A DNA stretch of 64,000 nucleotides, from the NCBI RefSeq assembly GCF_020905295.1, contig NZ_JAJJMM010000001.1:3162001-3226000 (forward strand). The letters run 5' to 3'. Position 1 is the stretch's first letter; each line of letters starts with the position of its first letter. This document shows, piece by piece, positions 1 through 64,000 of this stretch. Source of the DNA: Flavobacterium piscisymbiosum (GTDB lineage Bacteria > Bacteroidota > Bacteroidia > Flavobacteriales > Flavobacteriaceae). The translations under genes were made by a program, and so were the position numbers. The notes under the pieces were generated by a model. The model saw nothing but the letters and a program-made list of their open reading frames with translations. It had not been told where the DNA came from and did not search any database.

Positions 1-2
1 CG

Positions 3-593
3 GAATATAAAACGACTGAACCTAATTTATCGATCGAAATCGTAAAATGCGATTTACCTGAAAAAGTAATGGATTTAGGTGTTCAGGAAGGAATCATCCG
101 CGCTATTTATGCTGCTCATAATGGAGTTTACAGAATGAGCGCTGATATGGAAGATTTAGTTGAAACTTCAAATAATATTGCCAGAGTTATTGTAAAAGAT
201 GGTGAAATATCTATTGGATGTTTAACACGTTCATCTGTAGAAACTTCAAAATTTGATTTGGCAAATGCATTGCGTTCTGCTTTTGAATTGGTAGGTTGCG
301 AAGTAGAATTATCTGGTTCTTACCCAGGATGGACGCCAAATGTAAATTCTGAAATATTAGATACTTTGGTTGGAATCTACGAAAAACAAAATAATGAAAA
401 GCCAAAAGTGGTAGCTTGTCACGCAGGTTTAGAATGTGGAATCTTAGGAACAAATTACCCTGATATGGATATGATTTCTTTTGGACCAACAATCCATGGT
501 GCGCATTCACCAGATGAAAGAGCAAGTATTTCTTCGGCTCAAAAATATTGGAAATTTGTGTTAGAAATTCTTTCGAATATTCCGGTTAAATAA
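3..593 (+). CDS. pepD: PepD-type aminoacyl-histidine dipeptidase, C-terminal part
   Basis: This is the C-terminal part of a cytosolic zinc dipeptidase of the PepD (M20 family, Xaa-His / nonspecific dipeptidase) type. The frame is open from base 3, so the gene begins outside the window and no start can be given. Visible family features are the segment VACHAGLECGIL, in which His and Glu fall at the M20 metal/active-site region, the MISFGPTIHGAHSPDE segment with a metal-ligand His, and the terminal ..KYWKFVLEIL helix. The stop is followed 8 nt later by a palindromic intergenic repeat. Family assignment is strong; the missing N-terminal half cannot be checked. Confidence 0.9.
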   Translation, partial: EYKTTEPNLSIEIVKCDLPEKVMDLGVQEGIIRAIYAAHNGVYRMSADMEDLVETSNNIARVIVKDGEISIGCLTRSSVETSKFDLANALRSAFELVGCEVELSGSYPGWTPNVNSEILDTLVGIYEKQNNEKPKVVACHAGLECGILGTNYPDMDMISFGPTIHGAHSPDERASISSAQKYWKFVLEILSNIPVK

Positions 594-600
594 AGTAATC

Positions 601-663
601 AGTTTTCAGTCACAGTTTTCAGTTTCTCATTGAGACTGAAAACTGCGACTGCGACTGAAAACT
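601..663. repeat. CAGTTTTCAGT palindromic repeat, copy 1
   Basis: An intergenic repeat made of CAGTTTTCAGT and its reverse complement ACTGAAAACTG around an 11 nt loop (about 614-646), followed by a CGACTG tandem and a second ACTGAAAAC. It sits between the pepD stop and the stop of the small minus-strand gene, whose TAG is formed by the CTA at the repeat edge (662-664). Related copies are at 57122-57171 and 58401-58450. Function unknown; it may act as a transcript-end hairpin. Confidence 0.75.
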
Positions 664-772
664 AATCTCTCTTAGGACTATTTTTCTTCTCTCTTTTTTC
701 TTCTTTCTTTTCTTTAGCCGTTTTTAACGGTTCTTTTTTTGCTGTTTTTTTAGCATCCTGACTCTTAGCCAT
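662..772 (-). CDS. Small lysine-rich protein (36 aa)
   Basis: A 36-codon reading frame read by hand on the minus strand. It begins MAKSQDAKKTAKKEP and is dominated by Lys, Glu and Arg, ending ..NSPKRD. There is no signal peptide or hydrophobic segment, and the composition suggests a highly basic, probably disordered cytosolic or nucleic-acid-associated peptide. Similar short MAKSQ..KK proteins are, to my recollection, common hypothetical genes in Flavobacterium. The stop codon lies in the edge of the CAGTTTTCAGT repeat. No function can be assigned. Confidence 0.55.
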   Translation of the reverse strand: MAKSQDAKKTAKKEPLKTAKEKKEEKREKKNSPKRD

Positions 773-847
773 AATATCTTGATTTAGTTTGTATTATTTA
801 TTTTAATAGTAAATGTAAGGTTTTTTATAATCCTAAAGGCATAAAAA

Positions 848-874
848 AATCCCCAATTTATAAAATTAAGGATT
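848..874 (-). terminator. Rho-independent terminator for the minus-strand cassette run
   Basis: On the minus strand, AATCC..AATTTT pairs with AAATT..GGATT and is followed by a run of seven T. It lies about 100 nt beyond the stop of the 973-1446 gene and would end transcripts coming leftward through the five-gene run. Confidence 0.6.
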
Positions 875-897
875 TGAGTTTAAGAAAGTATTGATTA

Positions 898-921
898 TTA
901 TGTTTTGGTGTTACTGCAGAG
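898..921. repeat. Possible degenerate left end of the cassette repeat
   Basis: The segment GTTTTGGTGTTACTGC resembles the left arm of the repeat at 2011-2146 (GTTTTGGCATTACAGC, 13 of 16 identical). Only this short part is recognisable, so it may be chance or the decayed outer edge of the array. Confidence 0.3.
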
Positions 922-972
922 TAAAACAAAATAATTTCAGATAAATTTCAATCTAAGTTGGAAATTTATCAA

Positions 973-1446
973 TTATATTTCTTTTAAAAGTATGGGTTTT
1001 CCATTTACTTCCATTCTTTCTATTTTTTCATCATTTGGGAATAGTGGCCAAAATTTAGCCATAAAAGATCTGGTCTTTCCTGCTTTTAAAATCATTTTGT
1101 AATTCTCGGTAGTTGTAGTTATCTTCATTCCTTGTACCACTTGATGAATATCGTATTTTTTGTTGTTTTTGTCAATAAGGAAAAATTTTTGAAAATCTAT
1201 TTCTACGTCTGAGTTAGTAGTATTGGAGAATTGTATCAATACTGTTTTAAATTTATGTCCTTTTTGATAATAATTAGTTTGATAAAATCCTGCATCTCCA
1301 TATGCAGAAGATTTAGAGCTGTAAAATCTTTTTATGCTATATGTTACGCCATCTGAAAAATCAAACTTATTTTCTTCTATTCTTTGCGCATTTATATGTT
1401 GTAATATGCCGCAGCATACTAACAGAGTAAGTAAAATTTTTTTCAT
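973..1446 (-). CDS. Secreted hypothetical protein (157 aa)
   Basis: I do not recognise the family. Residues 1-21 form a clear signal peptide (MKKILLTLLVCCGILQHINA, cleaved before Gln), so the product is exported. The mature part is about 135 residues, beta-rich in appearance, with FSNTTNSDVEIDFQKFFLID resembling the middle of an Ig-like or DUF4352-type extracellular domain; this resemblance is weak. It is the last gene of a same-strand run separated by cassette-like repeats, and only about 30 nt separate it from the preceding gene, so those two may be carried as one unit. Confidence 0.75.
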   Translation of the reverse strand: MKKILLTLLVCCGILQHINAQRIEENKFDFSDGVTYSIKRFYSSKSSAYGDAGFYQTNYYQKGHKFKTVLIQFSNTTNSDVEIDFQKFFLIDKNNKKYDIHQVVQGMKITTTTENYKMILKAGKTRSFMAKFWPLFPNDEKIERMEVNGKPILLKEI

Positions 1447-1457
1447 TATTTTTTTTA

Positions 1458-1484
1458 GTTGTTCGCTGCAACGGCTGTTATAAC
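1458..1484. repeat. Short cassette repeat (R1)
   Basis: A compact element GTTGTTCGCTG-CAACGGCTGTTATAAC between the two leftmost genes of the array. It contains the GGCTGT block of the longer repeats and its ends are mutually complementary (GTT..AAC). It overlaps the final codons and stop of the upstream gene (stop 1478-1480). It may be a minimal or collapsed copy of R2-R4. Confidence 0.4.
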
Positions 1485-1984
1485 AAGGTTTTTTTTATTT
1501 TTCTTTCATATTCTGTTTCAAAACCAAGATAACTAATATCATTTAGTTTTATAATTTCGTTTTCACTCCAATTGGAATCTTCATCAATTAAATGTAATTC
1601 AACTGAATCATTTGTTACCCATAGTATTTTACCAACAAAAAATGAATCTTCATTATCATAGGTAAAAATTGAAACTACTTCGGATACTAAGCTTTTCAAT
1701 GATTTTTCTAAATCTTTAAAGTCATTCAAATTAATATTAGCTAATAAACTTTCTGAGTTGTCATTTTTCAATTCTGCATAATCGTTTTCTTCCCATGTTC
1801 TATATTTTTCAATATCACTGTTTTTCACAATAGTATATCCGTCAAACTTTTCGTTTTCTTCGTCAAAATTAAGAAGCATAACTATTTCAGAGTTTGCTAC
1901 GACACACTTTCCCGTGTAAATATCATTTACAATTGGTGCAAGATCAAGATCTACGATTAATTTTCTTTCTGCTATTTCTTCCAT
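1478..1984 (-). CDS. Acidic hypothetical protein (168 aa)
   Basis: No family recognised. The protein is strongly acidic, with no signal peptide or membrane segment, so it is probably cytosolic. It has alternating beta-like stretches (IVMLLNFDEENEKFDGYTIV, FFVGKILWVTNDSVELHLID) of the kind found in small beta-barrel or Sm-like folds, and ends ..NDISYLGFETEYERKIKK. The ..GKILWVTNDSVELHLIDEDSNW.. stretch resembles contact-dependent immunity-like cassette proteins only in general character. It lies between repeats R1 and R2, and the start chosen gives no overlap with R2. Confidence 0.7.
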   Translation of the reverse strand: MEEIAERKLIVDLDLAPIVNDIYTGKCVVANSEIVMLLNFDEENEKFDGYTIVKNSDIEKYRTWEENDYAELKNDNSESLLANINLNDFKDLEKSLKSLVSEVVSIFTYDNEDSFFVGKILWVTNDSVELHLIDEDSNWSENEIIKLNDISYLGFETEYERKIKKTLL

Positions 1985-2010
1985 TTGTAAGTTACGTATT
2001 TAAAATGTGC

Positions 2011-2146
2011 TATAACGTTTTGGCATTACAGCGGGTTTGGGACTAAATTAAGCCCATTCTTCGGATCTTCCAAATCATCTCAAAGACAAAATTATTTTCC
2101 CATTAAACCTATTGCCCAAATCTGTTATGGTCGCTGTTGATGGCAG
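2011..2146. repeat. Cassette-boundary imperfect palindrome R2
   Basis: An imperfect palindrome of about 136 nt. The left part TATAACGTTTTGG-CATTACAG pairs with the right part CTGTTATGGTCGCTGTTGATG, and TTTGGG (2035-2041) with CCCAAA. It shares AGCGGGTTTGGGACTAA (2030-2046) with R3 exactly, CCCATTCTTC (2053-2062) with R3 and R4, and a GTT..GGTCGCTGT block at 2124-2137. It sits between two unrelated genes in the same orientation, like an integron attC site between cassettes. Confidence 0.7.
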
Positions 2147-2152
2147 TGATTT

Positions 2153-2932
2153 TTATTCATAATTTATTACGCTTTCCAGTCCTAATGCTTCTAAGTCTAT
2201 TTTTAAAGATAAAGGGGATTGGATCATTTTCAAAATACTTTCATTCATGTTCGTACAAGAAACGACACCTAAGTTGTTTTCGATAGCAATTTCTATGAAC
2301 TTACAAAAATCTGTAAAGTATTTTTTTGCGTCTTCGTTAGTAGGGTATAAGTTTTCTTTGTCTAACCACAAAAGTTTTAAATCTTCATTTGTCACCAAAT
2401 TTATAAGTCCGGTACAATTTGAACGGGAACTATAAAATATACTTCCCAAATTGCTATCAGTAAAATTGAAAATAATTTCTCCTGCAACAGAATTTGGATT
2501 AGCATTAACACGTCCGGTAAATATACTTCTGCCTAAAATTAAATGAGGGTTAAAAGCAGCACATTCTGAAAAAATCATTAACGTCAAAATGAGGTTGATG
2601 TCTTCTATTACTTGCCCATTTGCTTTTTGAAAATCTTCTTCGTCTTGATAGCGTTTTTTAATAAAAATAGAATATTCTTCGCTTGTTCCCTTTTTTCGTG
2701 TGTGTATATTGAGTAAGGTTTTGTGTGATTTAAAGTCTTCGTCTAAATCTTGACTAAATCTTAATATTTCAGCAATTCGTTCATCATTTTTATCATTTCC
2801 ATAGGCTATATATTTTCCGAATTCTGAATTAAAATATTTTTTAATTAATTCTCCATTACTTTTAAAGTCAGTAACAATTTTTGAATAGAATTTTTTATCG
2901 TCAAAGTGATGTAGAGTATTCCAATCGCCCAT
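2153..2932 (-). CDS. Hypothetical cytosolic protein (259 aa)
   Basis: Family not recognised. There is no signal peptide or transmembrane segment. The N-terminus starts MGDWNTLHHFDDKKFYSKIV, the middle carries a helical stretch (INLILTLMIFSECAAFNPHLILGR) and a segment FTGRVNANPNSVAGEI, and the C-terminus repeats acidic helices. It is similar in general character to sporadically distributed accessory proteins of Bacteroidota. It is bounded on both sides by the cassette repeats R2 and R3, with only 6 nt between R2 and the stop, which argues it moved as a single-gene unit. Confidence 0.7.
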   Translation of the reverse strand: MGDWNTLHHFDDKKFYSKIVTDFKSNGELIKKYFNSEFGKYIAYGNDKNDERIAEILRFSQDLDEDFKSHKTLLNIHTRKKGTSEEYSIFIKKRYQDEEDFQKANGQVIEDINLILTLMIFSECAAFNPHLILGRSIFTGRVNANPNSVAGEIIFNFTDSNLGSIFYSSRSNCTGLINLVTNEDLKLLWLDKENLYPTNEDAKKYFTDFCKFIEIAIENNLGVVSCTNMNESILKMIQSPLSLKIDLEALGLESVINYE

Positions 2933-2963
2933 TTTAATGATTTTTGAGGTTTATTTGGTATTG

Positions 2964-3096
2964 CTATCAACGTTTTGCTGTTATAGAGCGGGTTTGGGAC
3001 TAAGTTAAACCCATTCTTCTGATTGTCAAGTTATCTCAAATACAAAACCAATTCTATTAAGCTTATTGTTCAAATTCGTTGTAGTGGCTGTGATAT
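2964..3096. repeat. Cassette-boundary imperfect palindrome R3
   Basis: About 133 nt with outer arms GCTATCA and TGATATGC. It shares AGCGGGTTTGGGACTAA (2987-3003) and CCCATTCTTC (3010-3019) with R2, and GTTGTAGTGGCTGT (3078-3091) exactly with R4. It is in the same orientation relative to the genes as the other copies. Confidence 0.7.
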
Positions 3097-3103
3097 GCTG
3101 TTT

Positions 3104-4039
3104 TTATTTCCCTTTCCGCCAGTCTTCCAATGTCATTACAGTTTTGGTTTTTGGATTGAAGTATTTTATTTCAAAAGTTTTTTGGTCTACATAATAATTT
3201 AATTCTCTATTTCCAGCTTCTACTCTAATCCAATAATAACCTTTTCCAGTGTCGTATGGAGATTCTAAAATGGCCGTTGAAGACCAATCTTGATTTTCAG
3301 GCATCTTTATCAATAATTGTGTAATCTTGTGTCGTTTTTTATTGTCGACATTACAAATCTCGCAAATTTCAAAACTTGGATTTCCAGTAGGGAAAAAAAC
3401 TTCATTGAGTAGAGGTTTATTTTTTTCAAGCTCTTCAACTCTTTTTTGAGTCCATATGTAATAAATAAAATGTTTTCTCGATTTGTCTTCTTCAAGATTG
3501 TATTTATATGTTTTAAGAGCGGAGATCTTGTCTCCTATGCTTTCATAATAATTTCCGAGCGCATAATAGTTGCCATTACAAGTACCAATGCTGTCGATAA
3601 ATGATTTAGCAGACTTGAAGTCTTTTAATTTAACATAGTTTGCAGCATAGGCGATAGCTGCATCTCCAGTTTTGTTATCTTCAGTATTTAATTCGTTGAT
3701 TGATTCCTTGTATTTACCAATCTTATAAAATAATTCTGCTTTAAAACTGTGTAAGCTACGGTTAATGTTAGGTTTAATTTGTGATATGTATTTATCTTTT
3801 TCGTTCTTATTTACGATTAATAAACTGTCTACTTTCCTGAGAACTTTATCTGGATTTTTTTCAGATTCAATATATAATTTATTTAAAAGATTTTCAAAAT
3901 TTGTAAATGCTTCTGAAATTTTTTCATCTTCTTGATGCATCTTTTCGTGCTCCTTGTCAAAGAATAAATCTGGTTTATCGTTCTTACAAGAAATAAGAAG
4001 TAAAAAAAATAAAAATGTTACTTTTTGCAGTTTTTTCAT
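3104..4039 (-). CDS. TPR-type lipoprotein (311 aa)
   Basis: An exported lipoprotein with a lipobox LLLISC at residues 13-18, so the mature protein starts at Cys18. I start it at the ATG giving MKKLQKVTFLFF; an in-frame upstream ATG at 4093 would add 18 residues before the signal peptide and run into repeat R4. Residues about 80-200 look like tetratricopeptide helices (HSFKAELFYKIGKYKESINE, GNYYALGNYYESIGDKISAL). The C-terminal 60 residues (YYWIRVEAGNRELNYYVDQ..) resemble a PepSY-like beta sheet. It lies between repeats R3 and R4. The role is unknown, probably envelope-associated. Confidence 0.75.
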   Translation of the reverse strand: MKKLQKVTFLFFLLLISCKNDKPDLFFDKEHEKMHQEDEKISEAFTNFENLLNKLYIESEKNPDKVLRKVDSLLIVNKNEKDKYISQIKPNINRSLHSFKAELFYKIGKYKESINELNTEDNKTGDAAIAYAANYVKLKDFKSAKSFIDSIGTCNGNYYALGNYYESIGDKISALKTYKYNLEEDKSRKHFIYYIWTQKRVEELEKNKPLLNEVFFPTGNPSFEICEICNVDNKKRHKITQLLIKMPENQDWSSTAILESPYDTGKGYYWIRVEAGNRELNYYVDQKTFEIKYFNPKTKTVMTLEDWRKGK

Positions 4040-4061
4040 AAATGGTTTGTAAATTTTCGGT

Positions 4062-4153
4062 AGTACAACGGTTTTGCGATTAATTACGCCCATTCTTCAG
4101 ATTTCCCAAATTTCCATTAAGTCTATTGCTAAAATCAGTTGTAGTGGCTGTTA
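4062..4153. repeat. Cassette-boundary imperfect palindrome R4
   Basis: A shorter copy (about 92 nt). The left edge TACAACGGTTTTG and the right edge GTTGTAGTGGCTGTTA contain complementary TACAAC/GTTGTA. It keeps the CCCATTCTTC block (4089-4098) and a TTAAGTCTATTG block like R3. GTTGTAGTGGCTGT at 4138-4151 is identical to R3. Confidence 0.7.
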
Positions 4154-4160
4154 GTTAAAG

Positions 4161-5144
4161 TTAATTCTTTGTTTCATAGTATTCCAACCAATTCCGTATT
4201 CTTCCGACAAACATTTTTAGATAATTTTCACTCAAAAATATATTCGACCAATCAAATCTTTGTGCTTGTACTCCAAGATAAAACACAAAAATTGACGCAC
4301 CCGCTTCTGGAATTAACTTTATTTCATTTTCTGATAAATGTCTTATTTTTTGGTATCCATTTAAAAAACTTTTAGCCTTTAATTCATATTCATTTTTGTC
4401 GGATTCTATAAAAAATAATTGTTTGCAAAAATAGCCAACATCCAAAATTAATAAACCATTTCCACAATTATCAAAGTCAAAAATAGTGATTTCATTTTCA
4501 TTATTAACGCTCAAATTATCATACCAAATATCCAAATGAACTATTCCATTTTGATCTTCTAATAAATTACATTCTTTTATTCTTTTTGGTATTTTACTAC
4601 CAATTTCTTTTAAGAATTTCATTTCATCTAAATCTTCGGTAAAAAATGTTTTTAAATAATTATATGAACTATTTAAAAACATTTCAAAATCATAGTTTAC
4701 TCTGTCAATTTTTTTATTTTCGGTTATATTATGAATTTTAGCCATTAATGAACCAATAGAATAACAAGTTTCATTAGACATAAAGCGAATTTTTTCTCCT
4801 TTAGCATAAGAAAATACAACAACATATCTAATTCCTTCTGGGGCATTAATTTCTTGAATAAAATTTCCGTTTTTGTCGACAATTGGATGAGAAACAGATA
4901 AGGAATTATTTTTGAGTAAAATTAATAATTCTAATTCTTGTTCAATTTCTTTTTTTGTTCTCCATTTGTAACAATAAACTCTTATAACAAATTTAGTTTC
5001 ATTATCCGAAATAAAATAAGTATGATTTAAACCTGTTCTAAATAATTTACAAATAAAATTTTCGTTTAGTTGGTATTTTTCAGTTATAAAGAGTCCCAAT
5101 TCCTTTTCAGATAATGTTGATGCTAATACTGGAAATGTTGTCAT
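4161..5144 (-). CDS. Aminoglycoside phosphotransferase-fold kinase
   Basis: A 327-aa member of the APH / choline kinase-like phosphotransferase family. Diagnostic sites are the catalytic loop HLDIWYDN (Brenner motif HxDxxxxN) near residue 205 and IFDFDN near 222, which supplies the metal-binding Asp. N-terminal lobe features include KFVIRVYCYKWRTKKEIEQE, with the ATP-binding strand and Glu. The substrate cannot be told from sequence: relatives phosphorylate aminoglycosides, homoserine, choline, fructosamine or macrolides. It is the first gene of the minus-strand cassette-like run, 7 nt past repeat R4, and very AT-rich, which fits an acquired gene. Kinase fold is likely; antibiotic resistance is only a possibility. 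Confidence 0.85.
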   Translation of the reverse strand: MTTFPVLASTLSEKELGLFITEKYQLNENFICKLFRTGLNHTYFISDNETKFVIRVYCYKWRTKKEIEQELELLILLKNNSLSVSHPIVDKNGNFIQEINAPEGIRYVVVFSYAKGEKIRFMSNETCYSIGSLMAKIHNITENKKIDRVNYDFEMFLNSSYNYLKTFFTEDLDEMKFLKEIGSKIPKRIKECNLLEDQNGIVHLDIWYDNLSVNNENEITIFDFDNCGNGLLILDVGYFCKQLFFIESDKNEYELKAKSFLNGYQKIRHLSENEIKLIPEAGASIFVFYLGVQAQRFDWSNIFLSENYLKMFVGRIRNWLEYYETKN

Positions 5145-5222
5145 TATATTCGAATTTTGTTTAATAGAGGATAGCCACTAAATAGGATGCCTTTGTATGA
5201 AAATATCTGTTTTAGTAAAAAT

Positions 5223-5230
5223 CAAATATA
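5223..5230 (-). promoter_or_regulatory. Candidate -7 box upstream of the cassette run
   Basis: On the minus strand the sequence is TATATTTG, matching the Bacteroidota -7 consensus TAnnTTTG, about 80 nt upstream of the kinase start. No good -33 TTTG is visible at the usual distance. It could drive the first cassette gene and perhaps those after it. Confidence 0.4.
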
Positions 5231-5289
5231 ACATATTTGTCTTACAGATAATTAAGCAGAACCTTAATATTATTGATTACTTTTCGCAA

Positions 5290-5322
5290 TAACGTGTGGG
5301 AGCTATAAGGTCGGCTTTTCTA
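5290..5322. repeat. Possible outer cassette repeat (R5)
   Basis: AACGTGTGGGAGCTATAAGG-TCGGCTTTT resembles the left arm of R3 (AACGTTTTGCTGTTATAGAG-CGGGTTT), with about two thirds of positions identical. The right half is not recognisable. If real, it marks the upstream edge of the array. Confidence 0.35.
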
Positions 5323-5355
5323 CGCTTTTAAAAATAAAAAACACTTTAAAATAAA

Positions 5356-5386
5356 AATCCCTGATCACTTAGAGTAATCAGGGATT
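5356..5386 (-). terminator. Terminator of the 5410-6183 gene
   Basis: AATCCCTGATCAC pairs with GTAATCAGGGATT. On the minus strand the stem is followed by TTTTTATTTT. It lies 23 nt past the stop of the carboxypeptidase-regulatory-domain gene. Confidence 0.8.
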
Positions 5387-5409
5387 AATTTATTAGAGAA
5401 TGCTAAATT

Positions 5410-6183
5410 TTAATTTCGTTTCAGGACTTTATATTGTTCGTAACAGCCATTAATTGCATCCATAATCTGTAAATCATTTGCTGATTGTATAAAGGCTTCA
5501 GAATAATTACATCGCTGTAAAATTTCAGGAATTTCATCTTTGCTAATGCCTAACAATACTGAGACAGTTTCGCGATCGTATTTAGATTCTAACAGATTTC
5601 GAACAGTATCGTCTTTTCTCATTTCTTTTAATTTCTTGAGTTCTTTCGCATTTTTTCCAAAGAAACCATAGAGCACATCGGCAGGATTAAAAATAGATCC
5701 TAATACTTTTCCAAAAGCATTTGGAGAATATTCACCCGCTTCATAACCTTGTGTAAGACCTGAAATACTATAACGATAGTTCTCTTTAGTTGGAATCAAT
5801 TTAGAATCGACTTCAAGATATCCTGTTAAATTAAAAGGAGCAATGATAACTTCTTCCAGGGCAATTGCTTTTTCTGTAAGCTGAATTCTGGTTACTTTAT
5901 TTTTTATCCAGTCATTCGTTACTCTGATTCTAAGAGATTGAAATCCTAAAATCGAAAAGTGAATCGTGTCATTAAGCTGAACGTCTATCTCAAAATATCC
6001 TTTGGCATCAGATTTTGCACCACGAACTTTGTTGGTGTTGATGATGTTTACATTAGCAAGAGGTTGTTTACTATTATCGTTGATAATGTAACCAGATACT
6101 CTTTGAGGTACTGTAGACTCATTGTCTTGCGCAAAACCAATTGTAGATAGTAGTGTAAAAAAGAAAACTGCGAAATATTTCAT
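5410..6183 (-). CDS. Secreted carboxypeptidase-regulatory-like domain protein
   Basis: 257 aa with a signal peptide (residues 1-18, ..LLSTIGFAQ). Residues about 27-105 form a CarboxypepD_reg-like beta-sandwich (VSGYIINDNSKQPLANVNI, then SDAKGYFEIDV and IHFSILGFQSL), the module found at the N-terminus of SusC/TonB receptors but here without a plug or barrel. The remainder (about 120-257) is a helical domain of unknown role. In Bacteroidota such stand-alone proteins are periplasmic or envelope-associated with undefined function. It has its own terminator and is transcribed away from the helicase gene. Confidence 0.8.
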   Translation of the reverse strand: MKYFAVFFFTLLSTIGFAQDNESTVPQRVSGYIINDNSKQPLANVNIINTNKVRGAKSDAKGYFEIDVQLNDTIHFSILGFQSLRIRVTNDWIKNKVTRIQLTEKAIALEEVIIAPFNLTGYLEVDSKLIPTKENYRYSISGLTQGYEAGEYSPNAFGKVLGSIFNPADVLYGFFGKNAKELKKLKEMRKDDTVRNLLESKYDRETVSVLLGISKDEIPEILQRCNYSEAFIQSANDLQIMDAINGCYEQYKVLKRN

Positions 6184-6374
6184 ATCCTGATTTAAAGCAC
6201 TAAAAGTACTAAATAGGGATTAAATATTTCGCAGTCTTCGAATATAATTATCAGAAAATTAACAAAGCAAGAAGTGTTACTTTGGTATTCAACTAAAAAG
6301 GAGTAAGGAGATCTAAACTAAATTGTTTTGAATTAGAAGACACATCAATTGAGAGGAAGATTCTAATATAAAAA

Positions 6375-6410
6375 AATCCCAAATTCCAATTATGTCTGGA
6401 ATTTGGGATT
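6375..6410 (-). terminator. Terminator of the DEAD-box helicase gene
   Basis: AATCCCAAATTCCA pairs perfectly with TGGAATTTGGGATT. On the minus strand it is followed by seven T. It is located 24 nt beyond the helicase stop. The stem core is reused in the terminator at 33498-33541. Confidence 0.85.
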
Positions 6411-6433
6411 TTATATTTTAAGATATTGACTTA

Positions 6434-8359
6434 TTAGTCTCTTCTTGGTCTTCTTGGTCTTGGTGAATCACCAAAGCTTTCAGAACGTCTTGGAGCTCTG
6501 TCTGAACTACCTTCGCTTCTTGGAGCTGAGCTTCTAAAACCACCTTCTCTTTTTGGAGCAGATGAGTTTCTGTCGCTTCTGAAACCACCTTCTCTAGGAG
6601 CAGAGCTTCTGTCGCTTCTAAAACCTCCGCCACCAGAACCTTCACGTCTTGGTCCGAAACTTCCACCGCCAGAACCTTCTCTTCTTGGTCCTCCAGAGCT
6701 TCTTCCGCCACCAGAACGTCCGTTATGGTCACGTCTTCCGCCACCATCATTTTTAGAAATTTCAACATTAATACGACGTCCTTCTAATTGTACGTTGTTT
6801 AATACTTCCATTACTTTTTCAGTGTGCTCAGGATCAGTGTTAAAGAAAGAGAAACCTTCTTTTACATCTACTTTGAAAACGTCATCACGACCTAAGTCTA
6901 ATGTTTCTTTCAAATAATCTTTAAGTGACATCCAATCGAAGTTGTCTCTTGAACCGATGTTTACAAAATAACGAACTGCTCCGTTATTATTGAATTCTCT
7001 TGGTTCAGAATCGCTTCTTTCACGTCTTTCTCCAGATTGAGTAGAGATATCTCTGTTCTTTTTGTAGTAAGCAATAAAACGGTTAAATTCTACAGATACC
7101 ATTTTCTTGATCAACTCTTCTTTAGATAAACCTTCAAGAACATTGTTGATTGCTGGTAAATAGTTGTCAATTTCGTGATCAACCTCAGTATCTTTAATTT
7201 TGTTTGCTAAGTGTAATAACTGGATTTCGCAGATTTCGATTCCGGAAGGAATAGTTTTTTCTTCGAATTTTTGTTTGATGATTCTTTCGATAGAAGAAAT
7301 TTTACGTAGCTCACTTTTTGTAACAATTACAATAGAAGTTCCTAATTTTCCAGCTCTACCAGTACGTCCAGAACGGTGATTGTAAGTTTCAATCTCGTCA
7401 GGAAGTTGGTAATTTACTACGTGAGTAATATTATCAACGTCAATACCACGTGCAGCAACGTCAGTAGCGACAAGCATCTGAATTTGTCTTCCACGGAAAG
7501 ATTTCATTACACCATCACGTTGCGCCTGAGATAAATCTCCGTGCAATGCAGCAGCGCTGTATCCATCTTCAACTAATTTTTCTGCTACAGCTTGTGTATC
7601 TCTTTTAGTACGACAGAAAACCACAGAGAAAATATCTGGATTTGCATCGGCTAAACGTTTCAAAGCTTCGTAACGGTCACGTGCATTTACTAAGTAAAAC
7701 TCGTGAGAAACTGTTGCAGAACCTGAGTTCTTAGCTCCAACAGTAATTTCTACCGGGTCGCTCATAAATTGTTTTGCAATTCTGGCAACCTCTTGTGGCA
7801 TAGTTGCAGAGAACAACCATGTGTTTTTTTGATCTGGAGTATCTGATAAAATAGATACGATGTCTTCATAGAATCCCATGTTCAACATCTCATCAGCTTC
7901 ATCAAGAATACAGTAATCTATATTTTTAATGTTTACTAAACCTCTGTTGATCATGTCTTGCATTCTCCCCGGAGTAGCCACAATAATTTGTGCCCCTCTT
8001 TTAATGTCTCTAGCTTGCTCTGTAATACTAGCCCCGCCGTAAACTGCTACCACATTAATACCTTTCTCGTATTTTGAGTAGTTTTTAAGTTCGTTGGTAA
8101 TCTGTAAACAAAGTTCTCGTGTTGGCGATAAAACTAATGCTTGTGTATTTTTGTTGTCAGCATCAATTTTTTGAATTAGCGGAAAACCGAAAGCTGCCGT
8201 TTTCCCTGTCCCTGTCTGAGCCAACGCAACCATATCCGTGTCTTTTTCCAATAATAGGGGAATCGCTTTTTCCTGTACTTCTGACGGATTCTCAAATCCT
8301 AGATCTAAAATCGCCTTCAGTAACGATTCATTCAATCCTAATTGTTCAAATTTATTCAT
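6434..8359 (-). CDS. DEAD-box ATP-dependent RNA helicase with DbpA-type RNA-binding domain
   Basis: An RNA helicase that unwinds structured RNA, probably in ribosome assembly, mRNA decay or cold adaptation. All core motifs are visible in order: Q-motif F..LGL, AQTGTGKT (about residues 47-54), PTREL, TPGR, DEAD, SAT, then HGDLSQ, ATDVAARGID and HRSGRTGRAG. A C-terminal DbpA-like RRM (about 460-535, VRYFVNIGSRDNFDW..) is followed by an Arg/Gly/Ser-rich tail of about 100 residues that would bind RNA non-specifically. I start at MNKFEQLGLNESLL, 641 aa; a start 8 codons upstream is possible. A leader of about 200 nt separates it from rdgB. The tail is repetitive, which generates a spurious long frame on the same strand. 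Confidence 0.93.
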   Translation of the reverse strand: MNKFEQLGLNESLLKAILDLGFENPSEVQEKAIPLLLEKDTDMVALAQTGTGKTAAFGFPLIQKIDADNKNTQALVLSPTRELCLQITNELKNYSKYEKGINVVAVYGGASITEQARDIKRGAQIIVATPGRMQDMINRGLVNIKNIDYCILDEADEMLNMGFYEDIVSILSDTPDQKNTWLFSATMPQEVARIAKQFMSDPVEITVGAKNSGSATVSHEFYLVNARDRYEALKRLADANPDIFSVVFCRTKRDTQAVAEKLVEDGYSAAALHGDLSQAQRDGVMKSFRGRQIQMLVATDVAARGIDVDNITHVVNYQLPDEIETYNHRSGRTGRAGKLGTSIVIVTKSELRKISSIERIIKQKFEEKTIPSGIEICEIQLLHLANKIKDTEVDHEIDNYLPAINNVLEGLSKEELIKKMVSVEFNRFIAYYKKNRDISTQSGERRERSDSEPREFNNNGAVRYFVNIGSRDNFDWMSLKDYLKETLDLGRDDVFKVDVKEGFSFFNTDPEHTEKVMEVLNNVQLEGRRINVEISKNDGGGRRDHNGRSGGGRSSGGPRREGSGGGSFGPRREGSGGGGFRSDRSSAPREGGFRSDRNSSAPKREGGFRSSAPRSEGSSDRAPRRSESFGDSPRPRRPRRD

Positions 8360-8563
8360 ATATGTATTTAAAATAGGGTGCAAAATTACTGTTAATTATT
8401 CAGATAAACTAATGCTATTTTAAGAATTATGTATTTGTTATGATTTGATTATCAAAAAGTTATGTTTCATGTAGCATGATTTTTATCTGACAATCCAGAA
8501 AATTCGGGAAAAATACGTCGTGAAATATAAATTTTGGACTGTAAAATGTTGTATTCTAAACAA

Positions 8564-9142
8564 TTATTTTGCTGCATTCAGAAAATCAATTAGTTGGTGA
8601 GTAGCTTTCGCACGATGACTGATTTTATTTTTAACGTCTGAGGCCAGTTCAGCAAAAGTCTCAGTATAATTTTCCGGTTGAAAAATAGGGTCGTAACCAA
8701 AACCATGATTTCCTGTTTTATCAAGAATAATACTTCCTTTTGCAATTCCGGTAAATAAATGCTGTTTCCCTTTTAAATTTAATGCGATAACAGTTTTAAA
8801 TTGAGCGCTGCGGTCTTCTTTATCAACTAAAGCTTCCAGAAGTTTGTTCATATTATCATCGGCGTTGCGTTGTTCTCCCGCATATCGTGCAGAATAAACG
8901 CCAGGTGCTCCGCTTAAAGCCGTAACTTCTAATCCGGTATCATCTGCAAAACAATCATAACCATACTTTTCAGTTACATAATTGGCTTTCAAAATGGCAT
9001 TTCCTTCGATTGTATCTGCAGTTTCAGGAATTTCTTCGTGACAGCCAATATCTTCTAAACTTAACAATTGTATCGATCCGTTTAGGATACTTTGAATTTC
9101 CTTGATTTTATTAAGATTGTTTGACGCGAAAACCAATTGCAT
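8564..9142 (-). CDS. rdgB: RdgB/HAM1 XTP/dITP pyrophosphatase
   Basis: Hydrolyses non-canonical purine nucleoside triphosphates (dITP, XTP) to monophosphates, keeping them out of DNA and RNA. The 192-aa length is typical. Family features are the N-terminal [13 protein letters not shown] substrate loop, [24 protein letters not shown], the [13 protein letters not shown] loop and SHRAKA near the end. It is cytosolic. It is divergent from the ABC transporter gene, with about 90 nt between the starts. Confidence 0.95.
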
Positions 9143-9201
9143 GATGATATATTTTAAGAGATTATTATTAAGAGTACTTTAAAACACAAATTTAGAATTC
9201 T

Positions 9202-9209
9202 TATATTTG
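9202..9209 (+). promoter_or_regulatory. Candidate -7 box for the ABC exporter gene
   Basis: TATATTTG matches the TAnnTTTG consensus and lies 25 nt before the ATG. No convincing -33 TTTG is visible upstream. Confidence 0.5.
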
Positions 9210-9233
9210 ATAGACGACATGAAATAAAAATAA

Positions 9234-11012
9234 ATGCAGATATCATTATTATATAAAAAAATAACTCCTTTTGTTAAGCCATACAGGAAAATGGTGATTG
9301 CCACTTTATTGCTTACTTTTTTAGGGTCATTTGCTGCTCAGGTAAACGCATTAATATTAAAGTATACAGTTGATTCTATCAGTAAATTAATGGTAGCGCA
9401 TGAACCTTTGTCAAAAGGATTTCATTTATTAGAAATTATCAGCATTGTATTACTTTCAAAAGAGTTGGTTTATTCAGTAGTGCAGTTTGGGCAGAAATTT
9501 TATGGAGAAAAGCTGCGAATCTTTATAACCCGGGATATTTCTCAGTCTATAGTCGAAAAGATTCTGACTTATAGAATGGAGTTTTATACTTCTAATGAAA
9601 ATGAAAGCGGAAAACTTCAAACCAGAATCGATCTCGGTATTAGCAGTTTAACACGATTAGTTCAGAATTTCTTTATTGATATTCTGCCTCTGTTTGCAAA
9701 TGCTTTTGTGGCTTTGGCAATTATGTTTTATGCTAATGTATATGTAGGTTTGGTTAGTTTGTGTATTATTCCTATTTATTTTTATATCAGTCAATTGCAA
9801 GCTAGAAAGTTGAGTGGTTTTAGACGAAGAATGCGTCATTATCGCGAAACTAAGAACAACGGAATCATAAGTTTAATCGAATCAATAACTGTGATTAAGT
9901 CTTTTGTTCGTGAGCCTATGGAAGCAGATCGGCATAAAGATATTCAGTTCGAAATGACCGAGAATCAGCTCGAAACCAGAAAAACCAGTTTTATTTTTGA
10001 AAGTATAAAGGGCTTTGTAGAGCAAATAGGAGTCGTGATTATTATTATTCTAACCGCTTATTTTGTGCTCAATAATACCATGACAATTGGGGCAATCATG
10101 TTTCATATTATGTTGTTTAACAATGTATCAGCGCCAATCAGGCAATTACACCGTATTTATGATGAAGTAAATGATGCCTTGATTTATTCTGAAGGATTCT
10201 TCGATATTTTAGAATCAGAAAACGAAAAAGAAACCAGTGGCGATTATATTCCTGAAAAAATAAAAGGACTTATAGAAGTTAAAAACGTCGATTTTGTTTA
10301 TCCAAACGGAACAAAAGCGCTTTGGGATATCAATTTCACCATTAAACCCAATGAAACAACAGCTTTGGTTGGACTCAGCGGAGCTGGAAAAAGCACTATC
10401 ATTAATTTATTGGATAAGTTTTATTTACCGTCAAGCGGAAAAATTTATCTGGACGGAGTAGATTTAAATGATTACAATACTGACTTTCTTCGTAAAAACA
10501 TTGGATTAGTATTACAGAAGAATCACATTTTTAAAGGTACAATCGCCGAAAATATTTTATACGGAAAACCTGATGCTACACAATCAGAAATTATTGAAGC
10601 CGCCCAACAAGCCTATATTCATGATCAGGTTATGCAATTGCCAAAAGGTTATGATTCAGATGCGCATTTACTTTCGGGAGGGCAGCAACAGCGAATTGCT
10701 ATCGCGAGATTGTTTCTGAAAAATCCGCCTATTATTTTCCTCGACGAACCAACAGCAAGTTTGGATGCAATTGCCACAGAGCAAATAAAAAAATCCCTCG
10801 ATGCTATTAAAAAAGACAGAACCGTAATTATTATTTCGCACAGTATTTCTCAAATTATAGATGCGGCAAATATCATTGTTTTAGAACAAGGAAGGTGTGT
10901 CGAAAAAGGAACCCATGACGAATTGTATGATAATAAATCAGTGTATTATCAAATATTTACGGCAATGGCAAATAGTTTGAATATTGATAAAATCACGCAA
11001 ACGCTGGATTAA
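9234..11012 (+). CDS. ABC transporter, fused permease and ATP-binding domains
   Basis: A 592-aa half-size ABC exporter expected to dimerise in the inner membrane. The N-terminal half holds about six transmembrane helices (ABC_membrane type). The nucleotide-binding domain follows with Walker A GLSGAGKST (about residue 380), signature LSGGQQQR (480), Walker B IIFLDEP (about 500) and the H-loop His in IIISHS (about 534). The substrate is not predictable; relatives export lipids, peptides or drugs. The stop overlaps the stop of the convergent DUF2809 gene in a TTAA tetranucleotide. Confidence 0.92.
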   Translation: MQISLLYKKITPFVKPYRKMVIATLLLTFLGSFAAQVNALILKYTVDSISKLMVAHEPLSKGFHLLEIISIVLLSKELVYSVVQFGQKFYGEKLRIFITRDISQSIVEKILTYRMEFYTSNENESGKLQTRIDLGISSLTRLVQNFFIDILPLFANAFVALAIMFYANVYVGLVSLCIIPIYFYISQLQARKLSGFRRRMRHYRETKNNGIISLIESITVIKSFVREPMEADRHKDIQFEMTENQLETRKTSFIFESIKGFVEQIGVVIIIILTAYFVLNNTMTIGAIMFHIMLFNNVSAPIRQLHRIYDEVNDALIYSEGFFDILESENEKETSGDYIPEKIKGLIEVKNVDFVYPNGTKALWDINFTIKPNETTALVGLSGAGKSTIINLLDKFYLPSSGKIYLDGVDLNDYNTDFLRKNIGLVLQKNHIFKGTIAENILYGKPDATQSEIIEAAQQAYIHDQVMQLPKGYDSDAHLLSGGQQQRIAIARLFLKNPPIIFLDEPTASLDAIATEQIKKSLDAIKKDRTVIIISHSISQIIDAANIIVLEQGRCVEKGTHDELYDNKSVYYQIFTAMANSLNIDKITQTLD

Positions 11013-11380
11013 AGTTTGTTTCTTAAAACGATTCTTTCAATTAAAAAAGCTGTAAAAGCTCCAAAAGTATAAGCGAGAATATCACTCCATAAAAAACCTT
11101 GACCAAGAACATATTTTCCAAATAGTGTTTTTCTAAGCTCATTAATCCAATCAGCCTGATAGCGTTGGGAAAACTCAATTGTATAGCAAATCAATAATGA
11201 GAAAATCAGAATTTGCGTCGCTTTTTTTTCGATCAATAGTATTCTAATGAAGGTATACATCATCACAGCGTAAAGAAAATCTCCTGTACATAATGGTATC
11301 TCATCAAATTCTCTGGAGAAGATTCCAAGAAAAATAATCAATAAGAGAATGATGAAGTAGTAGAATCGTTTTCTTTTCAA
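11009..11380 (-). CDS. DUF2809-family membrane protein
   Basis: 123 aa, with four predicted membrane helices. The GDFLYAVMMY segment and the FLWSDILAYTFGAF segment with conserved Asp residues in or near helices are typical of DUF2809 proteins, a small VanZ-like family of unknown function. It converges on the ABC exporter gene, and the two stop codons share bases 11009-11012. The product would be in the inner membrane. Confidence 0.8.
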   Translation of the reverse strand: MKRKRFYYFIILLLIIFLGIFSREFDEIPLCTGDFLYAVMMYTFIRILLIEKKATQILIFSLLICYTIEFSQRYQADWINELRKTLFGKYVLGQGFLWSDILAYTFGAFTAFLIERIVLRNKL

Positions 11381-11441
11381 GTGCAGTTATATTTAGAGCA
11401 AATTTATATTAAATTTTTTATTGGTAATACTGGTGATTTCT

Positions 11442-11557
11442 CTTTGTCAAAGTTTAAAACTTTGACAAAGATTCTCATTAAGAGAAAAGTTAATTCAATT
11501 TTTTCATGTGTAATATTGAAGGCTTCCCTTTGTCAAAGTTCCAGACTTTGATAAAGG
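11442..11557. repeat. RAYT-associated palindromes, upstream pair
   Basis: Two hairpins. At 11442-11470, CTTTGTCAAAGTTT pairs perfectly with AAACTTTGACAAAG around a single A. At 11528-11557, CTTTGTCAAAGTT pairs with GACTTTGATAAAG with two mismatched positions. The same palindrome occurs twice after the transposase gene and once at 53601-53629. Confidence 0.85.
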
Positions 11558-11636
11558 TTCTTTTTTTATAATTAATTAAGAAAAATCTTATTTATTTGGT
11601 ATTTTTGATCTTTTAAATTTTAAAGATATTAAATCA

Positions 11637-12239
11637 TTGGATATTAGAATTCAAAACTTAGAACCGGACTGTTTTTATCATATTTATAACCGTGGAGTAA
11701 ATGGAGATAAAGTTTTTCAGGAAAGTGATAATTACATGTTTTTCATGGCACAATTTCTCAAATACTTAAGTAATGTGTGCGATCTCTATGCTTATTGTCT
11801 AATGCCAAATCATTTTCATTTTTTAATTAAAATAAAATCTCAAGAGGAATTAGTTATTTTTTTTGAAGCGAAGAATAAAAGATCAAATAATAAAGGTTTG
11901 CATTCAATAGAAAGTATTTCCAGTAAACAATTAAGTAAATTTATTAGTTCTTATACTCAGGCATATAATAAAGTTTTTGAAAGACATGGTCCGTTATTTG
12001 AATCTCCTTTTAAAAGAAAGAAAATAGATTCTGAGCAATATTTAATGAATGTGATTGTGTATATTCATCAAAATCCAATTGATATTAAGAAGGATTTTAA
12101 AAGTTATAAATTTTCTTCCTATTCAACTGTTTTGTCTTCTTTGAAAACTAATTTAAAAAGAGGTGAAGTAATTGAATATTTTGATAATTTGGAAAATTTT
12201 ATATTTTGTCATACTAAGATAATTGACTTTAAATTTTAA
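11637..12239 (+). CDS. REP-associated tyrosine transposase (Y1_Tnp family)
   Basis: A single-strand DNA transposase of the HUH superfamily, 200 aa. Key sites are the HUH pair His59-Phe-His61 in CLMPNHFHFLI, the candidate catalytic Tyr106 or Tyr110 in SSYTQAYNK, GPLFESPFKRKKI, and YIHQNPID at 142-149. N-terminal YHIYNRG is typical of the RAYT clade rather than of classic IS200 TnpA. The start is TTG; there is no ATG at a suitable place. Palindromes on both sides are the presumed substrate. Confidence 0.9.
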   Translation: MDIRIQNLEPDCFYHIYNRGVNGDKVFQESDNYMFFMAQFLKYLSNVCDLYAYCLMPNHFHFLIKIKSQEELVIFFEAKNKRSNNKGLHSIESISSKQLSKFISSYTQAYNKVFERHGPLFESPFKRKKIDSEQYLMNVIVYIHQNPIDIKKDFKSYKFSSYSTVLSSLKTNLKRGEVIEYFDNLENFIFCHTKIIDFKF

Positions 12240-12252
12240 GGTTTTAAAGAAT

Positions 12253-12370
12253 CTTTGTCAAAGTTTTGAACTTTGACAAAGAGGAAAGAGAAGAGGAACT
12301 ATTTGGTTTAATATGTTATGTTTTCGAAATCTAGAAAAATCTTTGTCAAAGTTTTGAAATTTTGACAAAG
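12253..12370. repeat. RAYT-associated palindromes, downstream pair
   Basis: At 12253-12281 CTTTGTCAAAGTT pairs with AACTTTGACAAAG around a 3 nt loop. At 12341-12370 CTTTGTCAAA pairs with TTTGACAAAG, with a looser centre. The first begins 14 nt after the transposase stop. Confidence 0.85.
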
Positions 12371-12506
12371 AGCAACTAAGAAAAAAAGTCTCAGATAGTA
12401 CAGTTTTAGGGAGTGAAAAATACAAACACTCAAATAAGTTTACTTTATTTTATAAATTTATCGATTCCAAAAAATATAGTAATTTTCTATCTAATTAAAT
12501 AACCAC

Positions 12507-13688
12507 ATGAATACAAGATTTACAGCTTTGGTTTTGACCTTATTTTTATTTGTAAGTAATGTCTACTCTCAAAAAAACAATTCCTTTAATATTAAAAAAC
12601 AACTTGAATATTGCGCAGAACAAGCTTCGAAAACTCTAAAGGTAATTCCGGATGATGGAACTTCTCCAAGAATGGTTCCTAACGGAAGCAAGGATTGGAA
12701 ATTTGTTAATTACAAAGATTGGACAAGCGGATTCTGGCCAGGAGAACTATGGTATTTGTATGAAGCAACAGGAGATAAAAAATGGGAAAAAGAAGCAGAT
12801 AAATTTAGTCAGTTTTTGAAGCCTTTGTCTGTTAGTAAAGCTGCAGATCATGATTTAGGATTTCAGATTTTTAATAGTTTCGGAAACGGTTATCGTTTAA
12901 CTAAAAACAAAGAATATAAAGAAATTGTTTTAAAAACTGCTGATACATTAGCAACACTGTTTAATCCAAAAGTGGGTACAATTCAGTCTTGGCCACATAA
13001 TAAAATGGGCGGTCATAATACGATCATCGATAATATGATGAATTTAGAATTGCTTTTTTGGGCTTCTAAAAATGGAGGGAATAAAAAGCTGTATGACATT
13101 GCGGTAAAACATGCCGAAACTACGATGAACAATCATTTTAGACCAGATTACAGTTCGTATCATGTTGTTATTTATGATTATGAAACCGGTAAAAAAATAA
13201 AAGGCAGAACCGCGCAAGGTTATAGCGATGATAGTATGTGGGCTAGAGGTCAGGCTTGGGCGATTTATGGATTTACAATGGTTTACAGAGAAACAAAGGA
13301 TCCTAAATTTTTAGACTTTGCGCACAAATTAACCCGAGTTTATTTAGACAGATTAACGAAGGAAGATTTAATTCCTTATTGGGATTTTAATGCGCCTGGA
13401 ATTCCGAATGAGCCAAGAGATGCTTCGGCAGCAGCTATTGTTTCTTCGGCGCTTATTGAGTTAAGTTCGTATACAAAAGATGTAAATCTTAAAAAGGAAT
13501 ATCTAACAAAGTCTAAAAAAATGATTGTTTCGCTTTCAGACCATTATCAGAGTCATGATGTAAATTCGGCATTTTTGCTTCATTCTACAGGACATAAACC
13601 TGCCGGAAGTGAAATAGATTGTTCGATAAATTATGCAGATTATTATTATCTTGAAGCACTTTTAAGACTTCAAAAAATAAAAAAATAA
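12507..13688 (+). CDS. GH88 unsaturated glucuronyl hydrolase
   Basis: A periplasmic hydrolase that opens 4,5-unsaturated uronic-acid residues at the ends of oligosaccharides made by polysaccharide lyases. A signal peptide (residues 1-21, ..FVSNVYSQ) is followed by an alpha/alpha-barrel of about 370 residues. The likely catalytic pair is Asp116 in DHDLGF and Asp175 in TIIDNMMNLELL, 59 residues apart as in known GH88 enzymes. Other conserved parts are WTSGFWPGELW and the W-rich SMWARGQAWAIYG. A lipoprotein gene starts 4 nt after the stop, so they are probably cotranscribed. No lyase lies nearby, so its substrate source is elsewhere. Confidence 0.9.
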   Translation: MNTRFTALVLTLFLFVSNVYSQKNNSFNIKKQLEYCAEQASKTLKVIPDDGTSPRMVPNGSKDWKFVNYKDWTSGFWPGELWYLYEATGDKKWEKEADKFSQFLKPLSVSKAADHDLGFQIFNSFGNGYRLTKNKEYKEIVLKTADTLATLFNPKVGTIQSWPHNKMGGHNTIIDNMMNLELLFWASKNGGNKKLYDIAVKHAETTMNNHFRPDYSSYHVVIYDYETGKKIKGRTAQGYSDDSMWARGQAWAIYGFTMVYRETKDPKFLDFAHKLTRVYLDRLTKEDLIPYWDFNAPGIPNEPRDASAAAIVSSALIELSSYTKDVNLKKEYLTKSKKMIVSLSDHYQSHDVNSAFLLHSTGHKPAGSEIDCSINYADYYYLEALLRLQKIKK

Positions 13689-13692
13689 CGTT

Positions 13693-14097
13693 ATGATCAA
13701 AAGAATTGTCCAAATTTCGTTTACGATTGCGCTTCTTATATTATTGGTAAGCTGTAAAAATGCAAAACAAAAGCTGCAGGAATATGTCACCACTTATAAT
13801 AGTACGGCTGCAGGTTTTAAAGCTGATGATGTTACGCTTACAACGGCGAGAGGTTATATTAATGATGACAAAATCGAATTGCGTTTTGAAACTAATTTAG
13901 AGCAAAATGAATCTAATAAAGTAAAAGCCAATACATCGTTTCCTAAGTTACTGAAAGAGATGATCAATAAAAATGAAATTCCTAAAGAACTCGTTGAAGA
14001 AGGGATTCAGTTTGATGCTTATTTTTTAGCCAGTGATAATACCGTTCTTGTAAAAGAGATCATAAACAAAGAATCTATAAAGGAATTATTGCAGTAA
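13693..14097 (+). CDS. Small lipoprotein, paralogue of the 14339-14770 gene
   Basis: 134 aa. Residues 1-21 form a lipoprotein signal ending in LLVSC, followed by KNAKQKLQEYVTTYN. It lies 4 nt after the GH88 gene. About half of its positions match the next gene, including FPKLLKEMI, a GIQFDAYFLA / GVKFDVYFLA block and ETNLE, so the two are tandem duplicates. Function unknown; outer-membrane or periplasmic location is expected. Confidence 0.75.
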   Translation: MIKRIVQISFTIALLILLVSCKNAKQKLQEYVTTYNSTAAGFKADDVTLTTARGYINDDKIELRFETNLEQNESNKVKANTSFPKLLKEMINKNEIPKELVEEGIQFDAYFLASDNTVLVKEIINKESIKELLQ

Positions 14098-14120
14098 TAA
14101 TTTGATTTTATAATAGTAAA

Positions 14121-14155
14121 AAAGCCGCTTTAATCGTTTTTAAAGCGGCTTTTTT
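14121..14155 (+). terminator. Rho-independent terminator
   Basis: AAAGCCGCTTTAA pairs with TTAAAGCGGCTTT and is followed by T6. It closes the GH88-lipoprotein unit. Confidence 0.9.
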
Positions 14156-14233
14156 ATTTGCTTCGAATAGTTGGTTTGATAAAATTGGGTTTCGATTTTT
14201 ATTGTAAATGTTTATTTATTTTATGATAATTTA

Positions 14234-14266
14234 TTTGTAGTCAAATAATTACATACTTTATTTTTG
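14234..14266 (+). promoter_or_regulatory. Promoter of the second lipoprotein gene
   Basis: TTTG at 14234-14237 and TATTTTTG at 14259-14266, separated by 21 nt, fit the Bacteroidota -33/-7 pattern. The ATG lies about 72 nt further on. The second paralogue therefore has its own promoter, separated by a terminator from the first. Confidence 0.6.
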
Positions 14267-14338
14267 CGAAATGATGTTGCTTTTGTTTGAAAAGTTCATT
14301 ATGTTTGAGTTAAAAAATAACCTAAAACCTAAAAATTT

Positions 14339-14770
14339 ATGAAAAAAATTACCCAAATCGCATTTACTGTTGTGATTGTGTTAGTATTGGTAAGTTGTAA
14401 AAATACCAAACAAAAAATTCAGGAACATGTAAGTACTTATAACAATTCGTCATCAATAAAAGGAAGTGGTATTACCAGTACAACGGCAAAAGCATTTTTG
14501 AATGACAATAAAATTGAAATTAGAATTGAAACCAATTTAGAAGAAAACGACACCAATAAATTGACTTACAAAGAGTCGTTTCCTGATTTGCTGAAAGAAA
14601 TGATCAAAAACGATCAAATTTCAAAAGCATTGATCGAAGAAGGAGTAAAATTCGATGTGTACTTTTTAGCATATAATAATGCTATTCTTGCGCAAAGAGT
14701 AGTTGATAAAGAAGAATTAGCTGTTTTAGAAAACGGAGATTCTAAAGAAAAGGTAACAGCAAAACTCTAG
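14339..14770 (+). CDS. Small lipoprotein, tandem paralogue
   Basis: 143 aa, with a lipobox ending LVLVSC at residue 20 and then KNTKQKIQEHVSTYN. It shares the conserved blocks of the preceding gene but has a longer C-terminus (ELAVLENGDSKEKVTAKL). Function unknown. It has its own promoter and a strong downstream terminator. Confidence 0.75.
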   Translation: MKKITQIAFTVVIVLVLVSCKNTKQKIQEHVSTYNNSSSIKGSGITSTTAKAFLNDNKIEIRIETNLEENDTNKLTYKESFPDLLKEMIKNDQISKALIEEGVKFDVYFLAYNNAILAQRVVDKEELAVLENGDSKEKVTAKL

Positions 14771-14785
14771 TTTTAAGAAAATAAT

Positions 14786-14831
14786 AAAAAATAAAGCCTC
14801 TTTGTATGATTGCAAAGAGGCTTTATTTTTT
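14786..14831. terminator. Bidirectional terminator between convergent genes
   Basis: AAAAAATAAAGCCTCTTTG pairs perfectly with CAAAGAGGCTTTATTTTTT. It has A/T runs on both sides, so it works in both directions. It overlaps the stop codon of the following minus-strand gene. Confidence 0.9.
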
Positions 14832-16341
14832 ATCGTTTAGTAACATTCGTTAAAATATCCGGGAAATAAGAATCTGATAAATGAGCAAACTCATCACCAC
14901 GCATGAAGATATTACTATCAACATCAGCAAAACTATTTTTACCGGCTGCTGCTAAAAGTTCATTGGCGGCATGTAAGGTATTTTTATGAAAATGATAAAC
15001 ACGATCTGATTTATCTGTGACAACCAAACCTTTCATCAACATTTTGTTTTGAGTAGCTACTCCGGTTGGGCATTCGTTATTATGGCAACGTAGCGCCTGA
15101 ATACAGCCTAATGAGAACATAAAACCTCGAGCGCTGTTACACATGTCTGCACCTAATGCAATTGCGTGTAAGATAGAATAGCCCGAAATAATTTTTCCGC
15201 TTCCAATAATGCGTATTTTATCACGAATGTTCAAGCCTATCAAAGTTTTATTTACAAAAATTAAGGCAGGTTCAAAAGGCATTCCAACACCATCAGCAAA
15301 TTCTAAAGGGGCAGCTCCGGTTCCGCCTTCGGCACCATCAATAGTTATAAAATCTGGGTAAGTATCCTCGGCAATCATTTCGTGACAAATCGCTTCAAAT
15401 TCGGCAGTATTTCCAATACATAATTTAAAACCAATAGGTTTTCCGTTAGATAATTGACGTAGTTGTGCAACAAAATGAATAAGTCCTTTTACGTCTGAAA
15501 AAGCATGATGACCCGGAGGAGAAAGTATCATTGTATGTGGTTCGACTCCTCTTATTTTAGCAATTTGTTCGGTGTTTTTAGCGGCCGGAAGTACACCTCC
15601 GTGACCTGGTTTTGCACCTTGCGAAAGCTTAATTTCGATCATTTTTACGTTAGGAAGATTCGCTTTTTCTGAAAATTTTTCAGGACTGAAATTTCCTTCG
15701 GCATCACGGCATCCAAAATATCCTGTACCAATTTGCCAGGTAATATCTCCCCCGCCGGCAAGATGAAATTCAGTTAAGCCACCTTCTCCGGTATTTTGGT
15801 AAAAGTTTCCTTTTTTTGCACCAATATTTATTGCACGAACAGCATTTTCGCTTAACGAACCAAAACTCATTGCCGAAACATTAAATAAAGAGGCCAGATA
15901 AGGTTGTTTGCAATCTTTTCCTCCAACCAAAACGCGAGGTAATTCCTCGTTTACTTTTGCCGGAAAAATAGAATGTTTTATTCCTTCGTAATTATCTTGA
16001 TTTAAATTTTGCTGTGTGCCAAAAGGTGTATTCGAATCGATGTTTTTGGCTCTTTGGTATACTAAAGAACGCTGATTTCTTGAAAAAGGTTTTCCGTCAG
16101 TAGATCTTTCGATAAAATATTGCTGGATCTCAGGCGCAATCATTTCAAATAAATACCTGAAATAACCCAAAACAGGAAAGTTTCTTAAAATAGCATGCTT
16201 TTTTTGAAGTATATTATAAACGCCAACAACCAGTAATATCGGGATAATAATAACGAGTAAGAAACCTCGCTTGGTATAAAAATAAATTGTAACTACAATT
16301 ATAAACAATAAGAATCCGTAGATAAAGAATTTTTTTCTCAT
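14830..16341 (-). CDS. FMN-binding glutamate synthase-like protein, membrane-anchored
   Basis: 503 aa. Two hydrophobic helices lie at the N-terminus (about 5-45), and the rest is the FMN-barrel domain of glutamate synthase. Recognisable are NTGEGGLTEFHLAGGGDITWQ, IEIKLSQGAKPGHGGVLP, FITIDGAEGGTGAAP and the Cys-containing CHNNECPTGVAT, which resembles the 3Fe-4S-binding region. The amidotransferase domain of GltB is absent, so ammonia-dependent or other oxidoreductase activity on a membrane is more likely than true GOGAT. The family is widespread in Bacteroidota; its physiological reaction is not established. It is 35 nt downstream of the NYN gene and probably cotranscribed with it. Confidence 0.88.
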   Translation of the reverse strand: MRKKFFIYGFLLFIIVVTIYFYTKRGFLLVIIIPILLVVGVYNILQKKHAILRNFPVLGYFRYLFEMIAPEIQQYFIERSTDGKPFSRNQRSLVYQRAKNIDSNTPFGTQQNLNQDNYEGIKHSIFPAKVNEELPRVLVGGKDCKQPYLASLFNVSAMSFGSLSENAVRAINIGAKKGNFYQNTGEGGLTEFHLAGGGDITWQIGTGYFGCRDAEGNFSPEKFSEKANLPNVKMIEIKLSQGAKPGHGGVLPAAKNTEQIAKIRGVEPHTMILSPPGHHAFSDVKGLIHFVAQLRQLSNGKPIGFKLCIGNTAEFEAICHEMIAEDTYPDFITIDGAEGGTGAAPLEFADGVGMPFEPALIFVNKTLIGLNIRDKIRIIGSGKIISGYSILHAIALGADMCNSARGFMFSLGCIQALRCHNNECPTGVATQNKMLMKGLVVTDKSDRVYHFHKNTLHAANELLAAAGKNSFADVDSNIFMRGDEFAHLSDSYFPDILTNVTKR

Positions 16342-16376
16342 GTTCGTGAAAAATTAATGAGTAATAGTTTTAATAA

Positions 16377-17159
16377 TTAATTGAATCGCAAACGCACATA
16401 AACATGTTTAATACCTTTTTTGTCTGATTCTCTTTCGTCGATTTCAAGAATATCAGTCAGCGATTTTAACATTGGCGTAAGCTTAGAAAAACCATAATTA
16501 CGTGGGTCGAATTCAGGTTTTTTCTTTACGATCAAGTTTCCAACATCTCCTAAAAATGCCCAGCCATCGTCGTCTTCAATGTCTTCAATTGTAGCTTCGA
16601 TAAGTTCGATAGTTGGAGCATCAATTTTATGTAATGCTTTTTCAGCAGGTTTTTCGACAGGTTTTTTAGCGTCGGCAGCAGTTGTCGCTTTAGGTTTTTT
16701 CTTCTGGATTGCTCCGTCAAGAACTTCAATATAAATAAATCTGTCGCAGGCAACTATAAATGAGTTTGGTGTTTTCTTTTCTCCAATACCAATTACTTTC
16801 ATACCGGATTCCCTTAGTCTGATGGCCAAACGAGTAAAATCGCTATCGCTGGAAACAATACAAAAACCATCCAGTTTTCCTGAATATAACAAATCCATAG
16901 CGTCGATTATCAAAGCAGAATCAGAGGAGTTTTTACCTACTGTATAGCTGTATTGCTGAATAGGCGTAATAGCATGTTCTAATAAAACAGCTTTCCAGCC
17001 ATTAGAGTTTGGCTTGGTCCAATCAGCATAAATACGTTTTGTGGTTGGTGTGCCAAATTTTGTTATTTCTTCCATCATGCCTTTTACATTACTGTAAGGC
17101 ACGTTATCGGCATCAATAAGAACGGCTAATTTGAGATCTTTTGAGTTGCTTAAAGCCAT
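16377..17159 (-). CDS. NYN-domain nuclease-like protein with OST-HTH domain
   Basis: 260 aa. The N-terminal ~150 residues are a NYN/DUF88 (LabA-like, PIN-fold) domain with its acidic metal-binding residues in IDADNVP, SDSALIIDAMDLL and SSDSDFTRLA. A charged Lys/Ala-rich linker follows (about 155-180). The last 70 residues fit an OST-HTH/LOTUS RNA-binding domain (WAFLGDVGNLIVKKKPEFD..). RNA cleavage or RNA binding is the expected role, though targets are unknown. It is transcribed together with the FMN protein. Confidence 0.85.
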   Translation of the reverse strand: MALSNSKDLKLAVLIDADNVPYSNVKGMMEEITKFGTPTTKRIYADWTKPNSNGWKAVLLEHAITPIQQYSYTVGKNSSDSALIIDAMDLLYSGKLDGFCIVSSDSDFTRLAIRLRESGMKVIGIGEKKTPNSFIVACDRFIYIEVLDGAIQKKKPKATTAADAKKPVEKPAEKALHKIDAPTIELIEATIEDIEDDDGWAFLGDVGNLIVKKKPEFDPRNYGFSKLTPMLKSLTDILEIDERESDKKGIKHVYVRLRFN

Positions 17160-17299
17160 TTTTTAGGTGTTAGAAAAATTAGTACTTCCAAAGGTAAAAC
17201 TAAAATTGGTTTTTATTAGAATTTGGTCCCGAATTAGTGTTTTGTTTGATATTAATTATTTTGGTTATAAATAAGAGTTTTTTTATAATTAAAACTATT

Positions 17300-17317
17300 A
17301 AAGATAAACTTGTCTTT
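17300..17317. promoter_or_regulatory. Candidate Rrf2/NsrR-type operator, site 1
   Basis: AAAGATAA-AC-TTGTCTTT is an imperfect inverted repeat. It overlaps the -33 region of the regulator's own promoter, which fits autorepression. Near-identical 18 nt sites are at 18400-18417 and 20639-20656, and nowhere else noticed in the window. Confidence 0.5.
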
Positions 17318-17340
17318 TATATTGATTTTGAATATATTTG
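17310..17340 (+). promoter_or_regulatory. Promoter of the Rrf2 regulator gene
   Basis: TTG at 17310-17312 and TATATTTG at 17333-17340, 20 nt apart, match the Bacteroidota promoter pattern. The ATG follows 23 nt after the -7 box. Confidence 0.6.
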
Positions 17341-17363
17341 TAGTTCAATCAACAAATTTGCCT

Positions 17364-17810
17364 ATGTTTTCAAAAGCCTGCGAGTACGGAATCAGAGCTT
17401 CGATATTTATTGCCACTAAATCCTCAAAAGGAATTAGGGTGGGGATAAAGGATGTTGCGAAAGAAATTGATTCTCCGGAACCTTTTACTGCCAAAATAAT
17501 GCAAATTTTGACTAAAAACGGAATCATAGAATCCTCAAAAGGAGTAGGAGGAGGATTTGAAGTTTCTGATAATGCTGTAAAATCAATAAAACTTATTCAG
17601 ATTGTTGATGCGATAGATGGCGATACTATATATAAAGGTTGTGGTATAGGATTGAAAGAATGTTCAGAAACAAAACCGTGTCCCGTGCACAAAGAGTTTA
17701 AAAAAGTACGCGAATTGCTTTTAGAAATGCTTACCAATACGACATTAGAGCAACTTGCTTCAGGAGTAAAAACGGGTGATTTTTTTCTTAGAATAAATGA
17801 TAGAGAATAA
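17364..17810 (+). CDS. Rrf2-family transcriptional regulator, probably NsrR-like
   Basis: 148 aa, starting at MFSKACEYGIRA. A longer in-frame start at 17310 would lie inside the promoter and is rejected. It has an N-terminal winged helix (recognition helix about PEPFTAKIMQIL, wing KGVGGGF) and three cysteines, Cys93-x6-Cys100-x5-Cys106, placed as the Fe-S ligands of IscR/NsrR proteins. Its neighbours (azurin-like, RIC, NnrS-like) and the repeated candidate operator point to sensing of nitric oxide or Fe-S damage. It could instead be an iron-sulphur regulator of the IscR type, but no isc/suf genes are here. Confidence 0.85.
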   Translation: MFSKACEYGIRASIFIATKSSKGIRVGIKDVAKEIDSPEPFTAKIMQILTKNGIIESSKGVGGGFEVSDNAVKSIKLIQIVDAIDGDTIYKGCGIGLKECSETKPCPVHKEFKKVRELLLEMLTNTTLEQLASGVKTGDFFLRINDRE

Positions 17811-17829
17811 CATATAAATTTAGATAAAG

Positions 17830-18348
17830 ATGAATAAAAAAATTAAAATTTCGATTGTATTGCTATTGGGATGTTTAGCAATAACCTCTTGTGGTAAAAA
17901 AGATGCTGCAACCACTCAAGAGCCAGCAGAAACAAACGAGACTACATCAGATGAAGGACATCCTGCTGCTGCAAGTAATGTTTTGGTTATTACCGGGAAC
18001 GATGAAATGCAGTTTAGTACAAATGAGCTAAGAGCCGAAGCCGGAAAACCAATTACTTTAACCCTAAAACATACTGGAAAAATACCTAAACAGGCAATGG
18101 GACACAATGTAGTGATTTTAAAAGAAGGTATTAATGAAGCGGCTTTTGCTGTTAAAGCAGCGGCTGCTCAGGAAACAGATTATATCCCGGAATCAGAAAA
18201 AGCTTCGATTATTGCGCATACGAAATTACTTGGCGGAGGAGAACAGGATACAATTGAATTTACTATAGATAAAAAAGGAACGTATAATTTTTTATGTTCT
18301 TTTCCTGGACACTTTGCGATGATGAAAGGTGTATTAATTGTTGAATAA
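17830..18348 (+). CDS. Azurin-like blue copper lipoprotein
   Basis: 172 aa. The lipobox ends at Cys21 (..LAITSC), followed by a Thr/Glu linker and a cupredoxin domain (about 50-172). All type-1 copper ligands of azurin are present: His92 in AMGHNVV, then Cys156, His161 and Met165 in CSFPGHFAMM with azurin spacing. It is expected to carry electrons in the periplasm, anchored to a membrane. It starts 19 nt after the regulator stop, so it is in the same operon, and is closed by a terminator. Confidence 0.92.
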   Translation: MNKKIKISIVLLLGCLAITSCGKKDAATTQEPAETNETTSDEGHPAAASNVLVITGNDEMQFSTNELRAEAGKPITLTLKHTGKIPKQAMGHNVVILKEGINEAAFAVKAAAAQETDYIPESEKASIIAHTKLLGGGEQDTIEFTIDKKGTYNFLCSFPGHFAMMKGVLIVE

Positions 18349-18355
18349 ATAACGG

Positions 18356-18387
18356 ACTCTAATCCTTATTTTGGGTTAGAGTTTTTT
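18356..18387 (+). terminator. Terminator after the azurin gene
   Basis: ACTCTAATCC pairs with GGGTTAGAGT (one wobble) and is followed by T6. It separates the regulator-azurin unit from the RIC gene. Confidence 0.85.
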
Positions 18388-18399
18388 CTTAAACCAATA

Positions 18400-18417
18400 A
18401 AAGATTAATTTGTCTTT
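18400..18417. promoter_or_regulatory. Candidate Rrf2/NsrR-type operator, site 2
   Basis: AAAGATTA-AT-TTGTCTTT differs from site 1 at three positions and lies 29 nt upstream of the RIC start. A standard -7 box is not evident downstream of it, though an A/T run is present. Confidence 0.5.
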
Positions 18418-18446
18418 TATTGAGAAAATAAAAAAAAAATATAATT

Positions 18447-19169
18447 ATGGAGAATTTAAGAGATAAAACGGTAGGAGCATTCGTGACCGAAGATTTTAGA
18501 ACAGCGGCGGTATTTTCAAAATACAAAATTGATTTTTGCTGTAAGGGACATAAGACAATTAATGAAGTTTGTTTGAAACAAGGAATTGAAACCAGGGTTT
18601 TGCTCAAAAAAATTAATGAAGTTGTGCTTGCAGAAGATACAAATGTTATAGATTTTAATTCGTGGCCATTAGATTTACTGGCAGATTATATCGAAAAAAC
18701 ACATCATCGTTATGTATTAGATAAATCGGTTATTATAATACAGTTTTTAAACAAACTTTGTAATGTTCATGGAGGCAGACATCCGGAGTTGTTCACGATA
18801 AATGAATTGTTTAACGCAGGGGTTGTTGAATTGTCGCAGCACATGAAAAAAGAAGAAATAATTTTATTTCCTTTTATAAAAAACATGGTAAAAGCTAAAG
18901 AAAGAGACGAAGCTGTTCCTCAGCCCGCTTTTGGATCAGTTGAAAACCCAATTGCTATGATGACACATGAACATGAGATAGAAGGTGAACGTTTTCGTGA
19001 AATTTCGAATCTGACGAATAATTATACCGCACCAAGTGACGGATGTACGACCTATAAAGTAACATTTGCAATGTTGAAAGAGTTTGAGGAAAATCTTCAT
19101 ACGCATATTCATCTTGAAAATAACATTCTGTTTCCAAAAGCGATTGCGCTGGAAAAAGAGTTTTCGTAA
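18447..19169 (+). CDS. ric: Iron-sulphur cluster repair di-iron protein (RIC/ScdA/YtfE)
   Basis: 240 aa. Residues 1-55 form the ScdA N-terminal domain with AVFSKYKIDFCCKGHK (paired Cys). The hemerythrin-like domain follows with His/Glu ligands in THHRYVLD, NVHGGRHPE, QHMKKEEIILFPF, MTHEHEIEGERF and HTHIHLENNILFPKA. RIC proteins repair Fe-S clusters damaged by NO or oxidants. The gene has its own candidate operator and follows the regulator and azurin genes, a grouping that fits nitrosative stress. Confidence 0.93.
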   Translation: MENLRDKTVGAFVTEDFRTAAVFSKYKIDFCCKGHKTINEVCLKQGIETRVLLKKINEVVLAEDTNVIDFNSWPLDLLADYIEKTHHRYVLDKSVIIIQFLNKLCNVHGGRHPELFTINELFNAGVVELSQHMKKEEIILFPFIKNMVKAKERDEAVPQPAFGSVENPIAMMTHEHEIEGERFREISNLTNNYTAPSDGCTTYKVTFAMLKEFEENLHTHIHLENNILFPKAIALEKEFS

Positions 19170-19275
19170 AGCATAAAAATTGTAATTAAGTAAAAAATGC
19201 ACTGATGAATAATTTATAGAAGATTATTGTCGGTGCATTTTGTTGAAATAGTATCAATTATTTTAATCTCATAAA

Positions 19276-20514
19276 ATGAAATTCCTGACTAAAATAGGCA
19301 TACAGAAAAGCTGGATAATAGTTTGTTTTTTTAATTTTTTAGTTGCCTCAATAATGGGATTAGTAATGCGTTTTTTGTATTTATTTCCGCTAAAAAATAT
19401 AAATTATAGCTATTTACTTCACGGGCATTCTCATGTCGCAATGTTAGGATGGACATATTTAATGCTGTACGTTTTGATAGTGCATTTTTTTATTCCAAAA
19501 GACAAAAGAAGAAAACCTATTTATAATCGATTGTTTTGGCTTACAGAATTTGCTGTTATAGGTATGATGATCGCTTTTCCTGTTCAGGGCTATGCTTTGT
19601 TTTCGATTCTGTTTTCAGTAATGCATATAGTATTAAGTTACGTTTTCTGCGGATTGGTCTGGAGGGATTGCTGCAAAGGTAAAAGAAGAGATAAAAAGCT
19701 TTTACTAGGAGCTATTTTATTTATGATTTTCTCAACAGTGGGAATTTGGCTTTTAGGTCCTGTAATAAGTTTAGCTGGCAAACAAAGCATCTTTTATCAA
19801 ATTGCGATTCAGTTTTTTCTTCATTTTCAATTTAATGGATGGTTTTTATTTGCTGTTTTGGCTTTGTTTTTAAGGCAAATTAAAAATGAAATAGAAAAAG
19901 AAAATTCCCTCCTGTTTTTTGCTTTGCTTATCGCCGCAACGATCGCAACTTTTGCATTTCCGGTAAGTTGGTATGTCAAAAACAATATAGTAAAATGTAT
20001 TAGCGGTATTGGAGTTGTGTTGCAGTTTTTTGCTTTTGTATATTTCTATAAAATGCTAAAATCACAAATTTCTTCATTTCAGGCCTCTTTAAGTTCTACT
20101 ACAAAAATGGTCTATAGTCTGGCAATCGGTTCTTTATTTCTTAAAATTATTTTTCAGTTAATGCTTCTCATTCCTGTTCTAGCTGAATCTTCGCACCAAA
20201 TAAGGGGATTTGTAATTGGTTTTATTCATTTAACTACTTTAGGAATTATTACAGGTTTTTTGTTTGGAATTCTATTTCAGAATAAATTAATTTCAGATAA
20301 GTCTTCTTTTGTTCGGTTAGGAGTAAAATGTTTTGTTTTTGGATACATAATAACCGAAATCTTACTGTTTCTTCAGGGAGGATTTTTTTACTTTAATAAA
20401 GGAGTACTGCCTTGGTATTACGAATCTATTTTTATAACAAGCGCACTGATTGTTCTGGGTTTGGTTTTGATTATTGTATCAGAACTTAAAATAAAAAAAA
20501 TAAGGGTTGATTAA
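19276..20514 (+). CDS. Polytopic membrane protein, NnrS / heme-copper oxidase subunit I-like
   Basis: 412 aa with about twelve predicted transmembrane helices. HGHSHVAMLGWTYLMLYVL near residue 48 has the His-rich helix start seen in CcoN/NorB-type and NnrS-type proteins, and further His residues fall in later helices (FFLHFQFNGW, GFIHLTTLG). It is shorter than a catalytic oxidase subunit. The location behind azurin and RIC fits a haem- or copper-containing protein of NO defence. The exact family is uncertain. Confidence 0.7.
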   Translation: MKFLTKIGIQKSWIIVCFFNFLVASIMGLVMRFLYLFPLKNINYSYLLHGHSHVAMLGWTYLMLYVLIVHFFIPKDKRRKPIYNRLFWLTEFAVIGMMIAFPVQGYALFSILFSVMHIVLSYVFCGLVWRDCCKGKRRDKKLLLGAILFMIFSTVGIWLLGPVISLAGKQSIFYQIAIQFFLHFQFNGWFLFAVLALFLRQIKNEIEKENSLLFFALLIAATIATFAFPVSWYVKNNIVKCISGIGVVLQFFAFVYFYKMLKSQISSFQASLSSTTKMVYSLAIGSLFLKIIFQLMLLIPVLAESSHQIRGFVIGFIHLTTLGIITGFLFGILFQNKLISDKSSFVRLGVKCFVFGYIITEILLFLQGGFFYFNKGVLPWYYESIFITSALIVLGLVLIIVSELKIKKIRVD

Positions 20515-20875
20515 TTAAAATCACCCTTATCTCTTACTAATGAATCAATCTATTTAAAAAGTATTTTCTGGTTTGTTGTTAATTGTTTTTAATAAATAAT
20601 AAATCAATTTTGATTTGTTTTAATAGACTTCAAAAATAAGGGATGATTTTGTCTTTTATAATGATAAAAGTCATGTTGTAAAATATTAAGATGTTAAATT
20701 TAAATTTTTCCTCTTTTCAAATTTTATTTATAGTCGGGAAGCGTTAGAGGTAAATGGATTTCGATGGTTTTATTCTGATTTTTTTAATAAAAATAAGGGG
20801 CAAACTCGATTTTAGAATAATAATCATTATTTTTGCACCCTGTATAAATTAAAATTATTACTTCAAAATATATTT
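20515..20875. other. 361 nt intergenic region
   Basis: A weak hairpin (TAAGGGT..GATT / AATCACCCTTA, 20501-20529) overlaps the stop of the previous gene. A third operator-like site is at 20639-20656. TATTTTTG at 20828-20835 is a possible -7 box for the next gene, without a clear -33. Nothing else was recognised and no open frame looks coding. Confidence 0.5.
20639..20656. promoter_or_regulatory. Candidate Rrf2/NsrR-type operator, site 3
   Basis: AGGGATGATTTTGTCTTT keeps the TTGTCTTT half of sites 1 and 2. The right half also forms a second palindrome, TGTCTTTTAT..ATAAAAGTCA (20650-20674). It lies about 220 nt before the PLP enzyme gene and 125 nt after the membrane-protein gene, so its target is unclear. 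Confidence 0.4.
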
Positions 20876-22138
20876 ATGGTAAAAGATTTATTCGAAAGAA
20901 TTCAGAACAATAAAGGACCATTAGGAAAATGGGCTTCACAAGCTGAGGGATATTTTGTATTCCCTAAATTAGAAGGGGAACTTGGTCCAAGAATGAAATT
21001 TGGTGGAAAAGATATTTTAAATTGGAGTTTGAATGACTATTTAGGTCTTGCGAATCACCCAGAGGTTCGTCAGGCAGATATTGATGCTGCAACTCAGTTT
21101 GGAGCGGCTTACCCAATGGGAGCTCGTATGATGTCTGGACATACTAAATATCACGAGCAATTAGAAAATGAATTGGCTGAGTTCGTAATGAAGCCAGCTG
21201 CATATTTATTGAATTTTGGTTATCAGGGAATGGTGTCTATTATTGATGCTTTGGTAACTAAAAATGATATTATAGTTTACGATGTAGATTCTCATGCTTG
21301 TATCATTGATGGTGTTCGTTTGCACATGGGTAAACGTTTTACTTACAAGCACAATGATCTTGAAAGTATGGAGAAAAACCTTCAGCGTGCTGCTAAAATG
21401 GCAACAGAAACTGGCGGAGGTATTTTATTTATTACCGAAGGTGTTTTTGGAATGAGAGGACAACAAGGTAAGCTAAAAGAAATTGTTGCTTTAAAAGAAA
21501 AATATAATTTCCGTTTATTAGTAGATGATGCACACGGTTTTGGTACTCTTGGTAAAACAGGAGCCGGAGCAGGTGAGGAGCAGGGAGTTCAGGATGGTAT
21601 TGATGTTTACTTTTCTACTTTTGCAAAATCAATGGCAAATATTGGAGCTTTTGTAGCGGCAGATCAGGATATTATTGATTATTTAAAGTATAACTTACGT
21701 TCTCAAATGTTTGCAAAAGCATTACCAATGATTCAAACTATTGGTTCATTAAAACGTTTAGAATTATTGCGTAATCACCCTGAGTTGAAAGATAAACTTT
21801 GGGAAAACGTAAATGCATTACAAAACGGATTGCGTACAAGAAACTTTAATATTGGAGATACAAATACTTGCGTAACACCAGTTTATTTACAAGGAAGTGT
21901 TCCGGAAGCAATGGTAATGGTAAATGATTTAAGAGAAAACTACGGTATTTTCTTGTCGATTGTAATTTATCCGGTAATTCCAAAAGGAATTATTTTGTTG
22001 AGAATGATTCCAACAACTTCACATACTTTGGCTGATATCGATGAAACGTTAACGGCATTTGAAGCAATTCGTGAAAAATTAGAAAACGGTACTTATAAAG
22101 AAATTGCAAGCAGAACTACAGTAGATTTAGACGCTTAA
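20876..22138 (+). CDS. AONS-family PLP acyltransferase (serine palmitoyl- or cysteate acyltransferase-like)
   Basis: 420 aa, an alpha-oxoamine synthase that condenses an amino acid with an acyl thioester while releasing CO2. Family sites are LNWSLNDYLGLANHP, MGARMMSGH, VDDAHGFGTLG (cofactor-binding Asp and His) and the PLP lysine in STFAKSMANIG. In Flavobacteriaceae, enzymes like this make the sphingoid base or the sulfonolipid precursor capnine (from cysteate). Kbl and BioF are alternatives, but no threonine or biotin genes are adjacent. Sequence alone does not separate these substrates. Confidence 0.85.
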   Translation: MVKDLFERIQNNKGPLGKWASQAEGYFVFPKLEGELGPRMKFGGKDILNWSLNDYLGLANHPEVRQADIDAATQFGAAYPMGARMMSGHTKYHEQLENELAEFVMKPAAYLLNFGYQGMVSIIDALVTKNDIIVYDVDSHACIIDGVRLHMGKRFTYKHNDLESMEKNLQRAAKMATETGGGILFITEGVFGMRGQQGKLKEIVALKEKYNFRLLVDDAHGFGTLGKTGAGAGEEQGVQDGIDVYFSTFAKSMANIGAFVAADQDIIDYLKYNLRSQMFAKALPMIQTIGSLKRLELLRNHPELKDKLWENVNALQNGLRTRNFNIGDTNTCVTPVYLQGSVPEAMVMVNDLRENYGIFLSIVIYPVIPKGIILLRMIPTTSHTLADIDETLTAFEAIREKLENGTYKEIASRTTVDLDA

Positions 22139-22175
22139 ATTTCTTGAAAATAAATTCCTGATATGGGAATTATGT

Positions 22176-22211
22176 AAAAAAATCCATTCGTTATGCGAAT
22201 GGATTTTTTTT
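22176..22211 (+). terminator. Terminator after the PLP enzyme gene
   Basis: AAAATCCATTCG pairs with CGAATGGATTTT around TTATG and is followed by a long T run. Nearly the same stem is used at 22759-22796. Confidence 0.9.
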
Positions 22212-22258
22212 ATTTCGACTAAATTTATACTTGTAAAACCCAAGTAAAATTAAAAAGT

Positions 22259-22732
22259 ATGAAAAAATTATTAGCAATAACCGCAATTATTTTAGTTGTT
22301 TTTGTTTCATGTAAAAAGACAGAACCAGCACCCGAAATTGTTCCAAGTCCTCCAAAAGAAGCCGAAATTGTTGAGCCTTCAGGAGATCAGTGTTATGCAT
22401 CAAGACTGAATGGTAATATTGTAGCGTTAAGTTTTAATGTAAATTCACATCAGGAAATAAACGGAAAACTAAGTTATAATCTAACAGGGAAAGATAAAAA
22501 TGAAGGTACTTTGGTAGGAAATATGAAAGGTGATACACTAATTGCAGATTACACATTCATGTCTGAAGGTGTTTCATCTGTAAGAGAAGTTGTTTTTTTA
22601 CAAAAAGACGGTGCTCTTATTGAAGGATATGGCGATGTAGTAGATGCAAATAACAAAGTAACTTTTAAAGATAAAAAGAAATTAAAATTTGATACAAAAA
22701 ATACATTGACCAAGACTGATTGTCCTCAATAA
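22259..22732 (+). CDS. Lipoprotein of unknown function (157 aa)
   Basis: A lipobox at residues 15-18 (FVSC) is followed by a Pro/Glu-rich linker (about 22-45) and a compact domain beginning with QCYASRLNGNIVALSF. The pattern CYxxxxNGN..V.L.. then GKLSYNLTGKDKNEGTLVG resembles small secreted NlpE-like beta domains. It is flanked by terminators on both sides, so it is monocistronic. I cannot assign a function. Confidence 0.75.
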   Translation: MKKLLAITAIILVVFVSCKKTEPAPEIVPSPPKEAEIVEPSGDQCYASRLNGNIVALSFNVNSHQEINGKLSYNLTGKDKNEGTLVGNMKGDTLIADYTFMSEGVSSVREVVFLQKDGALIEGYGDVVDANNKVTFKDKKKLKFDTKNTLTKTDCPQ

Positions 22733-22758
22733 TCAGGAATTTAAAATTTGTAAATAAT

Positions 22759-22796
22759 AAAAAATCCATTCGCTTTTAATGAATGGATTTTTTTTT
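22759..22796. terminator. Bidirectional terminator between convergent genes
   Basis: AAAATCCATTC pairs with GAATGGATTTT, with A and T runs on both sides. It serves the lipoprotein gene and the convergent zinc-ribbon gene. Confidence 0.85.
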
Positions 22797-22799
22797 AAC

Positions 22800-23003
22800 T
22801 TATTTCTTTGATTTAACTTTATCTACGAATTCACTTGAATTGCCGTTCCAGTAACATTTTTTGCAGCGTTGACCGATAAATTCATGTTTACAATTTTTAT
22901 AGCCATATAAGATATTTGCACATTCAGGGCATAAGTTTTGCATTAAAGAAGAATCTTTGTAAAATTCACTCTTACATTCATCACAAATTTTTATATCAGG
23001 CAT
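22800..23003 (-). CDS. Small zinc-ribbon-like protein (67 aa)
   Basis: Contains three CxxC knuckles (CDECKSEF, CPEC, CKKC) plus further Cys/His (CKHEF), enough for one or two zinc sites. There is no signal peptide. Small Cys-rich proteins of this type are usually nucleic-acid or protein adaptors; no specific role is apparent. It follows 39 nt after the GNAT gene on the same strand. Confidence 0.75.
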   Translation of the reverse strand: MPDIKICDECKSEFYKDSSLMQNLCPECANILYGYKNCKHEFIGQRCKKCYWNGNSSEFVDKVKSKK

Positions 23004-23042
23004 TTAATTTAATCGATAGTTATTACTCTAACTTTAAATTTC

Positions 23043-24164
23043 TTAAAGATATTTCAGGTACGTTTTTCTCTGACAGTGAATTTTGGGATCAAAATTCTTC
23101 CATAACAAATGAATTGCTGTGTTTTCAGCTAATTCAGGAGTTCTGATACAATTTTGAATTCCTTTTTCTGAGAATGTTTTATAATATTCATCAAAAATAA
23201 TTGCTGTAACGCCTTTGTTTTGGTAATCAGGATGAACTCCGATAAGGTAAAAAACAACGTCTTTACTTTGTTTTCTTGCTTTTAGCAAATGAATAAACCC
23301 AAAAGGAAATAGTTTTCCTTTTGCTTTTTGTAAAGCCTCAGAAAAACTAGGCATTACAATACTAAAAGCAACCAATTTATCGTCTTTATCTACCACAAAT
23401 TTGATGTATTCCGGATTGATAAAACTGATGTATTTCTTCTTAAAATATTCTTTCTGAACATCTGAGATTGCTACAAACGAAGCCAGTTTAGCATAAGATT
23501 CATTAAACAAATCAAACATTTTATCCACGTGTGGCATAATGTCTTTTGTTTTGGTAAATGTTAGAGATCTTAGACCGTATCTTTTTTTGATTAATTCCTG
23601 TGCTTTAAGGAAAAATTCAGGTTTAACATTCGAAAACGGAAAAATGCTTTCTATATATTCCTTTTCTACCTGAAAGCCCAATTGTTCAAAATGAGTGACA
23701 TAATAAGGATTGTTATACCATGTAATCATGGTTCCCATTTGGTCGTAGCCTTCTGTAAGAACACCAACTTTGTCCAGGTTCGAAAAACCCATTGGGCCTT
23801 CAACATGCTCCAGGCTATGTTGTCTTCCTAACTCATATACTTTTTCTAATAAAGTCTTTGTTACTTCGATATCATCGATAACATCAAACCATCCAAAACG
23901 AACCTTTCTTTTGTGTTGATTGTTTACCTCAGACCAATTGATGATTGCTGTAATTCTTCCAACAATTTGATTGTCTTTGTATGCAAGGTAAAAATAGGCT
24001 TCGGCGTTATCAAAAGCAGGATTTTTTGTTTTATCAAAAGACTCTAATTCGTCTGCAATAATAGGCGGAACCCAATATGGATTGTCTTTATAGAGAGAAA
24101 ACGGAAATTTGACATAGTTGGTTAATTCCTTTTTGGTTTTGGCTTCTTTAATTGTAATCATCAA
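23043..24164 (-). CDS. GNAT-like acyltransferase family protein (373 aa)
   Basis: Two acetyltransferase-like halves are apparent. The N-terminal half (about 20-170) contains YLAYKDNQIVGRITAIIN, the usual strand pair before the CoA loop. The C-terminal half contains VFYLIGVHPDYQNKGVTAII, close to the Q/RxxGxG/A acetyl-CoA motif, here QNKGVT. The substrate is unknown; relatives are often annotated only as hypothetical. The start may be the second Met (24161). Confidence 0.75.
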   Translation of the reverse strand: MMITIKEAKTKKELTNYVKFPFSLYKDNPYWVPPIIADELESFDKTKNPAFDNAEAYFYLAYKDNQIVGRITAIINWSEVNNQHKRKVRFGWFDVIDDIEVTKTLLEKVYELGRQHSLEHVEGPMGFSNLDKVGVLTEGYDQMGTMITWYNNPYYVTHFEQLGFQVEKEYIESIFPFSNVKPEFFLKAQELIKKRYGLRSLTFTKTKDIMPHVDKMFDLFNESYAKLASFVAISDVQKEYFKKKYISFINPEYIKFVVDKDDKLVAFSIVMPSFSEALQKAKGKLFPFGFIHLLKARKQSKDVVFYLIGVHPDYQNKGVTAIIFDEYYKTFSEKGIQNCIRTPELAENTAIHLLWKNFDPKIHCQRKTYLKYL

Positions 24165-24207
24165 GATTCAGTATGTAATTGTCTCTTTACTTAGAGGTTA
24201 TTAAAAT

Positions 24208-25185
24208 TTATTCGTATTTCGCTTTACGCTTTCTTTCTTTTGCCTGATAATCGATTTCTCTTTGTTCCATCTGGTTATCTTTGTTCTTTTTTGCTTTTTC
24301 CTTGCCCTTAAATTGCATTTGTTGTTCTTTATAACTTCCGTCATAACGCCAGGAAACGCCAACTCCTCCATATAATACCGAAGGCGTATTTTTGAAGTTA
24401 GTACTAATAGAAGCATCAACCTGAAGATTAGAATTGATTAAGTAAGCCGCTCCGCCACGAACAATAGCGTCGCTGTAAAAATCGCTTTTGTAGCCTTGGT
24501 TTTCAACAAAACCGGACCATTTATCATTAAAGCCATGTGTCAGGGTCAAAACGTAACCATAACTAGGATAATCTGTTCCTATATAATCTGCAATAATATT
24601 GGTTACTAAAACCCATTTTCCTCCGCCAAATAAATTTTGGGTAATCAAGGCTACTTTTGGTGAAATGGCAGATTGAGGAGAAAAGTAATACGGATTATCA
24701 GCACCGGTAAAATTTGCTCCTGCAAAAATAGAAACCGCAGGAATCAGTTCATGCCAGTTAAAACTATGGTTGGCTTTGTAACTATAAATATTAGCTTCTT
24801 TTTTATAGTTTTTATAAGGATCATAAATTAAATATTTAGCTCCTAAAACCGTTTGTCTGAAATTATTCTTTTTATAACTGGTGTATGGCGTATCAAAATT
24901 TTCCATTTGGTATTGCAAATCCAGGATAAATTCTAATTTTTCTAAAAAAGCACCATATCTTAGGGTTAAATCTGTACCAAAACCGTTTGCATCATAATTT
25001 AATAGATCGTGTTTTTCTTTTATACCATAAATACCAAGTTCTGCCTGAATTACTGATTTTCCTACCGCATAAGCAGACATCGTTTCACCCGGACGATTCG
25101 AGTTGATTACATCAGTATATTGTGCGAAAAAAAGTTGTGGTACGAAAAAAAGTGCTGTAATAAAAAAGTTTTTATTTTTTAACAT
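24208..25185 (-). CDS. Outer-membrane transporter-like beta-barrel protein
   Basis: 325 aa with a signal peptide (..FFVPQLFFAQ, residues 1-21). The rest is rich in amphipathic beta strands with aromatic ends, in the style of the Phenol_MetA_deg / transporter family in Bacteroidota (NSNRPGETMSAYAVGK start, ..GVGVSWRYDGSYKE near the end). An unusual 40-residue Lys/Gln/Glu-rich tail (KGKEKAKKNKDNQMEQRE..) follows the last strand. The role is unknown. Confidence 0.75.
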   Translation of the reverse strand: MLKNKNFFITALFFVPQLFFAQYTDVINSNRPGETMSAYAVGKSVIQAELGIYGIKEKHDLLNYDANGFGTDLTLRYGAFLEKLEFILDLQYQMENFDTPYTSYKKNNFRQTVLGAKYLIYDPYKNYKKEANIYSYKANHSFNWHELIPAVSIFAGANFTGADNPYYFSPQSAISPKVALITQNLFGGGKWVLVTNIIADYIGTDYPSYGYVLTLTHGFNDKWSGFVENQGYKSDFYSDAIVRGGAAYLINSNLQVDASISTNFKNTPSVLYGGVGVSWRYDGSYKEQQMQFKGKEKAKKNKDNQMEQREIDYQAKERKRKAKYE

Positions 25186-25284
25186 AAATGTTTTTTTTGA
25201 TTAAAAAGTAATAACGCATTTCAAATGTACTATATTTTATTATTTATTTAAGATTGATATTTTAATTTTAAACAATGGATTTAT

Positions 25285-25292
25285 TAATTTTG
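25285..25292 (+). promoter_or_regulatory. Candidate -7 box inside the longest frame of the DUF4834 gene
   Basis: TAATTTTG fits TAnnTTTG. It lies 13 nt before the start chosen for the DUF4834 gene and inside a longer possible frame, which argues for the shorter start. No -33 element is clear. Confidence 0.4.
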
Positions 25293-25304
25293 GAAAAAAA
25301 TTAT

Positions 25305-25595
25305 ATGATCATGCAAGAAGCATCTTTTACAAATTTGTTTAAAACGATAATGTGGATTATTGCGTTTTATTATATTTTTAAGTTTTTAGCTAAAATCTTT
25401 TTACCGGTATTGGTAAAGAAAGCGGTTGAAAAAGCAGGGGAGAATTTTCAGAGACAACAACAATATAGTCAGGGAACTACATGGCAAAAAACGCGTACAA
25501 ATAATGACGAAATCATTATAGATACAGCCAATGCTAAAAAACCACGCGAAACCAAAAAGGTGGGCGATTATGTTGATTACGAAGAAATAGATTAA
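25305..25595 (+). CDS. DUF4834-family membrane protein
   Basis: 96 aa from the start chosen (MIMQEASFTNLFKT); ATG codons at 25275 and 25311 are alternatives. There is a single membrane helix (about 10-35, IMWIIAFYYIFKFLAKIFLP), then a Gln-rich stretch and an acidic end (GDYVDYEEID). This architecture fits DUF4834, a family of small Bacteroidota proteins of unknown function. It precedes the YfhO-type gene by 51 nt and may share its transcript. Confidence 0.75.
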   Translation: MIMQEASFTNLFKTIMWIIAFYYIFKFLAKIFLPVLVKKAVEKAGENFQRQQQYSQGTTWQKTRTNNDEIIIDTANAKKPRETKKVGDYVDYEEID

Positions 25596-25646
25596 GTTTG
25601 TGTCCTAGAGTTGTAGGATTCATCATTTAACCCAAACCAGTCTAAA

Positions 25647-28091
25647 TTGAAAATAGTAAATAAGTTCTATCCGCATGCCCTTGTTATATTGGGCTTTATT
25701 ATCGTTTCTTTAATTTATTTTTACCCGGTTTTACAGGGAAAACAAATCTTCCAATCGGATATTGCTCAATATACCGGAATGGCTAAAGAGCAAAATGATT
25801 TTAGAGCAACAGAGCATTCTGAGCCTTATTGGACCAATTCAGCTTTTGGTGGTATGCCAACCTATCAGTTAGGAGCAAATTATCCTAATGATTTTGTGGG
25901 ACATATAGACGATATTTTACGTTTCTTACCACGTCCTGCTGATTATCTATTTCTATATTTCTTAGGTTTCTACGGCTTATTATTGGTTTTAAAAACCGAT
26001 CCTTTAAAAGCATTTATCGGAGCAATCGCTTTCGGTTTTTCTACTTATTTAATCATTATTCTTGGAGTTGGTCATAATGCAAAAGCGCATGCAATTGCTT
26101 ATATGCCGCTTGTTATAGCCGGATTTATACTGGTTTTTCAGAAAAAATATATTTGGGGAGGTTTGCTCACCATGTTTGCGGTTGCATTAGAAATTAATGC
26201 AAACCACTTTCAAATGACCTATTATTTATTGATTTTCTTATTGATATTATCGGGTTATTATGCCTTTAATTTTATTAAAGAAAAAGAATATAGGCCTCTT
26301 TTAACAGCAATTGGAGTTTTGGCTGTAGCCGGAATCTTTGCGATTGGAGCAAATGCTACCAATTTGATGGCTACTAGCGAGTATGCTAAATTTAGTACTC
26401 GAAGCAATAGCGAATTGACTTTTAATCCGGACGGATCTAAAAAGACAAATGAAAATGCTTTAAGCCGCGAATACATTACAGAATATAGTTACGGAATTCC
26501 TGAAAGTTTTAACCTGATTGCGCCAAGACTTTTTGGAGGTTCAAATCATGAAAACGTAGGAACAGATAGCCGTATGTATTCGTTTATGATCGAACAGGGA
26601 GTTCCATCAGAGCAAGCTCAGGATTTTGTGTCAGGAATGCCAACATATTGGGGAGATCAGCCTATTGTTGCAGCTCCGGCATATATTGGGGTTGTGGTTT
26701 TCTTTTTAGGAGTTTTGGCATTATTTATCGATGATCGAAAAATAAAATATGTATTTCTTTCGGGGGCGCTTGTTTCTTTAGTGCTTTCCTGGGGAAAAAA
26801 TTTCTCCTTGCTAACCGATTTTTTTATCGATTACGTTCCAATGTATGATAAGTTTAGGGCAGTTTCCTCTATTCAGGTTATTCTTGAATTGTGTTTTCCT
26901 GTTTTGGCTATTATGGGATTACAATCTTTCTTTAAAGCTAAAGATGAACCTAAAATACAACAAAAAGCACTTGTACAAACTGGGGTTTTTGGTATAGGAA
27001 TTATTGTAATATTAGTGTTTGCTAAAAGTATGTTCCATTTTACAGGAAGCAACGATAACTATTTCCTGCAAAGCTACGGACCAGCTTTTGTTGATGCTTT
27101 AAAGGAAGACAGAATGACTTTATATTCTGCTGATTTATTACGTTCAGGATTTTTTATTGTATTGACTTTTGGAATTTTATGGTTGTTTATCAAAAATAAA
27201 CTGGCTCAAAATACTACTTTAATTATCGTTGGTCTTTTAATGATTTTCGATTTATTTTTTGTGGATAAAAAATATGTTTCGGCAAAAGATTTTGTGAGCC
27301 CTGTACAAATTGCAGCGCCGTTTCAGGAAACACCTTCTGATGCACAAATTCTAAAAGATACAACACATTACAGGGTTTTTGAAGTAAACGGAAACATGTC
27401 CAGCGCACGTGCATCTTATTTTCACCATTCTTTAGGTGGATATCATGCTGCGAAACCAAGAAGAATACAGCAATTATTTGATTATCAAATTGCGAAAAAT
27501 AATATGGAAGTTTTGGATATGTTGAATGTAAAATACATCATCCAGACAGATAAAGAAGGAAAAGAATTTCCAACTATAAATCCAAATACAAACGGAAATG
27601 CATGGTTTGTTAGTACCATAAAATTAGTAAATAAGGCTGATGATGTAATGAAAGCTTTAGATCATATTGATACTAAAACTGTAGCTGTTTTTAATGTACA
27701 CGAACATGAAGGCAAATTTAAAAGTGCCCGATTAAAGAAACAATGGGATACAACCGGAACTATTAAAGTTGTGGAATACAAACCAAATTATATCAAATAC
27801 AAGTCTGATAATAAGAAAGATGGTTTGGCAGTATTTTCTGAAATGTATTATAAAAATGGCTGGAACGCATATATTGATGGTGAATTAACGACACATTTCC
27901 CTGTTGATTATGTTTTAAGAGCTATGGAAGTTCCGGGAGGACAACATACTATTGAGTTTAAATTTGAACCTCAGGTTGTAAAAACCGGAAGCATCATTAC
28001 TTTGATAAGTTTTATTGGAATGTTGTTGCTTTTAATTGGAGGTATTTATTTTGAGAATAGAAAGGTAAAAACTGGAGATCAAAAAATCTGA
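25647..28091 (+). CDS. YfhO-family polytopic membrane protein (814 aa)
   Basis: Starts at TTG (..TTGAAAATAG). At least twelve transmembrane helices occupy the N-terminal two thirds, with a periplasmic C-terminal domain and a last helix near residue 785. The features GGMPTYQLGANYPNDF, GHNAKAHAIAYMPLV and the C-terminal MYYKNGWNAYIDGE match the YfhO group, GT-C-like proteins linked to glycosylation of envelope polymers. A small gene, a GT4 glycosyltransferase and a flippase follow on the same strand, so envelope glycan assembly is the likely setting. Confidence 0.85.
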   Translation: MKIVNKFYPHALVILGFIIVSLIYFYPVLQGKQIFQSDIAQYTGMAKEQNDFRATEHSEPYWTNSAFGGMPTYQLGANYPNDFVGHIDDILRFLPRPADYLFLYFLGFYGLLLVLKTDPLKAFIGAIAFGFSTYLIIILGVGHNAKAHAIAYMPLVIAGFILVFQKKYIWGGLLTMFAVALEINANHFQMTYYLLIFLLILSGYYAFNFIKEKEYRPLLTAIGVLAVAGIFAIGANATNLMATSEYAKFSTRSNSELTFNPDGSKKTNENALSREYITEYSYGIPESFNLIAPRLFGGSNHENVGTDSRMYSFMIEQGVPSEQAQDFVSGMPTYWGDQPIVAAPAYIGVVVFFLGVLALFIDDRKIKYVFLSGALVSLVLSWGKNFSLLTDFFIDYVPMYDKFRAVSSIQVILELCFPVLAIMGLQSFFKAKDEPKIQQKALVQTGVFGIGIIVILVFAKSMFHFTGSNDNYFLQSYGPAFVDALKEDRMTLYSADLLRSGFFIVLTFGILWLFIKNKLAQNTTLIIVGLLMIFDLFFVDKKYVSAKDFVSPVQIAAPFQETPSDAQILKDTTHYRVFEVNGNMSSARASYFHHSLGGYHAAKPRRIQQLFDYQIAKNNMEVLDMLNVKYIIQTDKEGKEFPTINPNTNGNAWFVSTIKLVNKADDVMKALDHIDTKTVAVFNVHEHEGKFKSARLKKQWDTTGTIKVVEYKPNYIKYKSDNKKDGLAVFSEMYYKNGWNAYIDGELTTHFPVDYVLRAMEVPGGQHTIEFKFEPQVVKTGSIITLISFIGMLLLLIGGIYFENRKVKTGDQKI

Positions 28092-28161
28092 TTTTGTTTT
28101 CAGAACTATTTATTGCTTATATCATTTAGTATCTTTACATATTATTTTAAATATCTAAACA

Positions 28162-28332
28162 ATGAAAAAGAGCGTTTTAAGTTTTGGTTCTCCTAAAGAA
28201 TTGGAAGCGAAAAGAATAGCTGAAATAAAATCTCTTTCTTATTTAGAAAGATTAATGATACTTATTGAGGTTTCTTACACCTTGAAAATAGTAAATAGAA
28301 TTTCTATTCAAAAAAGAATGAAGTTTTACTAA
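28162..28332 (+). CDS. Small basic protein (56 aa)
   Basis: A hand-read frame starting MKKSVLSFGSPKELEAKRIA and ending ..IQKRMKFY. It is helical and basic, with no signal peptide. A TATCTTTA box lies 25-30 nt upstream. The KELEAKRIAEIKSLSYLERL segment looks like a genuine amphipathic helix, and codon use resembles the neighbours. No family is recognised. Confidence 0.55.
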   Translation: MKKSVLSFGSPKELEAKRIAEIKSLSYLERLMILIEVSYTLKIVNRISIQKRMKFY

Positions 28333-28374
28333 TATTTTTGAATCTGCATTATAAAACAACAAACCCGATTTTCT

Positions 28375-29664
28375 TTGGAACAAAAAAAACTCTTAATCAT
28401 TACTTATTATTTCCCGCCTGCTGGAGGTCCGGGAGTACAGCGTTGGTTAAAATTTGTAAAATATTTACCTGAATTTGGTGTTCAGCCCATTGTATATGTT
28501 CCTGAAAATCCAACATATCCAATAATTGATGAAGGTTTGGTAAGTCAGATCTCTGATAAAGCTATTGTTCTAAAAAATAAAATTTGGGAGCCCTATCAAT
28601 TGGCATCCATTTTTTCGAAGAATAAAACCAAGAAAATCAGTTCCGGAATTTTTCCTCATAAGAAAAAACAAACTTTTTTAGATAAAACATTTCTTTGGAT
28701 TCGAGGAAATCTTTTTATTCCCGATGCCCGTGTTTTTTGGGTAAAGCCTTCAGTGACTTATCTGGAGAAATATATCAAGGAAAATAATATTGATACCATT
28801 GTAACTTCGGGACCGCCGCACAGTTTGCATTTAATAGGCTTAGAATTAAAAGAAAAACTAAATGTAAAATGGTTTGCTGATTTTCGCGATCCGTGGACTA
28901 CAATTGGTTATCACAAAGCATTACGTTTGTCGGCTTATGCAGCTAAAAAACATAAAAGTTTAGAACATAAAGTACTTAATAGTGCAGATACTATTATTGT
29001 AACGAGTAAAACTACCAAAACCGAATTTCAGGCGATTACCAATAAGCCAATTTCGGTAATTACCAACGGTTACGATATTGAGAATGTTGAAAAACAAACT
29101 TTAGATACTAAATTTACTTTAGCACATATTGGGTCCTTTTTATCAGATAGAAATCCTAAATTTTTATGGGAATGTTTGGTAGAATTACTTCATGAAATAC
29201 CAGATTTTAAAACACATCTGGAAATTAAATTAATTGGGGCCGTAAGTCAGGAAGTTTTAGATGCTATTCAGGAATTTAATCTGAATGATTATTTGAATCT
29301 TTTAGGATATGTTTCGCATCACGAAGCAATTGCACATCAAAAAAAATCTCAGGTTTTACTTTTAATCGAGATTAATTCTGAAGATACTAAAAGCATAATT
29401 CCTGGTAAATTGTTTGAATACATGGTCTCCAATCGACCAATAATTGCGATTGGTCCAAACGGATCAGATTTTGCCGATATCATTAAAGAGACTAATACAG
29501 GAGTATTTTTTGATTATTCTGAAAAAGCGAAGTTAAAAAGTGTAATTTTGGACTTTTATAATCAATTTTTGGAAGGGAAATTACAATCTCATGGCGTTGG
29601 TTTACAACAATATTCAAGAAAAAGCCTTACTAAACAATTGGCACAATTGATTAGCGAATCATAA
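28375..29664 (+). CDS. Glycosyltransferase family 4-like protein
   Basis: 429 aa, with TTG start (MEQKKLLIITYYFPPAGGPGVQ). It has a Rossmann-type N-terminal domain with the Gly-rich PPAGGPGVQRWLKF acceptor loop, and DFRDPWT near 180. The C-terminal domain contains the nucleotide-sugar region IPGKLFEYMVSNRPIIAIG, with the EX7E-like Glu in KLFEY. It transfers a sugar from a nucleotide donor to an envelope glycan acceptor; donor and acceptor are unknown. It sits just upstream of the flippase gene. Confidence 0.88.
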   Translation: MEQKKLLIITYYFPPAGGPGVQRWLKFVKYLPEFGVQPIVYVPENPTYPIIDEGLVSQISDKAIVLKNKIWEPYQLASIFSKNKTKKISSGIFPHKKKQTFLDKTFLWIRGNLFIPDARVFWVKPSVTYLEKYIKENNIDTIVTSGPPHSLHLIGLELKEKLNVKWFADFRDPWTTIGYHKALRLSAYAAKKHKSLEHKVLNSADTIIVTSKTTKTEFQAITNKPISVITNGYDIENVEKQTLDTKFTLAHIGSFLSDRNPKFLWECLVELLHEIPDFKTHLEIKLIGAVSQEVLDAIQEFNLNDYLNLLGYVSHHEAIAHQKKSQVLLLIEINSEDTKSIIPGKLFEYMVSNRPIIAIGPNGSDFADIIKETNTGVFFDYSEKAKLKSVILDFYNQFLEGKLQSHGVGLQQYSRKSLTKQLAQLISES

Positions 29665-29672
29665 GATTGCAA

Positions 29673-29710
29673 TAATCTAAAATCCATAATCTAAAAATCT
29701 AAAATCCAAA
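29673..29710. repeat. AATCTAAAATC short repeats
   Basis: Three to four near-tandem AATCTAAAATCC units fill the space between the glycosyltransferase stop and the flippase start. A related run is at 52984-53017. Confidence 0.6.
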
Positions 29711-29711
29711 A

Positions 29712-31181
29712 ATGGGTATTGTTTTAAATCAGTCTTTCAAAAATACAATCATTACTTATATAGGTTTCGCTATTGGAGCCATTAATACACTTTATTTATA
29801 TCCTATTTATCTGGGTGCTACTTATTACGCGTTAACCAATTATATTCTTTCGGCAGCGAATGTTATTATGCCTTTGTTTGCTATCGGAATGCAAAATACG
29901 TTAGTCAAATTTTATTCTCAATATAAAACAGAAGAAGAAAGAGAGCAATTTTTATCATTTACAGCCTTATTTCCAATATTAATGTGTATTCCGTTAGGGA
30001 TAATCGGAATCTTTTTCTTTGATGATATTACGGCATTTGTAACAAAGAAAAACCCTGTTGTAAAAGAGTTTATGTTTTTAATTCCATTTATTGGGATTTG
30101 TATGGCCTATTTCGAAATATTCTATGCCTGGGCGAGAGTTCATATGCATTCTGTTTTTGGAAATTTTATTAAAGAAGTTGGGTTGAGACTGTTTTCGACT
30201 TTTGCTTTGGTAGGTTTATATTTTAATTGGATGACACTTATTCAATTTGTATATGTGACGGCAGGAATTTATTTTGTGGCTTTTATAGTAACGATGTTTT
30301 ATGCTTTCTATGTCAAAAAGCCTAAATTTCAGATCAATATACCTCAAAATGTAAAAGACGTAATGGAATATACCTTTTTCATTATTCTTTCAGGAAGTGT
30401 TGCCAATTTACTTTTAGACGGTGATAAATTGATGCTGAATCAATACATGAAAATTGAGAACATCGCTTATTATTCTGTGGCAACCTATATTGCTTTGGTA
30501 ATCTCGGTTCCGAGTCGTGCCATGCATCAGATTGTATATCCGATTACGGCAAAATTGATGCACGATAACAAACATGATGAATTGAATCAATTGTATAAAA
30601 AAACCTCTATCAATCTGCAAATGGTTGGCGGATTTGTAATGTTATGTATTTTTGTCAATATCAATCAATTGTATGAATTAGTTCCAAAAGAATACAGTGG
30701 CGGAATCTCTGTTGTATTTATGATTGGATTATCGAAGTATTTCGATTTGATTTTAGGAAACAATAATGCTATCATTTTTAATACAAAATACTACCGAATG
30801 GTATTGTATTTAGGATTGCTTTTGGTGTTTTTGACCGTGATCTTAAATATGATTTTTATTCCAATTTTTGGAATTAAAGGTTCTGCGTTTGCGACTTTAT
30901 TATCGATTACACTATATAGTTTGGCAAAATTGCTTTTTGTTGTAAAAAAGCTTGATTTATATCCTTTTTCTAAAGAAACGATCTATTCAATGCTGTTAAC
31001 TTTTGCGTTGTTTCTACTGTTTTATTTTTGGGAATTTCCGTTTTACCAATTGATAAGTATTGCTTTAAAATCTATTTTAGTAACGATTTTATATGTTTAC
31101 TTAAATTATAAGTTTGATATTTCTCCGGATATTAATAAAGTAATCGATATGCTTTTGCGAAAAGTAGGAATTAAAATTTAG
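29712..31181 (+). CDS. Wzx-like oligosaccharide flippase
   Basis: 489 aa with about fourteen transmembrane helices, typical of the MOP/Wzx-MviN polysaccharide exporter superfamily. N-terminal FKNTIITYIGFAIGAINTLYL and the ..NYILSAANVIMPLFAIGMQNTLVKF block match the first helices of the family. It would flip lipid-linked oligosaccharide across the inner membrane and pairs logically with the preceding glycosyltransferase. Confidence 0.88.
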   Translation: MGIVLNQSFKNTIITYIGFAIGAINTLYLYPIYLGATYYALTNYILSAANVIMPLFAIGMQNTLVKFYSQYKTEEEREQFLSFTALFPILMCIPLGIIGIFFFDDITAFVTKKNPVVKEFMFLIPFIGICMAYFEIFYAWARVHMHSVFGNFIKEVGLRLFSTFALVGLYFNWMTLIQFVYVTAGIYFVAFIVTMFYAFYVKKPKFQINIPQNVKDVMEYTFFIILSGSVANLLLDGDKLMLNQYMKIENIAYYSVATYIALVISVPSRAMHQIVYPITAKLMHDNKHDELNQLYKKTSINLQMVGGFVMLCIFVNINQLYELVPKEYSGGISVVFMIGLSKYFDLILGNNNAIIFNTKYYRMVLYLGLLLVFLTVILNMIFIPIFGIKGSAFATLLSITLYSLAKLLFVVKKLDLYPFSKETIYSMLLTFALFLLFYFWEFPFYQLISIALKSILVTILYVYLNYKFDISPDINKVIDMLLRKVGIKI

Positions 31182-31235
31182 TACGATTTTATTGAGAAAA
31201 CATAAAGTATTTTAAATTCCAATCTATTTTGTTTT

Positions 31236-31243
31236 TATATTTG
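31236..31243 (+). promoter_or_regulatory. Candidate -7 box for the MscS gene
   Basis: TATATTTG, 33 nt before the ATG, matches TAnnTTTG. No clear -33 element. Confidence 0.5.
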
Positions 31244-31276
31244 TTAGAAGGATAACCAACTTATTGCTAGCAAAAT

Positions 31277-32926
31277 ATGAAAAAGAAATTAGTGTGTTTT
31301 TTAGCGTTCTTCATTGTTTTGTTTTCTTCACTGGCTTTTGCTCAAAAAGATACTTTACAGACTTCAAAAGTTACAACCGAATTAAAACAAAAAGGATATC
31401 CTGTAAATCCATTCAAGGACACGCTTTTTTATGTTTATAATAAAGTAGGTTCTTTTACTGCCGAAAACAGGGCAAATGCCATTACTGAAAAAATCAGAAA
31501 ACTTTACGAAGACTCTTTTTTTGAAGAAGATTCTATTATAGTTGTTCCTTCGGATATTTCTCAGGATATAGTGTACAAAAACGACTTCATCATTATGTCC
31601 ATTTTGGATGGTGATGCAAAAGCCGAAAATCAAACCACTGGATTTATTGCCAAGCGAAATTTAAACGCAATAAAAAAAGCCGTTATCTATCAAAACGAAA
31701 ATTATTCAATGCTTCCTAAAAGACTTGGATATACTGCATTACTGATTCTTATCATTGGAATTGTTTTGTATTTTGTGGGAAAGATTTTCAATAGAATACG
31801 ATTACACATTCTTAAAAATAGCGATAAATATTTTAAAGGTTTTAGTTATAACAATATCACTATTCTTTCGCCACAAAAACAGCAAGGGCTATTAATGCGA
31901 TTGTATAGCTTTGTAAAAGGTTTTACTTTGATTTTGATAGTTTATTTTTCTTTGCCATTATTGTTTAGCATTTTTCCGGCGACAGAAGCATACACCACAA
32001 CATTATTACGATGGATTCTTACGCCGGCAAAACTGGCTGTAATGGGCTTTGTCGATTTTTTACCAAGCTTTGTTACTATAGTTGTTATTGTTTTTATTTT
32101 TAAATATACCATAAAGGTAATACGGTTCTTTTTTGATGAAATCAAAAAAGAAAATATAAAAATAGATGGCTTTTACAGTGACTGGGCAATGCCTACATTT
32201 AATATCATCAGGTTTCTATTATTGGCGTTTATGATAGTGATTATATTTCCGTATTTGCCAGGTTCTGATTCTCCAATTTTCAAAGGTGTATCTGTTTTTG
32301 TGGGTATTTTATTTTCATTAGGATCCTCAAACGCTATTGCCAATATGGTGGCAGGTTTAGTTATCACCTATATGCGCCCGTTTAAGATTGGTGATTTTAT
32401 AAAAATAGGAGATGTAAGCGGAGAGGTTATAGAGAAAACAGCTTTGGTTACCAGAATAAGAACGCCAAAATTTGAAGATATAACAATACCTAATTCTACT
32501 GTATTGTCCAGTACTTCTACTAATTATTCGTCGAATACAAAGCAGGTCAATAATGGTTTACTAATTCACACCACTGTTACAATTGGTTATGATGTACCCT
32601 GGAAAGATATTCATAAAGCTTTGATCGATGCGGCATTAAAAACAGAGTTGATTGAGCAAACACCGCCGCCTTTTGTGTTGCAGACAAGCTTAGATGATTT
32701 TTATGTTTCGTACCAAATTAATGTGTATACGAAACACCCTACAAAGCAGCCTATGATCTATTCTTCATTGCATCAAAATATTCAGGATTCATTTAATGCG
32801 GCCGGAATCGAAATTATGTCACCTCATTATAATGCCATACGCGACGGAAATAACACTACGATTCCTGAAAATTATTTAAAAAGTGATTACGAGGCTCCTT
32901 CATTTAATATTAAGAATAAAAGTTAA
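31277..32926 (+). CDS. MscS-family mechanosensitive channel
   Basis: 549 aa. A signal peptide (..SSLAFAQ, 1-22) precedes a periplasmic domain of about 130 residues, then four to five membrane helices (about 160-360). The conserved MscS pore and beta domain follow (SNAIANMVAGLVITYMRPF, KIGDFIKIGDVSGEVIE, then RTPKFEDITIPNS). It opens on membrane tension to release solutes at hypo-osmotic shock. It has its own promoter-like box. Confidence 0.92.
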   Translation: MKKKLVCFLAFFIVLFSSLAFAQKDTLQTSKVTTELKQKGYPVNPFKDTLFYVYNKVGSFTAENRANAITEKIRKLYEDSFFEEDSIIVVPSDISQDIVYKNDFIIMSILDGDAKAENQTTGFIAKRNLNAIKKAVIYQNENYSMLPKRLGYTALLILIIGIVLYFVGKIFNRIRLHILKNSDKYFKGFSYNNITILSPQKQQGLLMRLYSFVKGFTLILIVYFSLPLLFSIFPATEAYTTTLLRWILTPAKLAVMGFVDFLPSFVTIVVIVFIFKYTIKVIRFFFDEIKKENIKIDGFYSDWAMPTFNIIRFLLLAFMIVIIFPYLPGSDSPIFKGVSVFVGILFSLGSSNAIANMVAGLVITYMRPFKIGDFIKIGDVSGEVIEKTALVTRIRTPKFEDITIPNSTVLSSTSTNYSSNTKQVNNGLLIHTTVTIGYDVPWKDIHKALIDAALKTELIEQTPPPFVLQTSLDDFYVSYQINVYTKHPTKQPMIYSSLHQNIQDSFNAAGIEIMSPHYNAIRDGNNTTIPENYLKSDYEAPSFNIKNKS

Positions 32927-33163
32927 TAAATTGATACTGTGGTATTAATCTTAAAAATTTAACAGTGATTTGTTTTGAATTTAATTTTATAAAAATTAAC
33001 TTTAGCTAAGAATTTAGCAACACTTTCCTTAATAGGATAAAAAAGATCTCATTTAAGACAATAAAAGTGTTTGTTATTGTGTTTATTAAGTTGGATTGCT
33101 ACGCTGAAAATGTTAAAAAGCGTGGAGTAATTTTTGCAGTATTTGGATTAATTTTTTTACGTA

Positions 33164-33469
33164 ATGATTATGAAGAACAATGGACTTAGTCAGGAGCAGA
33201 GCTTACAGGTGTTTTCTAATATGATATCAAACAAAGTTCATAACGGATTTACATTAGAAGAGAGAAATGATGAATTCCTTTTTGCAGTCCTTTCAAAGGG
33301 CGGAAAAGTAGTAAATCATGGTTTAAATTTCATTATTTTTTGTCTAACCTTAGGATTGTGGTCATTTGCTTGGCTTTACTTGACAATTGAGGCATCAAAA
33401 CAAAAAAAAGTATTAGTTGCCATCGACGAAGATGGTTTCCCCTTTGAAGAACGATGTTTAGTCGCTTAA
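33164..33469 (+). CDS. Small membrane protein of unknown function (101 aa)
   Basis: One or two adjacent hydrophobic stretches (LNFIIFCLTLGLWSFAWLYLTI, about 54-76) in an otherwise polar protein; the N-terminal half is soluble and acidic. The start could also be the second Met at 33170. No family is recognised. It is followed by a strong terminator facing the convergent uvrA gene. Confidence 0.65.
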   Translation: MIMKNNGLSQEQSLQVFSNMISNKVHNGFTLEERNDEFLFAVLSKGGKVVNHGLNFIIFCLTLGLWSFAWLYLTIEASKQKKVLVAIDEDGFPFEERCLVA

Positions 33470-33497
33470 TAAATTTAAATCTCAAAATTTAAAAAAG

Positions 33498-33541
33498 ATC
33501 CAAATTCCAATATGATTTAAGATCATTGGAATTTGGATTTT
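33498..33541. terminator. Bidirectional terminator
   Basis: ATCCAAATTCCAA pairs with TTGGAATTTGGAT, with A and T runs on both sides. It lies between the 101-aa gene and the convergent uvrA gene. The stem closely resembles that of the helicase terminator (6375-6410). Confidence 0.85.
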
Positions 33542-33600
33542 TTATTTGAAATTTTCTTAAACTTAGAACCTTAGCAACTCAGTCCCTCAGAATCTTTCTC

Positions 33601-36396
33601 CTATAATTTGTCTTTTAAATAAATCCCTGTAACTGATTTCTTTTCTTTTGCTACATCTTCAGGAGTTCCTGTAGCTAATAAATGTCCTCCGTTTTCTCCA
33701 CCTTCGGGACCTAAATCAATAATCCAGTCGGCGCATTTTATAAGATCAAGATTGTGTTCGATTACAATTATCGAATGTCCTTTTTCTATTAATGCATCAA
33801 AAGAAGCTAATAATTTTTTGATGTCATGAAAGTGTAATCCCGTTGTTGGTTCATCAAAAACAAATAAAGCTTTGTCTTTTGTAGCCCCTTTTACTAAAAA
33901 TGAAGCCAGTTTAATACGTTGTGCTTCTCCGCCCGAAAGGGTAGAAGAAGATTGACCTAATTGCACATAACCTAAACCAACATCTTGTAAAGGCTGAAGT
34001 TTTTGTGTAATTTTGGTTTGTTTGTTTTTATCGAAAAAGGCAATGGCATCATCGATAGTCATGGTTAGAATATCGTTGATGTTTTTATCGTCGAAGGTGA
34101 TTTCTAAAATTTCTTTTTTAAATCTTTTTCCCCCGCAAGTTTCACATGGCAGCGAGACATCGGCCATAAAGACCATCTCGACGTTTATTGAGCCTTCTCC
34201 TTTACAGGTTTCGCAACGACCTCCGTCAACATTAAAAGAAAAATGTTTGGCCTGATAACCTCTTATTTTAGATAATTTCTCTTTGGCATATAAATCACGA
34301 ATATCATCATAAGCCTTGATATAGGTTACCGGATTTGATCGTGAACTTCTTCCAATAGGATTTTGATTTACATATTCGATATGTTTTATTTGCGAAAAAG
34401 AACCTTTTAGATCACTAAACTGACCGGCTTTCTCGGCTGCGTTTTCCAGCTTTTTCTGCATGGCAGGAAATAATATTTTTTTGATCAAAGTACTTTTTCC
34501 ACTTCCCGAAACTCCTGTAATTACGGTTAAAACATCTAATGGAAAAGTAACATTAATATTTTTTAAGTTATTTTCTCTTGCGCCAACAATATCAATATGA
34601 TTTTTGAATTTTCGTCTCTTTTTAGGAACCGAAATTTCTAAATCTCCATTAAGATATTTTGCCGTTAATGAATCTGATTTTAAAATTTCATCATAAGTAC
34701 CCTGAGCAACCAGATGACCTCCAAAGGTTCCTGCTTCAGGACCAATATCAATGATCATATCAGCAGCTTTCATAATATCTTCATCATGTTCTACAACAAT
34801 AACCGTATTGCCCAGATCACGAAGCGATAATAAAACTTTGATTAGTCGTTCAGAATCTTTTGGGTGTAAACCAATACTTGGCTCATCAAGAATATACATC
34901 GATCCAACCAAACTGCTTCCTAATGAAGTGGCGAGGTTAATACGTTGCGATTCTCCACCTGAAAGTGTTGCTGAATTTCTGTTTAAAGTCAGGTAATCCA
35001 AACCAACTTCTGTCAAAAATGACAAACGATTGTTGATTTCGACCATCAAACGTTTTGCAATTTGTTGTTCGTAAACATTTAAATCAATGTTTTTGAAAAA
35101 AGTAACCAAATGTTTAATAGGTAAATCGACTAAATCAGAAACTGTTTTACCGTTGATTTTTACATATGAAGCTTCTTCGCGTAAACGTTTTCCGCGACAA
35201 GCGTGACATTTTGTTTTTCCGCGGTAACGCGATAACATTACGCGATTTTGAATTTTATAATTTTTTTCTTCAAGTTCTTTAAAGAAACCGTTCAGACCTT
35301 GAAAATAACTGTTTCCTTTCCATATCAGGTCTTTTTGCTCTTCGGTTAGTTCAAAATACGGTTTATGAATCGGGAAATCAAATTTATAAGCGTGTTTTAC
35401 CAATTCGTCTTTATACCAGCTCATGCTGTCTCCTCGCCATGGATAAATAGCATTTTCAAAAACAGATAAAGAAGTATTTGGCACTACTAAATCAGCATCG
35501 ATGCCAATAATATTTCCGTAACCTTCGCAAACCGGACAAGCTCCGTAAGGATTATTAAAACTGAATAAATGAACGTTAGGTTCTAAGAACGTAATGCCGT
35601 CTAATTCAAAATTATTCGAATAGGTAAATCTTTTATCTGAGCCTACTTCCTGAAGATAACAAATTCCTTTTCCTTCAAAAAAAGCGGTTTGTACGGCGTC
35701 GGCCAAACGATTATAAAACTCTTCTTCGTCCTTAACGACAATCCTGTCAATAATCAATAAAATATCTTTATTGTCTAATTTATGAATTTCTGTAGGCGTA
35801 AATTCATCTAAACGAACCATTTCATTATTTGCCAGAATACGTGCAAAACCTTGTTGCAGCAATACTTTTAGCTTGTCTTCGAGTTGTCGCCCTTCTTCAA
35901 GATGAATAGGAGACAGAAGCATCCATTTGCTGTCTAATGGCATGTTTTTTACATCGGCGACAACATCGGTAACGGTATTTTTTTTGACTTCGAGTCCGGA
36001 AACCGGTGAAAATGTACGGCCAATTCTTGCGAATAAAAGCTTCATATAATCGTAGATTTCAGTCGAAGTTCCTACAGTCGAACGTGCGTTCGTTGTATTT
36101 ACTTTTTGCTCAATAGCAATTGCAGGAGCAATACCTTTTATGTATTCTACTTTTGGTTTGTCTAATCGCCCAAGAAACTGACGCGCATACGAGGATAAAC
36201 TCTCTACATAGCGGCGTTGTCCCTCGGCATACAAAGTATCAAAAGCTAAGCTTGATTTACCTGATCCTGAAAGACCTGTGATGACAACAAGTTTATTTCT
36301 GGGAATAGCGACATCTACATTTTTTAAATTATGTACTTGCGCTCCTTTAATTATAATATTATGTTTTGGGTCGAGTGTAGAAAGATCAATCTGCAT
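33601..36396 (-). CDS. uvrA: UvrA, excinuclease ABC subunit A
   Basis: The damage-recognition ATPase of nucleotide excision repair, 931 aa from the start chosen. Two ABC modules are present: ITGLSGSGKSSLAFDTL with LSGGESQR, then ITGVSGSGKSTLI with LSGGEAQR, plus the ILDEPSIGLHP and FDEPTTGLH Walker B regions. Zinc-finger cysteines occur in CPVCEGYG, KCHACRGKR, CETCKGEG and CETCGGKR. I start at the ATG at 36396 because a TACTTTTG -7 box (minus strand, 36422-36415) leaves no leader for the earlier ATG at 36408. Confidence 0.96.
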   Translation of the reverse strand: MQIDLSTLDPKHNIIIKGAQVHNLKNVDVAIPRNKLVVITGLSGSGKSSLAFDTLYAEGQRRYVESLSSYARQFLGRLDKPKVEYIKGIAPAIAIEQKVNTTNARSTVGTSTEIYDYMKLLFARIGRTFSPVSGLEVKKNTVTDVVADVKNMPLDSKWMLLSPIHLEEGRQLEDKLKVLLQQGFARILANNEMVRLDEFTPTEIHKLDNKDILLIIDRIVVKDEEEFYNRLADAVQTAFFEGKGICYLQEVGSDKRFTYSNNFELDGITFLEPNVHLFSFNNPYGACPVCEGYGNIIGIDADLVVPNTSLSVFENAIYPWRGDSMSWYKDELVKHAYKFDFPIHKPYFELTEEQKDLIWKGNSYFQGLNGFFKELEEKNYKIQNRVMLSRYRGKTKCHACRGKRLREEASYVKINGKTVSDLVDLPIKHLVTFFKNIDLNVYEQQIAKRLMVEINNRLSFLTEVGLDYLTLNRNSATLSGGESQRINLATSLGSSLVGSMYILDEPSIGLHPKDSERLIKVLLSLRDLGNTVIVVEHDEDIMKAADMIIDIGPEAGTFGGHLVAQGTYDEILKSDSLTAKYLNGDLEISVPKKRRKFKNHIDIVGARENNLKNINVTFPLDVLTVITGVSGSGKSTLIKKILFPAMQKKLENAAEKAGQFSDLKGSFSQIKHIEYVNQNPIGRSSRSNPVTYIKAYDDIRDLYAKEKLSKIRGYQAKHFSFNVDGGRCETCKGEGSINVEMVFMADVSLPCETCGGKRFKKEILEITFDDKNINDILTMTIDDAIAFFDKNKQTKITQKLQPLQDVGLGYVQLGQSSSTLSGGEAQRIKLASFLVKGATKDKALFVFDEPTTGLHFHDIKKLLASFDALIEKGHSIIVIEHNLDLIKCADWIIDLGPEGGENGGHLLATGTPEDVAKEKKSVTGIYLKDKL

Positions 36397-36408
36397 ACAA
36401 AAAGTCAA

Positions 36409-36759
36409 TTTTTACAAAAGTAATCAATTTTGAATTGAGTTCTGTTAATGACATTGTTCCAAATTTTAACATAATTCCCATTGTTGTAAAAGCTGAATAA
36501 ATCCTATAGTTTCCTAAAGTTGAAACCTTGGGCTATGTTTTGAGATTCTATCGTAGTAAATTGCTAATCGATTAAATCATTGAGGCAGGGTATATTTTCA
36601 CATTCCAAATTCCCGAGTTAAAAGTCCGAATTAATAGAAATTGTATAGAATTAACAGAGATATGTTTAATCTTGTTTTATTTTATTAAAAACTTGTTATT
36701 TCAATATAAAATAAGCTATTTTAGAACTGATTTTTAATAATAAATACCACAAGATAAAA
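36409..36759. other. 351 nt divergent intergenic region
   Basis: Lies between uvrA and the PUL regulator. Apart from the uvrA -7 box (CAAAAGTA on the plus strand, 36415-36422) I see no clear regulatory site, repeat or open frame. Confidence 0.5.
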
Positions 36760-39561
36760 TTGAAAACGAAACTTTCTTTGCTGTTTTTTTTGATGAGTTT
36801 TGTCCTGTTTTCGCAGGAGTTTCCGCCCATTATTAAGTATTCATCGTCTGTTTATGGTGCAGGAAATCAGAGTTGGATGATATCGCAGGACGATCAGAAC
36901 TATTTGTATTTTGCAAATAATGATGGTTTGCTCGAATATAATGGCACAAACTGGCAATTATATCCGGCACCAAATGAAACTATTATGCGCTCGGTAAGAG
37001 TTATTGGAAACAAAATTTACACTGGCTGCTACATGAATTTTGGTTACTGGACCAGACAAACCAATGGAAAGCTAAAATATACTTCGCTCAGCGATACTAT
37101 CAAAAATAAAATTTTGGATGATGAACAATTCTGGAATATTCTTAAATACGATCAATGGATTTTATTTCAATCCTTAAACCGAATTTATATTTATGATACC
37201 AAAACCGGAAAATTTAAAATTATTGCGCCAAAAAATGGCGTTGTTAAGTCATTCGCAAATAAAAATGCTATCTATTTTCAAACGATAAATGAAGGCCTTT
37301 TTGAAATAGAAAGCGGCAAAGCCAAATTAGTTTCGGATCATCAAATTCTTAAAAAATTCACGATGGTAAATATATTTACAACAGAAGATGGTTTACTGAT
37401 TCAGACACAATTGGATGGTATTTATAAATTATCAGGAAATAACCTAACCCGTTTTGCAACGGATGTTGATGCTGAATTGAAATCAAGTTTTGTTTACAGC
37501 AGTCAACTTCTTCAGGACGGAAGTTTTGCTTTAGGAACGGTTTCTAACGGGATCTTTATTTTATCAGATAAGGGAAGATTAAAATATCATATTTCGCAAA
37601 GCAAAGGATTGAGCAACAATACTGCCTTGTCTCTTTTTGAAGATAAAGACCAGAATTTGTGGGCAGGACTCGATAACGGAATCAATTGTATCAATATCAA
37701 CTCACCTGTGCATAGTTTTACAGATGATACCGGAGTTTTGGGAACAGTGTATGCATCGGCTACTTTTAATGGTCTGTTATATGTGGGCACCAATCAGGGT
37801 TTATTTTGTAAAAACATTCAAAGCAATTCTGAGTTTAAATTCATAAATGGTACAAAAGGACAGGTTTGGTCGCTTTTTGTATATGATAATACACTTTTTT
37901 GCGGACATGATTCAGGAACTTTTATTATCACGAATGATTCGGCCAGAAGTATATTTTCGGCTTCGGGAACCTGGAAATTAGAAAAAGTACCCAATTCTGA
38001 AAATCAATTGCTTCAGGGGAATTATTACGGAATTTCGGTTTTAGAAAAAGTAAACAATCAATGGGTTTTTAAAAATAAAATTAAAGGTTTTGATTATTCT
38101 TCGCGTTATTTCGAAATCACCAATAATTTCGATGTTTATGTAAGTCATGAATACAAAGGTATTTTTAGATTAAAACTGGATAAATCATTATTACAAACGC
38201 ATGGTTTTTATACTTATAAATCTCCTCAAAAGGGAAAAAATGCCAGTTTAGTCAAATTCAACAATGCTATTTATTACGCTTATAAGGGCGGAATTTTCAA
38301 ATTAAATCCAAATACAAAACAATTTGAAAAAGACAATTTATTGAGTTCTATTTTCGAAAAAGATGAATATACATCCGGGAAATTAATCGTAGACAATTCG
38401 AACAAAATCTGGCTGTTTTCTAAAAACTATATCCATTATTTTTCTGCCAGTAAATTAAGCAATCAGCTAAAACAGAATATCATCCCGATTCCGTCATCTT
38501 TAACCAATTCGATGCTGGGTTTTGAGAATATTACACAAATTTCGAAGTCGACTTATTTAATAGGTACTACGGATGGGTATTATACGTTGAATATTGAGGA
38601 TTTAAGTTTTAAAAACTATACCGTTTTTATCACTGATATTACCATAAACAAACAAAATGAAACCTTAAAAAATGTTGCCATTCAAAATGAGGGAGAATTT
38701 AAATCAAACGAAAATAATATCACTCTAAACTATACGGTTCCTGAATACAATAAATACATCAATTCAGAATATCAATATTTGCTGGAAGGTTTCCAGAACG
38801 ATTGGAGCGAATGGAGCACAAAAGCAACAGTAAATTTTAAAAATCTTTCACCAGGAAAATATACCTTCAAAGTAAGGGCAAAATATGCTAGTACAATACT
38901 GGAAAATACGGCCACTTATACATTTGTGGTTTTAAAACCATGGTATTTAACCAATCTGGCTTGGTTTATTTATTTTCTTTTAATGTTGGTATTGGCCTAT
39001 TTTGTAAACAAAGCGTATCGCAATTATTATCACAAACAAAAAGAGAAATTAATAGAAGAAAATAATCTTTTATTAGAGATTAAAGAACTCGAAAATGAGC
39101 AGCAATTAATGAAGCTTCGCAACGAACAACTCTCTCAGGATGTTGATAATAAGAACAGAGAGTTGGCAGTTTCGACCATGAGTTTAAATAGCAAAAACGA
39201 ATTACTTGCTTTTATTAAGGAAGATTTAAAAAAGACCTCTCAAAACGATAGTAATAATATCAAATCGGTTATAAGTACAATCAACAAAAATATTACCGAG
39301 GAAGATTCCTGGAATGTATTTAAAGAAGCTTTTGATAATGCCGATAAAGATTTTCTAAAAAGAATCAAGCAGCTTCATCCTTTGCTTACTCCAAACGATT
39401 TGCGTCTATGTGCTTATCTTCGATTGAATCTTTCTTCAAAAGAAATTGCTCCTTTATTTAATATTTCGGTGCGAAGTGTTGAGATAAAAAGGTATCGTTT
39501 GCGTAAAAAAATGGATTTGCAGCACGAAAACGGTTTAGTCGAATATATTTTGGCTGTATAG
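36760..39561 (+). CDS. Membrane-spanning sensor-regulator (Reg_prop, Y_Y_Y, coiled coil, LuxR-type HTH)
   Basis: 933 aa, TTG start, signal peptide (..SFVLFSQ, 1-19). The periplasmic part is a two-component-regulator-type beta-propeller (about 25-640) followed by a Y_Y_Y domain (about 650-720, ending with SPGKYTFKVRAKY). One transmembrane helix (WYLTNLAWFIYFLLMLVLAY, about 728-747) leads to a cytoplasmic coiled coil and a C-terminal helix-turn-helix (LTPNDLRLCAYLRLN.. SSKEIAPLFNISVRSVEIKRYRLRKKM). There is no histidine-kinase or receiver domain, so ligand binding outside must act directly on the DNA-binding part. It most likely controls the SusC/D-GH16 operon downstream. Confidence 0.88.
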   Translation: MKTKLSLLFFLMSFVLFSQEFPPIIKYSSSVYGAGNQSWMISQDDQNYLYFANNDGLLEYNGTNWQLYPAPNETIMRSVRVIGNKIYTGCYMNFGYWTRQTNGKLKYTSLSDTIKNKILDDEQFWNILKYDQWILFQSLNRIYIYDTKTGKFKIIAPKNGVVKSFANKNAIYFQTINEGLFEIESGKAKLVSDHQILKKFTMVNIFTTEDGLLIQTQLDGIYKLSGNNLTRFATDVDAELKSSFVYSSQLLQDGSFALGTVSNGIFILSDKGRLKYHISQSKGLSNNTALSLFEDKDQNLWAGLDNGINCININSPVHSFTDDTGVLGTVYASATFNGLLYVGTNQGLFCKNIQSNSEFKFINGTKGQVWSLFVYDNTLFCGHDSGTFIITNDSARSIFSASGTWKLEKVPNSENQLLQGNYYGISVLEKVNNQWVFKNKIKGFDYSSRYFEITNNFDVYVSHEYKGIFRLKLDKSLLQTHGFYTYKSPQKGKNASLVKFNNAIYYAYKGGIFKLNPNTKQFEKDNLLSSIFEKDEYTSGKLIVDNSNKIWLFSKNYIHYFSASKLSNQLKQNIIPIPSSLTNSMLGFENITQISKSTYLIGTTDGYYTLNIEDLSFKNYTVFITDITINKQNETLKNVAIQNEGEFKSNENNITLNYTVPEYNKYINSEYQYLLEGFQNDWSEWSTKATVNFKNLSPGKYTFKVRAKYASTILENTATYTFVVLKPWYLTNLAWFIYFLLMLVLAYFVNKAYRNYYHKQKEKLIEENNLLLEIKELENEQQLMKLRNEQLSQDVDNKNRELAVSTMSLNSKNELLAFIKEDLKKTSQNDSNNIKSVISTINKNITEEDSWNVFKEAFDNADKDFLKRIKQLHPLLTPNDLRLCAYLRLNLSSKEIAPLFNISVRSVEIKRYRLRKKMDLQHENGLVEYILAV

Positions 39562-39740
39562 TACATCAAAAAACGCTTCTAAAAAACTATACATTACCTC
39601 AACATTAACGATTTGTTGTGATTTTGTAGTGTTTATGTTAAAGAAATTAACATTCGTAATTTATAGTTAAATAAGGGTTTATTTTAGGATATATTAAATT
39701 TACATAGGTTTTTTTTATGATGTATGTTTTTTGTTGAGGT

Positions 39741-39748
39741 TAAATTTG
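39741..39748 (+). promoter_or_regulatory. Candidate -7 box for the PUL operon
   Basis: TAAATTTG, about 55 nt before the SusC start, matches TAnnTTTG. The -33 region is poor, which would fit activator-dependent expression. Confidence 0.5.
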
Positions 39749-39802
39749 TAGTTTTCCTAAACGGATAAGATAAATTTATCTTTCAATAAAAACTAACTAA
39801 TT

Positions 39803-42800
39803 ATGAAATCTAGATTATTACTAACCGTACTAATGCTGTTTACATCTTATGCGTTTTCGCAGTCTTTTGATGTAAGCGGTACAGTATTAGATGGCTCGGG
39901 TTTATCTCTACCGGGCGTAAATGTAAAAGTTAAAAGTTCGTCGCAAAGTACAACCACAGACTTCGACGGATCTTTTAAATTATTAGGAGTTCCTAAAGGG
40001 ACTGTAATTGTTTTAAGTTATATAGGTTTTAAAACACAAGAAGTTGTGGTTTCAGGAACCAAAATAACGGTTAAAATGAGCGATGATGCCAGATCGCTTG
40101 ATGAAGTTGTTGTATTAGGATACAGCAGCAAAAAGAAAAGAGATGTAACAGGAGCAGTTACTGTTGTATCGAGCAAAACGATCGAGGATCTTCATCCTCT
40201 TAAAGTAGAGCAAGCCCTGCAAGGAACCGTTGCGGGTGTTAGCGTTACGGCACAATCGGGTTCTCCGGGAGCAGCAATGAATATCAATATTAGAGGTGTT
40301 GCCACAAACGGGAATAATGCTGCAACTGTATTTATAGATGGTTATCAGGGAGATTTGAGTATTTTAAATCCAAGTGATATCGAATCGATAACAGTACTTA
40401 AAGATGCGCAGGCAGCAGTTTATGGAGTATTGGGAGCCAACGGAATTGTATTGGTAACCACAAAAACAGGAAAAAAGAATTCTAAAACCAAAGTTTCTTT
40501 CAACTCTTCTTTTGGTACACAGGAAACAAGCAGAAAAATGTCGGTACTAAATGCCACAGAATATGCATTGTTATTGAATGAAAGTTATGCTAACGGCGGA
40601 CAAGCATTGCCTTACCCTAATGTTTCAGGATTAGGAAAAGGAACAGATTGGCAAAAAGAAATTTTCAACTCAGCTCCGGTAATTAATAATGATATTGCCA
40701 TATCCGGAGGTTCAGATAAAATCACCTATTTATTAAGCGGATCAGATTTAACCCAGCAAGGTATTATTGGAGGCCCAAAATCTGATTTTAAAAGAAATAC
40801 TGCAAGATTATCTTTAGGCGCAGATTTGGCTAGTAATATGAAACTGCAAACGAATATTATTTATACGTATCTCGACAGAGATTCATTAAATGAAAACGGT
40901 TTAGGTTCGGTACTTTTTAATGCTATTAATACACCTTCGACTTTGCCGGTTCGTGATCAAAACGGAAACTATACTTTAGTTCCTAGTGCCCCAGGTTACG
41001 GAGTAGAAATTATCAATCCGTTGGCGCAAATAGAAAACACTTATAACGACTATAAGTTGAGAAAACTAAACGGAAATGTTAGCTTTATTTATGACATCAC
41101 CAAAGAGTTTAAATTTACATCACGTATTGGTTTCAATAGTGGAAACAGCATTAGCAGAAACTTTTCTAAGCAAGTAAGCTACGGCGGAAAAGTGTTTGAT
41201 ATTACAAGAAGCAGTGTGAATCAAAATACTGTAAACGATAATGATTATACACTTGATCTTATTGCAGAATACAAAAAGACGCTTTTTGGCAATCATAATC
41301 TTAAAGCAATCCTTGTATCTACAGTTTATAAATTATGGGGATCAGGACTTGGAGCAACAGGTTATGATGTTCCTAATAATTCATGGAAATACGCAGATAT
41401 AAATTTGGCAAAAGGAACAAGTCCGGCTGGTGGCCGTGATGTATCATCGTATAGTTATGATGAAAGAAGGGTTTCGTATGCCGGAATTTTAGAATATGAT
41501 TTTAAAGGGAAGTATCTTTTAAGCGGAGTTATCAGACGAGATGCATCAACTAAATTTGGACCAGAAAACAGCGTTGCTTTCTTTCCTTCATTTACTGCAG
41601 GATGGGTAGTTTCTGAAGAATCATTTTTAAAAGATAATAGCACTTTAAATTTCTTAAAACTAAGAGTAAGTTACGGTGTTTTAGGAAATGACCAGATAAA
41701 ACCTAATGGTTATACAGGTTTATTAAATGGAGAAGCGACTTATGTATTTAATGGAGCTCTTGTAAATGGTACAGCGATTGGCGGATTACCAAATCCGAAA
41801 CTACAATGGGAAGAAGCCAAAAAGTTTGACGTAGGGGTTGATTTTAGATTATTTAATGATAAGCTGGATTTTACAGCAGATTATTTTATAGATACACGAG
41901 ATAAATTATTGATTCCAAAAATTCCGGTATCGGGAATAACAGGAGTTTATGCTCCGGGAGCTTCTTCGCCAACTATGAATGCAGGTTCTGTACGTAACAA
42001 AGGATTTGAATTTGCGGTTAATTATAAAGACAAGATATCTGATAATTTTAATTTTAATATAGGATATAATATCACAACAATTGATAATGAAGTTTTAGAA
42101 GTGACTAATGGAACCGGTTATACAGAGGCAGGTGGTTTTGGCGTTGGACAGCCGCTTCTTCCGTCAAGAATGCAAAAAGGATTGCCTATTGGATATTTTT
42201 ATGGATATAAAACGGATGGAATTTTCCAAAACCAGGCCGAAATTGCAGCACATCCATCGCAGGCAGCTTTAGGATCAGCCACAGCTCCGGGAGATATTCG
42301 ATTTAAAGATGTAAATGGTGACGGTGTAATAGACAGCAAAGACAGAGCATATATTGGAGACCCGGTTCCGAGTGTAATAATGGGATTAAACTTAACCCTT
42401 AATTATAAAAATCTTGATTTCCTTGCCTATGCTTATGCTTCAATAGGAAATGATATGGTGAGAAATTACGAGCGTACACTTACAGATGTAAATAAATCAA
42501 ATTATGTTTTAGGAAGATGGACCGGAGAAGGAACAAGTAACACCGTTCCAAGAGTTACAACCGGAGCTACAAACAACAATCTTTTTTCTGATTATTATGT
42601 AGAGGATGCCTCTTTCGTAAGAATTCAGAACGTACAATTGGGGTACACATTAAACAAAACATTCTCGGATAAAATTGGGATTTCAAAATTACGTTTATAT
42701 GTAGGGGTAAACAATTTGTACACTTTTACCAAATACAAAGGTTTTGATCCGGCTGCTATCACAGGGCCAACAAATGATGATAATATTTCGCAATCGTCTG

Positions 42801-42874
42801 TAGGATCAGGAATCGATAACGGATTTTATCCAACTCCAAGGATTTATACAATGGGACTAAATCTAAATTTTTAA
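39803..42874 (+). CDS. susC: SusC/RagA-type TonB-dependent outer-membrane transporter
   Basis: 1023 aa. A signal peptide (..FTSYAFSQ) is followed by a CarboxypepD_reg-like domain (about 22-95, VSGTVLDGSGLSLPGVNV), the SusC signature region DEVVVLGYSSKKKRDVTGAV, the plug (SGSPGAAMNINIRGVATNG) and a C-terminal beta-barrel ending TMGLNLNF. It imports oligosaccharides bound by its SusD partner, powered by TonB. It is the first gene of a tight operon with susD, a surface lipoprotein and GH16 genes (gaps of 12-15 nt). Confidence 0.96.
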   Translation: MKSRLLLTVLMLFTSYAFSQSFDVSGTVLDGSGLSLPGVNVKVKSSSQSTTTDFDGSFKLLGVPKGTVIVLSYIGFKTQEVVVSGTKITVKMSDDARSLDEVVVLGYSSKKKRDVTGAVTVVSSKTIEDLHPLKVEQALQGTVAGVSVTAQSGSPGAAMNINIRGVATNGNNAATVFIDGYQGDLSILNPSDIESITVLKDAQAAVYGVLGANGIVLVTTKTGKKNSKTKVSFNSSFGTQETSRKMSVLNATEYALLLNESYANGGQALPYPNVSGLGKGTDWQKEIFNSAPVINNDIAISGGSDKITYLLSGSDLTQQGIIGGPKSDFKRNTARLSLGADLASNMKLQTNIIYTYLDRDSLNENGLGSVLFNAINTPSTLPVRDQNGNYTLVPSAPGYGVEIINPLAQIENTYNDYKLRKLNGNVSFIYDITKEFKFTSRIGFNSGNSISRNFSKQVSYGGKVFDITRSSVNQNTVNDNDYTLDLIAEYKKTLFGNHNLKAILVSTVYKLWGSGLGATGYDVPNNSWKYADINLAKGTSPAGGRDVSSYSYDERRVSYAGILEYDFKGKYLLSGVIRRDASTKFGPENSVAFFPSFTAGWVVSEESFLKDNSTLNFLKLRVSYGVLGNDQIKPNGYTGLLNGEATYVFNGALVNGTAIGGLPNPKLQWEEAKKFDVGVDFRLFNDKLDFTADYFIDTRDKLLIPKIPVSGITGVYAPGASSPTMNAGSVRNKGFEFAVNYKDKISDNFNFNIGYNITTIDNEVLEVTNGTGYTEAGGFGVGQPLLPSRMQKGLPIGYFYGYKTDGIFQNQAEIAAHPSQAALGSATAPGDIRFKDVNGDGVIDSKDRAYIGDPVPSVIMGLNLTLNYKNLDFLAYAYASIGNDMVRNYERTLTDVNKSNYVLGRWTGEGTSNTVPRVTTGATNNNLFSDYYVEDASFVRIQNVQLGYTLNKTFSDKIGISKLRLYVGVNNLYTFTKYKGFDPAAITGPTNDDNISQSSVGSGIDNGFYPTPRIYTMGLNLNF

Positions 42875-42886
42875 AAAACCAAGAAA

Positions 42887-44362
42887 ATGAAAAAGTATAT
42901 TTTAAATATAGGATTAGGAATCGTGCTTTTAGGAGCTTTAAGCGTTTCTTGTTCAGATAATTTTGTTGAGCGTGAGCCTGTATATTCAATAGATTCCGAA
43001 AATTATTTTAATTCAGAATCCGATTATTACAATGCCTTAATTGGCGCTTACGATTTGCTGCAATCTTCTTATGTAAATGTTTTATTGGGCGAAATAGCTT
43101 CTGATAATACAGCGGCCGGAGGAGAAAGTGCCAGTGACGTAATTGGTTTTCAGCAAGTAGATGAAATGACCCACACATCTGTAAACAGTAATATAAAAGA
43201 TGTCTGGAACTGGATGTTTGCAGGAGTAAGCAGAGCAAGTTATATTTTGGAATTTAAAGATAAAACCGATTTTGCAGGTAAAAATCAAATATTGGCCGAA
43301 GCACATTTTTTAAGAGCATATTATCATTTTGAGTTAGTCAAATGGTTTGGTGGCATTCCGTTAAATGGAGACAAGAGGTTTAAATTAGACGATGAGAAAA
43401 AAATCCCACGTTCATCAGTTCAGGAAGTTTATGCTTCTATTGAAGGCGATTTGCTTTATGCGATCGATAATTTAAACCCGGATGCCCCACAAACAGGAAG
43501 AGCAACTAAAGGAGCTGCTCAGGCATTATTAGGCAAAGTGTATTTGTATCAGGATAAATTTGTAGATGCATCCAAAGTTTTAGACAAAGTAATCGAATCT
43601 GGTAAATATTCATTAGTAGCTGATTATAGCGCAATTTTTGAAAACGCCGGAGAAAACGGAAAAGAAGCAGTATTCGAAGTACAATACAGTGATGCAGAAG
43701 GAGCTGGTTTTACTTGTTTACAATGTAGTGAAGGTAACGTAGCAGTAGGTTTTAACGGAATCAGAAATTATGTAGGACCTGTTTTCGATTCGGGATATAG
43801 TTTTAATGTGCCAACCGCAAAAATTGCCAATGCATTTGAAGTAGGTGACAAACGTAAAGATGTGTCCATTTTGGATATTGTTGCCTGGGCAGCGGCAAAT
43901 AATGCAACTTACGGTACGGGATACAAACATACAGGATATTTTAATAAAAAATATTTACCACGTCAGGGAGATTCTAATATAGGAGATCAAAACCTTACTA
44001 ACCCTAATAATTACAGAGCAATTCGCTATGCTGATGTATTGCTGATGGCTGCAGAAGCTTATAACAGAGGCGGATTAGGCGATGCGAAAGCAAGAACGTA
44101 TTTGAATGAGGTAAGAAGACGTGCATTTGGAGATACCAATCATGATATCTCAGCTTCAGGACCAGCTTTAACCGATTTTATTTGGGCAGAAAGAAGGTTT
44201 GAATTTGTTGGAGAAGGAATTCGCTTTTTCGATTTAGTACGTACAGGTAAAGCAGCACAGGAAATTGCTGGATTTAAGGCAGGAAAAAATGAAATATTTC
44301 CAGTTCCAATAGAAGAGATTCAATTCGCAAACGGAAACTGGCAGCAAAATCCTCAATATTAA
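42887..44362 (+). CDS. susD: SusD/RagB-type surface glycan-binding lipoprotein
   Basis: 491 aa with lipobox ..LSVSC at Cys22. It has SusD helices with TPR-like repeats (AEAHFLRAYYHFELVKWFGGIPL, ATKGAAQALLGKVYLYQ), the RYADVLLMAAEAYNR block and C-terminal ERRFEFVGEGIRFFDLVRTG. It binds the sugar at the outer surface and caps the SusC barrel. Partner and position are given by the adjacent susC, 12 nt upstream. Confidence 0.95.
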   Translation: MKKYILNIGLGIVLLGALSVSCSDNFVEREPVYSIDSENYFNSESDYYNALIGAYDLLQSSYVNVLLGEIASDNTAAGGESASDVIGFQQVDEMTHTSVNSNIKDVWNWMFAGVSRASYILEFKDKTDFAGKNQILAEAHFLRAYYHFELVKWFGGIPLNGDKRFKLDDEKKIPRSSVQEVYASIEGDLLYAIDNLNPDAPQTGRATKGAAQALLGKVYLYQDKFVDASKVLDKVIESGKYSLVADYSAIFENAGENGKEAVFEVQYSDAEGAGFTCLQCSEGNVAVGFNGIRNYVGPVFDSGYSFNVPTAKIANAFEVGDKRKDVSILDIVAWAAANNATYGTGYKHTGYFNKKYLPRQGDSNIGDQNLTNPNNYRAIRYADVLLMAAEAYNRGGLGDAKARTYLNEVRRRAFGDTNHDISASGPALTDFIWAERRFEFVGEGIRFFDLVRTGKAAQEIAGFKAGKNEIFPVPIEEIQFANGNWQQNPQY

Positions 44363-44374
44363 AAAAATAGTATC

Positions 44375-45979
44375 ATGAAAAAATTACATTTTATTATAAG
44401 TCTGTTCGTTTTAGCAATCGCAATAGGTTGCTCTAATGACAGTAATGGCAGCGATGTCGATATCGATTCGATAGGAGCGCCAAAAAATATATCGGCACTT
44501 ACGACAATTACCCAGGATAATTCAGGTAAAGTTACTTTTTTACCAAAAGGAGAAGGTGCAACACAATTCAAAGTTAATTTTGGAGACGGAAGTCCTGAAT
44601 CTACTTATTTTGGAGTTGGCTCAACTGTATCCCATGTTTATAAAGAAGGAGTTTATAAGTCTAAAATTATAGCAATGGGACTAAACGGAAAAACGACTGA
44701 AATAGAGCAGGAATTGCAGGTTTCATTTAAAGCTCCGGAAAACCTTGTAGTTGTGGTAACAAATGACGTATCTGTTTCTAAAAAAGTAACCATTAAAGCT
44801 ACCGCTGATTTCGCGCTTTTTTATGATGTTTATTTTGGGGAACCAGGAAATCCTCTTCCTGTATCTGTTAATAATGGCGAATCGCTTTCTTATACTTATA
44901 AAGAAGCTGGAGTTTACACTATTAAGGTAGTTTCGAAAAGTGCTGCGATTAAAACAACTGAATATACTGCGCAAATCGAAGCAAAATTAGTTGTTAAGCC
45001 AACAACTTTAGCTCCAGCACCGCCAACACGACAAGCAGGAGATGTTATTTCTATCTTTTCATCTAAATATACAAACGTTGCAGGAACCAATTTTAATCCG
45101 GATTGGGGACAACCGGGTACTTATGAAGAGTTTGATCTAAATGGTCATAAAATTCTGAACTATATTAAATTAGGCTATCAAGGAATTGCTTTGGCAAACA
45201 ATGTAACAATTGATGTTTCGGATATGGAATATCTTCATATGGATGTTTGGACAGCTGACTTAGAGAAATTAGAAACTTCATTAATTAAGCCGGGACCAGA
45301 TGAAAGAGCCGTAACAAAAGACCTTACAGCAAATCAATGGACAAGTATCGATATTCCTATTTCGGCATTTACAAGTCAGGGATTAACAGTGAATAATATA
45401 TTCCAATTAAAATTAGTTGCAAAACCTGCTGGAGGAACAGTATTTATAGATAATCTTTATTTCTATAAAGGAGCTTCTCAATCTGTAGCATTACCTATCG
45501 ATTTTGAATCGACAGATTTAACTTATACTTGGGGCGGATTTGGTAATGTAGATGCATCTATAGTTACAAATCCTGATAAAACAGGAGCAAATTTATCTGA
45601 TAAAGTAGTTAAACTAGATAAGAAAAATGGAGCAGAAACCTGGGGAGGAGCAAGTATAAATCTTGATGCTGCACCTGATTTTTCTAAAGGAACAAAAGTA
45701 AAAGTAAATGTATGGTCTCCAAAAGTAGGAGCTCAGATATTATACAAAATGGAACTTTCGACGTCTCCAAAAGACGGGAATGGTAATCCTACTGTTTTTA
45801 TAGAAATACCTGTTACGACAACAGTCAAGAATGCTTGGCAGGTTTTAACATTTGATCTTACAAGCGCAGCTTCTTTTAGTGCCAGTATCAAATATGACAG
45901 GGTAATTTTATTTCCGGACTTTGGAGTTACAGGAGCAGGAGAAACATACTATTTTGATGATATTAAACAATCCAATTAA
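44375..45979 (+). CDS. Surface lipoprotein, probable glycan-binding protein of the PUL (SGBP)
   Basis: 534 aa, lipobox Cys19 (..IAIGC). Two PKD-like Ig domains are apparent (about 35-115 with VNFGDGSPESTYFGVGS.., and 120-200), then two jelly-roll modules (about 220-365 and 375-534, ..FIDNLYFYKG.. and ..YYFDDIKQSN), which read like carbohydrate-binding folds. It has no catalytic motif. Its place between susD and GH16 genes fits the surface glycan-binding role of PULs. Specificity for beta-1,3-glucan is inferred from the neighbours only. Confidence 0.8.
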   Translation: MKKLHFIISLFVLAIAIGCSNDSNGSDVDIDSIGAPKNISALTTITQDNSGKVTFLPKGEGATQFKVNFGDGSPESTYFGVGSTVSHVYKEGVYKSKIIAMGLNGKTTEIEQELQVSFKAPENLVVVVTNDVSVSKKVTIKATADFALFYDVYFGEPGNPLPVSVNNGESLSYTYKEAGVYTIKVVSKSAAIKTTEYTAQIEAKLVVKPTTLAPAPPTRQAGDVISIFSSKYTNVAGTNFNPDWGQPGTYEEFDLNGHKILNYIKLGYQGIALANNVTIDVSDMEYLHMDVWTADLEKLETSLIKPGPDERAVTKDLTANQWTSIDIPISAFTSQGLTVNNIFQLKLVAKPAGGTVFIDNLYFYKGASQSVALPIDFESTDLTYTWGGFGNVDASIVTNPDKTGANLSDKVVKLDKKNGAETWGGASINLDAAPDFSKGTKVKVNVWSPKVGAQILYKMELSTSPKDGNGNPTVFIEIPVTTTVKNAWQVLTFDLTSAASFSASIKYDRVILFPDFGVTGAGETYYFDDIKQSN

Positions 45980-45993
45980 AAATATAAGTAATC

Positions 45994-47655
45994 ATGAGTA
46001 AAAAAATAATTATAAATATCGTGTCCATACTTACGATTCTGCTTATGGTAGGTTGTCAAGAAGACGATTTAAAATTCGGGGACTTACAAGCGCCTACAAA
46101 TCTTGTAATCAAGGCCGAAATTGTAGGTAAAACCGATGCAGATCCAAACGGAGATGGTTCGGGATCAGTTAAATTTGTAGCTACAGCAGCCGATGCTATT
46201 TCTTATAAATATGTATTTAGCGACGGAACCTCAGTAAATTCACCAACAGGTAAAGCAGATAAAAGATTTGCCAAACCTGGACTTAATACCTATACAGTAA
46301 CTGTCGTTGCAACAGGTAGAGGAGGAGTAGAAACAAACAACTCGATAGAGGTTACAGTACAAAGTGATTTTAGTGATCCTGAAGCTGTAACGTTCTTAAC
46401 AGGCGGAACATCTAAGAAATGGTATTGGTCAGCTTCAGAACCAGGGCATCTTGGTGTTGGGCAAAATGATGCAGACGCAACCAAAAATTATTTCGCTAAT
46501 TATTATACAGCAACACCTTTTGAAAAAGCAGCTTCACCAGAAAGTAGTTGTTTGTATGATAATGTGCTAACATTCTCTCTGGATGGTGATGTTGTAAAAT
46601 ATCAACTAGATAATGGCGGAGCAACATTCTTTAATGCAGCTTTTGCAAGTGTAGCAGGTGGAAGTTCTCCTTCTGATGCTTGTTTAACATATAATGCAGG
46701 AGGAACAAAAATTGTTTCATTAAGCCCTTCAGAATCTGTTGTAATGGCTAATCCTAATCATTTAACACAAACAAGAGGAACAACAATAAATTTCTCTGAT
46801 GGAGGATTTATGGGGTATTACATAGGACAAAGTTCTTATGAAATCATCTCTATAACAGCCAATAGAATGGTTGTAAGAGCCGTTATGGGCGGTAACCCTG
46901 CATTGGCTTGGTATCATATTTTTACGACCACAAAACCTACTCAGGCGCCACCGGCAGATTATACAAAATTAGTTTGGTCTGATGAGTTTGATACAGACGG
47001 GGCTCCTGATGCTACAAAATGGACTTATGATCTTGGTAAAGGAGACAACGGTTGGGGAAATAGTGAAAAACAAAATTATACCAACTCGGCAAACAATGTA
47101 ATTGTTCAGGGTGGAAGTTTGAAAATAACAGCAAAAAAAGAAGCTTCAGGCGGAGCTGATTACTCTTCGGCAAGATTAAAAACAGATGGCAAATTCAAAT
47201 TTACTTATGGTAAAGTCGAGATAAAGGCCAAACTTCCAACAGGTGTAGGGACCTGGCCGGCAATTTGGATGTTAGGATCAAACTATGCAACAAAACCATG
47301 GCCAGCCTGTGGGGAAATAGATATAATGGAACATGTAGGAAAAAATCAGAATGTTATTCTAAGTACCCTTCATTATCCTGGACATTCAGGCGGAGATGGT
47401 AATACAGGTTCTAAAACAATACCAAATGTGTCAACAGAATTTCATGTTTATAAAACAGTCTGGAGTCCTGCATCGGTACAAACTTTTGCAGATGATGTTT
47501 TAATTCATTCAGTTCCTAACGACGGTACTTTACCTTTTAACAGTGACTTTTTCTTAATTTTGAATGTTGCAATGGGAGGTAATCTGGGCGGTAATATTGA
47601 TGCTGCTTTTACACAATCTTCTATGGAGATTGATTACGTAAGAGTATATCAATAG
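45994..47655 (+). CDS. GH16 beta-glucanase (laminarinase-like) lipoprotein with PKD-like domain
   Basis: 553 aa, lipobox Cys21 (..LMVGC). A PKD-like domain (about 35-125) and a middle domain (about 130-310) precede a C-terminal GH16 domain (about 325-553). Its catalytic motif is GEIDIMEH with nucleophile Glu441, Asp443 and acid/base Glu446. The WPAIWMLG and DYSSARLKTDGKF segments support a beta-1,3-glucanase of the laminarinase branch. It is probably exposed at the cell surface, where it makes the first cuts. It is 14 nt downstream of the SGBP gene. Confidence 0.92.
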   Translation: MSKKIIINIVSILTILLMVGCQEDDLKFGDLQAPTNLVIKAEIVGKTDADPNGDGSGSVKFVATAADAISYKYVFSDGTSVNSPTGKADKRFAKPGLNTYTVTVVATGRGGVETNNSIEVTVQSDFSDPEAVTFLTGGTSKKWYWSASEPGHLGVGQNDADATKNYFANYYTATPFEKAASPESSCLYDNVLTFSLDGDVVKYQLDNGGATFFNAAFASVAGGSSPSDACLTYNAGGTKIVSLSPSESVVMANPNHLTQTRGTTINFSDGGFMGYYIGQSSYEIISITANRMVVRAVMGGNPALAWYHIFTTTKPTQAPPADYTKLVWSDEFDTDGAPDATKWTYDLGKGDNGWGNSEKQNYTNSANNVIVQGGSLKITAKKEASGGADYSSARLKTDGKFKFTYGKVEIKAKLPTGVGTWPAIWMLGSNYATKPWPACGEIDIMEHVGKNQNVILSTLHYPGHSGGDGNTGSKTIPNVSTEFHVYKTVWSPASVQTFADDVLIHSVPNDGTLPFNSDFFLILNVAMGGNLGGNIDAAFTQSSMEIDYVRVYQ

Positions 47656-47684
47656 ATTATAAATTAATTAGTAAGAATGAGGTG

Positions 47685-47710
47685 AGAAGGTCAGTTAAGG
47701 CTGGCCTTCT
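47685..47710 (+). terminator. Hairpin between the two GH16 genes
   Basis: AGAAGGTCAG pairs with CTGGCCTTCT (one wobble) and is followed by TATTTTGTT. The T run is imperfect, so it may be a partial terminator that lowers expression of the last gene of the operon. Confidence 0.55.
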
Positions 47711-47736
47711 TATTTTGTTAATTTTAAAATGATTGT

Positions 47737-48495
47737 ATGAAAAAAGTATTTGTATTATTAATGATAACCAGTTTTAGTTTTGCGCAAGAAGTAAAAAGAA
47801 AGCTAGTTTGGGAAGACAATTTTAATAAAAAAGAGGTTGATGAAACCTTTTGGAATTTCGAACTGGGCGACGGATGCCCAAATTTATGTGGTTACGGAAA
47901 TAACGAAAGACAGATTTACACCAAAACAAATCACGAATTCAAGGATGGAAATCTTATTATAGAAGCCAGAAAAGAAGGAACTAAATATACCTCGACAAAA
48001 ATAACAACCAAAGGTAAAAAAGAGTTTAAATATGGCCGAATCGAAGCCAGGGCAAAACTACCAATAGGACACGGTTTATGGCCGGCGTTCTGGATGCTTG
48101 GTGCCAATATCGATGAGGTAAAATGGCCTAAAACAGGAGAAATTGATATTCTCGAATACATAGGCAGAGACCCACATATGGTGTATACCACTTTGCATAC
48201 ACAAGACAGCCACGGAAATACAATCAACACAAAAAGAACCTCTTTTCCTACTATCGAAGAAGGATATCATGTTTACGCAATTGAATGGACAAAAGATAAA
48301 ATCGATTTTTTTGTAGATCAAACACTAGTCTATACATTTAATCCTGAAGTAAAAAATGAAGATACCTGGCCTTTTGATAAACCATTTTATATTATCCTAA
48401 ATTTGGCCATAGGAGGAAATTTTGGCGGTCCTGAAGTAGATGATAATGTATTTCCTCAAAAATTTTATATCGATTATGTTCGTGTTTATCAATAG
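47737..48495 (+). CDS. GH16 beta-1,3-glucanase, periplasmic or secreted
   Basis: 252 aa, essentially a bare GH16 domain behind a signal peptide (1-16, ..SFSFAQ). The catalytic motif is GEIDILEY with Glu135, Asp137 and Glu140. WPAFWMLGA and IDYVRVYQ close the fold. No lipobox, so it is likely periplasmic and degrades imported oligosaccharides after the surface enzyme. The final gene of the PUL. Confidence 0.92.
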   Translation: MKKVFVLLMITSFSFAQEVKRKLVWEDNFNKKEVDETFWNFELGDGCPNLCGYGNNERQIYTKTNHEFKDGNLIIEARKEGTKYTSTKITTKGKKEFKYGRIEARAKLPIGHGLWPAFWMLGANIDEVKWPKTGEIDILEYIGRDPHMVYTTLHTQDSHGNTINTKRTSFPTIEEGYHVYAIEWTKDKIDFFVDQTLVYTFNPEVKNEDTWPFDKPFYIILNLAIGGNFGGPEVDDNVFPQKFYIDYVRVYQ

Positions 48496-48831
48496 TAAGC
48501 ACTAAAATGATAAAAGTTTAATAATAATCAGATGTAAATGAGTTAATCGTTTGGTGTTAAGTTGTTTATGTCTGATTTTTTATGTTAAAAAAACATCTGT
48601 TTTTTGTTTTTTTTGATCATATAATGCCTGAAATTAAGTTTGTTCTGCAAAAATTAACGATTTATTGTTAATTATTCTTCATTTTGTTTGCTTTTTAAAA
48701 TTATAATTTGTTAAATTTGGTCAGAATATTAACATAACATCATAACCCAAAAGATTCGCCTATTATATAAAACTACTTTTTAGAAAAAATTACTCCAAAT
48801 TTTAAAACAGAACTAAAAAAAAAGTAGTATT
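48496..48831. other. 336 nt intergenic region before the sigma factor
   Basis: Contains the sigma-factor promoter (TTTG 48687-48690, 21 nt spacer, TAAATTTG 48712-48719). No terminator hairpin with a T run is clear after the GH16 gene, although TTTTTTGTTTTTTTTG near 48599-48614 is T-rich. No open frame looks coding. Confidence 0.5.
48687..48719 (+). promoter_or_regulatory. Promoter of the ECF sigma-factor gene
   Basis: TTTG (48687-48690) and TAAATTTG (48712-48719) separated by 21 nt, the same arrangement as at 14234-14266. The leader to the ATG is about 105 nt. Confidence 0.6.
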
Positions 48832-49416
48832 ATGGCTGATCTGCATATTCCAGACGCTCTATTAGTGAAAAATTATGTCGAAGGCAACGAAACAGCCCTT
48901 GCGACACTAATTAAAAGACACGAGTCTAAGATATATGGATTTATATATTCTAAGATAGCTGATAGAGATATTTCAAACGATATTTTTCAAGACACTTTTA
49001 TCAAGGTAATTAAAACCTTAAAAAGTAATTCCTATAATGAAGAAGGTAAATTTTTACCTTGGGTAATGCGTATATCTCACAATTTAATTGTAGATCATTT
49101 TCGTAAAACCAAAAAAATGCCAATGTACAGAGAAACCGAAGAGTTTTCTATTTTTTCTGTCATGTCAGATGATTCTCTAACTATCGAGAATAAAATGATC
49201 TTTGATCAGGTCGAAGTAGACCTAAAAAAGATAATCGAAGAACTTCCCGAAGATCAAAAAGAAGTATTGGTTATGCGTATGTATCAGGATATGAGTTTTA
49301 AGGAAATATCTGAAATTACGGGAGTTAGCATCAATACCGCACTGGGCAGAATGCGTTATGCACTAATGAATTTAAGAAAAATAATTGATAAACATCAAAT
49401 TATTTTAACCAACTAA
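48832..49416 (+). CDS. ECF-type RNA polymerase sigma factor
   Basis: 194 aa. Region 2 covers about 22-95 (SKIADRDISNDIFQDTFIKVIK, then PWVMRISHNLIVDHFRKTKK for -10 recognition) and region 4 about 130-185 (LPEDQKEVLVMRMYQDMSFKEISEITGVSINTALGRMRYAL). No anti-sigma factor lies next to it, in contrast to PUL-linked ECF factors. A 47-aa gene follows 50 nt downstream. The stimulus is unknown. Confidence 0.93.
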   Translation: MADLHIPDALLVKNYVEGNETALATLIKRHESKIYGFIYSKIADRDISNDIFQDTFIKVIKTLKSNSYNEEGKFLPWVMRISHNLIVDHFRKTKKMPMYRETEEFSIFSVMSDDSLTIENKMIFDQVEVDLKKIIEELPEDQKEVLVMRMYQDMSFKEISEITGVSINTALGRMRYALMNLRKIIDKHQIILTN

Positions 49417-49466
49417 TACTATTTTGAGTAATAGTCCGTTATACTATAATAAAACATTTTGATAGT

Positions 49467-49610
49467 ATGGCGAAAATTTACTCTAAAAAGGCATTAGCTT
49501 CTAAAGATTTAAAACCTAAAAAAGAAGTCGTTTCTTTTTTACTAAATTATTCACAAGCATTAACAGTTGTGAAAATTGAAGATAAAAGTTTTGAAATTAT
49601 AGCTAATTAA
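49467..49610 (+). CDS. Small protein downstream of the sigma factor (47 aa)
   Basis: Hand-read frame starting MAKIYSKKALASKDLKPKKE and ending ..DKSFEIIAN. It is basic in the first half, with a hydrophobic strand pattern in the second. It begins 50 nt after the sigma-factor stop and ends before a strong terminator, so it is very probably the second gene of that transcript. Cofactor or antagonist of the sigma factor is a guess. Confidence 0.6.
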   Translation: MAKIYSKKALASKDLKPKKEVVSFLLNYSQALTVVKIEDKSFEIIAN

Positions 49611-49675
49611 ACAGCCCACTACATTTGTCGGATGTTTATTTCGAAAGAAAAACCAACTGGTCGTTTGGTTGAAAG

Positions 49676-49715
49676 CTCACTATTTGTATGCAAATACAGG
49701 TAGTGAGTTTTTTTT
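49676..49715 (+). terminator. Terminator of the sigma-factor unit
   Basis: CTCACTA pairs with TAGTGAG over an 18 nt loop containing a second small stem, followed by T8 and ATTT. Confidence 0.8.
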
Positions 49716-50329
49716 ATTTCTAATACTAAACAAATCGCATTAAAAATTTCAATAAATAAATATATATACGGTTTAAAATATTGGTAAACAATCTGTTCAA
49801 AATACATTCTGCAATGTATTCCATAATAGATTTCCATCCTAAATATCAAAATAATACTCAGTTTACTTATCAAAGATACTCCTCATTATTAATGATAAGT
49901 TGATTATAATTTTACACCCGTTTTGTTAAAATTCGATATTTTAACTTAATATCAATTTTTTATTTTATATTTAGCTTTGTTTTAGTTAAAAACCAGCTTT
50001 TTATTTAATGAAATTACTATATAAAAGAAGTTTATGTATTAAAAACCTTTCAATAAGTAGAAAAATTCAATTTTTAATAATAGCCAGAAAGAAATATAAC
50101 CAAAAAGAAGTATAACCAAAACCAAATCGTCTATGACCAAAAATTACCTTAACCGAGTTTCGTTTGTTGTTCAATTTAATATCTCGTAAAGAATATTAAA
50201 AAAAGAATGATTGTTTGTTGAATATAGATTGAGGCAAGAGTAAAAACTTTTAGCCCTAAAATCATATTTGCCATACATTTCATCATAAGTAGTACCCTTA
50301 CTCTATTTAACAACCAAACTTAACCGAAA
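49716..50329. other. 614 nt AT-rich intergenic region
   Basis: No credible gene, repeat or RNA was recognised. A minus-strand open frame crossing 49619-49873 covers the terminator and has the composition of AT-rich noise. The promoter of the following TPR gene must lie in this stretch but no TTTG/TAnnTTTG pair stands out. Confidence 0.5.
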
Positions 50330-51394
50330 ATGAAAAAGAACTTTAAGATCTTATTATTGCTCCTATCAATAAATATAGGTGCATACGCTCAAAAGGAAGA
50401 AATAAAAGAAGCGCAATCTTATTACAGCAAAGGAAAAACTCAGGAAGCATTAGTTATTTTAAAGAAAATAGAATATCTAATAATAAATGCACCGGTTGAG
50501 GTAAAATCAGATTTCTATTTTACAAAAGGCAATGTTTACAAAGACTTGGCAAGCAAAAATGTCGATGCCGCAGCCAATTTTGCTTTAGCAGTAGGAGCTT
50601 ATCAGGATGTATTATTATACGAAAATGATTCTCAAATTTACAAATATGCTTTCAAGGCAAGTTTAGCGCTAAAAGAAATGAAGTCTAAACTGGTAGACGG
50701 AGCGTACAATGATTTCAAAGCAGAGAAATACAAAGAAAGTGCCGATAAAAGTTACGAAGTTTACCTGTTCGATAAAAAAGATGTCAGAAACCTTTTCAAT
50801 GCCGCTTCGGCTGCCTTTGCAGCAAAAGATTACAAATCTGCCATTAAGTATTTCGAAGAACTTAAAAGACTCAATTACACTGGCGAAGTAGTTATTTTTT
50901 ATGCAACCAATAAAAAAACAAAGCAAGAAGAAGCTTTTATTTCAATGAGTGCCAGAGAAGCAAGTATTCAGGAAGGACTTTATGAAAAACCAAGAAATGT
51001 AAATCCGCCATCTAAAAAAGAAGAAATCCTGATCTCTTTAGCTTTCTCTTACATGGAGCTAGAGGATTATTGCAGTGCCGAAAAATATTACGAAGATGCA
51101 CTACAAATCGATCAAAATTGCCTTACCTGCTTTATCAATATGGCCTACGTCAAAATGCAATTCAGAAAAGAATTACAGGATCTTATGGGAACTTTAGGAA
51201 ACAGCCCCGCCGAAATGAAGCAATATGATAGATTAGATGCCCAAAAAGACGAAATTGTAAAAAGCGCAATTCCGTACCTAAAAAAGGCACTGAATATAGA
51301 ACCAAAAAACGAAAGTGCTACAAAATCACTTCTTGGTATCTACAGATCGCTAAATATGACAGGCGAATATAATGCCCTTAAAAGCAGTATGTAA
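50330..51394 (+). CDS. Periplasmic TPR-repeat protein (354 aa)
   Basis: A signal peptide (MKKNFKILLLLLSINIGAYA, 1-20) is followed by six to eight helix pairs of tetratricopeptide type, for example KEAQSYYSKGKTQEALVILKK, AAKDYKSAIKYFEELKRLN and DYCSAEKYYEDALQIDQNC. Such proteins scaffold complexes in the periplasm. It stands alone on its transcript, converging with nth. Confidence 0.85.
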   Translation: MKKNFKILLLLLSINIGAYAQKEEIKEAQSYYSKGKTQEALVILKKIEYLIINAPVEVKSDFYFTKGNVYKDLASKNVDAAANFALAVGAYQDVLLYENDSQIYKYAFKASLALKEMKSKLVDGAYNDFKAEKYKESADKSYEVYLFDKKDVRNLFNAASAAFAAKDYKSAIKYFEELKRLNYTGEVVIFYATNKKTKQEEAFISMSAREASIQEGLYEKPRNVNPPSKKEEILISLAFSYMELEDYCSAEKYYEDALQIDQNCLTCFINMAYVKMQFRKELQDLMGTLGNSPAEMKQYDRLDAQKDEIVKSAIPYLKKALNIEPKNESATKSLLGIYRSLNMTGEYNALKSSM

Positions 51395-51409
51395 AAAATA
51401 GAGAAGAAG

Positions 51410-52087
51410 CTACTTAACGATCTTTTTAGTAGCTTCTTCCTTTTTCATAGCTTCCTCTATCAGCGATTTTTTGCCAACAGTCCTTGTAATAATATCTTTC
51501 TCTAAACTCCATCCCCTTGCAGGCGAATATTCACGACCGTACCAAATAATCTGAAGATGAAGATCATTCCATAAATCTCTCGGAAATAATCTTTTAGCAT
51601 CTTTTTCTGTCTGCACCACATTTTTTCCGTTCGAAAGATTCCATCTAAGCATCAGCCTGTGAATATGCGTATCAACCGGAAACGCCGGAACACCAAAAGC
51701 CTGAGACATTACCACACTTGCTGTTTTATGCCCCACAGCAGGCAATTCTTCAAGAGCTTCAAAGCTCTGCGGCACCTTCCCGTCATATTTATCAATCAAA
51801 ATATGCGATAAACCATAAATTCCTTTCGATTTCATTGGCGACAAACCACATGGGCGAATAATTTCCTTAATTTCCTCAACCGACATTTTTACCATATCAT
51901 ACGGATTATCAGCCTTCGCAAAAAGAATAGGCGTAATCTGATTTACACGCACATCCGTACATTGTGCCGAAAGTAAAACAGCAATCAATAAAGTATAAGG
52001 ATCCTTATGATCAAGCGGGACAGGTATAGTAGGGTAGAGTTCTTTTAACGTATTTATAACAAATTGTACGCGAGCTTCTTTATTCAT
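51410..52087 (-). CDS. nth: Endonuclease III, Fe-S cluster-less form
   Basis: DNA glycosylase/AP lyase of base-excision repair for oxidised pyrimidines, 225 aa. The helix-hairpin-helix and active site are intact: LPAVGHKTASVVM with catalytic Lys121, and FPVDTHIHRL with Asp139, matching Lys120/Asp138 of E. coli Nth. The C-terminal region where E. coli carries four cysteines for the 4Fe-4S cluster has no cysteine at all (..WYGREYSPARGWSLEKDII..), so the cluster is absent. Its stop is 15 nt from that of the convergent TPR gene. Confidence 0.93.
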   Translation of the reverse strand: MNKEARVQFVINTLKELYPTIPVPLDHKDPYTLLIAVLLSAQCTDVRVNQITPILFAKADNPYDMVKMSVEEIKEIIRPCGLSPMKSKGIYGLSHILIDKYDGKVPQSFEALEELPAVGHKTASVVMSQAFGVPAFPVDTHIHRLMLRWNLSNGKNVVQTEKDAKRLFPRDLWNDLHLQIIWYGREYSPARGWSLEKDIITRTVGKKSLIEEAMKKEEATKKIVK

Positions 52088-52163
52088 TTCCGTATTTTTA
52101 ATCCCGTAAAAATAGCATAATTTTCATGATGTGCCTAATCCAGCTTTCCGTTACAACTCCTCA

Positions 52164-52243
52164 TTGTGGCAATAACATTTTTAAGCATTCGCAAGAGCTT
52201 CCTCCAGTCGCTTTGCCAATGCAAAAAATGTAAATTACCACAA
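52164..52243. repeat. Isolated 80 nt imperfect hairpin
   Basis: TTGTGG, AAT, ACATTTTT, GCATT and GCAA on the left pair in order with TTGC, AATGC, AAAAATGT, ATT and CCACAA on the right, with single-base bulges and an 18 nt loop. It lies in otherwise gene-free DNA between nth and a secreted-protein gene and is more GC-rich than its surroundings. It could be a mobile palindrome or structured RNA; no protein product is likely. Confidence 0.65.
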
Positions 52244-52311
52244 CTCCGGGGTTTTCACTTCAATCTGGGGCATGAAGAAAAGTATCTTAATTAATGTAAT
52301 TTTATTAAAAA

Positions 52312-52986
52312 ATGAAAATTGTAGTAATAGTTATTTTTATGTTTTTTTCGCAATTTAGTTTTGCACAAAATTGTAGTTGTAAAGAAAAACCCCAATTAAA
52401 TGAAATTATATCTTGCGAAAAAACAATCTTTAAAAACGGAGCAAAGATTTACTATCAGTTTAACTGCAATTCATCCTGGCTTGTTTTTGAAAGCAAAACA
52501 AAAAAGAAGAAAAAACTTTTTTCGTTAGATAAAGATTTGATCGAGTTAACAGGAAGATTAGGTTATTCAAGTTGGGCTGAGTATAATAACACATTTATTA
52601 TAGAAAATCGTTTAGTTTCTGGTTGTTGCGATCCGTCAGAGTTCGTACTGTTTAATAAGAATAACGGAAAAAAAATTGCAAATCTTGGTAGGGAAATCTA
52701 TCATAATAACATTAAGAAATATCCTTATTTTGTTACTATTGATTCTAAAGAGTCTAATTTTTTAAGTTTCTTAAATTTGAGTACCAACAAAAAATTTAAA
52801 ATTTATTTACCAAAAGGGAGAATAGATAAAACTTTAAAAATTATTAACGGCACTTATGCTGAGGTCTTGTTCGAAGAAGGAAAAATTAAAAATGGTACTT
52901 TTGATATTAAATATAAATATAAAACTAAAGATAACGGAAAATGGTTGATTGGAGAGATAAAAGTAGATTTGAATAAACGTATATAA
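52312..52986 (+). CDS. Secreted hypothetical protein (224 aa)
   Basis: A signal peptide (MKIVVIVIFMFFSQFSFAQ, 1-19) precedes a Cys-rich start (NCSCKEKPQL, ISCEKTIF) and a beta-rich body with a CC pair (VSGCCDPSEFVLF), suggesting disulphides in the periplasm. No family recognised. Flanked by the 80 nt hairpin upstream and AATCTAAAATC repeats downstream, it looks like an accessory gene. Confidence 0.75.
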   Translation: MKIVVIVIFMFFSQFSFAQNCSCKEKPQLNEIISCEKTIFKNGAKIYYQFNCNSSWLVFESKTKKKKKLFSLDKDLIELTGRLGYSSWAEYNNTFIIENRLVSGCCDPSEFVLFNKNNGKKIANLGREIYHNNIKKYPYFVTIDSKESNFLSFLNLSTNKKFKIYLPKGRIDKTLKIINGTYAEVLFEEGKIKNGTFDIKYKYKTKDNGKWLIGEIKVDLNKRI

Positions 52987-53017
52987 TCTAAAATCAACAA
53001 TCTAAATTCTAAAATAA
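52984..53017. repeat. AATCTAAAATC short repeats, second run
   Basis: AATCTAAAATC, AATCTAAATTC and TAAAATAAAA fill the gap before the bcp gene, as at 29673-29710. The first unit overlaps the previous stop codon. Confidence 0.5.
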
Positions 53018-53023
53018 AAAAAT

Positions 53024-53476
53024 ATGACAACATTAAAAGCCGGTGACAAAGCACCAAATTTCTCAGGAGTTGATCAGGACGGAAAAACACATAAACTGGC
53101 AGATTACGCAGGAAAAAAATTAGTGGTTTTCTTTTATCCAAAAGCGAGTACACCAGGTTGTACCGCAGAGGCTTGTGATCTAAGAGATAATTTCGAACGT
53201 TTTAAAGCCAATAACTACGAACTTCTTGGAGTAAGTGCCGACAGTCAAAAAGCACAGCTAAAATTCAAAGACAAATACGAATTTCCTTTCCCGTTATTAG
53301 CCGATGAAGATAAATCAGTAATCAATGCATTCGGCGTTTGGGGACCAACAAAATTCATGGGAAAAGAATACGACGGAATCCACAGAACCACCTTCGTAAT
53401 CAACGAAAACGGAATTATCGATGAGGTAATCGAAAAAGTAAAAACAAAAGAACACGCAGCACAAATTTTGAAATAA
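53024..53476 (+). CDS. bcp: Thioredoxin-dependent thiol peroxidase (Bcp/PrxQ)
   Basis: Cytosolic peroxiredoxin that reduces hydrogen peroxide and organic peroxides, 150 aa. The active site FYPKASTPGCTAEAC contains peroxidatic Cys46 and resolving Cys51, the PrxQ spacing. It begins with LKAGDKAPNFSGVDQDG. A large palindromic region follows the gene. Confidence 0.95.
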   Translation: MTTLKAGDKAPNFSGVDQDGKTHKLADYAGKKLVVFFYPKASTPGCTAEACDLRDNFERFKANNYELLGVSADSQKAQLKFKDKYEFPFPLLADEDKSVINAFGVWGPTKFMGKEYDGIHRTTFVINENGIIDEVIEKVKTKEHAAQILK

Positions 53477-53479
53477 GAT

Positions 53480-53775
53480 TTTTGTTTCAGGTTGTAATCT
53501 TGATGTAGAATTTTTACCGCAAAGCACGCTAAGTTTTTTTGTATAGATTGCATTTACAATGTGCAAAGTTCGCAAAGCTTTAAGTAAAAGGGGCGAGCAA
53601 CTTTGTCAAGGTTTTAAACTTTGACAAAGTTTCACGTCCAGCAAAAATAAGCAAAGTTCGCAAAGCTTAATCTAGATAAAGCTTTGCGAACTTAACTTTT
53701 GCAAAAAAAAAATAATTAAAAACTTTGCGTGCTTTGCGGTAAAATTTCCATTCCTTCAAAACCTGAAACAAAAAA
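53480..53775. repeat. Nested palindromic repeat region, ~300 nt
   Basis: Three levels of inverted repeats are nested: TTTGTTTCAGGTT (53482-53494) with AACCTGAAACAAA (53760-53772); TTTTACCGCAAAGCACGC (about 53512-53529) with GCGTGCTTTGCGGTAAAA; and GCAAAGTTCGCAAAGCTT (53651-53668), which forms its own hairpin with AAGCTTTGCGAAC further right and has a second copy at 53563-53580. A RAYT-type palindrome (53601-53629) lies inside. It separates bcp from the convergent 53819-55282 gene. Confidence 0.75.
53601..53629. repeat. Dispersed copy of the RAYT palindrome
   Basis: CTTTGTCAAGGTTT pairs with AAACTTTGACAAAG around one A, one mismatch. It matches the palindromes flanking the transposase 41 kb away in the window. 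Confidence 0.8.
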
Positions 53776-53778
53776 AAA

Positions 53779-53809
53779 GTCCCAAAAAGAAAACTTTCTT
53801 TTTAGGACC
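53779..53809. terminator. Bidirectional terminator
   Basis: GTCC..AAAAAGAAA pairs with TTTCTTTTTAGGAC, with A-run and T-run on the two sides. It lies 10 nt before the stop of the convergent minus-strand gene. Confidence 0.8.
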
Positions 53810-53818
53810 TTTTTGATA

Positions 53819-55282
53819 TTACATATTATTTTGTTCTAATTCAGTTTCCGGATGATATCCAAAAAGATGGTGTTCCTTGATAATTTCTGCAACACCAGAC
53901 GGAAGCATTGGTTCCCAGCCCGTTTTTCCCTGACTGATCATTTTTAAGACTTCTCGGGAGAATACATTTAAGATATTCGGGTTATAATCTACGATATCAA
54001 CCACTTTTCCGTTGAATTTAAAGAATTTATACAATTCCTTCATTCTAGGATGTACTTTAAGGTTTTCAGAAGTAATAATTTCTCCGTTATCGCCCAACAT
54101 TGGGTACAAGAATACTTTCATGTCGCGGTAGAATAATTTTCCAAAAGCTTCAAGAATTCCACCACTTAAATGACGATAATATTTCTCATCAAAAATATCC
54201 ACTAAATTATTTACACCCATAGCCAATCCCATTCTGGCTTTGGTATAATTAGCAAAATATTCAACCACTTTATAATATTCCTGGAAATTAGAAATCATTA
54301 CAGTCTGACCTAAAGAACAAAGCAATTCGGCCCTGTCCATGAAATCGCGTTCATCAATTTCACCATCAGAACGCAAATTCGAAAGTGTAATTTCAAAAAC
54401 GACCAAAGTATTGTCTTTTTCAACCTTGTTTTCTTCAAGAAACATCTTAAGAGACTTCTCGTACATATCAAGGTTTACATTTGTAACCGGACGAAAACTT
54501 CCTCTAAAGGCAAGAAGATTCTTTTTGTATAAAACGGCAGCCGGTAATACGTTTTTCCCTTCAGGATTAAACATTACCGCATCGGTCATTCCGTTTTTAA
54601 CCAGTTGCAAACTCATCAAACGATTATCAACATCAGCAAAACGAGGTCCAGAGAAGTTAATAGTATCAATTTCGAGTTGGTCTTTGTCTAAGTGATCGTA
54701 TAAATAACGAAGTAATCGTTTTGGATCGTTGTATTTGTAAAAAGCACCGTAAATAAGGTTTACCCCTAAAATTCCCAGTGTTTCCTGTTGTAGTCGGGCA
54801 TCAGTTTCTTTAAAACGAATATGAAGAATAATTTCGTTATAAGCTTCGTCAGGCTCAATTTGGTATCGAATTCCTACCCAGCCATGACCTTTAAACTGTT
54901 TGGCAAAATCTATTGTGGCAACAGTGTTCGCGTAACTAAAGAAAAGTTTTGTAGGATGTTTTTCGCGGCTTAATCGCTCCTCGATTATTTGCCCTTCAAG
55001 AGTCAGCATTTTCTTTAAACGCTCTTCGGTTACATATCGGCCATCTCTCTCAATTCCATAAACGGCGTCACTGAAATCTTTGTCGTAGGCAGACATTGCT
55101 TTTGCAATTGTTCCAGATGAACCTCCGGATCTGAAAAAATGCCTTACGGTTTCTTGTCCAGCACCAATTTCAGCAAAAGTTCCGTAAATATTCTCGTTTA
55201 AATTAATGCGTAACGCTTTGTCTTTTATGGAAGGAATCTGTTCGATGACCTTGTCACCTTTGAGTTTTATTTCTGTACCCAT
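53819..55282 (-). CDS. Conserved cytosolic protein of unknown function (487 aa)
   Basis: A soluble protein without signal peptide or beta-barrel features. Characteristic segments are INLNENIYGTFAEIGAGQETVRHFF, SGTIAKAMSAYDKDFSDAVYG and DTINFSGPRFADVDNRLMS. I recall this family being carried in many bacteria, and in Flavobacterium sometimes named TonB-dependent receptor by automatic transfer; nothing here supports a receptor. The function is unknown. Confidence 0.7.
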   Translation of the reverse strand: MGTEIKLKGDKVIEQIPSIKDKALRINLNENIYGTFAEIGAGQETVRHFFRSGGSSGTIAKAMSAYDKDFSDAVYGIERDGRYVTEERLKKMLTLEGQIIEERLSREKHPTKLFFSYANTVATIDFAKQFKGHGWVGIRYQIEPDEAYNEIILHIRFKETDARLQQETLGILGVNLIYGAFYKYNDPKRLLRYLYDHLDKDQLEIDTINFSGPRFADVDNRLMSLQLVKNGMTDAVMFNPEGKNVLPAAVLYKKNLLAFRGSFRPVTNVNLDMYEKSLKMFLEENKVEKDNTLVVFEITLSNLRSDGEIDERDFMDRAELLCSLGQTVMISNFQEYYKVVEYFANYTKARMGLAMGVNNLVDIFDEKYYRHLSGGILEAFGKLFYRDMKVFLYPMLGDNGEIITSENLKVHPRMKELYKFFKFNGKVVDIVDYNPNILNVFSREVLKMISQGKTGWEPMLPSGVAEIIKEHHLFGYHPETELEQNNM

Positions 55283-55372
55283 TTTATTTTAAATAGATTT
55301 GTTACAAAGTTAGCAAATTAGGCTTCTAATGAAAGAGAAATAATCCTATTTTTGTAAAAAAATTAAGTTCAA

Positions 55373-56137
55373 TTGAAGGTATATTTTTTAGGTACTGGTA
55401 CTTCACAAGGCATTCCGATAATCGGAGTCGATCATCCTGTTTGTAAAAGCACTGATGCTAAGGACAAAAGGCTCCGCGTATCCATATGGATTACGTGGGG
55501 CGAGCATTCTTATGTTATCGATTGCGGTCCTGATTTCAGGCAGCAAATGCTTTCTTGCGGCTGCAGACATCTCGATGCCATTTTGTTTACACACGAACAT
55601 GCAGATCATACTGCCGGTTTAGATGATATTCGCCCGTTTAATTTCAGACAGGGCGAAATTCCTGTTTACGCACATCAGCGTGTCATAGATAATCTTAAAC
55701 GCCGTTTCGATTATGTTTTCGAAACCGTAAACAAATATCCGGGCGCTCCAAGCGTTAAAACTATTGAGGTTATCAATAATCAGCCTTTTGCTATTGGTGA
55801 CAAAACCGCAATTCCGGTAAATGTTATGCATGGCGATTTACAGGTTTTTGGATATCGCATAGATGATTTTGCCTATTTAACCGATGTTAAAACGGTTCAC
55901 GAAACAGAAGTCGAAAAACTAAAAAATCTTAAAGTTTTAGTGGTAAATGCTTTGCGCGTAGAACCACACGACACACACTTTAATTTGCAGGAAGCACTCG
56001 ATTTTATAAATTTGGTAAAACCTGAAAAAGCTTATTTAACGCACATTAGCCACGTTTTGGGCTTTCATGAAGAAGTGCAAAAACAACTGCCTGAAAACGT
56101 TTTTCTGGCTTACGATAACTTAGAAATTACAATTTAA
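55373..56137 (+). CDS. MBL-fold metallo-hydrolase (PhnP/RNase Z-like)
   Basis: 254 aa, TTG start. The metal motif THEHADHTAGLDDIRPFN has HxHxDH at residues 74-79, with further ligands in VNVMHGDLQVFG, AYLTDVKTV and THISHV. The N-terminal VYFLGTGTSQGIPIIGVDHPVC with Cys24 resembles PhnP, a cyclic phosphodiesterase; the substrate is not fixed. It is cytosolic, divergent from the 487-aa gene, and followed by a 167-aa gene 13 nt downstream. Confidence 0.88.
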   Translation: MKVYFLGTGTSQGIPIIGVDHPVCKSTDAKDKRLRVSIWITWGEHSYVIDCGPDFRQQMLSCGCRHLDAILFTHEHADHTAGLDDIRPFNFRQGEIPVYAHQRVIDNLKRRFDYVFETVNKYPGAPSVKTIEVINNQPFAIGDKTAIPVNVMHGDLQVFGYRIDDFAYLTDVKTVHETEVEKLKNLKVLVVNALRVEPHDTHFNLQEALDFINLVKPEKAYLTHISHVLGFHEEVQKQLPENVFLAYDNLEITI

Positions 56138-56150
56138 TTATACCACAACA

Positions 56151-56654
56151 ATGAAAAAATCCTTAATGCTTTATCTTTTTATCCTTGCGATACTTATGAA
56201 TGTTTTTACTTATATGTTTTACAGCAGAGAAGTAAAATTTGGTGAGGAAAGATATGATAAAACAACTAAGAAACTAAGAGACAGTATCAATCTGGTAACA
56301 ACAAAATTAGCTGATGCCGATTATTTCTCTCTGGAACATAATGAGAATGCACAAAATTATTTTGATAATAGCGCTTCTGGAGGAAAAGTAATTTTATACG
56401 AAAAACTGATTCCGGTTGTAACAGAGAAATTATTAGATCTAAATGCAAACCCAAACGGAAATCCTTATACAGGGCAGGATAAAATTGGTCCGAACAAGTT
56501 TATCATTAATAAAATTAAAATTTTAAACCATAGATGGATCATTGCAGATTATAGTAATGGTGAATTATGGGGAGAAGTCTTGTTAAAATATTTTGTTGAT
56601 AACGATGATAATATTACTTTTGAGGTAAATCAAACCTGGTTGTATCAAAAATAG
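56151..56654 (+). CDS. Membrane-anchored hypothetical protein (167 aa)
   Basis: One N-terminal membrane helix (MLYLFILAILMNVFTYMFY, about 6-24), then a short coiled-coil-like segment (KTTKKLRDSINLVTTKLADA) and a periplasmic domain ending VNQTWLYQK. The pattern is that of Bacteroidota hydrolase-associated small membrane proteins, but no family is identified. It is cotranscribed with the MBL gene. Confidence 0.75.
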   Translation: MKKSLMLYLFILAILMNVFTYMFYSREVKFGEERYDKTTKKLRDSINLVTTKLADADYFSLEHNENAQNYFDNSASGGKVILYEKLIPVVTEKLLDLNANPNGNPYTGQDKIGPNKFIINKIKILNHRWIIADYSNGELWGEVLLKYFVDNDDNITFEVNQTWLYQK

Positions 56655-56697
56655 AAACTAATGATCCTATTTTTTGCAATCTAAAATTATAGGACAT

Positions 56698-57120
56698 ATG
56701 AAAAAGATATTTTTATTTTCAGTTATTATTGGTCTTTCATTTTCTTGTGCTAAAAAAGTAGTACATGAAAATAATACACCAAAAGAAGAAACAAAAAAAG
56801 TTGTTGGCGGAGATGTCGATACTCACGGATGTAAACCTTCTGCAGGTTATACCTGGTCATCACTTAAAAAAGAATGTGTACGTCTTTTTGAGGTGGGAAC
56901 AAAATTAGCTCATGCCGAAGACGGAAAAACATATTCAGCAGTTTCCTATGTTATTTTTGAAGGAAACCAAGCCGAACTTTTTCTGGATACTCAAAAAGAA
57001 CCAATTCTTTTAGAAAGAAAATCCGAAGGTGATTCCTGGACAAAAGGCGATTATCAATTGATTCCCTGGAAAGGTTATGTTCTTAAAAAGAACGGTAAAA
57101 TTATTTATACAGGAGAGTAA
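56698..57120 (+). CDS. Lipoprotein of unknown function (140 aa)
   Basis: I start at MKKIFLFSVIIGLSFSC, which places the lipobox Cys at residue 17; an upstream TTG in the same frame would extend the signal without reason. The mature part begins AKKVVHENNTPKEETKK and carries a compact domain with DTHGCKPSAGYTWSSLKKECVRL (two Cys, likely disulphide). No known function. It is closed by a terminator formed within a CAGTTTTCAGT repeat. Confidence 0.75.
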   Translation: MKKIFLFSVIIGLSFSCAKKVVHENNTPKEETKKVVGGDVDTHGCKPSAGYTWSSLKKECVRLFEVGTKLAHAEDGKTYSAVSYVIFEGNQAELFLDTQKEPILLERKSEGDSWTKGDYQLIPWKGYVLKKNGKIIYTGE

Positions 57121-57121
57121 A

Positions 57122-57171
57122 AGTTTTCAGTATACAGTCGCAGTTTTCAGTTTGAAAGCTGCGACTTTTTT
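57122..57171 (+). repeat. CAGTTTTCAGT repeat, copy 2, doubling as terminator
   Basis: AGTTTTCAG and GCAGTTTTCAGTTTG match the repeat at 601-663. Within it AGTCGCAG (57136-57143) pairs with CTGCGACT (57159-57166) and is followed by T5AT4, a good rho-independent terminator for the lipoprotein gene. Confidence 0.8.
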
Positions 57172-57174
57172 ATT

Positions 57175-57801
57175 TTAAGAAATATACATCGTCATAAAAA
57201 TAATAGCATAAATCCAAAAGTTATATAGAATTGTAAAGCCAGTACCATATAAGATACTATTTAAGTAATTGCCTTTGCACTTGCCTGATTTTTTAAAGAC
57301 TAGCCTCAATGCTCTAAAGAATATCCAATAAAGCATTGCAATAAAAGTTAAGATAGAAAACCATACTATCGCACCAAATGCCCAGCATAAGTAACTAATT
57401 ACAACTGCCATAATAAACCATAAAATCAGGCTTATTATAATTCCAAAAATTCCTTCGCCAACATCTGGTGCATCATCAATACTACGGTCTGTAACAGCTT
57501 CCTTTATAAAATCAATTTTTGAAGGATCAAAACGATCTGTTATTTCGCCTAGATTGTCTCTTAGTTTAATTCCTTTAAATAATCCAATAGATATAAATAA
57601 AAAGAAGGCTATCGATAAAATTGTTGTTGATAATAGCGAATTTTCAAAAAAGGATCTGTGATCTCCTAATCCAAAAAGCCAAACAGTAATAATAGTTAAG
57701 GTTATGACAATAATTGTAATGATAAATATATTCCTGGAGTTTAGGATTTTATAGTTACTCGGTAATTTTAATTTACTTCCGTTATTATTCTTTTTTGCCA
57801 T
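57175..57801 (-). CDS. Polytopic membrane protein of unknown function (208 aa)
   Basis: Five predicted membrane helices: two in the first 80 residues (NIFIITIIVITLTIITVWLF, TILSIAFFLFISIGLF) and three after 110. A basic N-terminus (MAKKNNNGSKLKL) precedes them. Its start overlaps the 3' end of the 199-aa gene by 17 nt, so the two are translationally coupled and probably work together. No family recognised. Confidence 0.7.
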   Translation of the reverse strand: MAKKNNNGSKLKLPSNYKILNSRNIFIITIIVITLTIITVWLFGLGDHRSFFENSLLSTTILSIAFFLFISIGLFKGIKLRDNLGEITDRFDPSKIDFIKEAVTDRSIDDAPDVGEGIFGIIISLILWFIMAVVISYLCWAFGAIVWFSILTFIAMLYWIFFRALRLVFKKSGKCKGNYLNSILYGTGFTILYNFWIYAIIFMTMYIS

Positions 57802-58384
57802 TAAAAAAATCTTTAATCATTTGAGAACTTTCTTCAGGGCTTCTAAGTGATAAGAACTCACCATTATCATCTATTCTAAAATGTCCTTTAAAGGCATTAG
57901 GCATTGCATTATATTGTGCATTTACCTGATTTAATGTTTCTTTAAAACAATTGTAATTGTATTTTTCGACTAAATAAGGTAAAGAATTCTGTCCTCTTAA
58001 AAGTTCATATTCCTGATAATTATAAGGCGTTGTTTCCTGTCTTTTAAGTAATGTCAGATTAAATTTCTGTAATAGTTTTTCAATTTCCTTCTCATTTGTA
58101 AACTGAGAAAGTCCACGCAATGCATAGATTTTCATGTCGAGATATCTTTCCTTTTTATATGCATTATCAAAGAAATCCTTTAATTCAGGAAAATCAAAAT
58201 CATATAATAATCTTAAGACTTTATTTCTAAGATCAAGTTGCTTTGTAGTAGAATAAATCCTTGCTAAGTGAACGAAATTATCCTTATCGATGCTGTTTTT
58301 GTCTAAAGAAAACAGCGCAGATCTAAAGTTTTTATTGCTGTCCTTTATTTTTTCATCAGTTAGTATACTTGGAAAATTACTCAT
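57785..58384 (-). CDS. Helical-repeat hypothetical protein (199 aa)
   Basis: An all-helical cytosolic protein whose pattern (DLRNKVLRLLYDFDFPELKDFF, DMKIYALRGLSQFTNEKEIEKLL) resembles HEAT-like repeats; the C-terminal part is an acidic tail. The overlap with the following membrane protein gene indicates an operon of two. The operon is bracketed by CAGTTTTCAGT repeats at 57122-57171 and 58401-58450. Confidence 0.7.
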   Translation of the reverse strand: MSNFPSILTDEKIKDSNKNFRSALFSLDKNSIDKDNFVHLARIYSTTKQLDLRNKVLRLLYDFDFPELKDFFDNAYKKERYLDMKIYALRGLSQFTNEKEIEKLLQKFNLTLLKRQETTPYNYQEYELLRGQNSLPYLVEKYNYNCFKETLNQVNAQYNAMPNAFKGHFRIDDNGEFLSLRSPEESSQMIKDFFNGKKE

Positions 58385-58400
58385 TGTTAGAATTTAAATG

Positions 58401-58450
58401 ACTGAAAACTGAGCCCGAGACTGAGAACTGCGACTGAATACTGAAAACTA
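58401..58450. repeat. CAGTTTTCAGT repeat, copy 3
   Basis: GACTGAAAACTGAG, GACTGAGAACTGCGACTG and ACTGAAAAC lie in tandem. The right edge CTA (58448-58450) is the TAG stop of the alpha/beta hydrolase, the same position that supplies a stop at copy 1. Confidence 0.75.
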
Positions 58451-59092
58451 CTCCGCCAGCCAATTCTTAAAATCAAAGAAATTTTGCGGAGCAACTCCAT
58501 GTCCAACAGGGTATTCTTTATAAGTAACCGGGATATTTAGTTTTTCAAGAATAGCAGGAGTTTTTCTCGCCCAATCAATAGGAATTACCTGATCTACAGT
58601 TCCATGAGAAGCGAATATTTTCAGGTTTTTAGAGTCGTTTTTCTCGAAACCTTCTTTGATAATTTCTTCGTTGAAATAACCGCTCATGGCGACAACTCTC
58701 TGAATTTTTTCGGGATACGAAAGTGCAACTGAATAACTCAAAATAGAACCCTGACTAAAACCAACCAAAGTAACATTATTAGCATCAATAGGATAATTGG
58801 CAACCAATTCATCAACAAACTTAGCGATCAAATCACGAGAAGTTCTGGCTTGTTCGTTATCTGAAAATTTATTTTGGTCAGCATCAAAATTAATAGCGTA
58901 CCATGCATATGCGCCGTATTGTAGATCATAAGGTGCGCGGGCAGAAATAATGTAATAATTGTCAGGAAGTTCTGTGGCAAACGAAAATAAGTCGGCTTCG
59001 TTGCTTCCGTATCCGTGTAATAAAAGTAAAACAGGATTTTTGTCTAAGATAACTTTTGGTTCTTGTATTTTATATTCTAAAGATAGATTCAT
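58448..59092 (-). CDS. Phospholipase/carboxylesterase-type alpha/beta hydrolase
   Basis: 214 aa esterase of the carboxylesterase/phospholipase (PF02230) type. The oxyanion region LLLHGYGSNEADLF, the nucleophile elbow GFSQGS with Ser114, Asp167 in GTVDQVIP and His198 in VGHGV form a complete catalytic triad. Substrates are short acyl esters or lysophospholipids; which one is unknown. It is cytosolic, without signal peptide. Confidence 0.9.
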   Translation of the reverse strand: MNLSLEYKIQEPKVILDKNPVLLLLHGYGSNEADLFSFATELPDNYYIISARAPYDLQYGAYAWYAINFDADQNKFSDNEQARTSRDLIAKFVDELVANYPIDANNVTLVGFSQGSILSYSVALSYPEKIQRVVAMSGYFNEEIIKEGFEKNDSKNLKIFASHGTVDQVIPIDWARKTPAILEKLNIPVTYKEYPVGHGVAPQNFFDFKNWLAE

Positions 59093-59100
59093 TTTCTTTG

Positions 59101-59135
59101 GAAGTTATGAGTTATAAGTTTTGAGTTATGAGTTT
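59101..59135. repeat. GTTATGAGTT tandem-like repeats
   Basis: GAAGTTATGAGTTATAAG and TTTTGAGTTATGAGTTTC contain three near-copies of AGTTATGAGTT upstream of the esterase gene. Simple repeats of this kind were seen only here in the window. Confidence 0.5.
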
Positions 59136-59205
59136 CCTCTGAAGTTGATATTTTTTAAAGTTTCAAACTTTGGAATTTGGACTTTTAAAAAATTGGAATT
59201 TTATT

Positions 59206-59532
59206 TTATCCTATCGATTTAAACCATTTTTGAAACAAATTCCCAACCAACGGAATTGGTCTCGTTTGCCCTTGTATAGCGCTAAAAATGCCATATGTCC
59301 ATAATATCGAAATACAAATCCACATAGGGAAAGTAATCATAAAGCTGTCGAAATTGCTGATAATGGCTCCAAAAGAAATAAAAGCAAGCGATAATCCTAA
59401 GGCCTGACGAATATGAAAAGAGGCAAAACTATTTTTATTTTCAGAGTTCATAGACATCGCGATCAAAACACCAATAATTAAAATATAACTGGTAATGGCG
59501 ATTGATTTTCCCTCTTCGATTGAATTATTCAT
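59206..59532 (-). CDS. DUF4870-like small membrane protein (108 aa)
   Basis: Three hydrophobic helices (about 10-27, 45-62, 70-90) and ASFHIRQALGLSL, the conserved segment of DUF4870/Tic20-like proteins. The C-terminus GQTRPIPLVGNLFQKWF is also typical. Function unknown; inner membrane. Five nt separate it from the dihydroorotase-like gene, so the two are cotranscribed. Confidence 0.8.
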   Translation of the reverse strand: MNNSIEEGKSIAITSYILIIGVLIAMSMNSENKNSFASFHIRQALGLSLAFISFGAIISNFDSFMITFPMWICISILWTYGIFSAIQGQTRPIPLVGNLFQKWFKSIG

Positions 59533-59537
59533 TGTAA

Positions 59538-60794
59538 TTATTTAGTGATAACAAGTTGATTTTGATTTAAAATTCCGTACACAGAACCTTTGATTTCAGT
59601 TCCTAAAAAAGCAGAATTTTTAGATTTTGAAAGGATATTTTCTTTTGTAAAAGTGGATGTTCCTTCCGGATTGAAGAAAGTGAAGTTTGCTTTTGAACCT
59701 TCGGCGATTGTATTGCTTTCAATTCCAAAAACAGCTCTACCGGATGTTAGTTTTTCAATTACAGTTTCCAGATGTAATTCAGATAGTAAAGCTCCAAATG
59801 CAGTTTCTAAACCAATTGTTCCGTTTTTAGCGGTATCAAATTCCATTTTCTTGAACTCGATATCAATCGGATTATGATCAGATGTAATTGTATCTATAAC
59901 ACCTTCTGTAACTCCATTTAATAATGCCCATCGATCAGCTTCAGTTCGTAATGGTGGCGTAACTTTAAAACGAGTATCAAAACCTTCCAGTTTTTCATCG
60001 GTCAAAACCAAATGATGTACAGAAGCACTGCAAGTTACCTGTAGTCCTTTTGCTTTGGCTTCTTTTATCAATTCGACTGATTTTGCGGTAGAAATGGTAG
60101 GGATATGAAGTTTTCCTCCGGTATATTCCAGTAAAAATAAGTTTCTTGATATTTGTAATTCTTCTGCCAGATTTGGGATTCCTTTCAAACCTAATTTGGT
60201 CGAAACAATTCCTTCATTTGCCACTCCGTTTCCTTTAATATTAGGATCTTGCGAATAGGTAATTACCAATCCGTCAAAATCCTGAACATACTGCAAAGCA
60301 ATTTTTAGCAAGTTGGCATTGTCGATACTTTTATTGTAATCTCCAAAAGCAACAGCTCCGGATTTTTTCATATCAAACAATTCGGCCATATCTTTTCCTT
60401 CGCTCGCTTTGGTTAAAGCACCAATTGGGAAAAGTTCTGTAGCAAAACCATTCGCTTTATTTTTTACAAAATTTACCTGTGACTGATTGTCGATAACAGG
60501 AAAGGAGTTGGGTTGTAGAGCAATGCCGGTAAAACCGCTTTTTGCAGCAACATTCAATCCGTTTGCAATGGTTTCTCTGTCTTCGTAACCCGGTTCTCCA
60601 AAAGAAACACTGCTGTCGAACCAACCTTGAGAAAGATGCAGATTATCCAATTTAACTTCGGTTGTATCCTCGATATCAAGAATCGAAGTTCCTATTTTTT
60701 CTATAATACCATCTGCAATTAAAAGATCAACAGTCTGGTTATGAAACGGACTTTTTGAATCGATAATTTTGGCGCTTCTGATGATTATTTTCAT
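59538..60794 (-). CDS. Dihydroorotase-family protein lacking the HxH metal ligands
   Basis: 418 aa amidohydrolase of the dihydroorotase family. The overall pattern fits (start VDLLIADGIIEKIG, then GYEDRETIANGLNVAAKSGFTG, and SDHNPIDIEFK). The first metal motif, normally DxHVHLRxPG, reads Asp60-Ser-Ser62-Val-Ser64-Phe-Gly66-Glu-Pro-Gly: both His are Ser and the substrate-binding Arg is Gly. VHHLVLTD and the late DHNP segment remain. A catalytic zinc site is therefore unlikely, as in PyrX-type pseudo-dihydroorotases that serve as structural partners of aspartate transcarbamoylase. Cotranscribed with the DUF4870 gene. Confidence 0.85.
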   Translation of the reverse strand: MKIIIRSAKIIDSKSPFHNQTVDLLIADGIIEKIGTSILDIEDTTEVKLDNLHLSQGWFDSSVSFGEPGYEDRETIANGLNVAAKSGFTGIALQPNSFPVIDNQSQVNFVKNKANGFATELFPIGALTKASEGKDMAELFDMKKSGAVAFGDYNKSIDNANLLKIALQYVQDFDGLVITYSQDPNIKGNGVANEGIVSTKLGLKGIPNLAEELQISRNLFLLEYTGGKLHIPTISTAKSVELIKEAKAKGLQVTCSASVHHLVLTDEKLEGFDTRFKVTPPLRTEADRWALLNGVTEGVIDTITSDHNPIDIEFKKMEFDTAKNGTIGLETAFGALLSELHLETVIEKLTSGRAVFGIESNTIAEGSKANFTFFNPEGTSTFTKENILSKSKNSAFLGTEIKGSVYGILNQNQLVITK

Positions 60795-60851
60795 ATGTAG
60801 ATATTTATTTTGTACTGAAACAATTAAATTTTTAAAACATTAATGCTTAAT

Positions 60852-60990
60852 TTTTTTCAACCATTAAGGAATTAAGTTAATAAAGGAAAAACTTAATATT
60901 CTAATGAACAAAAATATTACTTAAGTCTCTTTTACCATTTAAAATTTAAGACGAAGCTTATTCTTCTTAATCTCCTAATGGTTCAAAAAA
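60852..60990. repeat. AACCAT..TAAG inverted-repeat element, copy 1
   Basis: Left arm AACCATTAAGGAATTAAG (60859-60876) and right arm CTTAATCTCCTAATGGTT (60966-60983), extended by T6 and A6, form a stem of about 25 bp with few mismatches around an AT-rich centre. A related element is at 63019-63103. Confidence 0.75.
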
Positions 60991-61014
60991 AAGTAAAACT
61001 TTAAGTTTTACTTT
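60990..61014 (-). terminator. Terminator of the BatA/VWA gene
   Basis: AAAGTAAAACTT pairs with AAGTTTTACTTT around one base; on the minus strand it is followed by T8. It overlaps the last codons and stop of the gene. Confidence 0.75.
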
Positions 61015-62936
61015 ACGAATTTGATGATGGCCATTTCTAATGCTAAAAATAACAGTGCAAAGATAACAAACCATTTCCAAATTTGGCTGTCAGTTCGCTC
61101 AGTTTGTAGTGTATTAAAAATGGTCGAAATCGTATCGGCGGTTTTAAAATCAGAAACCACATTGGTGTTTACCTGACTCAAATCACTTTCACTTCGTTTA
61201 TAATTGAAACTCAGATTTTCAACCCATTCTTTTTTATCAAAAACACTGTAGTTTCCGGCTGTTTCCGGGAAATCATTAAAGGTTAGTTTTACCTTATTAT
61301 TTAATATTTGCTGAATCGGAATAAAAGAATCTTCAGTTCCTTTTACTTCCAGAATAGCATCTTTGGTCAATAAAACATCGACAAAATAGGGTTGATTATT
61401 GCCAATGGTCAAAGCATTTACACCAGTTTTTTGATTGTTTTGTCCCATTTTATAAAACAACGGAACAATTAATGGCGATTGTTGAAAGTTTGAATTTGCT
61501 GCGTTTATCGGTGCCGAAAAAACAGTAATCCCTGAAACCGGATTCTGAATTGCGATTACAAATACACTTTGATCTTCATACGATAAAACGGCCGGATAAG
61601 GGCTGGAAACAGCAAACGAACTATTTGTTTTTGGATATTGAAAATTGGTGATTTTATTCTCGAAAACCCCAGAGAATAAAGGGTGATCAAAATTGATTTT
61701 GGTAATTAATTTGCTTTTGCTTTCAAGAGTACTAAACTGAATTTTTCCGAAATTACCAAGAAATGAATTAAGATTAGAAATTGATGACTTTTCAGAAGGA
61801 ATCACCACTAAATTTCCGCCTTTAGCAACAAATGCTTTTAAAGTCGTTTGCAAGGCCTGAGGAACTTCAATTAACTCATTTAGAATAATCGTATTCTGTT
61901 TGTCTAAACTATTATAATCTAAATTACTAATAGAATAATTGTTATAATTGAATTCTGAAGAAGTATAGATTCTCGATAAAAAATTGCTTTTTTCTGGTTC
62001 GCCGATACTAATAACATTTGTTTTTTTATTTTTCGAAATACTAAAATAAAGCTTGTTATCATAAGTAAGGCCGTTATCTTCAATGGTTACGTATCCATGA
62101 AAAGCTTCTTTTGGAATCGTAAAATCGACTTTCTTTTTCTTCGCATCAAAATTGATAATGGTTTTGGCAATCAGTTTATTTTGATTGTACAATGCCATCG
62201 AAACAGGTTTAAAATCTTCTCCGTAAGCCGAAAGATTTACGCTGATTTCATAGAAATTTTCTAGAGTCTGATTGATGTAAACGCTGTCAATAGCAATGTT
62301 GTTTTTTTGTTCCGCTGATGGAATTATAAAATACGGTTTCTCTTCCGTATCAATAGATGCAACGTCTTTTTCGGCCAGACCTATAGCATCTGTAATAATG
62401 ACAATGTCTTTTTTATAAGCCGATTTATGTGCTTTTATCTTCGCCATAATCGACGGAAGTTCAAAAGGTGTTGCGCTGTATTTTAGGTTTTGTAAAGCAC
62501 TTTTGGATGATTTAATATCAGTATTCCAATAATTTTCGGTGTTGGTTAATAACGAAAACTGAGTGGTTTCAGGAGTATTTTCTAATAATTCCTGAACAGC
62601 ACGTTTTAGCAATTCTCCTTTTTTGCCTTTTGCTTGCATGCTAAAGGAATTGTCCAGAATAATATACATTTCGTTAGTGGCATTTTTACTGTCTTTTGCT
62701 TCAAAAAAAGGTTGGGCGAAAGCTAAAATAATGCACGTAAGCAATAATAAACGAGTCGCGAGTAAAAGCCTTTTCTTGATTTTAGAACTTTTTCGGGTTT
62801 GAATCGAAAGCTCTTTTAAGAAACGGACATTAGTAAAGTATGAAGTTTTAAAACGTCGTAATTGAAATAAATGAACCAAAATAGGAACAATCAATAAAAA
62901 CAGAAAGTATAGAATTTCGGGATGTTTAAAATGCAT
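61008..62936 (-). CDS. BatA-domain / von Willebrand A-type membrane protein (642 aa)
   Basis: N-terminal BatA (aerotolerance regulator) segment with two membrane helices (MHFKHPEILYFLFLLIVPILVHL and LLLATRLLLLTCIILAFAQPF). The VWA domain follows (about 85-250) with the MIDAS-type YIILDNSFSMQAKG (DxSxS). A long beta-rich periplasmic part leads to a final helix (WFVIFALLFLALEMAIIKF). Probable role in envelope integrity or aerotolerance through protein-protein contacts. It stands alone between two copies of an inverted-repeat element. Confidence 0.85.
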   Translation of the reverse strand: MHFKHPEILYFLFLLIVPILVHLFQLRRFKTSYFTNVRFLKELSIQTRKSSKIKKRLLLATRLLLLTCIILAFAQPFFEAKDSKNATNEMYIILDNSFSMQAKGKKGELLKRAVQELLENTPETTQFSLLTNTENYWNTDIKSSKSALQNLKYSATPFELPSIMAKIKAHKSAYKKDIVIITDAIGLAEKDVASIDTEEKPYFIIPSAEQKNNIAIDSVYINQTLENFYEISVNLSAYGEDFKPVSMALYNQNKLIAKTIINFDAKKKKVDFTIPKEAFHGYVTIEDNGLTYDNKLYFSISKNKKTNVISIGEPEKSNFLSRIYTSSEFNYNNYSISNLDYNSLDKQNTIILNELIEVPQALQTTLKAFVAKGGNLVVIPSEKSSISNLNSFLGNFGKIQFSTLESKSKLITKINFDHPLFSGVFENKITNFQYPKTNSSFAVSSPYPAVLSYEDQSVFVIAIQNPVSGITVFSAPINAANSNFQQSPLIVPLFYKMGQNNQKTGVNALTIGNNQPYFVDVLLTKDAILEVKGTEDSFIPIQQILNNKVKLTFNDFPETAGNYSVFDKKEWVENLSFNYKRSESDLSQVNTNVVSDFKTADTISTIFNTLQTERTDSQIWKWFVIFALLFLALEMAIIKFVK

Positions 62937-63018
62937 TCTGGCTTAGATTTATTTCACTACTTATTGTAGATGCTGGTCAAAAATACAAATTTTTAGTCAA
63001 AACAGATAGGTATATTAA

Positions 63019-63103
63019 TTAAACCATATAAGTAATATAAGTTCATTTAATTTTTGCTAAATAAAGTCTTTCTTATAATCTCTTATATCACTTAAATGGT
63101 TAA
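63019..63103. repeat. AACCAT..TAAG inverted-repeat element, copy 2
   Basis: TTAAACCATATAAGTAATA (63019-63037) and the end TATCACTTAAATGGTTAA form a stem of about 22 bp with one bulge and two mismatches. It is the same family as 60852-60990, on the other side of the BatA/VWA gene. Confidence 0.7.
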
Positions 63104-63221
63104 AAATGGTAATGACAGAGTTTGAATAATGTAACTTTTGTAATTTCTTTTGTAACAAAAAATGGCTTTCCGAATCATATTATTGAGTATTTTAGCCTAT
63201 TCAAAAAACAAATAAAAAAGT

Positions 63222-64000
63222 ATGAAAAGATTATATATGTTGCTTTTTTCGGCTGTGGCTTTTACAACTTCGCAAGCTCAGAGTAAATTCAATTTATTGG
63301 TAGGAACCTATACCAACACTTGCGATAGTAAAGGAATTTACGTTTACGAATTTGATGCAGCTTCAGGTGATTTTAAATTAAAGAATTCTACAGAAAAAGT
63401 AGTGAGCCCTAGTTATGTATCAGTTTCAGCAAATAATAAATTTGTTTATGCCGTAAATGAAAACGGAAATCAAAGTGCTGTAACGGCATTAACTTATGAT
63501 GCACCAACAGGTAAACTTAAAGTATTGAATACAAATTCGTCTTTAGGCGCAGATCCTTGTCATTTAATAAACGATGAAAAAAACGTAATTGTTGCTAATT
63601 ATTCAGGAGGAAGTATTGCCGTTTTTAAGAAAAATGCTGACGGAAGTATCACAGAAGGTCAACAATTGATTCAGCATGAAGGAAAAGGGCTAAATGCGGC
63701 ACGTCAGGAAAAAGCGCATGTACATCAGGTTGTTTTTTCTCCGGACAAAAAGTTTGTTTTATCGAATGACCTTGGTCAGGATAAAGTTTTTATCTATAAA
63801 TACAATCCTGGTGCGAGCCATGAAGTGCTAACTTTAAAAGGATCTGTAGATGTAAAAAAAGGAAGCGGTCCGAGACACTTAACGTTTAGTAAAGACGGCA
63901 AATTTGTGTATTTGGTTCAGGAATTAGATGCTACTCTTACTACTTTTAGTTATGATAAATCGGGAAGTTTAAAGTTACTTGCCGAAACCAGTATTTTAGC
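63222..64000 (+). CDS. Lactonase-family beta-propeller protein, 6-phosphogluconolactonase-like (5' part)
   Basis: The first 259 codons of a gene that runs out of the window. A signal peptide (MKRLYMLLFSAVAFTTSQAQ, 1-20) is followed by seven-bladed-propeller repeats of the lactonase family (LLVGTYTNTCDSKGIYVYEF, PSYVSVSANNKFVYAVNE, ..HVHQVVFSPDKKFV, GPRHLTFSKDGKFVYLVQE). The family is YkgB/Pgl-like; with an export signal it probably acts in the periplasm, so a cytosolic pentose-phosphate role is doubtful. Confidence 0.9.
   Translation, partial: MKRLYMLLFSAVAFTTSQAQSKFNLLVGTYTNTCDSKGIYVYEFDAASGDFKLKNSTEKVVSPSYVSVSANNKFVYAVNENGNQSAVTALTYDAPTGKLKVLNTNSSLGADPCHLINDEKNVIVANYSGGSIAVFKKNADGSITEGQQLIQHEGKGLNAARQEKAHVHQVVFSPDKKFVLSNDLGQDKVFIYKYNPGASHEVLTLKGSVDVKKGSGPRHLTFSKDGKFVYLVQELDATLTTFSYDKSGSLKLLAETSIL

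Follow-up and report, generated by a model that had tools for sequence, protein, structure and literature searches.

The segment at positions 893-5322 of the 64 000-nucleotide stretch of Flavobacterium piscisymbiosum DNA analysed here (the window) is very probably a cluster of five gene cassettes that has been stranded and has partly decayed, derived from an integron-like system of Bacteroidota whose recombinase lies outside the IntI family. From sequence comparison, we interpret this system as a new class of integron-like elements in the phylum. The preliminary description of this DNA had offered a choice between a CALIN-type relic and a different Bacteroidota cassette system; our results favour both together, the window containing an integrase-less cluster of a different system. 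In other genomes of the genus, the family and the phylum, sites of this kind are lined up on one strand, in arrays that begin shortly after a tyrosine recombinase gene.

The five-gene block and its repeat family

All features of the block lie on the minus strand. At its upstream end is the 3' half of an attC-like site (5285-5322), recognized by eye, with the candidate crossover CACG^TTATTGCG. Cassette gene 1 (4161-5144) encodes a 327-aa APH-family phosphotransferase (Pfam APH, 55.6 bits; cut-off 23.2) and is followed by the attC-like site R4 (4046-4154), which is 109 bp long, internally shortened, and matched the covariance model of the repeat family (the R1 model) with 93.0 bits (E 3.3e-20). 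Cassette gene 2 (3104-4042), for a 312-aa lipoprotein-like protein, precedes site R3 (2964-3094; 113.8 bits, E 1.7e-25; crossover AACG^TTGATAGC), and cassette gene 3 (2153-2932), for a 259-aa protein with no Pfam match, precedes site R2 (2009-2140; 139.3 bits, E 4.9e-32; crossover AACG^TTATAGCA). Cassette gene 4 (1478-1984) encodes a 168-aa acidic protein, again with no Pfam match, and is bounded by a collapsed attC-like site (1453-1484), in which the 5' end TAACAGCC and the 3' end can be seen by eye and the centre is missing. Cassette gene 5 (973-1446) encodes a 157-aa predicted secreted protein with a weak DUF4352 match below the cut-off, and a decayed attC-like site, recognized by eye from its 3' half (893-921), marks the downstream end of the block. 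Rfam at gathering thresholds gave no match in the window, and PADLOC, run on the five proteins of the block, produced no more than two matches (E 0.0083 and 0.0047).

The R1 model was built from eight copies, all from the window's own genome, and since R2-R4 are among these eight sequences, their E-values are not independent. As an independent check, R2 was compared with the genome it comes from by BLASTN, which found 11 places at E < 1e-5; eight of these lie outside the window. The earlier proposal is confirmed that R2, R3 and R4 belong to a single repeat family, present on a single strand in the gaps of same-strand genes, and the exact words quoted as shared among them are present in the sequence. 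The reduced copies suspected near the block ends and within it are plausible by eye, with both ends recognizable at 1453-1484 and 3' halves at 893-921 and 5285-5322, but the R1 model reported none of them. A covariance-model search for further copies, as had been suggested, revealed many more, arranged in arrays with single short genes between them. The other site clusters of the window's genome contain several sites and have no head integrase.

None of the 29 related loci examined contains the five-gene block, and the flanking peptidase gene is adjacent in 20 of the 29. The absence of the whole block agrees in part with the strain-specific gain or loss anticipated earlier; no single cassette was seen to come or go between strains, since the block turned up in no other genome. 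Homologs of the 312-aa lipoprotein gene are precisely bounded cassettes in six of 14 loci fetched from other genomes. A point against the cassette interpretation is that homologs of the 259-aa gene had an R1 site within 1.5 kb in none of six loci.

Arrays, site structure and cassette boundaries

A tyrosine recombinase gene, for which the preliminary description had suggested looking near other copies, was found in other genomes, with the arrays downstream of it on the same strand. In genome G406 the array comprises 20 sites behind the recombinase, and in G370, a single-contig genome, 244 sites on one strand extend over 176.6 kb behind it (4 of 248 left motifs were dropped as unpaired). Of 243 units in G370, 52 have their longest ORF on the opposite strand and 20 have none. 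The attC-like sites differ between species, and five of 19 loci from other genera lack any k-mer that recurs four times. Among 134 cassette ORFs drawn up, the 88 distinct ORFs sampled match 53 Pfam families with at most two members each, and no single theme is apparent. Some of the sampled ORFs match defence-type models (AbiEii, GajA and a Pycsar cyclase).

Within the genus, 35 of 47 genomes with a close integrase and 47 of 74 without one have R1 sites (hand count, E <= 2.2e-86). This co-occurrence was dropped as evidence; the near-zero association results from integrase-less clusters and from site families unseen by the model, such as that of G416.

What is preserved in the sites is their structure. 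In an alignment of 137 distinct sites, which was fitted to the structure, all 16 stem pairs have changes on both sides, and stem pairing is 91.6%, compared with 73.9% in shuffled and at most 47.3% in slid controls; covariation was weak on the first eight copies. Folding of single sites as DNA was rejected as structure evidence, with extreme z-scores in only one of four sites, on both strands, and was replaced by covariation.

The cassette boundaries follow a complementarity rule: the seven bases after G^TT at a cassette start are complementary to the seven bases before AAC in the cassette's own site. Over 110 units (from a set of 164 matches, of which 6 were left out as overlapping), the complementary fractions at bases 1-7 were.92,.87,.85,.81,.81,.83 and.65, whereas the comparison of each start with the next unit (107 cases) gave.48,.43,.28,.31,.59,.35 and.32, the level of shuffled sequences. 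G370, with a different site family, gave.99,.95,.95,.94, 1.0,.94 and.67 for own sites in 243 units, compared with.84,.36,.40,.30,.94,.42 and.33 for the next unit. Because the rule needs no sequence model, it is testable on any genome at once. When 46 loci, hand-picked from those fetched, were scanned by the rule only, 379 units were found on the array strand and eight on the opposite strand, against 15.0 in shuffles; the scan found nothing in three of the 46. Within the window, complementarity is kept in only two of the four checkable cassettes, namely the 259-aa cassette (six of seven bases) and the 168-aa cassette with its collapsed site (five of seven), the remaining two having three and zero of seven. 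When starts and ends are paired at random, six or more of seven bases are complementary in 3.8% of draws and five or more in 10.4%, so the window boundaries alone are weak evidence.

Duplicated cassettes locate the crossover by another comparison. We kept pairs of cassettes of equal length that were at least 99.5% identical and had unlike right neighbours; in the resulting 29 pairs with unlike surroundings, identity is 1.0 at CG and at TT and falls to near chance rightward, which places the exchange point within CGTT, at a resolution short of a single bond. Unit starts are G^TTR in 715 of 731 cases and G^TTRRRY in 23 of 731.

These results bear on whether the repeats might be nothing more than terminators or dispersed elements, of a REP- or MITE-like kind, that lie between genes by chance. 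Such elements would also appear as imperfect palindromes in the gaps of same-strand genes, and R1 sites are indeed scattered over several places of the window's genome; however, dispersed elements would leave unaccounted for the complementarity of a cassette start to its own end, the arrays confined to one strand behind a single type of gene, and the fact that identical units diverge precisely at CG^TT. To the extent that sequence comparison can decide, this explanation is refuted, and we regard its probability as close to negligible.

The head recombinase and its predicted insertion site

The recombinase linked to the arrays scored 198.2 bits against the integron-integrase model TIGR02249 (cut-off 265), and it did not reach the cut-offs of XerC (187.6 against 329.6 bits) or XerD (183.7 against 335.15 bits). 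Against XerA_Arch (NF040815) it scored 219.9 bits, the cut-off being 220. The number of residues between two motifs is 63-68 in 24 rows of the new recombinase and 105 in four IntI rows, the motif distance having been obtained for only four IntI and three Xer rows; in an alignment with 2a3v, the new recombinase has 16 residues where 2a3v has 58. The N-terminus of most members is extended by about 70 residues. In the phylogenetic tree, IntI forms a separate clade (support 100/99) and the head recombinases fall outside it; the XerC/XerD rows also form a separate clade (100/98), and the host genomes encode XerC and XerD in genes distinct from that of the head recombinase. Three loci (L342, L361 and L229) had no usable ORF for the tree, and five ORFs were omitted (L339, L204, and one each of L133, L087 and L191).

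Matches to TIGR02249 in the family were considered as integron integrases and rejected, as none of 299 genomes exceeded the cut-off. In the phylum, 105 of 395 genomes exceeded it; canonical IntI is common in other classes, and a single genome of the same class among the 395 was over the cut-off. An ordinary IntI-type integron or CALIN with unusual attC sequences would follow the same scheme of cassettes with hairpin sites and a crossover, and the frequency of canonical IntI in those other classes speaks for it. However, the absence of matches over the cut-off from the 299 family genomes and their near absence from the class, the score and the shorter motif distance of the linked recombinase, the separate IntI clade and the few GTTRRRY starts all stand against this explanation, which we consider very unlikely.

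A spot between 27 and 179 bp past the recombinase stop codon, often palindromic, was predicted as the insertion site in 27 of 35 loci, and its palindrome score was at or above the 95th percentile of controls in 18 of these 27. Of the eight misses, six (among 33 predicted loci) have a distant GTT at 369-841 bp and two (L153 and L154) have none; in G370 the distant choice is the end of the first attC-like site. The often palindromic spot is a putative attI, and the head tyrosine recombinase is the probable enzyme that moves the cassettes.

The window's genome contains no head integrase. Three matches at E <= 1e-30 were found there, and the two listed have 34% identity and belong to another clade. 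The window lineage may have lost its integrase, or may have acquired the block by off-site insertion. An alternative is that the head integrase is incidental and that a different tyrosine recombinase, for example the multi-copy type with 34-37% identity, moves the cassettes. Such recombinases occur inside or beside arrays in G343, G409 and G407, and two copies exist in the window's genome although it lacks a head integrase. Against this, in genus after genus the head integrase is followed by arrays downstream on the same strand, and the predicted insertion site lies at the short distance from its stop codon given above; this alternative is highly improbable.

With the head recombinase as the candidate enzyme, the following mechanism is proposed. 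We predict that the recombinase acts on one strand in folded form and carries out both the insertion and the excision of circular cassettes, at G^TT in the attC-like hairpin sites. In an excised circle, the first bases of the cassette would be brought beside its own site, and the outer stem would thus be completed, with seven pairs, a conserved mismatch and two more pairs. The completed site would then be recombined with attI by the integrase, and the cassette would thereby be added at the head of the array.

Comparison with known integrons

Integrons are one of the principal ways in which bacteria acquire genes as modules. On balance, we lean towards the broader interpretation that Bacteroidota possess a second kind of integron, in which a separate, insert-less recombinase lineage captures circular cassettes via hairpin sites, with the outer arm rewritten for each cassette. 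If so, its arrays are as large as superintegrons, and this kind of integron has gone unrecognized because the methods of detection depend on the IntI insert and on a model of canonical attC sites. The cassettes of many Flavobacteriaceae and other Bacteroidota would then be a large pool of mobile accessory genes, and the IntI insert, which is regarded as indispensable to integron integrases, would not be needed for cassette capture. The system would represent either an independent origin of integrons or an integron form from before the insert was gained, and its comparison with IntI integrons might root or date the integron origin.

The relevant passage of the IntegronFinder 2.0 survey reports one complete integron in Bacteroidetes proper, in Salinibacter ruber, before which only integrases without cassettes had been found there (PMC9024848). 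In titles and abstracts of the open-licence PMC literature, which here excludes preprints, no such cassette system of Flavobacterium or Flavobacteriaceae appeared among the matches listed.

The cluster in the window, with three full sites, and the other clusters of its genome, with several, occur in a genome that at E <= 1e-30 has no head integrase beyond the matches of another clade, and in this they resemble CALINs; their sites, in contrast, appear not to be canonical attC. Compared with XerA, XerC and XerD, the new recombinase differs in being linked to cassette arrays. The definition of integron integrases given in PMC9668308 refers to an additional IntI-specific domain in the catalytic region; unlike IntI, the new recombinase lacks this insert, scores below the integron-integrase cut-off and falls in a separate clade. 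RYYYAAC and GTTRRRY are integron core sites by the definition stated in PMC3053210, whereas only 23 of 731 starts here have GTTRRRY. Furthermore, the integrase gene is co-directional with the cassettes and the predicted attI lies on its 3' side, which differs from the usual integron layout.

As in class 1 and sedentary chromosomal integrons, the cassettes carry short genes in one orientation beside a tyrosine recombinase gene, the palindromic sites have YAAC...GTTR ends and are kept as hairpin structures rather than as sequences, and the predicted crossover is at G^TT. The start of an integron cassette is complementary to its own site, and the same is true of the cassettes described here, with a longer complementary arm of seven bases, a mismatch and two more bases.

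Repeats of the window and arrays behind a recombinase gene

The three repeats of the preliminary description, R2, R3 and R4, are borne out, each occupying a gap that separates two genes of the same strand. In the orientation of those genes, copies in the window's genome have the form TAACAGCTACTACAACGGATTTGGG ... CCCAAACCCGCTGTAGCGCCAGAACG^TTA. A BLASTN search of this 6.49-Mb genome with R2 found 11 places with E below 1e-5, three of them R2–R4 and eight elsewhere (four of the eight forming two pairs). The covariance model R1, built from eight copies that all come from this genome, matches it 20 times at E <= 1e-3, with no more than 28 candidates scored per genome; at that threshold the model has matches in 82 of 121 Flavobacterium genomes. 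A larger integrase-less cluster in the window's genome has seven R1 sites at 3944–13378 of the fetched locus L091 (contig C1:62001–76000), near 66–75 kb of the contig.

Downstream of a gene for a 347-aa tyrosine recombinase, genome G406 has 20 sites, every one on that gene's strand and most separated from the next by one short gene. Site sequences differ in the family's other genera, but the layout comes back; at least two k-mers recur at least four times in 14 of 19 such loci, and none does in the other five. The single-contig genome G370, of the same genus as the window, carries 244 paired sites, out of 248 left motifs, within 176.6 kb downstream of the integrase gene, with none on the opposite strand and a median spacing of 658 bp. 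Per unit (a cassette with its own site), the longest ORF runs with the array in 171 of 243 cases and against it in 52; in the remaining 20 it is shorter than 40 aa. The array occupies C1:3075980–3252606, about 5% of the 3.46-Mb genome; by comparison, the superintegron of Vibrio cholerae measures about 126 kb. In a sample of 88 cassette ORFs no family dominates; GNAT acetyltransferases and proteins of defence type (AbiEii, GajA-like, Pycsar cyclase) are among those encoded.

Cassette boundaries and site structure

If units are circularised with a junction at G^TT, the bases that follow a unit's starting GTT are expected to pair with those preceding the AAC at its own end. In 110 R1-type units, the matches of start with own end at bases 1–7 were.92,.87,.85,.81,.81,.83 and.65, against.48,.43,.28,.31,.59,.35 and.32 with the next unit (107 comparisons), which is the shuffled level. 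In the 243 units of G370 the own-end values were.99,.95,.95,.94, 1.0,.94 and.67, followed by.01 at base 8 and then.88 and.93; those for the next unit were.84,.36,.40,.30,.94,.42 and.33, with shuffles nearly equal, and bases 1 and 5 are only partly informative because the letters there hardly vary. From this profile, the outer arm consists of seven pairs and two or more further ones, separated by a conserved mismatch. What is conserved in the site is its structure: among 137 distinct sites, both-sided changes occur at all 16 stem pairs. Paired cells make up 91.6%, compared with 73.9% after shuffling and at most 47.3% with slid partners, and the covariation score is.451, compared with.145 and at most.087, in an alignment that was fitted to the structure and so favours pairing; on the first eight copies alone, covariation support is weak.

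Over 46 loci, a scan using only the rule of start/own-end complementarity together with [AC]CG^TT and AACA found 379 units on the array strand and 8 on the opposite one, with 15.0 per shuffled set, counts that are not fully independent since some units duplicate one another; three of the 46 loci gave none. In the best 80 loci of the matches listed from named genomes, the integrase strand had 64 units and the opposite strand 20, against 6.5 in shuffled sequence; 11 loci had at least two on the integrase strand. These include Algibacter onchidii (13), Rufibacter sp. SYSU D00344 (12) and Seonamhaeicola aphaedonensis (6); the Algibacter and Rufibacter counts, from Flavobacteriaceae and Hymenobacteraceae hosts, are not near noise, whereas counts as low as those of Winogradskyella ursingii (3), Flavobacterium aciduliphilum (3) and Algoriphagus ornithinivorans (2) are.

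Like cassettes (at least 80% identity over at least 85% of length) form 156 pairs among 731 rule-scan units of 26 genomes, six of them between genomes, and a 607-bp cassette of G370 recurs unchanged about 106 kb apart. We compared the boundaries of 29 pairs that are at least 99.5% identical and of the same length and whose right neighbours differ. Identity is 1.0 at CG and TT on both sides,.24–.76 in the right flank save for.97 at one base (the tenth), and.38–.97 in the left flank, where two different sites meet.

The window's block in related genomes

The block (893–5322) lies between a peptidase-type gene (69–593) and a carboxypeptidase-regulatory-like gene (5410–6183). We fetched the 30 best orthologs of the latter from 249 Flavobacterium genomes, together with 1.5 kb of flank at either end; 29 belong to other genomes. 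None of the five block genes was found at these 29 loci (tblastn, E <= 1e-3), nor was any R1 site. The peptidase gene was inside the fetched stretch at 20 and not found there in the other nine, and the gap measured 296–782 bp in the eight loci compared in detail. Homologs of the 259-aa gene occur in six other genomes of the 249 and those of the 312-aa lipoprotein gene in 16, with only G399 common to both lists. That the five genes might be a fixed operon was the result that would have spoken against a cassette array; on this comparison they are not one. The lipoprotein homolog lies within 7/7 cassette boundaries at six of 14 loci fetched from other genomes (L420, L421, L422, L424, L429 and L432), and in G127 a further one shares its contig with the integrase gene and lies downstream of it. 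No R1 site was found where the 259-aa homologs lie (0 of 6 loci); one of these loci (L414) had a single 6/7 rule-scan match.

Within the window, start and own end are complementary at 6 of 7 bases in the 259-aa cassette, 5 of 7 in the 168-aa cassette, 3 in the APH cassette and 0 in the lipoprotein cassette; when starts and ends are paired at random, at least 6 arise in 3.8% of draws and at least 5 in 10.4%. The block's ends resemble half sites. The window's genome has three recombinase matches at E <= 1e-30, of which the two listed are 34% identical and, as far as they were placed, belong to another clade; genes resembling XerC and XerD were detected separately. The most fitting reading of the block is therefore a cluster that lacks an integrase and is decaying, a reading that draws on its relatives and not on its own boundaries. 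Of the two possibilities raised earlier, a CALIN-type relic or a different cassette system, the results favour a combination: an integrase-less cluster belonging to a different cassette system.

Integrases, predicted attI and known integrons

The head integrase often decays, leaving clusters like that of the window, as indicated by internal stop codons in several genes (L087 of G409, L116 of G375, the second G343 copy, G403, G412 and G414) and by a remnant of the last 79 residues beside an array in G302. From –60 to +900 bp of the integrase stop codon, we searched for a GTT followed by bases complementary to the end of a neighbouring cassette. Of 35 loci, 33 gave a candidate attI, which in 27 lies 27–179 bp past the stop codon, often with a palindrome upstream, such as AATAAACGCACCGGTGCGTTTATCCATATG^TT in G040. 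The median inverted-repeat score there was 8, compared with 4 across 1080 control GTTs; the control 95th percentile is reached by 18 of the 27 (P = 5e-10, which is too strong because the loci are related). The attI is predicted, from sequence, on the 3' side of a co-directional integrase gene.

In several loci (L042:933–1337, L044:942–1346, L033:726–1100 and L036:2408–2782) the integrase gene has a divergent neighbour, a small conserved gene whose product (CxxC...GRTDKKFC) looks zinc-finger-like by eye. A second multi-copy tyrosine recombinase type, 34–37% identical to the head integrase, occurs within or beside arrays in several genomes (C1:4284423 and 4288361 of the window's genome; five copies in G343; L087:10442–11281; L133:4942–5778) and may be an IS-like element using or targeting the sites. 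Recombinase relatives are also present in viral contigs (IMG/VR; 369 stretches, of which 80 were kept as L246–L325).

Passages of PMC2426708 and PMC8618304 name the group or phylum among integron carriers. Among the matches listed in our literature search, no published description of such a cassette system was found. In every comparative test made here the system behaves as an integron does, but the definition tested for IntI integrons does not cover it; hence, on the literature searched, it is a variant of the integron not described before, possibly of separate origin from those known.
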